37,223 nt of DNA, from IMG/VR virus record IMGVR_UViG_3300042898_000256, positions 1-37,223 of that record, one strand, 5' to 3'. Position numbers and translations under genes: made by a program. The DNA comes from a virus. The number at the start of each line of letters is the position of its first letter. Within the stretch, counting starts at the first letter, position 1. This document shows positions 1-37,223 of this stretch, piece after piece. Under the pieces are notes generated by a model. That model had not been told where the DNA came from. It did no database searches and saw nothing but the letters and a program-made list of their open reading frames with translations.

Positions 1-127
1 GGCGCTTTCGTTTTTGCTGGAGGGGCTGCCACCGGCCGTGCGTCGAGCTACGGCGCGCAAGTTCACAACTTTACCCGCAAGTGCGCCAAAGAGCCTGATG
101 AAGTACGCCACGCTATGGTGCGTGGCC
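1..127. repeat. 127-bp terminal direct repeat, left copy
   Basis: Bases 1-127 are identical to 37097-37223. The copy lies inside the DNA polymerase coding sequence and keeps the reading frame (offset from the polymerase ATG at 36188 is 909 bases, 303 codons), so joining the ends restores one intact gene. A repeat of exactly 127 bases matches a common maximum assembler k-mer, which points to circular closure rather than a physical terminal repeat. Confidence 0.95.
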
Positions 128-1014
128 ACGCAATCACGCCAAGATTTGGTAAGCGCATTACAGATGTGCTCAAGGGGATGCTCCGGCCGGCGCTGATCGC
201 TAAGCCTGGCCACGTCCTGATCGCCTACGACTGGTCGGCCATCGAGGGCCGCGTGCACCCGTGGCTGTCCAACTGCACGGCCGGCGAGGCCAAGCTGGAC
301 GTGTTCCGATCCGGCCTTGACCCGTACAAGGTCAACGCAGCCGCTACCTTTCGTGTGCCTTACGCCGACGTCGCTGGTGACCAGCGTCAGGTGGGCAAGG
401 TGCAAGAGCTGGCCCTCGGGTTTTTGGGCGGCGCTGGAGCGTTTGAGGTCTTCGGCCGCGCCTACGGCATCCGGCTGTCACCGGGCGAAGTCCAGCGCGC
501 TGTGGACGGCTGGCGCAGGGCCAACCCGTGGGCGCAGGCGCACGGCCAGCAGCTGGAGAACGCCTACCTGCGCGCCATGAGAAACAAAGGACATGAATTT
601 AAAGCAGGGCGTGTTGTGTACTTGTTTGACGGCCAGACCCTCTGGTATGCTTTGCCCTCCGGTCGGGTGCTGTGCTACCCCAACGCCAAATTTGATGATG
701 AAGGCAACGTGACGTACACCAAAGCAGCCTGGAAGCCCGCCGCCGACGCCAAGGAGTGGCCCCGCGCCCGTCTGTGGCGTGGTCTGGCTTGCGAGAACGT
801 CACGCAAGCAGCAGCGCACGACATCTTGCGCCACTCACTGCGCCAGCTCGATGGCGTGGTCCTACACGTCCACGATGAGATCGTTGTCGAGTGCCCGGCT
901 CACGAGGCCGAGGCAGTCGCTGCCCACATGCACCAGATCATGTGCACCCCGCCTGCATGGGCGGCTGGCCTGCCCTTGGCCGCTGAAGGTGTGACCACCA
1001 CCCGATACTCGTAA
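1..1014 (+). CDS. Family A DNA polymerase, C-terminal part (gene continues from 36188-37223)
   Basis: This is the 3' part of the replicative DNA polymerase, which extends DNA primers during phage replication. Frame 1 is open from base 1 to the stop at 1012-1014 (337 residues). Joined in frame to the piece beginning at 36188, it gives a 640-residue protein. Polymerase motif A is DWSAIEGR (Asp380 of the joined protein), motif B begins RQVGK at about 432 and continues into an ELALGF-GG helix, and motif C is HDE at 594-596. These are the metal-binding and dNTP-binding residues of the Pol I fold. An internal ATG at 115 is not a real start, because homologous sequence continues upstream across the junction. 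The primase-helicase gene follows 57 bases downstream on the same strand, so the two form a replication operon. The split is an artefact of where the circular map was opened. Confidence 0.95.
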   Translation, partial: GAFVFAGGAATGRASSYGAQVHNFTRKCAKEPDEVRHAMVRGHAITPRFGKRITDVLKGMLRPALIAKPGHVLIAYDWSAIEGRVHPWLSNCTAGEAKLDVFRSGLDPYKVNAAATFRVPYADVAGDQRQVGKVQELALGFLGGAGAFEVFGRAYGIRLSPGEVQRAVDGWRRANPWAQAHGQQLENAYLRAMRNKGHEFKAGRVVYLFDGQTLWYALPSGRVLCYPNAKFDDEGNVTYTKAAWKPAADAKEWPRARLWRGLACENVTQAAAHDILRHSLRQLDGVVLHVHDEIVVECPAHEAEAVAAHMHQIMCTPPAWAAGLPLAAEGVTTTRYS

Positions 1015-1023
1015 AAAAGAAAA

Positions 1024-1044
1024 CCCCGGCGGGTTAGGCCGGGG
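1024..1044 (-). terminator. GC-rich hairpin, terminator-like on the minus strand
   Basis: CCCCGGC (1024-1030) pairs perfectly with GCCGGGG (1038-1044) around a 7-base loop. Read on the minus strand the stem is followed by TTTTCTTTTTT, the form of an intrinsic terminator. On the plus strand there is no T run, so polymerase to primase read-through should be possible. Its likely job is to stop antisense transcripts coming leftward. It also lies just upstream of the primase ribosome binding site. Confidence 0.55.
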
Positions 1045-1071
1045 CTAAAGTTCCAACTAAAGGAGAAACCC

Positions 1072-3378
1072 GTGAAAGATTTCGTTGATCATCTTACCAG
1101 ACTCGCCCCAGAGGGCGAAACTTTTTTGCTGGTACGCCAAAAGCCCCAACTGAGGGAAGGCGAGATGCAGTTTCACGCCAACGGCGCCATCAAGGCCACT
1201 TGGCCAGCCATGTTGCCCACGGCCAAGGTCAAGCCCGAGTGGGCCATCTACGGCAACACCGCGAGCTTCATCATCGACCGCTTCAAGGATGGCCACCCCG
1301 GCGCCAGTGCTGCCGCGTGCGAGTACGTGCTGGTGATGGTGCTGGACGACGTGGGTGACCCTGAAAAGGCCCCCAACGTCCCGCCGCTTGAGCCGACGTG
1401 GAAGATCGAGACCAGCCCCGGCTCGTTCCAATGGGGCTACGTGTTCAGCGAGCAGCCCACCAAGGCCGAGTTCAGCGCGGCGATTGCCGCCATTGCCGAG
1501 GCGGGTTACACCGACAAAGGCGCGATTAACGCAGTGCGCAATTTCCGCATTCCCGGCTCGATCAACCTCAAACCTGGCCGCAACAACTTTGCCGCCCAGT
1601 TGCGCGAGTTCAAGCCCGAGCGTGACTTCACCCTTGAGCAGATCTGCGCCGCCCTGAACGTGACGCCTGGCGAAGCCGAGGATGCCCACCGCCCGATCCG
1701 CATCTCCGACGACGGCACTGACGACGTGATGGTGTGGCTTTCTGACAACGGCCTGCTGCTGTCCAAGCCCAACCAAGAGGGCTGGGCCGGTGTCATCTGC
1801 CCCAACTCAGCCGAGCACACCGACGGTAACCCCGAGGGCCGCTACCTGCCCGCCAGCCGCGCTTACTGCTGCCTGCACTCGCACTGCACTGAGCTGGACT
1901 CGTCCGTGTTCCTGCAATGGGTGGCCGACAACGGTGGCCCCAAGCACACCCCCGGCCTGCGCGAGGAGCTGCTGGTCACCGTGATGGAGTCAGCCCTCAG
2001 TAAGCTAGCGCCTACTCCGCAATATCCTGATACCGCCGCCGTAGTGGTGGCCGAGGTCGAGCGTAAGCAGCAGGGCCGTGTTGATATGGCTGACTGGTAT
2101 GAGCGTTTTGCCTATGTGCAGTCTGATGATGGTTACTTTGACATGATTGACCGCCGATCCTTAACGCGGGGCGCATTTAACGCCACGTTTCGCCACGTGT
2201 CTTGCAAGTCAATACACACGCTGCGTAAGATTGAGGCATCCATTTGTTACGATGAAAACCGCCAAGCCAAGGGCGCCCATGTTTTAGCTGGCCTGACTTA
2301 TGCAGCGGGCGAGACTATTCTTTGCGCCCGTGATGGCCTTGTGTATGGCAACCAGTGGCGCAATGCGCGTCCTGACGTGTCTGGTGTGTCGCCTGCTGGC
2401 GTTCAGCGTTGGCTTGACCACGTTGAGCGCCTGTTGCCTGATGAGCGTGAACGTGCGCACGTTCTTGACGTGATGGCGTTTAAGGTGCAGCACCCCAGCA
2501 AGAAAATCAACCACGCCGTTTTGCACATTGGCGTGCCTGGTGCGGGTAAGGATTTGATGTGGCTCCCAATGCAGTGGGCCATTGATGGCGGCACTTCGCT
2601 TAATGTGGAGAACATCCAAAACGCCGACATCATGAGTCAATGGGGCTACTCTTATGAGCGTGAAATGCTGGTGTTCCAAGAGTTACGCCAAGCTGAAGCC
2701 CGTGACCGCCGCGCCCTTGAAAATCACTTAAAACCCATTATTGCCGCCCCGCCTGAATATTTAACCGTGAACCGCAAGGGCCAGCACCCATACCAAGCCC
2801 TAAACCGTCTGTTTGTGCTGGCGTTCTCTAATGAATCAATTCCAATCACCCTGCCCTCAGATGATCGGCGATGGTTTGTGGTGCGTTCGTCTGCTGGTCG
2901 CATGGGCTTGGGCGAGGGTAAGCAGTTATTTGACTGGTATCACGCGGGTGGCTTTGCCAGCATCGCCGTTTGGCTTCACTCCCGTGACGTGTCCGCTTTC
3001 AATCCTGGTGAGTCGCCGTTTATGACTGACGCAAAATCCATCATGATCGAGTCGGGCATGAGCGGCGCTGAGTCTTTCTTGACTGAATTGATGCGTAACC
3101 GTTCCAGCGAGTTCGCTGCTGGCGCTGTCGGTGGCCCTTGGCAGGCACTTTGTGACCGTCTGACGGGCCAAGCCCCGCAAGGCATGAAAATCCCCGTAGC
3201 AGCGCTGATGCACGCCTTCCGTGAAGCGGGTTGGGTTGATATGGGTCTATTGAAGTCACGGGCCAACACTACAAAGAAACACATCTACGCAGCGCCTGAG
3301 ATGGTCAATAAGACCCGTTCAGAGTTGCGCGATCTGGTGCAACCCGAGATAAAAACGCCGCTTATGCGGGTGAAATGA
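1072..3378 (+). CDS. Primase-helicase (RepB/AEP-type primase fused to D5/P4-like SF3 helicase, DUF5906-like)
   Basis: This is a 768-residue replication protein that probably makes primers and unwinds DNA for the phage polymerase. The GTG start at 1072 is preceded by AAAGGAG at 1059-1065 with six bases of spacing. The N-terminal part resembles archaeo-eukaryotic/RepB-type primases of phages: LDDVGD at 91-96, ETSPGSFQWGY near 113-123 and RNFRIPGSINLK near 156-167. A Cys/His-rich patch at 243-272 (CPNSAEH, then CCLHSHC) looks like a zinc finger. The C-terminal half has a Walker A motif GVPGAGKD at 487-494 and a Walker B-like MLVFQE segment about 55 residues later. The coding sequence up to about nt 1990 is rich in G/C third positions, while the rest uses many more T/A endings, which suggests two parts with different histories. 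It follows the polymerase directly and ends at a strong hairpin terminator. Confidence 0.85.
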   Translation: MKDFVDHLTRLAPEGETFLLVRQKPQLREGEMQFHANGAIKATWPAMLPTAKVKPEWAIYGNTASFIIDRFKDGHPGASAAACEYVLVMVLDDVGDPEKAPNVPPLEPTWKIETSPGSFQWGYVFSEQPTKAEFSAAIAAIAEAGYTDKGAINAVRNFRIPGSINLKPGRNNFAAQLREFKPERDFTLEQICAALNVTPGEAEDAHRPIRISDDGTDDVMVWLSDNGLLLSKPNQEGWAGVICPNSAEHTDGNPEGRYLPASRAYCCLHSHCTELDSSVFLQWVADNGGPKHTPGLREELLVTVMESALSKLAPTPQYPDTAAVVVAEVERKQQGRVDMADWYERFAYVQSDDGYFDMIDRRSLTRGAFNATFRHVSCKSIHTLRKIEASICYDENRQAKGAHVLAGLTYAAGETILCARDGLVYGNQWRNARPDVSGVSPAGVQRWLDHVERLLPDERERAHVLDVMAFKVQHPSKKINHAVLHIGVPGAGKDLMWLPMQWAIDGGTSLNVENIQNADIMSQWGYSYEREMLVFQELRQAEARDRRALENHLKPIIAAPPEYLTVNRKGQHPYQALNRLFVLAFSNESIPITLPSDDRRWFVVRSSAGRMGLGEGKQLFDWYHAGGFASIAVWLHSRDVSAFNPGESPFMTDAKSIMIESGMSGAESFLTELMRNRSSEFAAGAVGGPWQALCDRLTGQAPQGMKIPVAALMHAFREAGWVDMGLLKSRANTTKKHIYAAPEMVNKTRSELRDLVQPEIKTPLMRVK

Positions 3379-3382
3379 ATAA

Positions 3383-3403
3383 GGGGCCAATCGGCCCCTT
3401 TTT
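3383..3403. terminator. Intrinsic terminator between convergent operons
   Basis: GGGGCC (3383-3388), a 4-base AATC loop and GGCCCC (3393-3398) are followed by five Ts on the plus strand. It closes the rightward polymerase-primase operon. The same stem would end the leftward operon, although the minus-strand tract (TTATT) is weaker. The stop codon of the leftward 19-residue micropeptide lies inside the T run. Confidence 0.85.
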
Positions 3404-3461
3404 ACAGTTTCAGAATTACTGCTAGTAGTGCAGCCATTAAAACAGCTAGCGCCGCCATCAT
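3402..3461 (-). CDS. 19-residue hydrophobic micropeptide
   Basis: This short reading frame codes for MMAALAVLMAALLAVILKL, almost wholly Ala/Leu/Val/Ile/Met with one C-terminal lysine. It is long enough for a single membrane-spanning helix. Its ATG overlaps the TGA of the upstream gene (3458-3898) in an ATGA arrangement, the usual sign of translational coupling, and its TAA sits in the T run of the terminator at 3383-3403. It is the last frame of the leftward accessory operon. Function is unknown; a small membrane toxin, a holin-like or an inner-membrane modulator are possibilities. The frame is very short, so it could be fortuitous, but the coupling, composition and exact fit before the terminator argue for a real gene. 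Confidence 0.45.
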   Translation of the reverse strand: MMAALAVLMAALLAVILKL

Positions 3462-3898
3462 TTAACCGCCTCACTCAGTACACATTGAGCCGTGTCAACA
3501 TCTCCAGCTTGCAGCATTTCAAGGGCTTGCGCGATAGCGGCTTTCAGGCTTGCGACTGTGGCTTTTTTGGGCGCTGGTGTCCAGGCTGGTGGTGAATAGT
3601 CGGGGTCGAGTTCCTCCATTACCTCAGGCTGTGCAGCGTCCAGCATAGGCGCGATGCGATCGGCAAACGTGAACCCTTCGCCCTTCAACAGCAAACGGGA
3701 ATTCAGGCTTGCGTACTGGCTCACATAATCAGCAGTCGTCATGCCCGCGTAAAACTCAGGGTAACCGCGTTTCATGCTGTCATTCTTAGGGTCAACCTTA
3801 CGCTTTATCGCGGGTGGCTTTGCAGCGAGTCGGCGGTAAGCCTGGGCGTTCTCGGGCTTGACTGTGTAACGGGTTGTTGCGTGTGTAAATTCAATCAT
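3458..3898 (-). CDS. Hypothetical protein, 146 aa, leftward accessory operon
   Basis: I do not recognise a family for this 146-residue protein. The start is supported by AAAAGGA seven to eight bases upstream on the minus strand. The N-terminal half is basic (KRKVDPKNDSMKRGY near 33-47) and contains YAGMTTADYVSQYASLN around 51-66. A Pro/Asp-rich linker follows, then an Ala-rich helical tail of about 35 residues. There is no signal peptide, membrane segment or catalytic motif. The TGA stop overlaps the ATG of the 19-residue hydrophobic micropeptide, so the two are probably made together. It lies downstream of the antirestriction gene in a set of small proteins likely expressed early. Confidence 0.7.
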   Translation of the reverse strand: MIEFTHATTRYTVKPENAQAYRRLAAKPPAIKRKVDPKNDSMKRGYPEFYAGMTTADYVSQYASLNSRLLLKGEGFTFADRIAPMLDAAQPEVMEELDPDYSPPAWTPAPKKATVASLKAAIAQALEMLQAGDVDTAQCVLSEAVK

Positions 3899-3909
3899 GA
3901 TTTTTCCTT

Positions 3910-4119
3910 TTAACGTGCTGATGGGCCATAAAACTGGGCGAGGTCTTCGCCCGTCTCGGTCTCGGATTCTGCGGGTATCAGATACTCAGACGCGAAACTA
4001 ATAGACTGGTCTTCAACGTCTGACGGGTGCGCCCCGTTGAGTTCCCCAGGCGCCCAAAGGATCACGGCATAACCCGCGTCTCTGAGTTCCCGAATGGCGG
4101 CTAATTGTGATGCTGTCAT
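3910..4119 (-). CDS. Hypothetical small protein, 69 aa
   Basis: The family is not recognised. The protein begins with a short helix (TASQLAAIRELRDAGYAVILW), a pattern of a small alpha/beta fold, followed by an acidic stretch and a C-terminal tail. GGAG lies eight bases before the ATG on the minus strand. It sits in the tightly packed leftward operon, only three bases after the stop of its upstream neighbour and eleven before the next start. Net charge is acidic, as for several neighbours. Such small acidic proteins in phage early operons are often host-interaction or anti-defence factors, but nothing in the sequence proves this here. Confidence 0.65.
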   Translation of the reverse strand: MTASQLAAIRELRDAGYAVILWAPGELNGAHPSDVEDQSISFASEYLIPAESETETGEDLAQFYGPSAR

Positions 4120-4122
4120 GGT

Positions 4123-4323
4123 TTAGGCTCCATAAGAACGGGTTTCGTCAGTGGCAAATTGTTCGTAAACATCGGCACACTCCCAATCAGCGTCTTCGCC
4201 GTAGTAACTTTCACCCGCTTGCAACTCAGCCCAAGCCGCATCTTCGGCTTGTTCTTTGGTTTCGGCATCAACGTAAATCGTGACATACGCTGTGCGCTTG
4301 AGTTCAACTGCAAATTGTTTCAT
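4123..4323 (-). CDS. Hypothetical small acidic protein, 66 aa
   Basis: The start chosen is the ATG at 4323 (MKQFAVELKRT), which has AAGGGG about ten bases upstream; the frame is open further upstream, but that extension would overlap the preceding gene completely. The protein looks like a beta-strand-rich start (FAVELKRTAYVTIYVDAET) followed by a helix (KEQAEDAAWAELQ) and an acidic tail with several Tyr and Glu/Asp. This beta-beta-helix shape, with an AET.EQAEDAA segment, is common in small phage proteins of unknown function. It resembles its upstream neighbour in design, so the two may be distant paralogues. No catalytic residues are visible. Confidence 0.65.
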   Translation of the reverse strand: MKQFAVELKRTAYVTIYVDAETKEQAEDAAWAELQAGESYYGEDADWECADVYEQFATDETRSYGA

Positions 4324-4333
4324 GGTGCGCCCC

Positions 4334-4492
4334 TTAATAAATGCGTTGCCAGATGGCAACAATGCGTTGATTGTCTTGAAGATCGTCCATTGCGTAGGCT
4401 TGCGCCTCACTTGCGCTCAGTGCGTCATATTCAACGGTTTCGCGGTTTAGTTCGTCGTCGTCGGTTTCGATGGTTGCTGCGTACTGGTTCAT
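4334..4492 (-). CDS. Hypothetical small acidic protein, 52 aa
   Basis: The likely start is the ATG at 4492 (MNQYAATIETDDD), with GGAG ten bases upstream; the open frame continues upstream but that would run through the 31-residue membrane peptide gene. The protein is strongly acidic in its first half (TDDDELNRETVEYD) and has a helical ASEAQAYAMDDLQ segment like the AET.EQAEDAA helix of the downstream neighbour. This suggests that both are members of one small-protein family arranged in tandem. The stop is TAA, ten bases before the next start. Function is unknown. The position after the antirestriction gene makes a role in early host takeover plausible but unproven. Confidence 0.6.
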   Translation of the reverse strand: MNQYAATIETDDDELNRETVEYDALSASEAQAYAMDDLQDNQRIVAIWQRIY

Positions 4493-4496
4493 GGTG

Positions 4497-4592
4497 TCAG
4501 GCTCCGTAAAAGTAAAAGAACCCGGCAAATGGTGCGCCGATAAACAGCGCAAACAAAGCCGCGTTAACGAGGTCAATAAGTAGGCTTTTCAT
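4497..4592 (-). CDS. 31-residue membrane peptide
   Basis: This frame encodes a peptide starting MKSLLIDLVNAALFALFIG and ending in an aromatic GFFYFYGA tail. Residues 3-28 are hydrophobic and could span the membrane once, with the lysine near the N-terminus. Its ATG overlaps the TGA of the upstream gene (4589-4744) as ATGA, so translation is probably coupled. Five bases separate its stop from the next start, and GGAG for that next gene lies within its last codons. It is too short for routine gene callers. Function is unknown: a small membrane modulator, holin-like peptide or toxin-type peptide are options. Together with the 19-residue peptide at 3402-3461 it makes two coupled hydrophobic peptides in one operon. 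Confidence 0.55.
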   Translation of the reverse strand: MKSLLIDLVNAALFALFIGAPFAGFFYFYGA

Positions 4593-4744
4593 GCTGTCAC
4601 CGCCAAGCCACTAACCCGGAAGCATTTGCCCGATGACAATTCAACGTCAAGGGTTCCGCATGGGTGTACTTTTAAAACTTTGGCAAGATAGCGTTTGCCA
4701 TAAATTTCAACTTCGGCAAAATAATTGCTTCCAATTTTGGTCAT
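4589..4744 (-). CDS. Hypothetical small protein, 51 aa, SH3-like barrel shape
   Basis: The chosen start is ATG at 4744 (MTKIGSNYFAEVE). An alternative TTG at 4813 overlapping the stop of the antirestriction gene would add 23 poorly structured residues. The 51 residues alternate short strands (YFAEVEIYGKRYLAKVLKV, TLDVELSSGKCFRVSGLAV), which suggests a small beta barrel of about five strands such as an SH3- or KOW-like fold. Two small hairpins precede it. Its stop overlaps the start of the 31-residue membrane peptide. No enzyme motif is present. Confidence 0.6.
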   Translation of the reverse strand: MTKIGSNYFAEVEIYGKRYLAKVLKVHPCGTLDVELSSGKCFRVSGLAVTA

Positions 4745-4764
4745 GATGTTTACTCTACTGTTAC

Positions 4765-4801
4765 CGGACGGATTGTCCGCGTTAGGGGTAAGCCCCCTAA
4801 C
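4765..4801 (-). other. Two tandem hairpins in the gap after the antirestriction gene
   Basis: GTTAGGGG (4781-4788) pairs with CCCCTAAC (4794-4801), an 8-bp perfect stem with a 5-base loop. Next to it CGGAC (4765-4769) pairs with GTCCG (4775-4779). Neither is followed by a T run on the minus strand, so mRNA processing, stability or translation control of the 51-aa gene is more likely than termination. Confidence 0.5.
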
Positions 4802-4809
4802 ACTGAAAA

Positions 4810-5571
4810 TCAAGCCTTGCCAGCCTTCAAAATCTTATCGGCTGCCCCGAATATGCGCTGCGCTGACTTGTCGGTTATTTCACCACCAGCTAACCAGCCT
4901 TGGATGTAGCCGCGTGATTCGTTCAAGCCGGGTAAGTCAAGAACACTGCAAAGGATGTACGCCACTGATTCGGCCTCAACTTCGCGAATGTCACGTGGTG
5001 TAGTCTCGCTATCGTGCATAGCGCCTTCAAGCGTATGACCAAGCACTACATGCGCCAACTCATGAAAACGTGTTTTATGGGGCAAGGCTGCGACCGGGTT
5101 TATCGCTATGTTTCGCCCGGTGGCGTAACCCTGCGAGTTGCCATTAGCTGAGTCATAACGCACTTGAAGAATGTCAAGGGCAGTTAGGGCAGTGTCAGCG
5201 CACCAGTTAGGTGTGTTGACTTCGTTCGCAAAATCTTCGCCTTCGGTTTGATCGAGGGTGAACCAGTTATTTTTCAGGGTGAAAAGGGAAAACACTTCAC
5301 CAGTTTTTGCGCCTGCGTCGTCTTTTTTGTTGATTGTCACTGGCATAACCAGTGCGATCGCCTTCGAGCCTTTTTTAACTTGCCTGCCCAATTCTTGCCA
5401 TTTTTTGAACGTCGCTATCGGTGACAGTGGCATATCACGTGATGCGAGTTGCGAATAGGCAAGCATTTGATTTCCGATGCTGTAATTGTGAAAAGTGCTG
5501 TAGCACTTGCTCACAATACCGGGTTGATTGACAGCATCGGATAAGAGGGTTGACCAGTTGACGTTTGACAT
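4810..5571 (-). CDS. ardC: ArdC-like antirestriction protein (ssDNA-binding domain plus zinc metallopeptidase)
   Basis: This 253-residue protein matches the ArdC layout: an N-terminal single-strand DNA-binding domain and a C-terminal zincin-type metallopeptidase domain. The N-terminal part has the family pattern around 27-80 (FHNYSIGNQMLAYSQ, then FKKWQELGRQVKKGSKAIALVMPV). The peptidase zinc motif HELAH is at 170-174 and the downstream acidic helix EVEAES is at 197-202, supplying the third ligand. Related plasmid proteins protect incoming DNA from host restriction enzymes. It is cytoplasmic, with no signal peptide. It is the second gene of a leftward operon whose promoter is near 5920-5944, well placed for early expression on entry. 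Two hairpins at 5601-5637 lie between it and the first gene and may set its level. Confidence 0.85.
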   Translation of the reverse strand: MSNVNWSTLLSDAVNQPGIVSKCYSTFHNYSIGNQMLAYSQLASRDMPLSPIATFKKWQELGRQVKKGSKAIALVMPVTINKKDDAGAKTGEVFSLFTLKNNWFTLDQTEGEDFANEVNTPNWCADTALTALDILQVRYDSANGNSQGYATGRNIAINPVAALPHKTRFHELAHVVLGHTLEGAMHDSETTPRDIREVEAESVAYILCSVLDLPGLNESRGYIQGWLAGGEITDKSAQRIFGAADKILKAGKA

Positions 5572-5600
5572 TGTGGGCCTTTACTGTATTTGATTGGATT

Positions 5601-5637
5601 GGTGAAAAGTCACCCTAAAGCCCGTGAAGGCTTTAGG
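5601..5637 (-). other. Tandem hairpins (attenuator or processing site) before the antirestriction gene
   Basis: CCTAAAGCC (5614-5622) pairs perfectly with GGCTTTAGG (5629-5637), a 9-bp stem with a 6-base loop. Directly downstream on the minus strand GGTGA/TCACC (within 5601-5614) forms a second stem with an AAAG loop. No T run follows, so this is not a simple terminator. Attenuation, RNase processing or mRNA stabilisation between the 79-aa gene and the antirestriction gene are the likely roles. Confidence 0.5.
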
Positions 5638-5647
5638 CTGTGTTTTC

Positions 5648-5887
5648 TTACAGTACAAAGTTGACCAGTGAGTTAGCGTAGACCGTGTGACCAGTGTTAA
5701 GGCGGTAGATCGGTTCGTCGCGTCTGTAGAGTTGGTTACGTCTTACACCTAAGCACTCAAGGCCCACAATCGTGCCCTTTGATACGTCGTCACCGTCTTC
5801 ACCGAAAAAATGCGCTGCTGTCGTCGCTGTCTTAAACAGACTGTACTTTTTAGGGTTAGCTAAAAAATCTGCGTGATCATATTTCAT
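5648..5887 (-). CDS. Hypothetical protein, 79 aa, first gene of leftward accessory operon
   Basis: This first gene after the leftward promoter has a near-perfect ribosome binding site (AAAGGAG, seven bases before ATG), so it should be strongly translated. The 79 residues are soluble. They run from MKYDHADFLANPKKYSLFKTATTAAHFFGEDGD-type helices to a strand-rich end with GTIVGLECLGVRRNQLYRRDEPIYRL. I do not recognise the family. The second half has the look of a small beta sheet, perhaps a nucleic-acid or protein-binding fold, but there is no diagnostic motif. Position, expression signals and its antirestriction neighbour fit an immediate-early role. Confidence 0.7.
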   Translation of the reverse strand: MKYDHADFLANPKKYSLFKTATTAAHFFGEDGDDVSKGTIVGLECLGVRRNQLYRRDEPIYRLNTGHTVYANSLVNFVL

Positions 5888-5916
5888 GATGTGCTCCTTT
5901 GGTTGTTGATGTATCT

Positions 5917-5944
5917 AGTGTACGGGATTCTTTTACACTGTCAA
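5917..5944 (-). promoter_or_regulatory. Leftward sigma70-type promoter of the accessory operon
   Basis: On the minus strand TTGACA (plus coordinates 5939-5944) is separated by 16 bases from TACACT (5917-5922). The predicted transcript starts around 5910 and reaches the ATG at 5887 with its strong SD. The spacer contains one arm of a 10-bp inverted repeat that also occurs upstream of the -35 box, so regulation by a bound protein is likely. Confidence 0.7.
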
Positions 5945-5963
5945 GCGTTACGCGTAAAAGAAT
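5927..5963. promoter_or_regulatory. Operator-like inverted repeats over the leftward promoter
   Basis: ATTCTTTTAC (5927-5936) and GTAAAAGAAT (5954-5963) form a perfect 10-bp inverted repeat with 17 bases between the arms. The -35 box lies between them and one arm lies in the promoter spacer. A second perfect palindrome, TTACGCGTAA, sits at 5948-5957. Such an arrangement is typical of repressor sites. A related element occurs at the second leftward promoter (33498-33526). Confidence 0.6.
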
Positions 5964-5982
5964 TTGTAACAGTTTGTAACAG
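5963..5982. repeat. Tandem 10-bp direct repeat
   Basis: TTTGTAACAG occurs twice back to back (5963-5972 and 5973-5982), immediately upstream of the leftward promoter. It may be a binding site for an activator or part of the operator set. Confidence 0.6.
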
Positions 5983-6076
5983 GCGTTTTGTGGGTGAGTG
6001 TGTGTGTTGGTGAGTAGTGGCGTGGGCGATTAATGGCGAACGTGCAAAGCCCCATAAAACAAGGCTTTGAGCTGTC

Positions 6077-6277
6077 TGTGGGTTATTGTGGGTTATGGTT
6101 TTCTAAACTACCATAAACACCAACTGTTATAGATACTGTAAGGGGTTAAAGCGGCGCTGCGATTTAAAACGCTGCTCAGACTGCCCACAATCACCCACGT
6201 TTTGCACTCACGCCCACTTCCCCATGCCATAAGTTAGCCGTTACTAACTTCAAAACCATAACCCACAATCACCCACA
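6077..6277. repeat. 26-bp inverted repeat built from iteron-like 15-mers
   Basis: The 26 bases at 6077-6102 match the reverse complement of 6252-6277 at 25 of 26 positions, with 149 bases between arms. Both arms contain the 15-mer CCCACAATCACCCAC (exact at 6262-6276, inverted with one mismatch at 6078-6092), and a third exact copy lies at 6184-6198. Three copies of one unit in mixed orientation within 200 bases resemble binding sites for a replication initiator or terminase. Confidence 0.75.
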
Positions 6278-6294
6278 AATGTTTTTATACAGTG

Positions 6295-6310
6295 CTGTGT
6301 TTGCATACAG
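6295..6310. promoter_or_regulatory. LexA-like SOS box
   Basis: CTGT, eight bases, ACAG fits the classic proteobacterial LexA consensus, and the flanks (TG before, TA after) extend the match. It lies about 200 bases upstream of the late promoter candidate. One exact match of this looseness is expected by chance in a genome of this size about once in two, so placement is the main support. Confidence 0.3.
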
Positions 6311-6404
6311 TAGCAGCATGAAGCGGCATGCTGATTGCCGTGAGCAGTCACAACCGCCCACAAAATGTTAGTAAGCACACACTGACCAAGTGGTGGTTTG
6401 AGCT

Positions 6405-6423
6405 GGAGGGGGGAGGGGGAGGG
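6405..6423 (+). other. G-rich run with G-quadruplex potential
   Basis: Nineteen bases consist only of G with three single A interruptions, giving runs of 2, 6, 5 and 3 Gs. A two- to three-tier quadruplex is possible on the plus strand. It lies between the LexA-like box and the terminase promoter candidate. Confidence 0.5.
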
Positions 6424-6484
6424 CCGAGCGGACCGGTCAACGGTAGCGTAGCGTTCAGCAACAATTTTTATTTTTACCAGCACA

Positions 6485-6517
6485 CTGCAAAAGATTTTTT
6501 ATTTTTTGATATAAGAT
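6485..6517 (+). promoter_or_regulatory. Candidate late promoter ahead of the terminase genes
   Basis: CTGCAA (6485-6490) and GATATA/TATAAG (6508-6515) are spaced like a weak sigma70 promoter, within an AT-rich tract. The sequence ATTTTTTG followed by ATAAGAT after two bases (6501-6517) also occurs at the rightward promoter near 34087-34105, with four bases between the halves, so both may be read by the same factor. The first gene starts at 6548 without an evident SD. Confidence 0.45.
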
Positions 6518-6547
6518 GCACGCACGCATCCACGCGGCCATACATCT

Positions 6548-7015
6548 ATGAGTTTCCATTCACTGCCACTTGTCATCAATGAAGTGCGCGCCACCGAGGC
6601 GGTGCTTAACCGCATCTACGACGCAGCCAAGCTCGGGTTGAAGGGCGACAACCTGGCGCTCGCAGCAGGCATGGTGCCCACCGCCTACCGGCAGTTGTGC
6701 GAGTTGGATAGAGTGGCGCAGCTGGCCGAACAAAAAGGCCGCGCCGACGGGGAGCTGCTTGCGTCCCAACAACTGCACAAAGCAGCCGAAGAGGGCGACG
6801 CCAAGGCCAGTCTAGCTATTCTGCAAAACGTCCACGGCTGGGTAGCCAAGCAGGCCATCACAGTTGACGTCAACCAACAGATCAGTATTCTTGGTGCACT
6901 GGCCGAAGCCGAACGCCGAGCCGCTGACGTGGTGGACGTCATCGCACACGAGCCATCGTCTACGACCATGCCAGCGCTTCAAGCGCAACTGGCCCCACAT
7001 AAACAAAGCGCCTGA
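6548..7015 (+). CDS. terS: Terminase small subunit (putative)
   Basis: This 155-residue protein lies directly before the large terminase, overlapping it by one base (TGATG). It probably recognises the packaging site and hands DNA to the large subunit. The N-terminal half contains a helix-turn-helix-like stretch (LNRIYDAAKLGLKGDNLALAAGMVPTAYRQLCEL), as in other TerS proteins that bind pac DNA. The segment GDAKASLAILQNVHGW near 80-95 resembles the GDxKAAxxxL region seen in many TerS proteins. The C-terminal part is helical and ends in a Pro/Ala/Gln tail. No good SD precedes the ATG at 6548. Assignment rests on gene position and these weak similarities. Confidence 0.75.
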   Translation: MSFHSLPLVINEVRATEAVLNRIYDAAKLGLKGDNLALAAGMVPTAYRQLCELDRVAQLAEQKGRADGELLASQQLHKAAEEGDAKASLAILQNVHGWVAKQAITVDVNQQISILGALAEAERRAADVVDVIAHEPSSTTMPALQAQLAPHKQSA

Positions 7016-8544
7016 TGCAAACCACCATCTATTCGGCCGAAGACGAACAAGAGTTGATGGCCAGGCTCTGGTCGCCACAGTACAAGGACAACCCACTGGC
7101 GTTTGTGCTGTACACGTTCCCGTGGGGCGTCAAGGGCACGCCGCTGGAACACTTCTCGGGACCGCGCAAATGGCAGCGCGAGGTGCTCCAGCAGATCGGC
7201 GATCACATCAAAGCAAACCGGGGCAAGCTGGACTTCAACACCCTACGCCACGCAGTCTCATCAGGGCGCGGTATCGGCAAGTCGGCCTTAGTGTCATGGA
7301 TCGTGATCTGGATGCTGTCTACCCGCATTGGTTCGACCACCATCGTGTCGGCCAACAGTGAGTCACAGCTCCGGTCGATCACATGGGCCGAGATCACCAA
7401 GTGGCTGGCCATGTCCTTGAACAGCCACTGGTTTGAGGTGTCAGCTACTAGGCTGATGCCGGCCAAGTGGTTGACCGAGCTGGTCGAGCGTGACTTGAAG
7501 AAGGGCACACGTTACTGGGGCGTCGAGGGCCGGCTGTGGTCAGAAGAGAACCCAGACGCCTACGCGGGTGTGCACAACTTCGACGGTGTGATGGTGATCT
7601 TCGACGAGGCATCAGGTATAGCGGACGCCATCTGGGCGGTGACCGCTGGTTTCTTTACAGAGAACACCCCGAACCGGTTCTGGTTGGCGTTCTCCAACCC
7701 ACGGCGCAACACGGGCTACTTCTACGAGACGTTCCACAGCAAGCGCGAGTTCTGGCAGACGAAGGTGGTGGACGCCCGCACGGTCGAGGGCACGGACAAG
7801 CAGGTCTATCAGCAGATCATTGATGAATACGGACCGGACTCGTCACAGGCGCACGTCGAGGTGTACGGCGAGTTCCCGAACGCTGGCGACGATCAGTTCA
7901 TCTCCAGCCTGGTGGTAGACGACGCCATGAAGCGGCCCCAGTACAAAGACCCAAGCGCACCGATTGTGATCGGGGTAGACCCGGCGCGGTTCGGGGCAGA
8001 CGCGACAGTCATCGCGGTGCGGCAGGGGCGGGACATCACACGCATCATCCGGCACCGAGGCGACGACACCATGACGGTGGTGGGCTACATCATCGAGGCT
8101 ATTGAGGAATACAAGCCAGCGATGGTGTTCATTGACGAAGGTGGCCTGGGCGCTGGGGTCGTGGACCGGCTGAAAGAGCAGCGGTACAAAATCAAGGGCG
8201 TCAACTTTGGCTGGAAGTCAGCCAACCCAGCCATGTACGGCAACAAACGGGCTGAGATGTGGGGCAAGATGAAGGACTGGCTGAAATCGGCCAGCATTCC
8301 AACGGACAGGTTCTTGAAAACTGACTTGATCTCGCCTATGATGAAACCAGACTCCAAGGGTTCGATCTTCTTGGAGTCGAAAAAAGACATGAAAGCGCGA
8401 GGCGTGGCATCTCCAGACGCGGCTGACGCCATCGCGCTGACGTTTGCGTACCCCGTAGCATCGCGGGAGTACAATTCTCGAACCACAACGCGCTCAGTCA
8501 GCATGGACAGAGGCGCTGTATCATCATCTTGGATGGGGTCTTGA
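7015..8544 (+). CDS. terL: Terminase large subunit
   Basis: This 509-residue protein is the packaging motor: an ATPase that pumps DNA into the procapsid through the portal and a nuclease that cuts the concatemer. The N-terminal ATPase has Walker A SGRGIGKS at 83-90 and Walker B VMVIFDEA at 192-199, with the coupling motif near LAFSNPRR at 224-231. The C-terminal RNase H-like nuclease shows GVDPARFGAD (Asp322), VFIDEGG (Asp374) and SPDAADAIALTF (Asp468/Asp471) as metal-binding acidic residues. Length is normal for the family. It starts at an ATG overlapping the stop of the small subunit and is followed by small conserved phage proteins and the portal. Confidence 0.95.
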   Translation: MQTTIYSAEDEQELMARLWSPQYKDNPLAFVLYTFPWGVKGTPLEHFSGPRKWQREVLQQIGDHIKANRGKLDFNTLRHAVSSGRGIGKSALVSWIVIWMLSTRIGSTTIVSANSESQLRSITWAEITKWLAMSLNSHWFEVSATRLMPAKWLTELVERDLKKGTRYWGVEGRLWSEENPDAYAGVHNFDGVMVIFDEASGIADAIWAVTAGFFTENTPNRFWLAFSNPRRNTGYFYETFHSKREFWQTKVVDARTVEGTDKQVYQQIIDEYGPDSSQAHVEVYGEFPNAGDDQFISSLVVDDAMKRPQYKDPSAPIVIGVDPARFGADATVIAVRQGRDITRIIRHRGDDTMTVVGYIIEAIEEYKPAMVFIDEGGLGAGVVDRLKEQRYKIKGVNFGWKSANPAMYGNKRAEMWGKMKDWLKSASIPTDRFLKTDLISPMMKPDSKGSIFLESKKDMKARGVASPDAADAIALTFAYPVASREYNSRTTTRSVSMDRGAVSSSWMGS

Positions 8545-8546
8545 CT

Positions 8547-8807
8547 ATGGCTACTAAGAAAAGTGTGTCTCTTAGTGTAGGTCGCGGCGAGAAGCTGCCG
8601 GTGTCCAAGGGTGCTGGCTTGACAGCCAAAGGCCGTGAGAAGTACAACCGGGAAACTGGCTCAAACCTCAAAGCGCCAGCACCAAGTCCTAATACCAAAG
8701 CAGATCAGGGGCGCAAAGATTCATTTTGCGCGAGAATGGGTGCCGTTGCGGCTAACGCCAAAGACGGCGAACGCGCCAAAGCGGCGCTCAAACGATGGAA
8801 GTGTTAA
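8547..8807 (+). CDS. Small basic phage protein, DUF6321-like, 86 aa
   Basis: The start is the ATG at 8547 (MATKKSVSLSVGRGEKLPV), two bases after the large terminase stop; an upstream in-frame ATG lies inside the terminase gene. The protein has the pattern of a conserved phage family: SVGRGEKLPVSKGAGLTAKGREKYNRETGSNLKAP, a flexible Pro-rich linker, then KDSFCARMGAV and KAALKRWKC at the end. It is strongly basic, which suggests contact with DNA or the capsid. Its function is not known. It is usually found beside terminase and portal genes, as here. Confidence 0.8.
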   Translation: MATKKSVSLSVGRGEKLPVSKGAGLTAKGREKYNRETGSNLKAPAPSPNTKADQGRKDSFCARMGAVAANAKDGERAKAALKRWKC

Positions 8808-8810
8808 ATC

Positions 8811-8969
8811 ATGGCTACTAAACCCGGCTTGTACAGTAATATTCACGCCAAACAGGCCCGAATCAAGGCTGGTTCTGGCGAGAAGATGAACAAAGTGGGC
8901 AGCAAAGCAGCGCCCACAGCCAAAGACTTCAAAGAGTCGGCCAAAACGGCTAAGAAAGACAAAAAATGA
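8811..8969 (+). CDS. Small basic phage protein, 52 aa
   Basis: This 52-residue frame begins MATKPGLYSNIHAKQARIK and continues GSGEKMNKVGSKAAPTAKDF, ending in a lysine-rich tail (KTAKKDKK). The GLY.NIHAK..RIK.GSGEKM....KAAPTA..F pattern is common in tiny phage proteins beside DUF6321-like genes. It is basic and probably unstructured in its second half. Three bases separate it from the upstream gene and its stop overlaps the next start (ATGA), so it is translated as part of this chain. Role unknown; capsid or packaging association is inferred only from position. Confidence 0.8.
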   Translation: MATKPGLYSNIHAKQARIKAGSGEKMNKVGSKAAPTAKDFKESAKTAKKDKK

Positions 8970-9208
8970 CCCTAAAGGCCATGCAGAACTGCCTGATTAT
9001 TGAGGTAGACGTCGAAAAACACCCGATGTTTGAGCTACTTTCGACAGAAAAACAAGAAACGGGTATAGTTGTGTCTGCTGGCCCTGACTGCAAAGAGCTA
9101 AAGGTGGGCGACCATCTGTACTTTGGCGTAGGGCAGGAATTCAAGCATGGCGGCAAAGAATACGTTGTCATGCGTGAGCCTCACGTACTAGGAGTCCTGA
9201 ATGGCTGA
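8966..9208 (+). CDS. GroES-like co-chaperonin, 80 aa
   Basis: The 80 residues resemble the Cpn10/GroES fold: LIIEVDVEKHPMFEL, a mobile-loop-like segment LLSTEKQETGIVVSAGPD, KELKVGDHLYFGVGQEF and a final strand pair KEYVVMREPHVLGVL. The pattern TGIVVSAGP...LKVGDHLYF is diagnostic in type, with the GroES TEKxxxGxVVAxG and xVKVGDxVxF patterns as reference. GroES caps GroEL during protein folding; phage versions can replace host GroES for folding capsid proteins. It is slightly shorter than host GroES. It lies between packaging genes and the portal, overlapping the portal start by eight bases, so it is made with head proteins. Confidence 0.75.
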   Translation: MTLKAMQNCLIIEVDVEKHPMFELLSTEKQETGIVVSAGPDCKELKVGDHLYFGVGQEFKHGGKEYVVMREPHVLGVLNG

Positions 9209-11408
9209 CCCAACTGGCATGGTTGCCGCTGCTGCTGTGGCAAACGGCGGTAAGCCCAAGAAAAGTGCCTCCGATATTCTGGCAACCGCCAGGTCACGGC
9301 TTGATTTGGCCGTTTCCGCGCTTGCCGAATCGCGGGAGGACGAAATTGATGATTTGCGTTTTTACGCTGGAAGTCCAGACAATTCATGGCAGTGGCCCGC
9401 AGATGTGCTGGCTACCCGTGGTGCGGTGCAAGGTCAGACCATCAACGCCCGTCCCTGCCTGACGATCAACAAGCTGCCCCAGCACGTTCACCAAGTCACC
9501 AACGACCAGCGCCAAAACCGTCCTGGTGCCAAGGTGATCCCCGTTGACGACAAGGCAGACGTTAAAGTGGCCGAGATTTTCAACGGCATGATCCGGCATA
9601 TCGAATATATGTCGGACGCCGATGTGGCCTACGACACAGCCTGCGAGAACCAGGTCGCTTTTGGTGAAGGCTACATCCGACTGCTGACCGAGTATTGCGA
9701 AGCGAACACGTTCGACCAAGACATCAAGATTGGCCGTGTGCGTAACAGCTTTTCAGTCTACATGGACCCCACCATGCAAGACCCCACTGGCGCAGATGCC
9801 AAGTGGTGCTTCGTAACTGAGGATGTCACCCGCGCTGAGTTTGAGCGCATGTACCCAGACTCAACACCCATCACAACGCTCCAGTCGCTGGGTGTGGGCG
9901 ACCAGTCGATCTCCAACTGGCTCAATGAAGACACGATCCGACTCGCGGATTACTACTACATTGACTACGACAAAGCCACGCTAAACCTGTATCCCGGCAA
10001 CCAGACTGCGTTTGAGGGCACGCCCGAAGACAAGATGCTGCGTGAGATGTTTGGCAAGCCCAAAAACAACCGCATTTCTGAGCGCCCCAAGGTCAAATAT
10101 TGCAAGATCAACGGTTACGAGATTCTGGAAGAACGCGAGTGGGCAGGCAAGTGGATCCCCGTGATCCGCATTGTCGGCAACGAGTTTGAAGTCGATGGCC
10201 GGTTGTATGTGTCGGGCTTGGTGCGAAACGCCAAAGATGCCCAGCGCATGTACAACTATTGGGTAAGCCAAGAAGCCGAGATGCTGGCGTTGGCCCCCAA
10301 AGCGCCGTTTATCGGCTACGGCGGTCAGTTTGAGGGCTACGAGGAAAAGTGGAAGACGGCCAACACCCAGAACTGGCCGTATCTGGAGGTCAATCCAGAT
10401 GTTACAGACGGCCAAGGCGCTGTGTTGCCACTACCCCAGCGGGCACAGCCTCCAATGGCCTCCAGCGGCCTGCTGCAAGCCAAGGCGGGCGCTGCTGAAG
10501 ACATCAAGGCCACAACAGGCCAGTACAACGCCTCGCTTGGCATGGGTTCTAACGAACGCTCTGGCAAAGCTATTCTTGCCCGCCAGCGTGAGGGCGATGT
10601 AGGTACTTACCACTACGGCGACAACCTCGCCCGTGGTGTGCGCCATGTGGCCCGTCAATTGGTAGACCTGATCCCCAAGATTTACGACACCCAGCGCATT
10701 GCCCGGATCATCGGCGAAGATGGCGAGACAAAGATGGTCAAGATTAACCCTGACCAGCCAGAGCCAATCAACGAGATCGTTGACGAGCAGGGCATCGTGA
10801 TTGAAAAGGTCTACAACCCGTCTGTTGGTAAGTACGATGTGGTGGCTGTTACTGGCCCAGGCTACGCCACCAAGCGCCAAGAAGCATTGGAAGCTATGGC
10901 CCAATTGCTTCAGGGTAACCCCGCACTGTGGCAAGTGGCTGGTGACCTGTTTGTCAAGAACATGGACTGGCCTGGCGCTCAAGAGATGTCCAAGCGTTTC
11001 GCCAAAACCATTGACCCAGCAATCATGTCTGATGACGACAAGTCACCTGCTTTGCAAGCTGCCGAACAGCAGATGCAGGCGATGGGGCAGGAAATGGAGC
11101 AGATGCACCAGATGCTGCAAAACGTGGGCAAGTCCATTGAGGTGCAAGAGCAGCGCCGTAAGGACTACGAAGCTGAAATTAAGGCTTACCAGGCTGAAAC
11201 CCAGCGCATCACGGCCACACAGGCGGGCATGAACGAGCAGCAGATCCAAGACATCGCTATGGGCGTGGTGGCGGCTGCAATGGAATCCAACGGCCAGTTG
11301 AACGGCATCCCTGAAATGCCAGAGCAGCAGATGGATGTGGGCATGGAGGGTATGCCTGAGATGCCACAGCCTATGGAACCAATGCCACCAATGGAGATGC
11401 CACAATGA
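9201..11408 (+). CDS. Portal protein, P22 gp1-like
   Basis: This 735-residue protein forms the twelve-subunit channel at the capsid vertex through which DNA is packaged and ejected. AGGAG at 9190-9194 precedes the ATG at 9201. Family features include the early QWPADVLATRGAVQGQTINARPCLTINKL region, the QRQNRPGAKVIP segment and the helical core GMGSNERSGKAILARQREGDVGTYHYGDNLARGVRHV near 446-482. The C-terminal 120 residues are Gln/Met/Glu-rich coiled coil (QQMQAMGQEMEQMHQ) with a Pro/Met-rich tail, like the barrel of P22-type portals. The length is close to P22 portal. The Dps-like gene starts at its stop in an ATGA overlap. Confidence 0.92.
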   Translation: MADPTGMVAAAAVANGGKPKKSASDILATARSRLDLAVSALAESREDEIDDLRFYAGSPDNSWQWPADVLATRGAVQGQTINARPCLTINKLPQHVHQVTNDQRQNRPGAKVIPVDDKADVKVAEIFNGMIRHIEYMSDADVAYDTACENQVAFGEGYIRLLTEYCEANTFDQDIKIGRVRNSFSVYMDPTMQDPTGADAKWCFVTEDVTRAEFERMYPDSTPITTLQSLGVGDQSISNWLNEDTIRLADYYYIDYDKATLNLYPGNQTAFEGTPEDKMLREMFGKPKNNRISERPKVKYCKINGYEILEEREWAGKWIPVIRIVGNEFEVDGRLYVSGLVRNAKDAQRMYNYWVSQEAEMLALAPKAPFIGYGGQFEGYEEKWKTANTQNWPYLEVNPDVTDGQGAVLPLPQRAQPPMASSGLLQAKAGAAEDIKATTGQYNASLGMGSNERSGKAILARQREGDVGTYHYGDNLARGVRHVARQLVDLIPKIYDTQRIARIIGEDGETKMVKINPDQPEPINEIVDEQGIVIEKVYNPSVGKYDVVAVTGPGYATKRQEALEAMAQLLQGNPALWQVAGDLFVKNMDWPGAQEMSKRFAKTIDPAIMSDDDKSPALQAAEQQMQAMGQEMEQMHQMLQNVGKSIEVQEQRRKDYEAEIKAYQAETQRITATQAGMNEQQIQDIAMGVVAAAMESNGQLNGIPEMPEQQMDVGMEGMPEMPQPMEPMPPMEMPQ

Positions 11409-11767
11409 CCGCCGCACAACTGATGGGTCTGTTGTTCTTGGGCCGTAATGTGGCCCATTCGGTGCATCTGAACACCCGCAGCTACAGCAAGCACAAGGCA
11501 CTCGGGCATTTCTACAAAGATGTGATTGATGTGACCGATGCGTTTGCCGAAGCCTACCAAGGCCGCAACGGTTTGATTGGCCCAATTGCCATGCCTGCGG
11601 CCAAGAAAACCACTAACATTATTGAGTTCCTACAAGACCAACTTGCTGAGATTGAAAAGGGTCGTTACGAGGTTTGCGACAAATCTGATTCAACATTGCA
11701 GCAGTTAATTGACAACATCATTGAGTTGTACTTGTCAACACTGTACAAATTGAGGTTCTTGGCATGA
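11405..11767 (+). CDS. Dps/ferritin-like protein (DUF5856-like), 120 aa
   Basis: The pattern NVAHSVHLNTRSYSKHKALGHFYKDVIDVTDAFAEAYQGR (about 15-54) recalls the four-helix ferritin/Dps fold, where His and acidic residues bind iron. The family DUF5856, known from phages, has this segment. Phage Dps-like proteins might protect DNA from oxidative damage or store iron, but activity has not been shown for this group, to my knowledge. The length (120) is shorter than bacterial Dps (about 160). It sits between portal and fibre genes, overlapping both by ATGA junctions, so it is expressed late with structural proteins. Confidence 0.65.
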   Translation: MTAAQLMGLLFLGRNVAHSVHLNTRSYSKHKALGHFYKDVIDVTDAFAEAYQGRNGLIGPIAMPAAKKTTNIIEFLQDQLAEIEKGRYEVCDKSDSTLQQLIDNIIELYLSTLYKLRFLA

Positions 11768-12837
11768 CTATTGTTGTTACCCACACCACACCGGCAGACG
11801 GCACGTTCAGTGCCGCAGGCGCTGCTGCGTGGAACGCAGACCATGCTTTAACGGGCATTGTGGATGTTGCAAACGGTGGAACTGGTACGGCCACGCCGTC
11901 TTTGGTGGCTGGCACAAACGTGACCATTACAGGTTCTTTTCCAAACCAGACCATTAACTCTACTGGCGGTGGTGGCATCTCCAGCGCGGACATCCAAGAG
12001 TTCACCTCTACAGGCACATCCACATGGACTAAGCCAGCAGGGGCGAAGCTGGTTTATGTGTTGCTTTTTGGCGGTGGCGCTGGTGGTGGTTCTGGTCGCC
12101 GTAGAGCAACTTTATCGGTTGCCACTGCTGCATCTGGTGGCGGTGGCGGTGGCGGCGGGGGCAGAACTGAATTGTGGATTCCCGCTGTCTCTCTTGGCTC
12201 TACTGAAACCGTCACTATTGGCGCTGGAGGTACTGGCGGCGCTGCCCAAACATCAGACGACAGCACCGGAAACGTGGGTACAGATGGTTCAAGTTCATCT
12301 TTTGGGTCTTGGGCGCTTGCTCGCGGTGGCAGCAATGGTAGTGGCGGCACAACAACTTCAGGATCGGGAGGCTCTGGAGGCGGTGGATTGGGGGAAAGTA
12401 GTACAGGTCCAACTCAATACAGCGCATCTGGTGGTGGCGGAAACACAACAAACGGAGGAACCGCTGGTCGTGGAGGCTATAGACCCGGTGGCGGTGGTGG
12501 GGCTGCGGGACTTGCAGCAGGTGTAACTACCGGCTCTAACGGTCAATCTGGTGGAAAAGGTGGGTCACTTCTAACCACTTCAACATCAACTTTTTCAGGA
12601 GGGGGTTCTTCTGGTTCTGCTAATTCCAACGGCGGCAACGGCTCCAATTCAACCACTTATTTTGTTGGTGGTGACGGCGGCGGCGCAGGCGGCTCTGGAT
12701 TAACCAGCCCCGGATCTGGCGGCAACGGTGGTTATCCCGGCGGCGGTGGAGGAGGAGGCGCAGCAGGTCAAGGCGTTAACTCCGGTGCTGGCGGCAACGG
12801 CGGCGATGGTTACGTCCGAGTCGTGACATTCTTCTGA
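11764..12837 (+). CDS. Glycine-rich fibre/adhesin protein
   Basis: This 357-residue protein is probably a virion surface fibre or adhesin. The first 70 residues (TTPADGTFSAAGAAAWNADHAL, GTNVTITGSFPNQTIN) resemble N-terminal parts of phage fibre proteins. Residues 80-105 (IQEFTSTGTSTWTKPAGAKLVYVLLFGGG) match the start of a glycine-rich phage tail domain. The rest is dominated by Gly with Ser, Thr, Asn and Ala, and ends GGDGYVRVVTFF. Such runs form polyglycine II sheets in some phage adhesins. Low-complexity GGN/GGT codons give large spurious frames on both strands here. It lies with the tailspike genes between portal and scaffold. Confidence 0.75.
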   Translation: MTIVVTHTTPADGTFSAAGAAAWNADHALTGIVDVANGGTGTATPSLVAGTNVTITGSFPNQTINSTGGGGISSADIQEFTSTGTSTWTKPAGAKLVYVLLFGGGAGGGSGRRRATLSVATAASGGGGGGGGGRTELWIPAVSLGSTETVTIGAGGTGGAAQTSDDSTGNVGTDGSSSSFGSWALARGGSNGSGGTTTSGSGGSGGGGLGESSTGPTQYSASGGGGNTTNGGTAGRGGYRPGGGGGAAGLAAGVTTGSNGQSGGKGGSLLTTSTSTFSGGGSSGSANSNGGNGSNSTTYFVGGDGGGAGGSGLTSPGSGGNGGYPGGGGGGGAAGQGVNSGAGGNGGDGYVRVVTFF

Positions 12838-12844
12838 GGTTGAT

Positions 12845-13069
12845 ATGCCAAAACAATTCCTACTCAATCCCGATGGCAGTGTTCCTGCCAATGCAAATAT
12901 TGAACTGCTCACAGCCGCTGGCATCCCACTGGTGATGCCTACACCTATGCCCCGTGAAGGCGGCATGGTGGCTGTTGAACAAGCGCCAGAACAAGATGTT
13001 GATGGCGTGTGGCGGCAGGTGTGGGTGTTAGAGCTTGCACCAGAATCTGAACTCCCCGAAAGTGCTTAA
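12845..13069 (+). CDS. Hypothetical small structural-region protein, 74 aa
   Basis: The protein begins MPKQFLLNPDGSVPANANIELLTAAGIPLVMPTPMPREGG and ends with an acidic VLELAPESELPESA tail. The early segment, with NPDGSxPxxxNxxxLxAAGIPxVxPTP, is recurrent in small proteins of uncultured aquatic phages, where it often follows fibre genes. A GAGG SD lies just before the ATG. No domain or catalytic motif is visible. A role as a tail-fibre chaperone or minor virion protein is a guess from position. Confidence 0.65.
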   Translation: MPKQFLLNPDGSVPANANIELLTAAGIPLVMPTPMPREGGMVAVEQAPEQDVDGVWRQVWVLELAPESELPESA

Positions 13070-13070
13070 A

Positions 13071-13187
13071 ATGGGACCATTCTTTAACGGCGAATTTTTT
13101 GCTGGTGGATTCTTTGAATCTATAGCACAATCTGCTGAACAATTGTTGATTAAACTTCGGTCATTCACCGAAAGAAGGAGATTTTAA
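13071..13187 (+). CDS. Small phenylalanine/glycine-rich protein, 38 aa
   Basis: This frame begins one base after the preceding stop codon and encodes MGPFFNGEFFAGGFFES followed by a charged helix (AEQLLIKLRSFTERRRF). Tiny proteins starting MGPFFNGxFFxGGFF are recurrent in phage structural modules, so I consider it real although it is short. Its TAA overlaps the next ATG (TAATG). A 6-bp hairpin (TTCGGT 13156-13161 with ACCGAA 13167-13172) and the AAGGAG of the next gene lie inside its 3' end. Function is unknown. Confidence 0.65.
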   Translation: MGPFFNGEFFAGGFFESIAQSAEQLLIKLRSFTERRRF

Positions 13188-13492
13188 TGGCGATCAACCT
13201 CAAGGCAATTACCTCCGTAATGGGGTATCAACAGATCACAAGTCTGAGTTCAGCCACTCGACTAACCGTGCCCCAACGCGATCTAAACGGTTTGGTAGGC
13301 ACACCGCGCATCGCCATCATTACCCCCGAAGGCCAGGCTGTTCGTTGGCGCGATGACAACGTGGCCCCAACAGCATCTGTCGGTATGCCTTTGGCTGCTG
13401 GCGTTACATTGCAGTACGATGGCGATCTGTCGCAAATTCAATTCATTGAGCAAGTTGCCGGTGCCAAATTGAACATCACCTACTACTCTTAA
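13187..13492 (+). CDS. Hypothetical virion-associated protein, 101 aa
   Basis: A strong AAGGAG SD (13175-13180) precedes the ATG at 13187. The 101 residues are rich in predicted strands (MGYQQITSLSSATRLTVPQ, TPRIAIITPEGQAVRWRDDN, TLQYDGDLSQIQFIEQVAGAKLNITYYS), suggesting a small beta sandwich as in capsid or tail decoration proteins. The VRWRDDNVAPTASVGMPLAAGVTLQYDGDLSQIQFI pattern recurs in phage proteins that I know only as hypothetical. It lies between fibre and tailspike genes in the late operon. No enzymatic motif is present. Confidence 0.7.
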   Translation: MAINLKAITSVMGYQQITSLSSATRLTVPQRDLNGLVGTPRIAIITPEGQAVRWRDDNVAPTASVGMPLAAGVTLQYDGDLSQIQFIEQVAGAKLNITYYS

Positions 13493-13501
13493 GAGGCCAA
13501 A

Positions 13502-13990
13502 ATGCAAGTTTCAAATGACACCCCTGCGCTGAATTACGTTGAGTATTTCACCAAGCAATTGCCCGTTGACTTGGCTAACATGGCCATGCTGCGCGACGAG
13601 CTGGCTATTCGTCAAGGCGCTTTGTCTGCCGCCAAAGACGCTGTAGCTGACCGTGAAGTTGCCAAGCAAGAGTTGGCGAAAGCCAAAGAAGACGCTGCGG
13701 CAATTCAATCCGAAGCTGCTAAAACGCTTACTGAAGCCAACGCTACTTTGAATGGTGCAGTGGTTAAAGAAAAAGAAGTTGCAGCCCAAGAAAAGGCTGT
13801 CAATGCTGCTTTGGCTACACGTGAGTCTGATGTGGCAAAAAGCGAAAAAGCTGCTGACGCAAAAGCTGTTTTGGTGGCCCGCCAGCAAGCTGAACTTGAT
13901 GCCCGTGCTGTTGTGTTGGCCGAGCAAGAAGCTGCACTGCAAGCCCGTATCAAAGCGTTCCAAGACAAAGTAGCTGCAATCAGCATCTAA
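13502..13990 (+). CDS. Alanine-rich coiled-coil protein, 162 aa
   Basis: From about residue 30 to 150 the sequence is an almost unbroken helix of Ala, Glu, Lys and Gln (LSAAKDAVADREVAKQELA, AVNAALATRESDVAKSEKA, QAELDARAVVLAEQEAALQ), i.e. a long coiled coil. The N-terminus (DTPALNYVEYFTKQLPVDL) looks like a small docking segment. There are no cysteines, membrane segments or enzyme motifs. In the late operon among fibre genes it may be a tail-associated rod or a fibre-assembly partner. The family is not recognised. Confidence 0.7.
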   Translation: MQVSNDTPALNYVEYFTKQLPVDLANMAMLRDELAIRQGALSAAKDAVADREVAKQELAKAKEDAAAIQSEAAKTLTEANATLNGAVVKEKEVAAQEKAVNAALATRESDVAKSEKAADAKAVLVARQQAELDARAVVLAEQEAALQARIKAFQDKVAAISI

Positions 13991-13999
13991 GGGTTTAAC

Positions 14000-14500
14000 A
14001 TGCCTGCTGTGTCTCTTTCAATTTTTGGTGGCGTCGGGGCGCAGTTTTTTGACAACAACGGCAACGTGCTGTCTGGCGGCAAAATCTACACCTACGAGGC
14101 TGGCACGACAACACCGCTGGCTACGTACACATCCAGCACCGGCAACACCGCGCACACAAACCCCATCGTGCTGGATTCTGCTGGCCGAGTGCCTGGCGGC
14201 GAAATCTGGAACGCGCTGCGGTTGTATAAGTTTGTGCTGAAGACCAGCGCCGAAGTCACGATTGCCACGTATGACAACGTGGGCAGCAGCTTTAACGCTA
14301 CGGCGATTATTGCCAACTTTACTGGCAATGGCAGCACGGTTGCATTTACGCTGGCAAGTGCACCGGCGAGTGAAAACTCCACCAACGTTTACATCAACGG
14401 TGTGTATCAGCAAAAGAACACGTACAGCGTTGCTGGTGCTGTCCTTACATTCTCAGAAGCACCCCCAGTTACTTCATCAATCGAAGTCAACTACGTCTAA
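14000..14500 (+). CDS. Tailspike/fibre head-binding-type protein, 166 aa
   Basis: The first 95 residues carry a pattern well known from N-terminal domains of phage tail fibres and spikes: GAQFFDNNGNVLSGGKIYTYEAGTTTPLATYTSSTGNTAHTNPIVLDSAGRV..EIW....YKFVLK. In many phages this attaches a long fibre or spike to the virion. Here it is followed only by a short strand-rich domain (TAIIANFTGNGSTVAFTLAS, TNVYINGVYQQKNTYSV) and a stop. So it is a stand-alone adaptor rather than the start of a large fibre. The spike itself is encoded two genes downstream, suggesting assembly of the receptor-binding apparatus from separate polypeptides. Confidence 0.75.
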   Translation: MPAVSLSIFGGVGAQFFDNNGNVLSGGKIYTYEAGTTTPLATYTSSTGNTAHTNPIVLDSAGRVPGGEIWNALRLYKFVLKTSAEVTIATYDNVGSSFNATAIIANFTGNGSTVAFTLASAPASENSTNVYINGVYQQKNTYSVAGAVLTFSEAPPVTSSIEVNYV

Positions 14501-14509
14501 GGAACAATC

Positions 14510-15121
14510 ATGGCAGACACCAAAATCTCCGCGCTGACCGCATCCACAACCCCGCTTGCGGGCACCGAGGTATTGCCGATTGTCCAAAGTGGTGTAACCA
14601 AACAAGTCAGTGTTGCCAACTTGACTGCTGGCCGCGCAATTAGCGCCACTGAGTTGACGTTGAGCACAGGCAACCTAATCATCGGCACATCTGGCAAAGG
14701 CATCGACTTTTCTGCCACACCAGGCACAGGTACAAGCGAGTTGCTTGCGGATTATGAAGAAGGTACATGGACTGCTGAATTAACCACCTCAGGCACTGGC
14801 CCGACAACGCCAGTTTTCGTTACAGGTTATTACACAAAAGTCGGGAGACAAGTTACTGCCAGTTGTGCTTTTGAGGGTGTTAACACAACTGGGGCATCTG
14901 GAAACCTTCGCGTTGCTGGTTTGCCGTTTGCCGCAAATGCAAGCACACCTACAATCAGTGCTTTAATTAGTATGGCTGGGTTTGGAGCTGCCGTCGCAAG
15001 CTCTTATTTACTTGGAGGAAATACTTATTTCCAACTTGTAAATGTTCTTACGGACGATTACATCGCAATCGTTGCAGGCACAGGAAAGACTTTGCGTGTC
15101 ACGATCACTTATTTTGTTTAA
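14510..15121 (+). CDS. Tail fibre-type protein, 203 aa
   Basis: The opening MADTKISALTASTTPLAGTEVLPIVQSGVTKQVSVANLTAGR is a widespread start of phage fibre proteins from aquatic viruses. The remainder is strand-rich (WTAELTTSGTGPTTPVFVTGYYTKVGRQVTASCAFEGV) with Gly, Thr and Ser, as expected for a trimeric fibre tip or carbohydrate-contacting domain. AAGGAA precedes the ATG. No signal peptide or catalytic residues are evident. It sits between the adaptor-type protein and the beta-helix spike and probably forms part of the same appendage. Confidence 0.7.
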   Translation: MADTKISALTASTTPLAGTEVLPIVQSGVTKQVSVANLTAGRAISATELTLSTGNLIIGTSGKGIDFSATPGTGTSELLADYEEGTWTAELTTSGTGPTTPVFVTGYYTKVGRQVTASCAFEGVNTTGASGNLRVAGLPFAANASTPTISALISMAGFGAAVASSYLLGGNTYFQLVNVLTDDYIAIVAGTGKTLRVTITYFV

Positions 15122-15130
15122 GGCTTTAAT

Positions 15131-17104
15131 ATGGCGCTGACTAAAGTAACTTACTCAATGATTCAAGGGGCTGTTGCAAACGCCCTTGATTTTGGCGCAG
15201 TTGGCAATGGTGTGGCTAATGATGCTGCTGCAATTCAACTGGCTTTAAATTCTGGCGCAGCAGGTGTGTACTTTCCAGCAGGCACGTACAAAATCCAAGC
15301 AACTGCCGGTGTCGGTGTGACCATTCCAGCATCTATTGTGCTGTTTGGCGATGGCATGGAGTCCACTATCATCAAATCTGTGCCGACCACCTTGTCGGAC
15401 AATTTGCTGTACTCAAACAACTTGTTTACCACTGATGATGGGCTGGATGAAGTTGTTTTCCGTGACATGACGCTTGATGGTTCTGGCACTGGTCCCGGTG
15501 TTGGTGATGGTCATGAATACGCACTCATCCTGACCTACAACGTTAACCGACTGACGTTTGAAAATGTGCGAGTTGTTGAGTATTCGAGTGACTGGGATGG
15601 TACATCAAAGTCTGTCTACGATAGGCATTTCCAAGCAATCACAGTTCGCAACGACACAGACACTGAGTACACGCAGTTCTTTAACTGCCAACTGCGTGAC
15701 AACCACTACGAGCAAGTTGATGTGTACTACCCGTATACCAGCACGGCTTGGACAATCATTGACGGCTGCTCAGAGATCAACACCGCCGCGATTCCAGACT
15801 CGCACACTGCGTTCATGGTGACAGGCGGTCACATGACGCTGACAAACTCGTTTTTCAAAAACACCAAGTTTTCAACAATCAACATCAACAACATCAAGAG
15901 CGTGTTGGTTGATTCCAACCAATTTATTGATCAGTACCAGATTCCACTGTCTCAGGTCGTCAACGTAGGCCACAGCCTTTGGTACGGTTGCGACAACGTA
16001 GTCATCACAAACAACTACTTCAAAAATTGCGACTCGTCGGCCATCAGTTACGCTGGCGGTAACGGAATTGTCATTGCAAATAACATCATTGAGGACGGGG
16101 GCTTGAACCCAGTTAGGTTGAGAGCAGAACTTAATGATAGCGCCACCCCAAGCGGTTTTTCTGTTGCGTTTCCTGACTATCCTTTACCGACCATTGGCAT
16201 TAGCTATGACGTAAAGATTGTCAACAACGTCATTTCTGGAGCAACCTACACAAGTGGCGTATCCAGCCGCGCAGTTTGGATTTCTTATGTTGACCCCGCT
16301 GATGGCTATTGGTTCAACGTAGACATTTCAGGTAACACCATCTCCATGTTGGATGCGCCTGATGATACGCACTACCCGATATGGCTTGAACAGGTTGAAG
16401 AAGTCAACATCGTTGACAACTATTTCAACTACAAATTCACAGCCATTTTCTCTGACGCCAAGTCAAACAATGTTCGTATTGTTGGCAATACATTTGGTGG
16501 AAACATATCAACGCAATCTGCTGACATTGTTTTCACAGGCGGCGGTGGTTCAATTGTTTCAAAGGAATTGCGTGTTGAAAATAACAGGTTCGTGACGATT
16601 CCAAGAGAAACTGCTTACAACATCAGTTTGGTTGCAGGACGCGACTTTAGAGAAGTGTTTATTTTGAACAATGTCGGTATGAAACCTGACGGAATCATAG
16701 ACACGATTTCTCCTTATTTCGCATCAAACACATTGCCGGGAATGGTTACGGCAACTCCAACAACTGGCATCTATGGAAAGTTTGACAGAGTTGCTACTAT
16801 TCCAGCATCAGGTGTTCCACCAGAATATGTGTGCAGCGCATCCGGTTGCTTTGCAACATTCACAGCAACAGCCAGTGGTACGTCTGGTCAATATACGCTT
16901 ACTGTGACCGATGGAACGCAATTTTTAGCTGGTCAAAAAATTACTGTTGCTGGCGTAGGAACTGCTGGCGCAAGTAAACAGTTTGTAATTTGCGATGTTG
17001 TCAGCAACACATTAAACGTGAACGCAGTTGTTGAAACCACTGCGTCTGCGCAAGCTGTAACTGCCGTCAATCCGACATTTGTCAAAACTTCAAATTACTC
17101 TTAA
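15131..17104 (+). CDS. Tailspike with pectate-lyase-like beta-helix
   Basis: The 657-residue protein has an N-terminal segment typical of phage spikes (YSMIQGAVANALDFGAVGNGVANDAAAIQLAL...GAAGVYFPAGTYKI), which starts the Pectate_lyase_3-type fold. Residues about 60-520 show repeated short strands with Asn/Asp/Val ladders (VLVDSNQFID, VVITNNYFKN, IVIANNIIED, NVDISGNTISM), the rungs of a right-handed parallel beta-helix. The C-terminus (FTATASGTSGQYTLTVTDGTQFLAGQKITVAG...) looks like a separate beta domain. Such spikes bind and often cleave host surface polysaccharide. Catalytic residues cannot be assigned from sequence alone. It is the largest of the appendage genes and likely decides host range. 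Confidence 0.85.
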   Translation: MALTKVTYSMIQGAVANALDFGAVGNGVANDAAAIQLALNSGAAGVYFPAGTYKIQATAGVGVTIPASIVLFGDGMESTIIKSVPTTLSDNLLYSNNLFTTDDGLDEVVFRDMTLDGSGTGPGVGDGHEYALILTYNVNRLTFENVRVVEYSSDWDGTSKSVYDRHFQAITVRNDTDTEYTQFFNCQLRDNHYEQVDVYYPYTSTAWTIIDGCSEINTAAIPDSHTAFMVTGGHMTLTNSFFKNTKFSTININNIKSVLVDSNQFIDQYQIPLSQVVNVGHSLWYGCDNVVITNNYFKNCDSSAISYAGGNGIVIANNIIEDGGLNPVRLRAELNDSATPSGFSVAFPDYPLPTIGISYDVKIVNNVISGATYTSGVSSRAVWISYVDPADGYWFNVDISGNTISMLDAPDDTHYPIWLEQVEEVNIVDNYFNYKFTAIFSDAKSNNVRIVGNTFGGNISTQSADIVFTGGGGSIVSKELRVENNRFVTIPRETAYNISLVAGRDFREVFILNNVGMKPDGIIDTISPYFASNTLPGMVTATPTTGIYGKFDRVATIPASGVPPEYVCSASGCFATFTATASGTSGQYTLTVTDGTQFLAGQKITVAGVGTAGASKQFVICDVVSNTLNVNAVVETTASAQAVTAVNPTFVKTSNYS

Positions 17105-17105
17105 C

Positions 17106-17154
17106 CCGTACTGGTGCGGCCCACCAGACTTAATGCCACGGTGGATGCCGTGGC
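17106..17154 (+). other. Tandem hairpin leader, copy 1
   Basis: CCGTA (17106-17110) is followed by CTGGTG (17111-17116), loop CGGCC, and CACCAG (17122-17127). A second stem GCCACGG (17135-17141) with CCGTGGC (17148-17154) follows at once. The first hairpin has the same CCGTA prefix and compatible pairing as the one at 17436-17457, with compensatory changes. No T run follows, so it acts in RNA form as a leader rather than terminator. Confidence 0.65.
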
Positions 17155-17172
17155 TGGAAACAAGGAAACATC

Positions 17173-17415
17173 ATGTTGGAAAAAGTTACATCTGTTGATT
17201 TGATTGAAGCCCTCGAAAACGGCTGCGTACAAGTTCGCACCAAGACCGCCTTCAAAGAAGATGGTGTAGAAATCGGCAGCAAGTTCCACCGCCACGTTAT
17301 TGCCCCCGGCGATGATTACAGCGCCGAAGATGCCCGTGTAAAGGTCATCTGCGCTGCCATGCACACTGCTGACGTTGTGGCCGCATACAAAGCTGCTCTT
17401 GCACAGCCAGAGTAA
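17173..17415 (+). CDS. Hypothetical protein, 80 aa, upstream of scaffold
   Basis: The 80-residue protein starts MLEKVTSVDLIEALENGCVQVRTKTAFKEDGVEIGSKFHRHVIAPGDDYSAEDARVK and ends with an alanine-rich helix. AAGGAA lies before the ATG. The middle (VQVRTKTAFKEDGVEIGSKFHRHVIAPGDDYS) has the shape of small strand-turn proteins common in phage head regions. I know no function. It is flanked on both sides by related hairpin leaders, which suggests a separately regulated or separately acquired unit between spike and scaffold genes. Confidence 0.7.
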   Translation: MLEKVTSVDLIEALENGCVQVRTKTAFKEDGVEIGSKFHRHVIAPGDDYSAEDARVKVICAAMHTADVVAAYKAALAQPE

Positions 17416-17435
17416 TCTGCTGTAAGATAACCCAA

Positions 17436-17472
17436 CCGTACCGGTGAGGTTCACCGGGAACTCACACGAGTT
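17436..17472 (+). other. Tandem hairpin leader, copy 2, before scaffold
   Basis: CCGTA (17436-17440), CCGGTGA (17441-17447), loop GGT, TCACCGG (17451-17457) form a 7-bp stem, followed by AACTC (17459-17463), ACAC, GAGTT (17468-17472). The scaffold ATG is at 17477, only four bases after the last stem, and no standard SD is visible, so the structure could control scaffold translation. Confidence 0.65.
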
Positions 17473-17476
17473 AAAA

Positions 17477-18262
17477 ATGACTGATGAAGTCCAAGCCTTA
17501 GCGGAAGTTGACTCCGCGCAAGCACCCGAGGTGACGGCCACCACGGACAATGCACAAAATGCGCCGGTAGTAGCTGAAAATCAAGACGGTAACGCCCAAG
17601 AGGAAAAGAAGTACTCGCAGGCTGAAATCGACGCGATGATTGGCAAGCGCCTCGCAAGAGAACAGCGCAAATGGGAACGTGAGCAGCAGGCAAAGCAGGC
17701 ACCCGTGCCAGCAATGCCAACGGATATTCCGACATCAGATCAATTTGACAGCCCGCAGGCATACGGTGATTTCATCCGTGCCGAGGCTGAAAAGCTGGTC
17801 CAACATCGGGAGATCCAAAATCAACGCGCTGAGATTGAAGAAACCTTTGCAGAGCGTGAGGAAGAAGCCCGGTCTAAATACGATGACTTTGACCAAGTTG
17901 CGTATAACCCGAATCTTCGAGTCACCGATGCGATGGCTGAAACCATCAAAGCGTCTGACCTTGGACCTGATCTGGCCTATTGGCTAGGTAGTAACCCCAA
18001 GGAAGCTGATCGCATATCTCGCTTGTCGCCACTCGCACAGGCGAAGGAAATCGGGAAGATTGAGGCCAAGTTGTCTAACGATCCCCCGGTGAAAAGAACC
18101 ACATCTGCGCCAGCGCCGATTTCACCTGTTACTGCACGCTCCTCTGGAGCGCCGTCACATGACACTACGGACCCACGCTCTATCAAGAGCATGACGACCT
18201 CGCAGTGGATTGAAGCGGAACGTGCAAGGCAGATAAAGAAGCAGCAAGCGCAGTACCGCTAG
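17477..18262 (+). CDS. Scaffolding protein (putative), 261 aa
   Basis: The start is the ATG at 17477; an in-frame GTG at 17444 lies inside the hairpin leader and is unlikely. The protein has an acidic, disordered N-terminus, then KKYSQAEIDAMIGKRLAREQRKWEREQQ near 45-72, which is a hallmark segment of phage scaffold proteins, followed by charged helices and a Pro/Ser/Thr linker. The end (TTSQWIEAERARQIKKQQAQYR) is a basic helix, like the coat-binding helix of P22-type scaffolds. It directs assembly of coat subunits into a procapsid and leaves before or during packaging. It is immediately upstream of the coat gene as in P22. Confidence 0.85.
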   Translation: MTDEVQALAEVDSAQAPEVTATTDNAQNAPVVAENQDGNAQEEKKYSQAEIDAMIGKRLAREQRKWEREQQAKQAPVPAMPTDIPTSDQFDSPQAYGDFIRAEAEKLVQHREIQNQRAEIEETFAEREEEARSKYDDFDQVAYNPNLRVTDAMAETIKASDLGPDLAYWLGSNPKEADRISRLSPLAQAKEIGKIEAKLSNDPPVKRTTSAPAPISPVTARSSGAPSHDTTDPRSIKSMTTSQWIEAERARQIKKQQAQYR

Positions 18263-18325
18263 GTCAATTTGTAATCTGGATGATTGCAAAGACTTCATCT
18301 TACCATTGAAATAAGGAATGTCAAA

Positions 18326-19534
18326 ATGAGTAACTCTATCCTGACGATCGACATGATCACAAGAAAAAGTTTGGAAATACTTGAAAACAACCTCGTGATC
18401 ACCCGCAACGTGAACCGCCAGTACGACGACAGCTTCGCTGTTGAAGGTGCGAAGATCGGTTCTACCCTGCGTATTCGCCTGCCCGACCGCGCTCTGGTGA
18501 CTGACGGTGCCGCCCTGCAAGTTCAGGACGACAACGAACAGTTCACCACTTTGACTGTCTCCAGCCAAAAGCACATCGGCGTCAACTTCACATCCGCTGA
18601 ATTGACCATGCAGTTGGACGACTTCGCAGAGCGTGTCTTGAAGCCTCGTATCAGCCAGTTGGCATCGTCTATCGACGCCGATGTGGCCAACAGCTACAAG
18701 TACATCGGCAACACCGTTGGTACACCTGGCACCACTCCTTCGACTTCTTTGGTGCTGTTGCAAGCCCAGCAGAAGCTGAACGAGAACGCTGCTGTGATGG
18801 ACCCACGTTACGCAACCGTGAACCCTGCTGCTAACGCTGGCTTGGTTGAAGGCTTGAAAGGTCTGTTCAACCCAACAGACACTATCAGCAAGCAATTCAA
18901 GAACGGCATGATGGGCACTGGCGTGTTGGGTCTGAACGAGATCAACATGTCTCAGTCGATCAAGCAGTTCACTACCGGCTCGCGTGACGCTACTGGCGGC
19001 ACTTTGTCCGCTGCTGTGACCGCTGAAGGCGCAACATCTATTGTTGTGACCGGCGCTGGTGCAAACGACACCGTGAAGCTGGGCGATGTGTTCACCGTGG
19101 CTGACTGCTTCGCTGTGAACCCACAGACCCGTGAGTCCACTGGTTCGTTGTTCCAGTTCGTCGCTGTTGCTGATGTGACCCTGAACGGCTCCGGCGCTGG
19201 CACCATCACTGTGGCTCCTATGTACTCGGCCAGCAACGCACTTGCTACCGTGGACGTTCTGCCACAAAGCGGTAAAGCTGTCGTGTTCGTGGGTGCTGCT
19301 TCTAGCCAGTACGCTCAGAACTTGGTGTACCACAAGGATGCCATTACCTTCGCTACAGCCGACTTGCTGTTGCCACAAGGTGTTGACATGGCTGCTCGCG
19401 CTGTGCACAACGGTATCAGCCTGCGTATCGTGCGCCAGTACGACATCAACAACGACCGCCTGCCTTGCCGTATTGACGTTTTGTACGGCTACAGCGTGAT
19501 TCGCCCACAAATGGCCGTCCGCATGTGGGGCTAA
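18326..19534 (+). CDS. Major capsid protein, P22 coat-like, 402 aa
   Basis: The chosen start is ATG at 18326 (MSNSILTIDMITRKSLEILENNL), with AAGGA upstream; an upstream in-frame start would add an untypical leader. The sequence is of the P22 gp5 coat type: SLEILENNLVITRNVNRQYDDSFAVEGAKIGSTLRIRLPDR at the start, a middle insertion with an Ig-like TIVV pattern, and ISLRIVRQYDINNDRLPCRIDVLYGYSVIRPQMAVRMWG at the end. This fold is HK97-like and forms the icosahedral shell. Codon use is strongly biased toward highly expressed patterns. A hairpin terminator with a TTCG loop follows nine bases after the stop. On the opposite strand there is a long open frame that is only a shadow. Confidence 0.93.
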   Translation: MSNSILTIDMITRKSLEILENNLVITRNVNRQYDDSFAVEGAKIGSTLRIRLPDRALVTDGAALQVQDDNEQFTTLTVSSQKHIGVNFTSAELTMQLDDFAERVLKPRISQLASSIDADVANSYKYIGNTVGTPGTTPSTSLVLLQAQQKLNENAAVMDPRYATVNPAANAGLVEGLKGLFNPTDTISKQFKNGMMGTGVLGLNEINMSQSIKQFTTGSRDATGGTLSAAVTAEGATSIVVTGAGANDTVKLGDVFTVADCFAVNPQTRESTGSLFQFVAVADVTLNGSGAGTITVAPMYSASNALATVDVLPQSGKAVVFVGAASSQYAQNLVYHKDAITFATADLLLPQGVDMAARAVHNGISLRIVRQYDINNDRLPCRIDVLYGYSVIRPQMAVRMWG

Positions 19535-19542
19535 ATTGAAAC

Positions 19543-19561
19543 GGGGACTTCGGTCCCCTTT
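19543..19561 (+). terminator. Terminator-type hairpin after the coat gene
   Basis: GGGGAC (19543-19548), the stable TTCG loop, and GTCCCC (19553-19558) are followed by TTT and a further T-rich stretch. It could partly end coat mRNA or protect its 3' end. Confidence 0.7.
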
Positions 19562-19593
19562 CACTCGTTTTTATCTTTTTAAAGGAAATTATC

Positions 19594-20001
19594 ATGGCTC
19601 TCCCTAACGGCGCAGGCGGTTATCAAGTTGGTGCAGGCAACCGCCAAGAAACTATCATGGGCGCAATGGCTGCCCCTCAGACAGCTACGGCTACTGCAAC
19701 CCTGACAGCAGCACAAATTTGCAATCAGATGTTGGTGGCTAACCCCTCCACCTCTGCTGCAACATACACGCTGCCTTTGGGCACTGCAATTGACGCTGCT
19801 GTTCCCAACGCCGCTGTTGGTAGCACATTTGACTTGGCAATTGTCAACATCGGCACTTCGTCCGGTGCAGTGACTTTGGCTGTCAACACTGGTGTGACCG
19901 ATGGCGGCAACGCTTTGGTTGCCATTGCTGTGACAACCAGCCAGTTGTTCCGCTTCCGTAAGACCGGTGACGGCACTTACGTTGTGTATCGTCTTGGCTA
20001 A
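19594..20001 (+). CDS. Putative capsid decoration-type protein, 135 aa
   Basis: The protein (MALPNGAGGYQVGAGNRQETIMGAMAAP...) has the pattern TATATLTAAQICNQMLVANPSTSAATYTLP...TFDLAIVNIGTSSGAVTLAVNTGVTDGGN.....TSQLFRFRKTGDGTYVVYRLG. This recurs in small beta-rich proteins next to the coat gene in many phages and is usually thought to be a capsid decoration or fibre-like protein. AAAGGA precedes the ATG. A strong terminator hairpin follows directly (20006-20030), so gene and terminator form a unit. The role is inferred from location and fold style. Confidence 0.7.
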   Translation: MALPNGAGGYQVGAGNRQETIMGAMAAPQTATATATLTAAQICNQMLVANPSTSAATYTLPLGTAIDAAVPNAAVGSTFDLAIVNIGTSSGAVTLAVNTGVTDGGNALVAIAVTTSQLFRFRKTGDGTYVVYRLG

Positions 20002-20005
20002 ACCT

Positions 20006-20030
20006 AAACGGGGGCTTCGGTCCCCGTTTT
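20006..20030 (+). terminator. Terminator after the decoration-type gene
   Basis: AAACGGGG (20006-20013) pairs with CCCCGTTT (20022-20029), with GCTTCGGT between, followed by one more T. Its core (GGGG-CTTCGG-CCCC type) closely resembles the hairpin after the coat gene, suggesting duplication or a shared cassette design. Confidence 0.8.
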
Positions 20031-20043
20031 ACAAGGAAACATC

Positions 20044-20457
20044 ATGACCTCTAACACCAAATCAATTGGCGTTGCTTTTGAAGACCAAGACATCATTGGG
20101 TCTAACTTTGTACTGGCTGGTGGCGAGTTGGGCTACACCGCAGAAGCAAGCGGCACAGTGACTCAATTGACAGACAAGTCTACAGGGGTAACTCTGAACA
20201 AATCTGCCGGTCAGATCACTTTGAACAATGCGGCGTTGGCTAACATCACAAACGTGTCGTTCACTTTGACCAACAGCACAATCAGCGTAAAAGACGTTAT
20301 TATTTTGAGCGTTTCGTCTGGTGCTACTGCTGGTGCATACAACTGCTGGATTTCTAGCAAAACCACTGGAAGTTGCGTAATCACAATTCGCAACCTTTCG
20401 GGCGGTTCGCTGTCTGAGGCTTTTGTAATCAACTTTGCTGTGCTCCACGTTCTGTAA
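20044..20457 (+). CDS. Putative second capsid decoration-type protein, 137 aa
   Basis: A beta-rich protein of 137 residues with repeated TVTQLTDKSTGVTLNKSAGQITLNNAALANITNVSFTLTNSTISVKDVIILSVSSGATAGAYNCWISSKTTGSCVITIRNLSGGSLSEAFVINFAVLHVL-type strands; only short segments are diagnostic, such as VTLNKSAGQITLNNAAL and LSEAFVINFAV. Similar proteins lie beside P22-type coat genes and are thought to be head-associated. It is preceded by AAGGAA and closed by a terminator (20462-20488). No enzyme motif is seen. Confidence 0.7.
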   Translation: MTSNTKSIGVAFEDQDIIGSNFVLAGGELGYTAEASGTVTQLTDKSTGVTLNKSAGQITLNNAALANITNVSFTLTNSTISVKDVIILSVSSGATAGAYNCWISSKTTGSCVITIRNLSGGSLSEAFVINFAVLHVL

Positions 20458-20461
20458 AGTC

Positions 20462-20488
20462 AAATGGGGGCTAATCACCCCCATTTTT
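20462..20488 (+). terminator. Terminator after the second decoration-type gene
   Basis: AAATGGGGG (20462-20470) pairs with CCCCCATTT (20478-20486) around a 7-base loop and ends in a run of five Ts. It is the strongest of the three late-region terminator-like hairpins. Confidence 0.85.
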
Positions 20489-20499
20489 GAAGGATAGAA

Positions 20500-20691
20500 A
20501 TGCCTGTAATTTACATGACGCATGAAATTCATGGGGCAAAAGTTGCCAACATGGAAGCTGAAGCCGAAGCAGATGAAAAAAATGGCTGGGTGCGATACAA
20601 TCCAGACACGCCTTCGGCTCCCGAAGAAGCGGCCAACACACTCGTTGTGAAGCGCAAATACACGCGCAAAGCTGAAACCGAAGGAGTCTGA
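20500..20691 (+). CDS. Hypothetical small protein, 63 aa
   Basis: The 63-residue protein begins MPVIYMTHEIHGAKVANMEAEAEADEKNGWVRYNPDTP and ends in a basic VVKRKYTRKAETEG segment. Small proteins with a short strand (VIYMTHEIHGAKVANMEAEA), then GWVRYNPD, and a KRKYTRK tail are common just before gp4-like genes in phage head modules. GAAGGA lies before the ATG. It begins 12 bases after a terminator and ends two bases before the gp4-like gene, so both are probably co-translated. Function unknown. Confidence 0.7.
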   Translation: MPVIYMTHEIHGAKVANMEAEAEADEKNGWVRYNPDTPSAPEEAANTLVVKRKYTRKAETEGV

Positions 20692-20693
20692 AC

Positions 20694-21407
20694 ATGGCAA
20701 TCTACACCGCTGGCGACCAAATCAATCGAGCATTCCGCTTGCTTGGCATTCTTGCCGAAGGTGAAACGCCATCTGCCTCCATGTCGCAAGACGCCTTGAT
20801 GGCCATGCAGCAAATGATTGAGTCGTGGAACACCGAACGTCTGTCGGTCTTTTGCACCCAGGATCAAGTTTTCACATGGCCGTCTGGTCTTCTGAGCCGC
20901 ACCCTTGGCCCGTCTGGTGACTTTGTGGGCCTTCGCCCAGTTTTGTTCGATGACTCTACATATTTCAAAGCGCCCAACGGCGTGTCGTATGGCGTCAAGT
21001 TCATTAACCAGCAGCAGTACAACGGCATTGCGGTCAAGACGGTAACGTCTACATACCCGCAGGTGATCTTCGTCAACATGACGTATCCCAATGCGGAGAT
21101 GTTTATTTACCCCCGGCCCACTCAAGACTTGGAGTGGCACTTTGTGTCGGTGCAAGAGCTGGACAACCCCGCCGCCTTGGCGACAGATTTGTTCTTCCCG
21201 CCAGGTTACCTGCGTGCGTTTGCCTACAACTTGGCGATGGAGATCGCCCCTGAGTTTGGCGTCGAGCCAAGCCCACAGGTCATGCGTATCGCTATGACCA
21301 GCAAGCGTGACCTCAAGCGCATCAACAACCCTGATGACATCATGAGCCTGCCGTACGCCATTGTGGCCTCGCGTCAGCGTTTCAACATCTACGCTGGAAA
21401 TTTTTAA
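20694..21407 (+). CDS. Head-completion/tail accessory protein, P22 gp4-like
   Basis: This 237-residue protein is likely the first ring below the portal that closes the filled head and receives the tail. The beginning AGDQINRAFRLLGILAEGETPSASMSQDALMAMQQMIESWNTERLSVF and the region FFPPGYLRAFAYNLAMEIAPEFG are typical of P22 gp4 relatives (shown here in segments: RAFRLLGILAEGE, MIESWNTERLSVF, FFPPGYLRAFAYNLA). The helical C-terminus ends SLPYAIVASRQRFNIYAGNF. Length suits the family. Directly downstream lies the antisense HNH endonuclease, then the gp10-like gene, the natural neighbour of gp4. Confidence 0.85.
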   Translation: MAIYTAGDQINRAFRLLGILAEGETPSASMSQDALMAMQQMIESWNTERLSVFCTQDQVFTWPSGLLSRTLGPSGDFVGLRPVLFDDSTYFKAPNGVSYGVKFINQQQYNGIAVKTVTSTYPQVIFVNMTYPNAEMFIYPRPTQDLEWHFVSVQELDNPAALATDLFFPPGYLRAFAYNLAMEIAPEFGVEPSPQVMRIAMTSKRDLKRINNPDDIMSLPYAIVASRQRFNIYAGNF

Positions 21408-21418
21408 CAAGTATGTAT

Positions 21419-22045
21419 TCATCTAGCGTGCCACCACGACTTACCCATCCATATGGCAGTGACCATGTGGATGGATACGTTGTGCTTGGCCGCAATGTCT
21501 TTGCGTTTTTCGCCTCTTTGTTTTGCGTACCAGATGTCTTTGGCTTGATCAAAACTCAATTTTTTCGACTTGCCAAGTTCATACAGCGCGTGTTGGCTAT
21601 TTCCTGCGGGCGACATGTATTCCAAATTTTTGACGCAGTTGTTAGCCTTGTTGCCGTCTTTGTGATTTATCCAAGCATTGTGTGGTCTGCCGCCCAAAAA
21701 CGCTTCAGCAACTGCGGTATGAATGGCTTTGTGAGTGTGCTCCCCATCGACCGACAAAGTAACAAACCAGTAACCATCTTTGCGCAGCGCGGGCGCAAGC
21801 ACATGGTTGGCGTCCACGTAAGCAAGCCCACGAACAATCTTTCCTATGGTCATTTGACTAACACCAAACAACGCAGCTACTTTTCGCTGGCTTTTTTCCT
21901 TGGTGTAACTGGTCTTAATTGCCTCCAATTGATCTGGCGTAAACCGCTGGTGAAACTTCCCTCGGGAACTGACCCGGCGTACAATTCCTTCGTTGCTTAC
22001 CTCGTAGTCGCTGTCATGTCCTACAAGTGGTTTCCATTCAATCAT
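21419..22045 (-). CDS. HNH homing endonuclease with NUMOD4 and two HTH segments
   Basis: This 208-residue protein is encoded against the late operon, between gp4-like and gp10-like genes. Residues 4-25 form a NUMOD4 motif (WKPLVGHDSDYEVSNEGIVRRV). The HNH core is at about 115-152: EAFLGGRPHNAWINHKDGNKANN, then NLEYMSP. Two helix-turn-helix-like segments flank the core: QRKVAALFGVSQMTIGKIVRG near 52-72 and RKDIAAKHNVSIHMVTAIWMG near 181-201. They probably help recognise target DNA. AAGGAG lies before the ATG. Such free-standing enzymes cut alleles lacking the insertion and spread by repair. It is the only leftward gene in the late region and is almost certainly a mobile intruder. Confidence 0.9.
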   Translation of the reverse strand: MIEWKPLVGHDSDYEVSNEGIVRRVSSRGKFHQRFTPDQLEAIKTSYTKEKSQRKVAALFGVSQMTIGKIVRGLAYVDANHVLAPALRKDGYWFVTLSVDGEHTHKAIHTAVAEAFLGGRPHNAWINHKDGNKANNCVKNLEYMSPAGNSQHALYELGKSKKLSFDQAKDIWYAKQRGEKRKDIAAKHNVSIHMVTAIWMGKSWWHAR

Positions 22046-22066
22046 AGTGTGGCTCCTTGCTGCGGT

Positions 22067-22080
22067 AGGAGTATATCATA
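22067..22080 (+). promoter_or_regulatory. SD followed by ATA, likely non-canonical start of the gp10-like gene
   Basis: AGGAG at 22067-22071 is followed after six bases by ATA at 22078 in the frame of the gp10-like protein. The nearest canonical start, ATG at 22141, lacks a comparable SD. No ATG, GTG or TTG is available between the in-frame TAG at 22066 and 22141. Confidence 0.55.
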
Positions 22081-23616
22081 AAGTCCCCTATACTTGGATC
22101 GTCATACGTCACCCGCAGCATCAACGCTGCGGATGCCCGCATGGTCAACCTGTTCCCAGAAATTGTGCCCGAGGCTGGCAAAGAACCTGCGTTCCTGAAC
22201 CGCGCCCCCGGCCTCAACCTGCTCAACACGATCGGCAATGGCCCGATCCGTGGCCTGTGGGCATTCTCGTCAAACGATGGCACAGGCTTTGTGGTGTCGG
22301 GCACCCAGTTGTTCAAGATCGACAACGCCTACACCCCCACACTGATCGGCAACGTGGCAGGAACTGGCCCTGTCAGCATGGCCGACAACGGCACACAGTT
22401 GTTCATTGCCTGCAATGGCCCCAGCTTCATCTACAACGCCGACACAAACGCATTTGGTCAGATCACTGACCCGGACTTCCCTGGTGCAGTGACTGTGGCC
22501 TATCTGGACGGCTACTTTGTGTTCAACGAGCCGAACAGCCAGAAGATGTGGGTCACAGCCCTTTTGGACGGTACGTCCATCGACCCACTGGAGTTTGCCA
22601 GCACCGAAGGGTCACCTGACGGCCTGGTGGCTGTGATTGCCAACTTCCGCGAGGTCTGGGCCTTTGGCACGAACTCAATTGAAGTCTGGTCTGACACCGG
22701 TGCGCTTGACTTCCCTCTTGAGCGCATCCCCGGCGCATTCAATGAGTTGGGCTGCGCTGCCCCCTACTCTATCGCCAAGATGGACAACGGCCTGTTCTGG
22801 CTTGGCCGTGACCGCCGTGGGCAAGGCATGGTCTACCGGGCCAACGGTTACGCTGGTCAGCGCATCTCGACACATGCTGTCGAGTGGCAAATTCAGCAGT
22901 ACGCTGACATCACTGACGCCATCGGGTACACGTACCAGCAAGACGGCCACAACTTCTACGTGCTCATCTTTCCCACGGCCAACACCACATGGGTGTACGA
23001 TGCCGCCACACAGGCATGGCACGAGAGGGCAGGGTTTGTCAATGGTGCGTTTACCCGTCACCGCAGCAACTGCCAGATGTCGTTTAACAACAAGATCGTT
23101 GTGGGTGACTTTGAGAACGGCAACATTTACTCGTTTGACTTGGAAGACTACTCGGACAACGGGCAGATCCAAAAGTGGCTGCGCTCGTGGAGAGCACTGC
23201 CCACCGGTCAGAACAATCTGAAGCGCACCGCGCACCACAGCCTCCAGCTTGACTGCGAGTCGGGTACTGGTTTGAATGGATTTACAAGGGTTGAAAATAT
23301 CTATCTGCAAACCGAATCGGACGATTACTTAGTCACCGAGGCTGATGACAGACTTATTGCGGAACAGCAAACAGTTATCACGCAAGGCAGCGACCCACAG
23401 GTCATGCTGCGATGGAGCGACGATGGTGGGCACACATGGTCCAACGAGCACTGGATCAGCATCGGCAAGATCGGTGAGTACTATCGCCGTGCCATCTGGC
23501 GCAGACTGGGCATGACTCTGAAGCTGCGTGATCGCGTCTACGAGGTGTCGGGCACCGACCCCGTAAAGATCGCCATCATGGGCGCAGAACTGATCCTGAG
23601 TCCGACCAATGCTTAA
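22078..23616 (+). CDS. Packaged-DNA stabilisation/tail protein, P22 gp10-like
   Basis: This protein should form the hub between the gp4-like ring and the tail needle or spikes, keeping DNA in the head. With the ATG at 22141 it would be 491 residues, beginning MVNLFPEIVPEAGKEPAFL. The in-frame sequence before that codes KSPILGSSYVTRSINAADAR, which is the usual start of this family, so I extend it to 22078, where an ATA codon follows a good SD; that gives 512 residues. The rest shows family features such as APGLNLLNTIGNGPIRGLW and WLGRDRRGQGMVYRANGYAGQRISTHAVEW. The neighbouring HNH gene may have altered the original start. A real ATG lost by mutation or assembly error is the alternative. Confidence 0.85.
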   Translation: MKSPILGSSYVTRSINAADARMVNLFPEIVPEAGKEPAFLNRAPGLNLLNTIGNGPIRGLWAFSSNDGTGFVVSGTQLFKIDNAYTPTLIGNVAGTGPVSMADNGTQLFIACNGPSFIYNADTNAFGQITDPDFPGAVTVAYLDGYFVFNEPNSQKMWVTALLDGTSIDPLEFASTEGSPDGLVAVIANFREVWAFGTNSIEVWSDTGALDFPLERIPGAFNELGCAAPYSIAKMDNGLFWLGRDRRGQGMVYRANGYAGQRISTHAVEWQIQQYADITDAIGYTYQQDGHNFYVLIFPTANTTWVYDAATQAWHERAGFVNGAFTRHRSNCQMSFNNKIVVGDFENGNIYSFDLEDYSDNGQIQKWLRSWRALPTGQNNLKRTAHHSLQLDCESGTGLNGFTRVENIYLQTESDDYLVTEADDRLIAEQQTVITQGSDPQVMLRWSDDGGHTWSNEHWISIGKIGEYYRRAIWRRLGMTLKLRDRVYEVSGTDPVKIAIMGAELILSPTNA

Positions 23617-24025
23617 CCCCATCATCACGCCTCCACGGGAACCGCTGGTTGACCCCAACACGGGCTTGATTAGCAGGGCGTGGTACTTGTTCTTCTTGTC
23701 GCTGAACAACGTAGCGAACGATGTCGTAAACGACCCCGTTGTCGGTCCTAGTGCTGAGTCGCTGATTGCCAGCTATGACGCAGTGCTTCAGACGCTAACG
23801 CAGGAAGTGCAGACACAGCCAAGCTCCAGCGATCTAGTGTCGCAAGTGGCTGAGATGCAAAAGCAGATTGAGGCGTTGTCGTTGATACCTGCCCAAGTAA
23901 CCGCTATGCTGGCTCAATTGGCCGATGTGAGCGCCATGAACCCATCGGACGGCGACAAGCTGATCTACGATGCAACCCTAGGTAAGTGGAAGCAAGACTC
24001 CCGCAGCTACCTGATGCTTGAATAA
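23609..24025 (+). CDS. Hypothetical tail-region protein in the gp26 (needle) position, 138 aa
   Basis: The 138-residue protein overlaps the end of the gp10-like gene by eight bases. It starts MLNPIITPPREPLVDPNTGLISRAWYLFFLSLNN, a pattern common in small tail-region proteins, followed by a predicted coiled coil (SLIASYDAVLQTLTQEVQTQ, VSQVAEMQKQIEALSL) and a short C-terminal domain. In P22 the gene after gp10 is the tail needle gp26, a trimeric coiled-coil fibre. A needle-like role is therefore possible here, but the sequence is shorter and the similarity is only in shape. The final DLIYDATLGKWKQ-type segment recalls small fibre domains. Confidence 0.65.
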   Translation: MLNPIITPPREPLVDPNTGLISRAWYLFFLSLNNVANDVVNDPVVGPSAESLIASYDAVLQTLTQEVQTQPSSSDLVSQVAEMQKQIEALSLIPAQVTAMLAQLADVSAMNPSDGDKLIYDATLGKWKQDSRSYLMLE

Positions 24026-24037
24026 GGAGAAACCCTA

Positions 24038-24373
24038 ATGACCGTCATCGTCAAGAATCTGGTGCCATCGAAAGATGTGGCAAACAGCCAGACAACCCAG
24101 TACACCGCCAACGGTGTGACCACGATCATCGACAAGTTCACTGCGACCAATTACAGCGCCAGTGCTGCCACGATCTCGGTCAACCTGGTCACAACCGCAG
24201 GCTCTGCTGGCAACAGCAACCTGATCACCAAGACCAAGGCGCTTCAGCCGTCCGAGGTCTACACGTTTCCCGAGTTGGTCGGACAAGTTTTGAACCCCGG
24301 CGACTTCATCAGTACAATTGCCGGAACCGCCACCGCCATCAACATGCGCGTCAGCGGACGCGAAGTGACATAA
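24038..24373 (+). CDS. Hypothetical virion protein in the gp14 position, 111 aa
   Basis: This beta-rich protein of 111 residues follows a good AAGGAG SD. It contains VANSQTTQYTANGVTTIIDKFTATNYSASAATISVNLVT and ALQPSEVYTFPELVGQVLNPGDFIST in shorter diagnostic pieces, a style common to small phage proteins with a jelly-roll or Ig-like fold, often annotated as hypothetical. In P22 this position is held by gp14, which helps assembly of the ejection proteins, but there is no clear sequence match here. It may instead be a minor virion component. Confidence 0.6.
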   Translation: MTVIVKNLVPSKDVANSQTTQYTANGVTTIIDKFTATNYSASAATISVNLVTTAGSAGNSNLITKTKALQPSEVYTFPELVGQVLNPGDFISTIAGTATAINMRVSGREVT

Positions 24374-24383
24374 GGAGATCGAA

Positions 24384-25088
24384 ATGGTCTGGAACTTACT
24401 TATCCCCGCAGGTGCGGCATTACTCGGTGGCGCAATGCAATCACGGGCTGCTGGTAAAGCAGCAGCTACTTCTGCTGCGGCCTCAGACAGAGCCAGTGAT
24501 GCGCAGCGCGAGATGTTTGAGCGTAACGTCGAGTTGAACGCTCCGTTTCGTGAAGCTGGCATTAATGCTCTGAACAAACTAGTGCCGCTAACCGAATATC
24601 AAAACTTCGGCATGGACCAGTTTCAACAAGACCCCGGTTATGCGTTTCGTATGTCCGAGGGGATGAAAGGTCTGGAGCGATCCGCTGCTGCTCGTGGTGG
24701 CCTACTGTCGGGCGGCACTCTTAAAGGCATCCAGCGGTACGGTCAAGACCTCGCATCGCAAGAATTTCAAAACGCATTTAACCGATACGGCATTGAGCGA
24801 GAGCGCCGAATGGCTCCCTTGCAGTCATTGGCCGGTGTTGGTCAAACTACATCGCAACAACTTGGTGCAGCCGGTACGCAGTTTGCCAACACAATGGGTA
24901 ACATTGGCATGAACCAAGCCAATGTGCAGGGCAACGCCGCAATGGCTCGTGCATCGGCTTACGGTAACACACTGAACCAACTTTCTGGTTTGGCAGGAGG
25001 TTACTTCGGACGATCTGGTGGTGGAACAGCGTCCGGCATTGGGTCGAACACTTACAGCGGCCAAGGCCCATATGGGTACGCACCGTAA
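24384..25088 (+). CDS. DNA ejection/transfer protein, P22 gp7-like
   Basis: This 234-residue protein is probably carried in the head and injected to form a channel for DNA entry. The N-terminus (LLIPAGAALLGGAMQSRAAGKAAATSAAASDRASDAQ) is hydrophobic and Ala-rich. The central stretch FQQDPGYAFRMSEGMKGLERSAAARGGLLSGGTLKGIQRYGQDLASQEFQNAFNRY is a highly recognisable phage ejection-protein motif (quoted here in parts: DPGYAFRMSEGMKGLERSAA and GGTLKGIQRYGQDLAS). The C-terminal third is Gly/Asn/Gln-rich. The gene order portal, coat, gp4, gp10, then gp7, gp20, gp16 types agrees with P22. AAGGAG precedes the start. Confidence 0.8.
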   Translation: MVWNLLIPAGAALLGGAMQSRAAGKAAATSAAASDRASDAQREMFERNVELNAPFREAGINALNKLVPLTEYQNFGMDQFQQDPGYAFRMSEGMKGLERSAAARGGLLSGGTLKGIQRYGQDLASQEFQNAFNRYGIERERRMAPLQSLAGVGQTTSQQLGAAGTQFANTMGNIGMNQANVQGNAAMARASAYGNTLNQLSGLAGGYFGRSGGGTASGIGSNTYSGQGPYGYAP

Positions 25089-25098
25089 AGGAAAAACT

Positions 25099-26373
25099 AT
25101 GGCGCTCGATTTCAACCTACTCCGACCCACAGGTGGTCCTAACCCGGTCAATGCGTTCTTGCAAGGTCAGCAGGGCGCAATGGACCGTGAGTTGGCGCGG
25201 CAAAAAGCAGCGCAAGACCAAGAGATGAACGCGCTGCGGATGCAGCAAGTTCGCGGCGCAATTGGTCAGCAAGAGCGCGAGGTTAAATCTCAAGCTGCTG
25301 CTCAAAAAACCGGCATGTTTCGTGAGCGCCTGCTTCGCGCCCGCACACCAGATGATGCGCGACGTTTAGTGCAGATGCAGTATGCCGATCCTGACTTGGC
25401 ACCCTTGCTTTCGCAAGCCTCAACACTTGAGCAAGCCCTTGCGGAAATTTCAGACGACCCGACTGAGTTTGAAAAATTCAAGCAAATTGAAGCTCAGGGT
25501 ATGACCGACTATCTCAAGTCGCTTCAGCCAAAGGTGGCAGGCAACGCTGTGTTCTTGCCCGGTGAAAACCGGTTCATTACAGCGCCTCGTGAGCCTGCGC
25601 CTGTTGCGCCCGTCAGACAACCGCCAATGGTTGAAGAATTTGTATTTGCACGCTCGCCAGAAGGCGGTGGTTTCCAAGGTTCGTACCAAGACTTTGTGAT
25701 TGCTCGTGAAGCTGCAAAGCGGGCGCCCGCAGCCCCTCGCGCTGCTGCTGCTGCTGGTGCCGGTGGTGCTGCACCTAAACCAATGACACCAGTGCAATCT
25801 GCAAAAAGGCGTGATCAGCTTGGCAAAGAATTCAAGTCTGCTCAGAATGCGCTGCAAACAACGCAAGACGTTCTTGACTCAATTAATTTTGTTAAAACCG
25901 AACCCGGTCTGTCTAGGGCCACAGGTTTTACCGGCACTCTTTTGCCGTCAATTCCTGAAGGCGCTGCTGCATCGGCTGAAGTACGATTGAAAAACCTTGA
26001 AGGCAAGGTCACAGCACTTGGTAAAGCCCAAGCGGCTTCAACCGGCGCAATTGGATCTATTGCCAACCAAGAATGGAAAATTCTTGCCGATCAAATTGCT
26101 GCGATTGATCGGGCCAAGGGTACTGGGCCATTGCTTAGTCAGTTGGATTTAGTTGAAGCGCAGGCACAGGGTGCTATGGAGCGAATTAAAGACGCATACC
26201 AGCGTCAGTTCGGTGAAGACTTTGAGCAGTTCCCTCAATTTGCCGACTTACCTGTCCCAAGAACAACATTTAAACCACGAGCACCCGCTGGCGGTAAGCC
26301 TGCTGCCGGTGGCGGTCTTAGCGCAGCCGAGCAAGCCGAGTTGGACCAACTCCGTAAACGATTTGGGAAGTAA
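25099..26373 (+). CDS. DNA ejection protein (gp20 position), 424 aa
   Basis: The ATG at 25099 (MALDFNLLRPTGGPNPVNAFL) follows AAAGGA; an earlier in-frame start would lie inside the preceding gene. The first half is a long Gln/Ala/Arg-rich helix (QGAMDRELARQKAAQDQEM and on), followed by PDLAPLLSQASTLEQALAE. The middle is Pro/Ala-rich, and the later part is helical (AQAQGAMERIKDAYQRQFGEDF). Such long helical proteins with no enzyme motif in this position are internal virion proteins injected with DNA, equivalent in order to P22 gp20. Identity by sequence is weak, so the call rests on order and composition. Confidence 0.7.
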   Translation: MALDFNLLRPTGGPNPVNAFLQGQQGAMDRELARQKAAQDQEMNALRMQQVRGAIGQQEREVKSQAAAQKTGMFRERLLRARTPDDARRLVQMQYADPDLAPLLSQASTLEQALAEISDDPTEFEKFKQIEAQGMTDYLKSLQPKVAGNAVFLPGENRFITAPREPAPVAPVRQPPMVEEFVFARSPEGGGFQGSYQDFVIAREAAKRAPAAPRAAAAAGAGGAAPKPMTPVQSAKRRDQLGKEFKSAQNALQTTQDVLDSINFVKTEPGLSRATGFTGTLLPSIPEGAAASAEVRLKNLEGKVTALGKAQAASTGAIGSIANQEWKILADQIAAIDRAKGTGPLLSQLDLVEAQAQGAMERIKDAYQRQFGEDFEQFPQFADLPVPRTTFKPRAPAGGKPAAGGGLSAAEQAELDQLRKRFGK

Positions 26374-26376
26374 GCC

Positions 26377-28524
26377 ATGACACCTCGTGAAGAACTGGCA
26401 GCGTTGCGCCGCATGGCTGAACTGGAAGCAAAAGCTGCCGGTCAGTCAATGGCCGAACCCCAAACCCAACCAAGCGAAATCCCAACACGTCGAAAAGTTG
26501 CCGAGTTTCTCGCTCCGACAGTTGAAGCGTTGGGCACAGCAGGCGGCGCTGTTTTGGGCACTGCTGCTGGCCCGCTAGGCACACTGGCCGGCGCTGGCGC
26601 TGGATTTGCGGGGGCTAAGGAACTGATGCGACTGGCTGCTGGCGACGCTGGTGCTGAGACACTGCCACAGTCGGCCGCACGACAAGCCAAGAACGTGCTT
26701 GAAGGCGCCACAATGGAAGCCTTCGGTCGGGGCGTTGTTGCGCCTGTAATCGGCAAAGGTGCTGAGTATGTCAGCAAGCTGAAAAACGTCAAACTAGACC
26801 AGTACGTCAAAGCGATTGGCGACAAGGGCGACGAAATCGTCAATGCTCTGCGCGGAAAGACGCAGATCGTTCCTGGTACATCTCCTACGGCTGGTGAAGC
26901 CGCAGCGCCCGCAGGTAGCGTGGGCCTTTCGGTGTTGCAGTCTCGTGCCCGCCAAGTGCCCGGCGCAGCCGATATTTACGCATCAAAAGAATCGCAAAAC
27001 ATCGCAGCCCGTCAAGCACAAGAGTCCCGAGCAGTCGCCAAATTTGATGCTGCAAAGCAACGCATTCAGGGCAAAATTGATCGCGGTCTTGTCAACATTA
27101 CACCCGGTGAAGCTGGGGGCGCGTTGATTGATGCAGCCAGAGCCGAGCAGCAAGCCATCAAATCGAATGTGATCCAGCCTGCTTACAAGGCAGCGTTTGA
27201 CGCAGCGGGCGACTCCAAGATCGACGTGTCCAAGGTTGTCAGCGAAGCCGAGCGCATCCTTGACCGCAAACTGTCTGAATTTGCAACCGAGACAGCGCCT
27301 GACACCGTGCGCAAGTTGCGCAGCTTTGTACCCAAGGTTCCCGAAGCAGAAGCAGTGTCGATTGGCAAAGCCGGGTTTAAAACTGCAAAACCACCAACAC
27401 CCCCTCGGGCAACTCCCGAGGCTACCTTATTGCAACTCGATGATGTGCGCAAAGCAATCAATGCAGACATTGCAGCCGCCAGCACCAGCAATGCACCAAT
27501 GGCTGCGACAACGCTGAAAAACCTGCGTGACCTGCACCGTGCGATTGACGATGCTGTTAAGGCAAGTGACACCCTGTCTGATGATGCCAAAGGCTTGTAC
27601 CAAAACGCGCTTGACACATACCGCACACAATATGCGCCCCGGTTTAAGGAAGGCATCAACGCCAACTTGTTCAAACAGACAAGCCTGAAAGAAACAAAGA
27701 TCAAGCCTGAGGATGTGGTCAGCAAGTATTTCCAACCAAAAGGTGAAAGCGAAGCCAAGGACTTTTTGCGCCTGTTCGGCAAAAATGCTGATGCAATGAA
27801 GATCGCAAGAACTGGCATTGAGGATCTGTACCGCCGAGAAGTGACAGATGCAGCGGGTCGAGTGACAACGGATTCACACGCATCATTCATGAAGAAATAC
27901 GCCGAGCCTTTGAAGATTCTTGACGATGCTGGCATGAACATTACACAGCGAGTGGGTGTTGTTGCAAAAGACGCAGCACGACTTGCCAAAATTGAAGAAC
28001 TCGCAAAAGCAAGCGGCAACAAACTAGCGCCTCCGCTGCCTGCCGGTGCCAATTCTTTGGCTGTCGAGAAGCGCATCGGTGAGTTGACCAGCAAGTTCAC
28101 CCCCGAGCAACTGAGCCACGTCAACGCAGTTCGTCAAGATCTGTTGCGCGAGGGTGAGTATCAGCGACTGGTCAAGTCGGGTGCTGATGCTGGTGCTGAC
28201 CTCAGAAGTTTGGCAACCAAGGCTGGTAAAGAATCCGGTCTGCCGCTGCCAAACTTCATCTCTGTGCCAATCACCATTTTCAACAACGTGGTCAAACGAC
28301 TGGCGTTGAGAATGGACGACAAGATCGCGTTGGAGATTGCACGAGAGTTGACCAACCCTGCTGTTGCAGCCGAGCAAATTGAAGCCGCGATGAGGTTGCA
28401 AGCATCCCGCGCTGCCGCGACACCAGGCGCCGGTACTGCTTTGTCACTGGGCGCAACTCGGGCGCTGGGGGCGGAAATGTCAAGACGCGCTGAACCAGTC
28501 AACCAAAACGCCCTTGCACGTTAA
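26377..28524 (+). CDS. Large DNA ejection/internal virion protein (gp16 position), 715 aa
   Basis: This 715-residue protein starts three bases after its neighbour. Residues 45-85 (VEALGTAGGAVLGTAAGPLGTLAGAGAGFAGA) form a Gly/Ala-rich hydrophobic hairpin typical of membrane-active internal virion proteins. The remainder is largely helical with many charged residues, including LDDVRKAINADIAAA and QARQVPGAADIYASKE-type segments found in phage injection proteins. I infer that it crosses or spans the host membrane during DNA entry, as P22 gp16 does. No lysozyme or protease motif is obvious. Its last bases contain the -35 of the lysis promoter candidate. Confidence 0.7.
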   Translation: MTPREELAALRRMAELEAKAAGQSMAEPQTQPSEIPTRRKVAEFLAPTVEALGTAGGAVLGTAAGPLGTLAGAGAGFAGAKELMRLAAGDAGAETLPQSAARQAKNVLEGATMEAFGRGVVAPVIGKGAEYVSKLKNVKLDQYVKAIGDKGDEIVNALRGKTQIVPGTSPTAGEAAAPAGSVGLSVLQSRARQVPGAADIYASKESQNIAARQAQESRAVAKFDAAKQRIQGKIDRGLVNITPGEAGGALIDAARAEQQAIKSNVIQPAYKAAFDAAGDSKIDVSKVVSEAERILDRKLSEFATETAPDTVRKLRSFVPKVPEAEAVSIGKAGFKTAKPPTPPRATPEATLLQLDDVRKAINADIAAASTSNAPMAATTLKNLRDLHRAIDDAVKASDTLSDDAKGLYQNALDTYRTQYAPRFKEGINANLFKQTSLKETKIKPEDVVSKYFQPKGESEAKDFLRLFGKNADAMKIARTGIEDLYRREVTDAAGRVTTDSHASFMKKYAEPLKILDDAGMNITQRVGVVAKDAARLAKIEELAKASGNKLAPPLPAGANSLAVEKRIGELTSKFTPEQLSHVNAVRQDLLREGEYQRLVKSGADAGADLRSLATKAGKESGLPLPNFISVPITIFNNVVKRLALRMDDKIALEIARELTNPAVAAEQIEAAMRLQASRAAATPGAGTALSLGATRALGAEMSRRAEPVNQNALAR

Positions 28525-28541
28525 TACAAATTAGTTAAAAT
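28514..28541 (+). promoter_or_regulatory. Candidate promoter for the lysis genes
   Basis: TTGCAC (28514-28519) and TAAAAT (28536-28541) are spaced by 16 bases, close to a sigma70 promoter. The first lysis-region ATG is at 28557, so the leader would be very short. The same -35 hexamer TTGCAC is used at 34076-34081. Confidence 0.45.
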
Positions 28542-28556
28542 ACGGAACCTTTCATC

Positions 28557-28799
28557 ATGGATGCAGTTATGGCCAATGAGATCGACCCAGTGAAGTATGG
28601 AGTGCTCTGGGAGCGCGTTCAAAATTACGAGCGTAGGTTTGACGAGATGTCCAACAAAATGGACAAAATGGAGTCCAACGTCGAGAAGCTGGTGGCCCTT
28701 GCAAACCAAGGCCGTGGTGGATTCTGGGCTGGAATGGCTTTTGTTTCTATCATTTCCAGCGGGGTAGGGTTTGCCCTAAGTTGGATCAAAGGGCACTAA
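28557..28799 (+). CDS. Holin-like/XhlA-type small membrane protein, 80 aa
   Basis: Residues 10-50 form a coiled coil (YGVLWERVQNYERRFDEMSN, KMDKMESNVEKLVAL) and residues 55-76 a hydrophobic helix (GFWAGMAFVSIISSGVGFALSWI), with a short KGH tail. This order, a soluble coiled coil and then one C-terminal membrane helix, is that of haemolysin XhlA-type proteins that assist phage lysis. The start at 28557 has GGAA at a wide spacing; ATG at 28569 is an alternative. It opens the lysis cassette ahead of a 3-TM holin and an endolysin. Confidence 0.7.
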   Translation: MDAVMANEIDPVKYGVLWERVQNYERRFDEMSNKMDKMESNVEKLVALANQGRGGFWAGMAFVSIISSGVGFALSWIKGH

Positions 28800-28802
28800 G
28801 TT

Positions 28803-29258
28803 ATGGTTGACCTTACCAAAGCCATCGGAGCAGTTGCCGCAAGCGTTGCCGCGCTAGGCGGCAGCTACACGCTGGCCGACAAGTTTGGTTGGCTTGACAG
28901 GGCCATCATTGAGTGGTCGCCTGAGAACTTCAAGATCACGGCAGAAGCCGGTAAGCCTATCAACGTCACTGTTGCGCGGATCAAAAAGCGTGACGACTGC
29001 TCTGTCGAGAGTTTTACACCAAGCATTCGTGATGCGGCAGGCATGGTGCATGAAGCAACCACCACCGCAAGCAAGTTTAGCGGCCCAGCAGGCCCAGAAA
29101 TTGACACCTTCACGTACCAGCTTACGATGGTGCAAAAAGAAAAGATCGCTGATGGCAGGGCCACTTTGCTGGCGACGATTAAATACAAATGCCCAGAGGG
29201 CGAGCGAGTGGTTCAGTACCCGCGCCACCCTAATTTGAGTTTTGACCTAAAGGGGTAA
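28803..29258 (+). CDS. Hypothetical lysis-region protein with N-terminal hydrophobic helix, 151 aa
   Basis: The protein has an Ala/Val-rich hydrophobic segment at about 6-24 (AIGAVAASVAALGGSYTLA), which could be a signal anchor, then a beta-rich soluble domain (NFKITAEAGKPINVTVARIKKRDDCSVESF..., ATLLATIKYKCPEGERVVQYP). Two cysteines (about 62 and 132) could form a disulfide in the periplasm. It lies three bases after the XhlA-like gene and two before the holin. The location suggests an envelope role such as a spanin substitute or lysis regulator, but I recognise no family. Confidence 0.65.
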   Translation: MVDLTKAIGAVAASVAALGGSYTLADKFGWLDRAIIEWSPENFKITAEAGKPINVTVARIKKRDDCSVESFTPSIRDAAGMVHEATTTASKFSGPAGPEIDTFTYQLTMVQKEKIADGRATLLATIKYKCPEGERVVQYPRHPNLSFDLKG

Positions 29259-29260
29259 GC

Positions 29261-29752
29261 ATGGACTGGCTCAAACAAATCGCACCGACCATCGCCACGG
29301 CGCTTGGTGGTCCACTGGCAGGCATGGCTGTGTCGGCTATCTCCAAGGCCATTGGGGTTGACCCTGACAAGGTGGGAGACATGATCTCCAACAACAAGCT
29401 GTCAGCCGAGCAGATCGCACAGGTCAAGATTGCAGAGATCGAATTGCAAAAGCAAGCGCAGGAACTGGGCCTCAACTTTGAGAAGCTGGAAGTGGAAGAC
29501 CGCAAGTCAGCACGGGACATGCAGGCCACCACTCGCAGCCTGATGCCACCCATCTTGGCTGGCGCTGTGACGGTTGGCTTCTTCGGCATCATGGTGATGA
29601 TGTTTTTCAACCAGATTGACAGCGGCAACCCGGCCATCCTCATGATGCTGGGCAGCTTGGGCACGGCCTGGACGGGCATCATCGCTTATTACTTCGGATC
29701 GTCTGCTGGCTCCCAGGCCAAGACTGACATTCTCTCAAGAACAGCAAAATGA
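29261..29752 (+). CDS. Holin, 3-TM superfamily
   Basis: This 163-residue protein fits the phage 3-TM holin family: a first weak hydrophobic region (APTIATALGGPLAGMAVSAISKAIG), a charged amphipathic middle (QIAQVKIAEIELQKQAQELGLNFEKLEVEDRKSARDM, cited in part), then two strong membrane helices at about 105-125 (LAGAVTVGFFGIMVMMFF) and 131-150 (ILMMLGSLGTAWTGIIAYYF). The ending GSSAGSQAKTDIL is characteristic of the family. Holins form the membrane lesion that frees the endolysin at a set time. The endolysin start overlaps its stop (ATGA). Confidence 0.85.
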   Translation: MDWLKQIAPTIATALGGPLAGMAVSAISKAIGVDPDKVGDMISNNKLSAEQIAQVKIAEIELQKQAQELGLNFEKLEVEDRKSARDMQATTRSLMPPILAGAVTVGFFGIMVMMFFNQIDSGNPAILMMLGSLGTAWTGIIAYYFGSSAGSQAKTDILSRTAK

Positions 29753-30186
29753 ATTTAACACCCAACTTCACCCTTGACGAATTGACGGCCTCCGAGTCAG
29801 CCGAGCGCAACGGCTGGGACAACAGCCCCAACGATGCAGAACTTGAGAACCTCAAGCGACTGGCTGACTTTCTGGAGCAAGTCAAAGTGGTGCTGGGCGG
29901 CAAGCCGGTTATGATCAATTCGGCCTTCCGGTCCAAGAAAGTCAACGACTCGGTGGGCAGCAAGGACACCAGCCAGCACCGCATCGGGTGCGCTGCTGAC
30001 ATCCGTGTGCCCGGTATGACCCCAGACGAGGTGGTGCGCAAGATCATCGCCAGTGGTATCAGTTACGATCAGGTGATCCGAGAGTTCGACCGCTGGACAC
30101 ACATCAGCATCCCCAACAGCGTGGACACCAGCCCCCGCAAGCAGGCGCTTATCATCGACAAGGCTGGCACCCGTCAGTTTGCGTAA
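29749..30186 (+). CDS. Endolysin, M15-type peptidase (L,D/D,D-peptidase), 145 aa
   Basis: This 145-residue enzyme should cut peptide cross-links or stems in peptidoglycan at lysis. The M15 zinc site is visible: SQHRIGCAADI gives His77 and Asp84, and DRWTHISI gives His118. The NSAFRSKKVNDSVGS segment is the usual upstream substrate loop. No signal peptide is present, so export depends on the holin. The gene overlaps the holin by four bases. It is the last rightward gene of the late operon. Its stop lies inside the 3' end of the convergent small gene (overlap of 13 bases) and no terminator is visible. Confidence 0.9.
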   Translation: MNLTPNFTLDELTASESAERNGWDNSPNDAELENLKRLADFLEQVKVVLGGKPVMINSAFRSKKVNDSVGSKDTSQHRIGCAADIRVPGMTPDEVVRKIIASGISYDQVIREFDRWTHISIPNSVDTSPRKQALIIDKAGTRQFA

Positions 30187-30392
30187 AAGTACACGCAGGT
30201 CGCCAAGAAGGTCAGCCACACCACGCCGACAATGCCCAGCAGCATCCACTCGGCCAAGTATTGAAGCTGCTGACGCCAGACAGACGTGGGCAGCGGGTCA
30301 GCGGATTTCATACGCTGCCCAATTCTCGCCACACGTACCGGGCAGTCGCGGCCCTGATTGCAGTTCCCGTAATCGTCGCAGCAGTTCGTCAT
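30174..30392 (-). CDS. Small Cys-rich single-TM protein, 72 aa
   Basis: The ATG at 30392 (MTNCCDDYGNCNQGRDCPVR) follows AAAGGA by seven bases. The N-terminus holds four cysteines (CC...C....C) typical of small proteins seen in phages and prophages of Burkholderiales. Residues about 45-70 form one membrane helix (WMLLGIVGVVWLTFLATCVYFY). The open frame extends upstream, but the SD supports this start. It overlaps its upstream neighbour (30298-30528) by 95 bases in another frame and the endolysin 3' end by 13 bases. A role in lysis control or superinfection exclusion is possible but not shown. Confidence 0.7.
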   Translation of the reverse strand: MTNCCDDYGNCNQGRDCPVRVARIGQRMKSADPLPTSVWRQQLQYLAEWMLLGIVGVVWLTFLATCVYFYAN

Positions 30393-30528
30393 CTTTAATC
30401 CTTTCTTCTGTTGAGAATCGGTGCAGGTTTGCACACTCGTATCTGCGTGTCACCAAGTTGTCTATCTTGCGAGTGCGTGTCTCTTTAACTGTTGTCCACG
30501 ATCCGCAGTGCGGGCAAGTCATGCTCAT
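30298..30528 (-). CDS. Small zinc-ribbon protein, 76 aa
   Basis: The N-terminal half, MSMTCPHCGSWTTVKETRTR and on to RYECANLHRFSTEERI, forms a CxxC...CxxxH zinc ribbon like those of NrdR or Ogr/Delta-type phage regulators. The remaining residues are charged and less ordered. It could bind DNA or RNA as an expression regulator. Its ATG overlaps the TGA of the upstream gene (ATGA). The 3' third overlaps the next gene in another frame, which is unusual for so long a stretch (95 bases). Confidence 0.65.
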   Translation of the reverse strand: MSMTCPHCGSWTTVKETRTRKIDNLVTRRYECANLHRFSTEERIKDDELLRRLRELQSGPRLPGTCGENWAAYEIR

Positions 30529-31157
30529 AGCCGTTCCTGAATGTCGTAGAACCAGTCATCGCCAGCAGACCACTTGCGCGATCCGTCCACGGTGTAGAAG
30601 TCTTTGGCCGCTTGGAAATCAGGGAACTTGACCTCGGCAGGGATCAGGCTCTGGTCGTACCACAGGCAGCGGTTGTTGGGCTGCGTGGCAAACTGGCCGT
30701 TCTCCAGTCGAATGAAGTTAAACGACTTGTGCTCCTCGGCCTGCTCAGTAAACCCGGTGTCAGCGTCCATGCCGTCAGCGCAGAAGTCCACGGTGAACAG
30801 GTAGCGCCCGTGGTGCCACTGCTTGTCCTTGCCCAAGAACTTGACCCCGAGGTTGCGCAAGCCGATCTTCTCGCACACGGTAAAGCGGTAACCCATGCAG
30901 TCCCACAGTTGCAAGGTGTCGATGGGCAGGTCACCATCAGGGTCCTCACGCCACACATAGGCGTGCAGGGGCAGCTTGTCGTACAGAGCGCCATAGTTGG
31001 GCAGCAGCGATTCGATGCGGAACACTTGGCCGCGCAGCGCCTTGATGCTGACCCAAATCGCTGGCTCCAACTCGCCGTGACCCTTGGTGTGGTTGTACAA
31101 AAACTCACGGCGCACGAAGCACTTGAGTGGTGGCAGTGATGCGACGATGTAACTCAT
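30525..31157 (-). CDS. Hypothetical protein, 210 aa
   Basis: The start chosen is the ATG at 31157 (MSYIVASLPPLKCFVRREF), with GAAGGAG upstream and the stop of the previous small gene overlapping as ATGA; a longer frame would cover that gene. The protein has a strand-rich pattern (HAYVWREDPDGDLPIDTLQLWDC, GRYLFTVDFCADGMDAD) and conserved-looking ENGQFATQPNNRCLWYDQSL. I have seen proteins of this design in Burkholderiales phages, always as hypothetical. No catalytic site is apparent. It is the largest member of the small-gene chain downstream of the helicase. Confidence 0.75.
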   Translation of the reverse strand: MSYIVASLPPLKCFVRREFLYNHTKGHGELEPAIWVSIKALRGQVFRIESLLPNYGALYDKLPLHAYVWREDPDGDLPIDTLQLWDCMGYRFTVCEKIGLRNLGVKFLGKDKQWHHGRYLFTVDFCADGMDADTGFTEQAEEHKSFNFIRLENGQFATQPNNRCLWYDQSLIPAEVKFPDFQAAKDFYTVDGSRKWSAGDDWFYDIQERL

Positions 31158-31273
31158 TCGGCCTTCTCCTTCAGCGTAGCCCATGCCACTTGGGCACATC
31201 GGGCACACTGATAATGGTACTGGGTGCGGTGTGGCGATGGGGTCAGTATCCAGCGATGTTTACAGTTGGTCAT
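31154..31273 (-). CDS. 39-residue Cys/His protein (zinc-finger-like)
   Basis: This short frame encodes MTNCKHRWILTPSPHRTQYH followed by YQCARCAQVAWATLKEKAE. The arrangement C..H, then CxxC about 20 residues later, could bind one zinc ion. Its ATG overlaps the upstream TGA and its own TGA overlaps the next ATG, both as ATGA, so it fills the space between two genes exactly. This makes it very likely real though it is below usual length limits. Possible role: a small nucleic-acid or protein-binding factor. Confidence 0.65.
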   Translation of the reverse strand: MTNCKHRWILTPSPHRTQYHYQCARCAQVAWATLKEKAE

Positions 31274-31479
31274 GCCTGCTCCTCAGTGGCCTTGTGCAAA
31301 TAGGCCGTCAGGCGCTTGATCTGCGCCTCACGGTACTTGCACATGCTGTCAGCGTATTCACGCGCTGTCTGGGCCTCCAGCAGCCTGCGCTTGCTGTCCT
31401 CCAGTTCACGCAGCGCCAGCGATTCAGCGGTCGGTGTGGCGTAGGCGCTTTTCACCCACTCAATGGTTTGACGGATCAT
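31270..31479 (-). CDS. Small helical protein, 69 aa
   Basis: The 69 residues are mostly helical and charged (SLALRELEDSKRRLLEAQTA, REYADSMCKYREAQIKRLTAYL), likely a coiled coil. The family is not recognised. Its start overlaps the 3' end of the upstream 59-residue gene by 20 bases and its stop forms an ATGA with the 39-residue gene downstream. It is one of five consecutive small proteins after the helicase, several of them coiled coils. Confidence 0.65.
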   Translation of the reverse strand: MIRQTIEWVKSAYATPTAESLALRELEDSKRRLLEAQTAREYADSMCKYREAQIKRLTAYLHKATEEQA

Positions 31480-31639
31480 TATTTGCTCTTTCGATTACTA
31501 AGTGCCGGTAGGCACGGAGGGCTGTCTTCAAGTCCTCTTGCAGACTCTCGATCAGCTCGTCTTGCTCAGACAACCGCTCGGCGGCGTCTTGGGCAAACTT
31601 GGCCAGGTTGTGCGATTCCCACGCCTCAAACCTGTTCAT
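31460..31639 (-). CDS. Small helical protein, 59 aa
   Basis: This frame (MNRFEAWESHNLAKFAQDAA, then ERLSEQDELIESLQEDLKTA and LRAYRHLVIERANNDPSNH) has an ATG that overlaps the upstream TGA (ATGA) and so is translationally coupled. It is acidic in the middle and predicted to be all helix. It fills an otherwise empty 160-base gap. I know no family; it resembles its neighbours in being a small coiled-coil protein. Confidence 0.65.
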   Translation of the reverse strand: MNRFEAWESHNLAKFAQDAAERLSEQDELIESLQEDLKTALRAYRHLVIERANNDPSNH

Positions 31640-31827
31640 CGGGCAGTGGCCAGCGCCAGCAGCTCGGCCCTCTCTCTGGCCACACGCAGCGTGTTGTAGC
31701 GCTGGTGCAGGCGCTCAATGATCTTGACGCGGCGAGCGCCCTTCATCTCGGCGTCCAGCAGCGCTTTCACGTCGGGCTCTGGCAGCAGTGCCAGCACTTC
31801 ATTAAGTTTTCGCCAGGTGTAGCTCAA
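31636..31827 (-). CDS. Small basic helical protein, 63 aa, TTG start
   Basis: The best start is TTG at 31827 with GGAG seven bases upstream; another in-frame TTG at 31848 would add seven residues. The resulting protein begins (M)SYTWRKLNEVLALLPEPDVK and is helical and basic (MKGARRVKIIERLHQRYNTL). It overlaps the 3' end of the upstream 53-residue gene, and its TGA forms an ATGA overlap with the next gene. No family is recognised. Confidence 0.6.
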   Translation of the reverse strand: MSYTWRKLNEVLALLPEPDVKALLDAEMKGARRVKIIERLHQRYNTLRVARERAELLALATAR

Positions 31828-31963
31828 TTTTCTTCTCCAGTTGTTCAATCAGTTTGGTCGTGCGGTCGTGCGATCGCTGCGCTGCGTTGAGCTGGCGCGT
31901 CTTGTGCCGCAGCTCAGACTTGGCCGCTCGCAGTTTGGCTTTCCATTGGTCAATTCGTTTCAT
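31802..31963 (-). CDS. Small basic coiled-coil protein, 53 aa
   Basis: The ATG at 31963 (MKRIDQWKAKLRAAKSELRH) overlaps the TGA of the helicase gene (ATGA), so coupled translation is expected. The whole protein is one charged helix ending QLEKKIELHLAKT, with heptad spacing of Leu/Ile. It is strongly basic, which would allow binding to nucleic acid or to the helicase. The open frame continues upstream within the helicase gene but that is a shadow. No family is known to me. Confidence 0.65.
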   Translation of the reverse strand: MKRIDQWKAKLRAAKSELRHKTRQLNAAQRSHDRTTKLIEQLEKKIELHLAKT

Positions 31964-33291
31964 TTGAGTGCCTCCAAGGCGATTTGAGAAAGGGATAACT
32001 TGTCGTGCAGCGCCGCCCAGATTTTGTGATCGACAGTGCCGTCGGTCAGCATGACGTAGCACCACACAGGGTTCTTTTGGCCTGAGCGATGCAGACGACC
32101 AAGGGTCTGTTCGTATAACTCCAAACTCCACGGCAGTGACAGAAACACCACGTAACAGCCTCCGTGTTGGAGGTTGAGGCCGTGGCCTGCTGACTTGGGG
32201 TGGACGGCCAGCAGCCTGACCTCGCCTCGGTTCCAGCGTTCGATGGCGTCGTCATCATCGAGTGTGACAACCCATTTAAACCGTCGCTTGAGTTCGGCAA
32301 GCTCTTCTTGGTATTGGTAGACCAGTAGGGTGTTGGCATGTTGGTTCTCATCAAGCAATTCTTCAAGGCGGTCAAACTTGTGGGGTGACAGCCAGATCGG
32401 GCCATTGTCGGAATACAGAAAACCAGACGACATCTGCTGGAGCTTTTGCGTGACGACGGCAGCGTTGACCGCCACCACGTCGTCCAGCACGAAGTCCTTC
32501 TTCATCTTGTTGTAGCCGGTCATGTCCATCTTGCAGGCCACCTCCACGGTGTGCAGGGGCGGCAACTTGTCTTTGTACTCGCCAGGCTCCAGCACGAACG
32601 TCGCAGGCTTGATGCGCTGCATGACCAACTCTAACGAGCCTTTGCGTGGCTCCCACTCGCCGAAGTCTTTGTTGATCAGCACGAAGTACTGCTGCATGAA
32701 CGCGCCTTTGGCGCGGCCGAGCAACGACTGGTCCACGATCTTGCACTGGCCGAACACGTCTTCCAAGCCGTTGCTGGTGAACGAGCCGGTCAAACCCCAC
32801 ACAATAGTGTCTGGATGCAAAATCTTGTGAAGCGCCTTAAAGCGCGCGCCTGATGGGTTCTTCAGCTTGGTCAGCTCGTCGAACACAATGCCACTAAATC
32901 CTGCGTCTTTAAGCGTTGATTTGCGCGTGCCTTTGGCCGTGATGACGTCTGATAGCCATTGCAGATTGTCGTAATTGATGACGACAACATTTGCACCAGA
33001 AACTGCGGGGTCTGCGAACGCTGCTTTGCGCTGTGCGGGCGTACCCACCGCAACTGCGCACGACAGATGTTTGCTCCACTTGGCAATTTCTGTAGGCCAC
33101 ACGTCAGTACAGACGCGCTTGGGGGCCACAACAAGCCAACGACCATTGCCAACCTCGCCGCTACGCCACATGTCGTCCATTGCGGTGATGGTGATGGCTG
33201 TCTTGCCAGCACCCACCGGGGCCAGGATCATGGCGCGGTCGTGCTCGTACAAGAAGTCAGCAGCCGTCTCTTGATAATCACGCAGTTTCAT
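31960..33291 (-). CDS. SNF2-type/superfamily 2 helicase, 443 aa
   Basis: This is a 443-residue ATP-dependent DNA or chromatin-like remodelling helicase as found in many phages. Motifs in order: Q-like N-terminus LRDYQETAADFLYEHDRAM, Walker A APVGAGKT at 24-31, motif II IVFDELTK with DELT at 138-141 (in place of the common DEAH), motif III LTGS at 167-170, and the C-terminal domain with LLAVHPKSAGHGLNLQ and motif VI QTLGRLHRSGQ at 395-405. It likely acts in replication or recombination of phage DNA. Its start overlaps the upstream gene by 14 bases. Being leftward, it is made from the promoter near 33500. Confidence 0.9.
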   Translation of the reverse strand: MKLRDYQETAADFLYEHDRAMILAPVGAGKTAITITAMDDMWRSGEVGNGRWLVVAPKRVCTDVWPTEIAKWSKHLSCAVAVGTPAQRKAAFADPAVSGANVVVINYDNLQWLSDVITAKGTRKSTLKDAGFSGIVFDELTKLKNPSGARFKALHKILHPDTIVWGLTGSFTSNGLEDVFGQCKIVDQSLLGRAKGAFMQQYFVLINKDFGEWEPRKGSLELVMQRIKPATFVLEPGEYKDKLPPLHTVEVACKMDMTGYNKMKKDFVLDDVVAVNAAVVTQKLQQMSSGFLYSDNGPIWLSPHKFDRLEELLDENQHANTLLVYQYQEELAELKRRFKWVVTLDDDDAIERWNRGEVRLLAVHPKSAGHGLNLQHGGCYVVFLSLPWSLELYEQTLGRLHRSGQKNPVWCYVMLTDGTVDHKIWAALHDKLSLSQIALEALK

Positions 33292-33469
33292 AGACTTCGC
33301 TTTTCGCCGTACCAGCTTTGGCTTCGGCTACTGTGTCGAACCCTCGGGTTCCACAGCCTGGGTCAGACTTAAAGCACCAGCCATCTTTAAGCATGACAAT
33401 GATTCCGTGGTCAAGATCGCGCTCGTCGTCGACGGCAACAATCCAGGGGCGGTTTTGGGCAAACTTCAT
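33278..33469 (-). CDS. Hypothetical small protein, 63 aa
   Basis: First gene after a near-consensus promoter. AAAGGAG lies seven bases before the ATG, so expression should be strong. The protein (MKFAQNRPWIVAVDDERDLD then HGIIVMLKDGWCFKSDPGCG and TRGFDTVAEAKAGTAKSEVY) looks like a small strand-helix fold: NRPWIVAV, HGIIVMLKDGWCF and a helix FDTVAEAKAG. Such small proteins with a D.G..F....T..EA motif are frequent in phages but of unknown role. Its last 14 bases overlap the helicase start. Confidence 0.7.
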   Translation of the reverse strand: MKFAQNRPWIVAVDDERDLDHGIIVMLKDGWCFKSDPGCGTRGFDTVAEAKAGTAKSEVYETA

Positions 33470-33497
33470 TTGAGACTCCTTTACTGTTTGAACTTAT

Positions 33498-33526
33498 ATT
33501 GTAAAAGATTTCTTTACAGATGTCAA
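33498..33526 (-). promoter_or_regulatory. Near-consensus leftward promoter with operator-like dyad
   Basis: On the minus strand TTGACA (plus 33521-33526) and TACAAT (33498-33503) are 17 bases apart, an almost perfect sigma70 promoter. The spacer contains TGTAAA (33500-33505) and TTTACA (33513-33518), an inverted repeat. The block TTTACA-(1 or 2 bases)-TGTCAAG next to the -35 is shared with the promoter at 5917-5944, so both leftward operons may respond to one regulator. Confidence 0.75.
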
Positions 33527-33543
33527 GTCTTTTTTCTAGGTGT

Positions 33544-33798
33544 TTACCCTAAGTTTTTACTTTCCAGCTCGATTAGCAGCTCGATGTAGTGCTTGGCCTT
33601 CTCCAGATCGGCAACGCCGTTCTTTTTGCGCCAGCGGCTGACGTACTTGATGACGTTGCCCTCAAAGTAACCCAGCGCGTTGGCGTAGATGTACTCCACA
33701 GGCTGGATGGGCAGGTCTTTGTAATGGTTGCCCGCGACCTGCTTGTCCAGTGCGTTGAACGCTTCGTCTTCTTCAAGCGTGATTGGTAATGAATTCAT
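33544..33798 (-). CDS. DUF3310 protein, 84 aa
   Basis: The sequence ALDKQVAGNHYKDLPIQPVEYIYANALGYFEGNVIKYVSRWRKKNGVADLEKAKHYIELLIEL contains the DUF3310 signature; the core is GNHYKDLPIQPVEYI and FEGNVIKYVSRWRKKNG. The family is widespread in phages and is often called SaV-like or nucleotide-kinase-like, without a proven reaction. The length is normal. AAGGAG precedes the ATG, and the start overlaps the VRR-NUC gene by 26 bases. Confidence 0.85.
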   Translation of the reverse strand: MNSLPITLEEDEAFNALDKQVAGNHYKDLPIQPVEYIYANALGYFEGNVIKYVSRWRKKNGVADLEKAKHYIELLIELESKNLG

Positions 33799-34048
33799 CG
33801 ATTTGCTCCTTGTTCCATAAACAAACGTATTTCTGATTCATCTTGGCCATGTCACTGGCGAAGACCTTCTGCAACTCCGACAGCCTGCCGCCTTCGGTCT
33901 TGACCTCCACGAACCATGTCTGGCCGTTGGGCAGGCACACGATCCGGTCGGCCACGCCACGATGCGCAGGGCTGGTGAACTTGTACGCCCGACCGCCCAG
34001 CTCTTTGACGCGCTTGACGAGGTAGGCTTCGATTTGTTTTTCTAACAT
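33773..34048 (-). CDS. VRR-NUC domain nuclease, 91 aa
   Basis: The ATG at 34048 (MLEKQIEAYLVKRVKELGG) gives a 91-residue protein of the VRR-NUC family, stand-alone phage nucleases related to Holliday junction resolvases. Core residues are visible: GVADRIVCLP (Asp34), WFVEVKTEGG (Glu48 and Lys50) and LSELQKVF (Gln60). The enzyme probably cuts branched or structured DNA during replication and packaging. A GTG at 34081 could add 11 residues but would remove the promoter -10 spacing. The predicted transcript start falls at or next to this ATG, so it may be translated from a leaderless mRNA. Confidence 0.85.
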   Translation of the reverse strand: MLEKQIEAYLVKRVKELGGRAYKFTSPAHRGVADRIVCLPNGQTWFVEVKTEGGRLSELQKVFASDMAKMNQKYVCLWNKEQIDEFITNHA

Positions 34049-34055
34049 AGCCGCA

Positions 34056-34083
34056 ATAATACATGAAAAAAAGTTTTGCACAA
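34056..34083 (-). promoter_or_regulatory. Leftward promoter candidate of the nuclease operon
   Basis: On the minus strand TTGTGC (plus 34078-34083) and TATTAT (34056-34061) are 16 bases apart. Only seven bases separate the -10 box from the ATG at 34048, so the RNA may begin at the start codon. The -35 overlaps the -35 of the rightward promoter on the other strand. Confidence 0.45.
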
Positions 34084-34105
34084 ACTATTTTTTGTGTGAT
34101 AAGAT
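34076..34105 (+). promoter_or_regulatory. Rightward early promoter candidate
   Basis: TTGCAC (34076-34081) and ATAAGA/TAAGAT (34099-34105) are 17-18 bases apart. It drives the replication block starting with the 48-residue gene at 34136. The ATTTTTTG...ATAAGAT arrangement is shared with the terminase promoter candidate at 6501-6517. Confidence 0.5.
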
Positions 34106-34135
34106 CAAGGCCTCATCAACTAAACTGGAGTACAC

Positions 34136-34282
34136 ATGAAAATAGAGTTCACTCGGGCCGAGATTGAGGCGATCATCTTGGCGCACATCAAAGACGAGAT
34201 TGCGCCTTACGTTAAATTTTTGCGTAATGAGGACAACGAATGGGGCTTGCCTGACACCATCACTGTGGAGGCAGAAGAATGA
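34136..34282 (+). CDS. Small acidic protein, 48 aa
   Basis: This short frame encodes MKIEFTRAEIEAIILAHIKD followed by EIAPYVKFLRNEDNEWGLPD and a TITVEAEE tail. TGGAG lies seven bases before the ATG. Its TGA overlaps the next ATG (ATGA), so it is coupled to the DUF2800 nuclease gene. The first half looks like an amphipathic helix and the total charge is acidic. Small proteins with an FTxxEIExIILxHI start occur ahead of replication genes in phages. Function is unknown. Confidence 0.7.
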   Translation: MKIEFTRAEIEAIILAHIKDEIAPYVKFLRNEDNEWGLPDTITVEAEE

Positions 34283-35409
34283 TGCACAGTAATATCGTCG
34301 GCGGCTCGACCGCCAAGCGCGTCATCAACTGCCCTGGCTCTGTGGCGCTGGTGCAGAAGATGCCGGCCAAGCCCTCCAGCGAACACGCTGACCGTGGCAC
34401 CATGCTGCACGACGTGATCTCCGAGATTCTTGGCAAAGACCTGCCGTGGGATCAGTTCATCGGTACGGTCTACGAAGGCCAAGTGCTGACACAAGAGCTG
34501 TTTGACGAGAAGATCGTCGTAGCGCTTGAGCTGCTGGACCAAGTCGATCCAGACAAAAACATGGAGTACGAAGTCGAGACACGCGTTGGCTTTGGCGATC
34601 TCTTACCTGGGGTCTTCGGTAGCACTGATCTTGTTGGCCGCATCGGCTCTCGCGCTGTTGTGCTCGATTGGAAGTTTGGTGACGGCGTGGTGGTGGACGC
34701 TGAGGATAACGATCAGCTGATGTTCTACGCGGCTGCGGCCATGCGTACCGAAGCAGCAGCTTGGGCGTTCGCTGGCGCAACAGAAGTCGAGTGCATCATC
34801 ATCCAGCCGCCCATGATCAAGCGCTGGGTGACCACGAAGGAGCGCATCAAGCAGTTTGAGCAGACGCTGGTGCAGGCCGTCAAGGCAGCGCAGCAGCCTG
34901 ATGCCAAGCTGGCCGTGGGCGACCACTGCCGCTGGTGCGCAGCCAAGCCCGTTTGCCCTCAGATGACCGGCGCAGTGGACCGCGCGCTGCAAGTGCAACT
35001 GAAAGAAATAGATGTTGACACGCTGGGCAGATACCTGAAGAATGCAGACCTCTTGGAAGACTGGATCAAAGACCTGCGTGGTCTGGCGCTCCAGTTGCTT
35101 GAGAAGGATCTGCCGGTGCCTGGTTACAAGCTCGTCGCCAAGCGCGGCACGCGTCAGTGGGCCAACGAAATAAAAGCGCTTGAGGCGTTGCACGATCTGG
35201 GCGTGCCCCGTGCAGAGCTACTCAAGCCCGAAGAATTACTCAGCCCTGCTCAAGCAGAGAAGGTGCTGAAAAAGCGCAAGATGGCACTGCCCGACGATCT
35301 CGTCGTGTCGGTGTCGTCAGGCACAACACTGGCAAGCGAGGATGATCCCCGCCCAGCAGTGTTGCAAATCGGGTCGCAGTTGTCTGCGGCTCTCTCTAAA
35401 CTTCAGTAA
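34279..35409 (+). CDS. RecB/Cas4-like nuclease (DUF2800) with probable Fe-S cluster, 376 aa
   Basis: This 376-residue protein belongs to the DUF2800/PD-(D/E)XK exonuclease group. The nuclease core is visible: EHADRGTMLHDVI (His44) near the start, GVFGSTDLVG with Asp117, and VVLDWKFGDG with Asp130 and Lys132. One cysteine at 18 (INCPGS) and three at 217, 220 and 226 (CRWCAAKPVC) match the spacing of the 4Fe-4S cluster in AddB and Cas4 nucleases. It probably resects DNA ends for recombination with the SSB-like protein next to it. The long C-terminus (NADLLEDWIKDLRGLALQLL and on) is helical. It is coupled to the 48-residue gene upstream. Confidence 0.85.
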   Translation: MMHSNIVGGSTAKRVINCPGSVALVQKMPAKPSSEHADRGTMLHDVISEILGKDLPWDQFIGTVYEGQVLTQELFDEKIVVALELLDQVDPDKNMEYEVETRVGFGDLLPGVFGSTDLVGRIGSRAVVLDWKFGDGVVVDAEDNDQLMFYAAAAMRTEAAAWAFAGATEVECIIIQPPMIKRWVTTKERIKQFEQTLVQAVKAAQQPDAKLAVGDHCRWCAAKPVCPQMTGAVDRALQVQLKEIDVDTLGRYLKNADLLEDWIKDLRGLALQLLEKDLPVPGYKLVAKRGTRQWANEIKALEALHDLGVPRAELLKPEELLSPAQAEKVLKKRKMALPDDLVVSVSSGTTLASEDDPRPAVLQIGSQLSAALSKLQ

Positions 35410-35418
35410 AGGACAATC

Positions 35419-36060
35419 ATGTCAAATCTCGCAACTTTCTCTTCGGCAAATCTGCCAGCAGTCTCCACCCTCTCCACCGCATTGCGTTCGCTTGAACAAG
35501 GCGCAGGCACATCGGGCGTCGTCATCCTGAAAATGGACAAGACCGGCCACTGGGTGTTTGGTGCTGACCAGACTGAAGTCGAAGACGACTCTACTTGGGC
35601 CGTCAATCCTTTCTCTTTCGTCCACGGCTTTATCGCCTGGGGCGACGGTGAAGTGCTTGGCGAGAAGATGACCGGTGTGCAGCATCCTCTGCCTGAGCTT
35701 GACCAAGCGCCTCCCGGCGCCAAGCGCGGCTGGGAGACACAGATCGGCATGTCGTTGAAGTGCCTCGTTGGTGAGGACAAGGACATGGAAGCACGCTTTA
35801 CCACGACCTCGGTCGGCGGTAAGAAGGCCGTGCAGGCACTGGGTGTCGCCATCGCCACGCAAGTGGAGAAGGACCAGTCTAAGCCCGTGGCCATCGTGCG
35901 CCTGAAGAAAGACCACTACGTCCACAAGTCCTACGGTCGCATCTACACCCCGGTGTTTGAGATCGTGGAGTGGGCCAGCATGGACGGCGCTGCTGAAGCG
36001 CCAGTGGCTGAAGAAGCTGAGGCTGCACCAGCTGCTGGCCGTCGTCGTCGCGCAGCCTAA
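35419..36060 (+). CDS. Putative ssDNA-binding-type replication protein, 213 aa
   Basis: The 213-residue protein follows the DUF2800 nuclease by nine bases and precedes the polymerase. It has a strand-rich body (SGVVILKMDKTGHWVFGADQTEV, WAVNPFSFVHGFIAWGDGEVLGEKM, TPVFEIVEW) and an acidic Ala/Glu linker followed by a GRRRRAA basic end. In related phages a protein of this design sits in this slot and is annotated as hypothetical or SSB-like. The acidic and basic tail with a globular N-terminal domain would suit a single-strand-binding protein, but the OB fold cannot be confirmed from sequence alone. Confidence 0.6.
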   Translation: MSNLATFSSANLPAVSTLSTALRSLEQGAGTSGVVILKMDKTGHWVFGADQTEVEDDSTWAVNPFSFVHGFIAWGDGEVLGEKMTGVQHPLPELDQAPPGAKRGWETQIGMSLKCLVGEDKDMEARFTTTSVGGKKAVQALGVAIATQVEKDQSKPVAIVRLKKDHYVHKSYGRIYTPVFEIVEWASMDGAAEAPVAEEAEAAPAAGRRRRAA

Positions 36061-36068
36061 GTGAAACC

Positions 36069-36166
36069 GGGGCCGAAAGCGGATGCTGTGCACCCTACCC
36101 ATCACAGAAACTGCGTTTTGACGCTACGGTTGATGGATGCATTCACAGACGCAGCGAGTAGGCCCC
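36069..36166 (+). other. Structured leader before DNA polymerase
   Basis: The 127-base gap before the polymerase ATG (36188) holds nested inverted repeats: GGGGCC (36069-36074) with GGCCCC (36161-36166), CTGTG (36086-36090) with CACAG (36103-36107), and CTGCGT (36111-36116) with ACGCAG (36149-36154). Together they can form a three-way junction. CCTAC (36094-36098) in the second loop could pair with GTAGG (36158-36162), a possible pseudoknot that competes with the closing stem. No SD is visible before the polymerase ATG. Confidence 0.5.
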
Positions 36167-36187
36167 ACCTATAAAGTAAAGTACAGT

Positions 36188-37223
36188 ATGAATCTTTGGC
36201 TTGACTTTGAGACCCGCAGCCGCTGTGACCTGAAGGCCAAGGGCGTCTACAACTACGCGCAGGACGCGAGCACCGAAGTGCTGTGCATGTCCTACGCTTT
36301 TGACGATGGTGAGGTCGTCACTTGGTTGCCGGGCCAGACCCTGCCTGACTTCACGGGCCACACGATCTACGCCCACAACGCCGCTTTCGAGCGGTTAATT
36401 TTTTGGTATGTCTTGCAGAAGAACTACCCCCTCGAATCTTTTTACTGCACCGCAGCGCAGGCCCGCGCCAACTGTGCGCCTGGCTCGCTGGAAGACGTCG
36501 GCCGCTTCGCTGGCGCTGACATGCGCAAGGACCACCGGGGCAGTCAACTGATCCGGCTGCTGTCGCTGCCGCAGGCCAACGGCCAGTTCCGCGAAGACGC
36601 CGCCCTGATGGCCGAGATGGTCGCCTACTGCGAACAAGACGTGCGGTCTATGCGCGCCGTCAGCAAAGCCCTGCGGCCACTGTCTGCGGACGAGCTGGCC
36701 GACTATCACACCAACGAGCGCATCAACGACCGTGGCGTGCTGGTGGATGTGCCGCTGTGCCAAGCCGCTGTCAAGTACTCCGCCGACGAGACCGTCGAGA
36801 TTCAGCAGATCGTGTCCGAGGTGACCGAAGGCGTCATCACCAGCGTGCGCTCGCCTAAGATGCGCGAGTGGGTGCTGGAGCGCGTCGGCCCCGAGGCCAA
36901 GAAGCTGATGTGGACGGGCGAGAAGTATTCGATTGACAAGACTGTGCGGGCCAACCTGCTCGCGATGGAAGACCCCGATGAGATTCCGCCCCATGTTGCA
37001 GACGTCATCCAGTGCGCGGACGACCTCTGGGCGTCTTCGGTTGCGAAATTTGCGCGGCTCTCCAACCTCGCCGATGACGAGGATCACCGAGTCCGCGGCG
37101 CTTTCGTTTTTGCTGGAGGGGCTGCCACCGGCCGTGCGTCGAGCTACGGCGCGCAAGTTCACAACTTTACCCGCAAGTGCGCCAAAGAGCCTGATGAAGT
37201 ACGCCACGCTATGGTGCGTGGCC
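36188..37223 (+). CDS. Family A DNA polymerase, N-terminal part (continues at 1-1014)
   Basis: This is the 5' part of the phage DNA polymerase. It starts at ATG 36188 and is still open at the end of the window; the reading frame continues in frame from base 1. The 3'-5' proofreading exonuclease domain is clear: Exo I LWLDFET with Asp6 and Glu8, Exo II YAHNAAFE at 61-68, and Exo III YCEQD with Tyr147 and Asp151. The beginning of the polymerase domain follows (NERINDRGVLVDVPLCQAAV near 178-197, then the GGAATGRASSYGAQVHNF region that precedes motif A). The whole protein is 640 residues. No clear SD is seen, and a structured leader precedes it. Confidence 0.95.
   Translation, partial: MNLWLDFETRSRCDLKAKGVYNYAQDASTEVLCMSYAFDDGEVVTWLPGQTLPDFTGHTIYAHNAAFERLIFWYVLQKNYPLESFYCTAAQARANCAPGSLEDVGRFAGADMRKDHRGSQLIRLLSLPQANGQFREDAALMAEMVAYCEQDVRSMRAVSKALRPLSADELADYHTNERINDRGVLVDVPLCQAAVKYSADETVEIQQIVSEVTEGVITSVRSPKMREWVLERVGPEAKKLMWTGEKYSIDKTVRANLLAMEDPDEIPPHVADVIQCADDLWASSVAKFARLSNLADDEDHRVRGAFVFAGGAATGRASSYGAQVHNFTRKCAKEPDEVRHAMVRG
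37097..37223. repeat. 127-bp terminal direct repeat, right copy
   Basis: Identical to bases 1-127 and in the same polymerase reading frame. Removing one copy leaves a circular map of 37,096 bp. Confidence 0.95.

Follow-up and report, generated by a model that had tools for sequence, protein, structure and literature searches.

Box arrays ahead of the terminase genes co-vary with the predicted wing of a phage primase-helicase and probably form an iteron-type replication origin

RESULTS

The type of a short-box array follows the primase-helicase

We analysed a virus record of IMG/VR in its full length of 37,223 bases (hereafter the window) together with related loci. The region directly upstream of TerS carries an array of 10-bp boxes, and the box type follows the primase-helicase, not the adjacent terminase genes. 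From sequence comparison, the predicted wing of this primase-helicase is very likely what reads the boxes, and the co-evolution of boxes and wing is well supported. By analogy with known systems, the region is probably a replication origin of the iteron type, at which the phage would use its own primase-helicase as initiator. This provides a specific candidate origin and initiator for a large group of uncultivated freshwater phages.

The window begins and ends with an exact direct repeat of 127 bases (1-127 and 37097-37223), which looks like the assembly overlap of a circular or permuted genome. PHROG and domain matches identified a DNA polymerase, whose gene lies in two pieces, one at each contig end, as well as the primase-helicase, an exonuclease, a helicase, TerL and a portal protein. 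From 34279, the replication genes extend rightward past the contig ends as far as 3378, convergent with a leftward run of small ORFs about 2.4 kb long (5887 to 3458). One of these leftward ORFs (4810-5571, minus strand) encodes an antirestriction protein of the ArdC kind, which also carries a domain resembling M78-type peptidases (ArdcN 4.2e-11, Peptidase_M78 9e-05). A large terminase/structural operon extends rightward of the array. The first-pass annotation had placed the repeats at the divergent start of two big operons and ahead of the terminase; the position ahead of the terminase and the rightward operon were confirmed, and the leftward side proved to hold only the small ORFs. Its description of the region as gene-free is an interpretation, as there are two overlapping ORFs, one of 77 and one of 84 codons, that reach into this region.

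Named relatives of the phage are MW202483, with an annotated P22-like coat and portal, and DSL-LC05, for which the available part of PMC10611076 proposes the family 'Luchaoviridae'. Scanning bacterial genomes with the primase-helicase gave three loci; because two of them (L371 and L372) sit in one Rhodoferax MAG, betaproteobacteria are suggested as the hosts of the phage group, with Rhodoferax a plausible host.

Organization of the box array in the window

The inverted repeat and the three copies of a 15-mer reported in the first-pass annotation were both present. The arms of the repeat (6077-6102 and 6252-6277, 26 nt each) are complementary at 25 of 26 positions (96%) and lie 149 nt apart, and 200 exact dinucleotide shuffles of 5888-6547 yielded no inverted repeat of 26 nt with at most one mismatch. 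Across the whole window there are three copies of the 15-mer GTGGGTKATTGTGGG, each of them in this region, at 6078 (plus strand, T form), 6184 and 6262 (both minus strand, G form). The 15-mer is not the repeat unit but comprises two head-to-tail 10-bp boxes, 10 bp apart, which read ATNACCCACA on the opposite strand. Each such box is one unit, and the 25/26 inverted repeat consists of two tandem box pairs in opposite orientation. The features of the region are as follows.

5917-5944, minus strand: promoter-like site with TTGACA and TACACT separated by 16 nt, preceding the leftward genes and lying beyond the array
5987-6365, both strands: whole box array, nearly symmetrical about 6177
5986-6002 and 6349-6365: outer arms, also complementary in part
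5989-6008, minus strand: box pair CTCACCCACA (8/9) and AACACACACA (7/9), 10 bp apart
6005-6030, minus strand: two weak boxes (7/9 each) at 6005 and 6021
6077-6096, minus strand: box pair, ATAACCCACA twice (9/9 each), 10 bp apart; left arm of the inverted repeat
6097-6179: gap separating the left and right sets, free of boxes at 7/9 or above; candidate site of melting
6180-6199, plus strand: box pair ACTGCCCACA (7/9) and ATCACCCACG (8/9), 10 bp apart; contains the third 15-mer
6258-6277, plus strand: box pair ATAACCCACA and ATCACCCACA (9/9 each), 10 bp apart; right arm of the inverted repeat
6353-6362, plus strand: weak box ACCGCCCACA (7/9)
6405-6513, plus strand: block between array and TerS, purine-rich at about 6405-6424, then AT-rich at about 6460-6513

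Minus-strand boxes thus occupy the left side (5989-6096) and plus-strand boxes the right side (6180-6362), mostly as 10-bp tandem pairs. Within 5888-6547, six boxes matched at least 8 of the 9 specified bases, against a mean of 0.26 and a maximum of 3 in 500 shuffles, and 11 matched at least 7 (mean 2.75, maximum 9); these shuffle figures are optimistic because the consensus was derived from the same DNA. In a cruder, consensus-free count of 7-mers the window did not stand out, with 3 copies against a shuffle maximum of 4. The block at 6405-6513 is independent of box class, AGGGCCGA being found in 90 of 111 loci and CCCTACCC in 86 of 111, and the AT content averaged over loci is 0.72 at -50 to -25 from TerS. 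This block is a candidate melting, promoter or packaging element.

An array between divergent genes, with a promoter-like site just to its left, could also be an operator, at which the primase-helicase or a linked regulator controls the divergent leftward and terminase operons while replication starts elsewhere. The covariation described below would fit any function of wing binding. Against this, about a dozen boxes spread over some 400 bp and read by a primase-helicase make an origin-like layout, and the sole promoter-like site lies outside the boxes and is weak evidence, one site having been found where 0.9 were expected by chance. We regard an operator as unlikely and keep to a replication origin as the probable role of the array.

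Box arrays switch sequence between related phages

The sample comprised 129 upstream regions, the window included, from among the TerL and TerS scan matches listed, and reduced to 111 distinct loci carrying TerS in the same setting as the window. Most of these loci have a box array in the homologous intergenic region; the commonest 7-mer exceeded all 100 shuffles in 88 of the 111 in the consensus-free count. The box sequence switches wholesale between lineages, with ATTGTCCACA, ATAGCCAACA, ATGACCCAAA, ATGACTTACA, ATGACTCACA, ATGACCCACA, ATCACCCACA and ATAGCCCACA as the repeated units; class ATCACCCACA consists of the window and four other loci. The classes share the frame AT-N-R-Y-Y-N-A-M-A, with R at position 4, and the window boxes conform to it, having A there. 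Other repeats (CACTAAC, TCAGCAA) were seen in a few loci, and some loci could not be classed (5/113). When exact cores were counted in 23 contigs, 14 carried one core at least seven times within 600 bp, and no other class exceeded four in any; the counts in the remaining nine were too low to judge (2-6).

The opposed arrangement of the boxes recurs among the 183 loci in which a box was registered. Of the 705 boxes on the left, at -700 to -451 from TerS, 513 are minus-strand boxes; on the right, at -400 to -151, plus-strand boxes make up 894 of 1273. In nine loci, the distance across the gap from the start of the minus-strand set to that of the plus-strand set is 77 to 117 bp. AT content in the gap averages 0.61 versus 0.55-0.59 upstream over the 183 loci, a small rise. 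Same-strand neighbours less than 25 bp apart are mostly spaced by 9 bp (677/898), and 10-bp spacing prevails in the cores ACCCACA (33/48) and ACTCACA (27/29), the window's clade included. Array geometry, then, switches along with sequence: 9 bp in nearly all classes and mostly 10 bp in ACCCACA/ACTCACA.

A second repeated motif, CACTAAC / GTTAGTAAGCACACACTAAC, was seen in relatives of several box classes and in the window at about 6365-6391; in a few loci, namely L059, L083 and L081, it ranked first among the repeats.

Box class follows the primase-helicase and not the terminase

The gene whose history best matches the boxes lies 2.6 kb from the array, which begins at 5987, with the convergent gene run between them.

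1072-3378, plus strand: primase-helicase, 768 aa (PHROG DNA primase 2.3e-22, DUF5906 1.3e-07); proposed initiator

Its RepB_primase match (0.004) falls short of the cut-off for that family and leaves the primase type unsettled. We counted changes of box class on gene trees built without the loci lacking a class label (5/113), those short on the primase-helicase, and L150, which has a premature stop. For 75 loci, the class changed 12 times on the primase-helicase tree (minimum 7) versus 25 times on each of the TerS and TerL trees, and shuffled class labels gave a mean of 32.5-32.7 changes. In 22 contigs we scored 14 gene segments (12 other genes, with the polymerase as two halves), three having been skipped as lacking homologues; the primase-helicase showed no excess class change, and the 13 other segments showed 2-6. 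Single comparisons agreed. Six loci whose TerS is 97-99% identical to that of the window have boxes of class ATTGTCCACA and primase-helicases only 65-76% identical over the part compared, and in three loci of the window's own class the primase-helicase is 92-94% and TerS 88-95% identical.

These counts bear directly on the other function put forward in the first-pass annotation, a terminase recognition site (pac or cos) bound by TerS. The array does lie directly upstream of TerS; the 25 class changes on both terminase trees and the six near-identical TerS proteins beside boxes of another class speak against it, and the block at 6405-6513 is a better place for a packaging site than the boxes. 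The terminase site was not borne out, and we consider it very improbable; TerS was likewise rejected as the box reader. The primase-helicase, which the first-pass annotation had proposed as the second protein to assay for binding, is supported as reader by the 12 versus 25 changes and by the wing residues that track box bases in the hold-out test below.

Two premature stops were seen in the primase-helicase frame, an internal one in L150 and one TAA in G021 (the contig of L046); they reflect sequencing error or decay.

The C-terminal domain is predicted to be a winged helix

An AlphaFold2 model of the C-terminal 154 residues, computed with 74 family members, has the winged-helix order of elements, with block pLDDT of 89-94 over residues 665-754.

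3061-3342, plus strand: C-terminal winged-helix domain, residues about 664-757 (AlphaFold2 model)
3253-3276, plus strand: wing loop, codons 728-735; K728, R730, A731, N732 and T733 in the window

In the model, residues 728-735 form the loop between strands 722-727 and 736-740, the last two strands, and are predicted to be the wing. Several residues of the third helix (709-719) are invariant. DNA recognition led by the wing is known from the RFX proteins. Structural neighbours found with VIA-align are mostly winged helices with middling Z scores (4.0-6.3). Foldseek with the domain model gave no match in the PDB at E of 0.001 or better, and a profile of the domain against PDB sequences gave three matches of E 0.19-1.1, none of them P4, among the matches listed. 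The full-length model of the primase-helicase is poor (mean pLDDT 62).

Single wing residues are linked to single box bases

Sister clades of different box class provided seven contrasts, in which fixed differences in the primase-helicase gather at its C-terminus. In the cleanest contrast, residues 728-763 account for 10 of the 12 fixed differences. Position 733 differs in six contrasts, 728 and 746 in five each and 731 in four; each of the five contrasts that involve class A shows a difference at both 728 and 733. Clades E and Ep, whose boxes differ only at base 6, a base without a partner residue, show 32 differences, of which the C-terminal third has one and the wing none. In the window's own contrast, G versus Ep, 155 differences are spread over the whole protein. 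By class, D or E at 733 occurs only with T5, and R is found at 730 throughout, apart from the two ATGACCCAAA clades and the diverged L160. K728 goes with C7; A728 also occurs with C7 (ATGACCCAAA; ATAGCCCACA in L046).

Ranking 655 alignment columns over 162 registered loci put 733 first for bases 3, 4 and 5, 728 for base 7 and 730 for base 9, with P values that overstate independence because the 162 loci form only 17 clusters at 85% identity. The lead of 730 at base 9 was clear (0.66 versus 0.32 for the next column); that of 733 at base 4 was narrow (0.21 versus 0.20), and base 4 had some weight in the register. Base 6 had no clear partner residue, and base 8 was invariant, an outcome that the register rule favours.

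The links held in a hold-out set. Two further scans with other primase-helicases gave 160 loci among the matches listed; TerS was found in 133, and removal of 14 duplicates and 7 training loci left 112. Boxes were registered by a fixed rule, blind to the protein, which used positions 1, 2, 8 and 10 and, at half weight, 4 and 6. The register cut-off was passed by 84 loci and failed by 28. Among the 84 registered loci, R730 occurred with C9 in 75 of 76 and other residues in 0 of 8; D or E at 733 occurred with T5 in 24 of 28 and others in 0 of 56; and K728 occurred with C7 in 28 of 29 and others in 17 of 55. Collapsed to 55 distinct box-wing combinations, the figures were 46/47 versus 0/8 for R730/C9, 15/19 versus 0/36 for D/E733/T5 and 19/20 versus 12/35 for K728/C7. 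All 112 unfiltered loci gave less sharp associations: 94/100 versus 2/12 for R730/C9 (Fisher p 8e-9), 26/38 versus 3/74 for D/E733/T5 (p 3e-13) and 33/39 versus 19/73 for K728/C7 (p 2e-9). The 28 loci below the cut-off, whose boxes are doubtful, showed no significant association on their own.

Among the registered loci, L246 was an exception in all three tests and looks like a box called on the wrong strand; L225, L367 and L368 combine D733 with C5 and are apparently genuine. Among the loci that failed registration, L365, L244, L287, L234, L358, L344, L370 and L354 go against the D/E733 rule, most of them on doubtful box calls, and L244 and L358 may be two further D733 exceptions. L212 and L238 have C9 without R730, and L287, L234, L307, L329 and L331 have R730 without C9; most of these box calls are likewise doubtful. 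The wing AREYQ, present in 35 hold-out loci, accompanies GCCAACA boxes in 20 and mixed or other boxes in 15. AREYQ thus occurs with several boxes, as if A728 left base 7 largely unread.

The three bacterial-MAG loci were considered separately. L372, with the wing KSRRHD, has ATTGTCCACA boxes, as predicted. L371, with the wing AREFQ, was missed by the automatic scan; by eye and pattern it has 12 mixed [AG]CC[ACT]ACA sites and no GTCCACA. L373 is without TerS in the locus and was left out of scoring.

Covariation of this kind concerns the base sequence of the single box. The long inverted repeat could also be extruded as a hairpin that the replication protein would recognise, a mode proposed for pRN1 and phage BIP-1 in the passages available from PMC4234260. 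Its arms are indeed 25/26 complementary; any array with both box orientations gives complementary arms, however, and the constant feature among the relatives is the direct pair at fixed 9- or 10-bp spacing. We hold a stem-loop origin to be highly improbable and return to the boxes as probable iterons. The same passages suggest that proteins combining an archaeo-eukaryotic primase, an SF3 helicase and a winged helix recognise a stem-loop rather than iterons (PMC4234260); the present primase-helicase family argues for iterons.

The last candidate reader was DnaA, from the host or as a phage DnaA-like protein. The DnaA box is TTATCCACA. The commonest box class contains TTGTCCACA, one base off TTATCCACA, and the relative MW202483 encodes a stand-alone Bac_DnaA_C protein (1.1e-17); we nevertheless find DnaA boxes scarcely credible, as the other box classes are further from the DnaA box, the box class follows a phage gene, Bac_DnaA_C had no match in the window at E up to 10, and tblastn with the MW202483 protein found no match in the other loci compared. 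DnaA of either source was ruled out as reader by the diverging classes, the lack of a Bac_DnaA_C match in the window and the tracking of the primase-helicase by box class. The MW202483 protein has 98 residues (L160:31423-31716), and the boxes of this locus (TGTAAAC type) and its wing are also diverged.

DISCUSSION

Homology of the helicase region, the winged-helix model and the covariation of residues and bases agree in pointing to the C-terminal domain as the putative box reader. The first-pass annotation had offered an origin with initiator-binding iterons as one of its two readings; the iterons, very likely read by the primase-helicase, stand, and that replication starts here is what we infer from the nature of the protein and the resemblance to the P4 and SaPI/PICI origins. 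GC skew, which had been suggested as a check, was uninformative and decides neither way: for 18 contigs of at least 33 kb, treated as circles though some may be fragments, the array lay within 10% of the skew minimum in 2 and of the maximum in 4.

In the mechanism that we propose, the winged-helix domain would dock on box pairs through its wing, residue 728 sensing base 7, 730 base 9 and 733 bases 3-5. The two opposed box sets would assemble facing initiator complexes, and the gap, or the AT-rich block beside TerS, would melt. The helicase could then load and prime, and the phage DNA polymerase would extend. When the wing changes, the whole array would change to match, such that related phages would possess mutually distinct initiator-origin pairs. 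Close to an even call, and offered tentatively, is the further proposal of a near-modular wing code (730/base 9, 728/base 7, 733/bases 3-5), in which the wing and its dozen-copy array have been re-targeted together, repeatedly and in parallel, giving initiator-origin groups that are incompatible with one another; the pressure may have come from rivals, satellites or nucleases that target origins, as described for PLE and ICP1. If true, the code would tell which origins a given phage or satellite could share with another or attack in it.

Several known systems resemble the proposed one in part. A study by Yeo in 2002 reportedly dealt with the P4 alpha protein and its origin repeats. According to the parts of PMC4234260 at hand, P4 alpha binds the origin repeats by a winged helix, so that one polypeptide primes, unwinds and binds the origin, a combination that we propose here as far as binding is concerned. 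P4 differs in having a bacterial-type (Toprim) primase (same passages); the phage C-terminal domain had no sequence match to P4 among solved structures, and the box sequence is strongly diversified across the relatives of the present phage. SaPI Rep reads iterons by its C-terminal domain (PMC7581432, in part), and PICI origins consist of two iteron sets flanking an AT-rich region (PMC6092414, in part). As excerpted in these two articles, SaPI Rep, the PICI initiators and SCCmec Cch2 share with the proposed system a helicase-type initiator with a C-terminal domain for short iterons, and their primase and helicase can be fused. Opposed box sets with a gap are present here, and AT in the gap is only slightly raised (0.61). 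In SaPI/PICI, as far as those excerpts go, the origin lies directly downstream of the initiator gene and the elements are satellites, whereas the present array belongs to a P22-like phage and is separated from the gene by convergent ORFs; we therefore did not file it as a SaPI/PICI replicon.

Natural covariation of an initiator DNA-binding domain with its origin is described for PLE RepA in the available part of PMC8263062. For PLE RepA and ICP1 Odn, the passages of PMC8263062 and PMC7145576 report that DNA-binding domain and origin co-vary and that swaps show cognate specificity; the domain there is RepA_N, without helicase or primase, and two origin groups are described, in contrast to the many box classes, the putative winged-helix wing and the single residue-to-base links of the present phages. 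The helicase region of the primase-helicase matches PDB 6k9c and 6k9e (about 9e-11), which we take to be the NrS-1 phage primase-polymerase. NrS-1 thus shares a related helicase region. By the passages available from PMC7102993, it is also a phage replication protein with an 8-nt recognition sequence; this sequence occurs twice in the genome and serves template priming, and those passages describe no box array.

A literature search, largely without subscription papers, found no description of this origin or wing code. What appears to be new is the breadth of box classes, the residue-to-base links, their location in the predicted wing, and the phage group. The many natural cognate pairs make it testable how an initiator and a multi-copy origin change specificity jointly.

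Two further motifs were noted in the relatives: TACTGTATG at the starts of leftward genes, for example in L086 and L119, and ATACAGTACTGTAT palindromes inside the intergenic region. These are perhaps a regulator site or a translation-start context.
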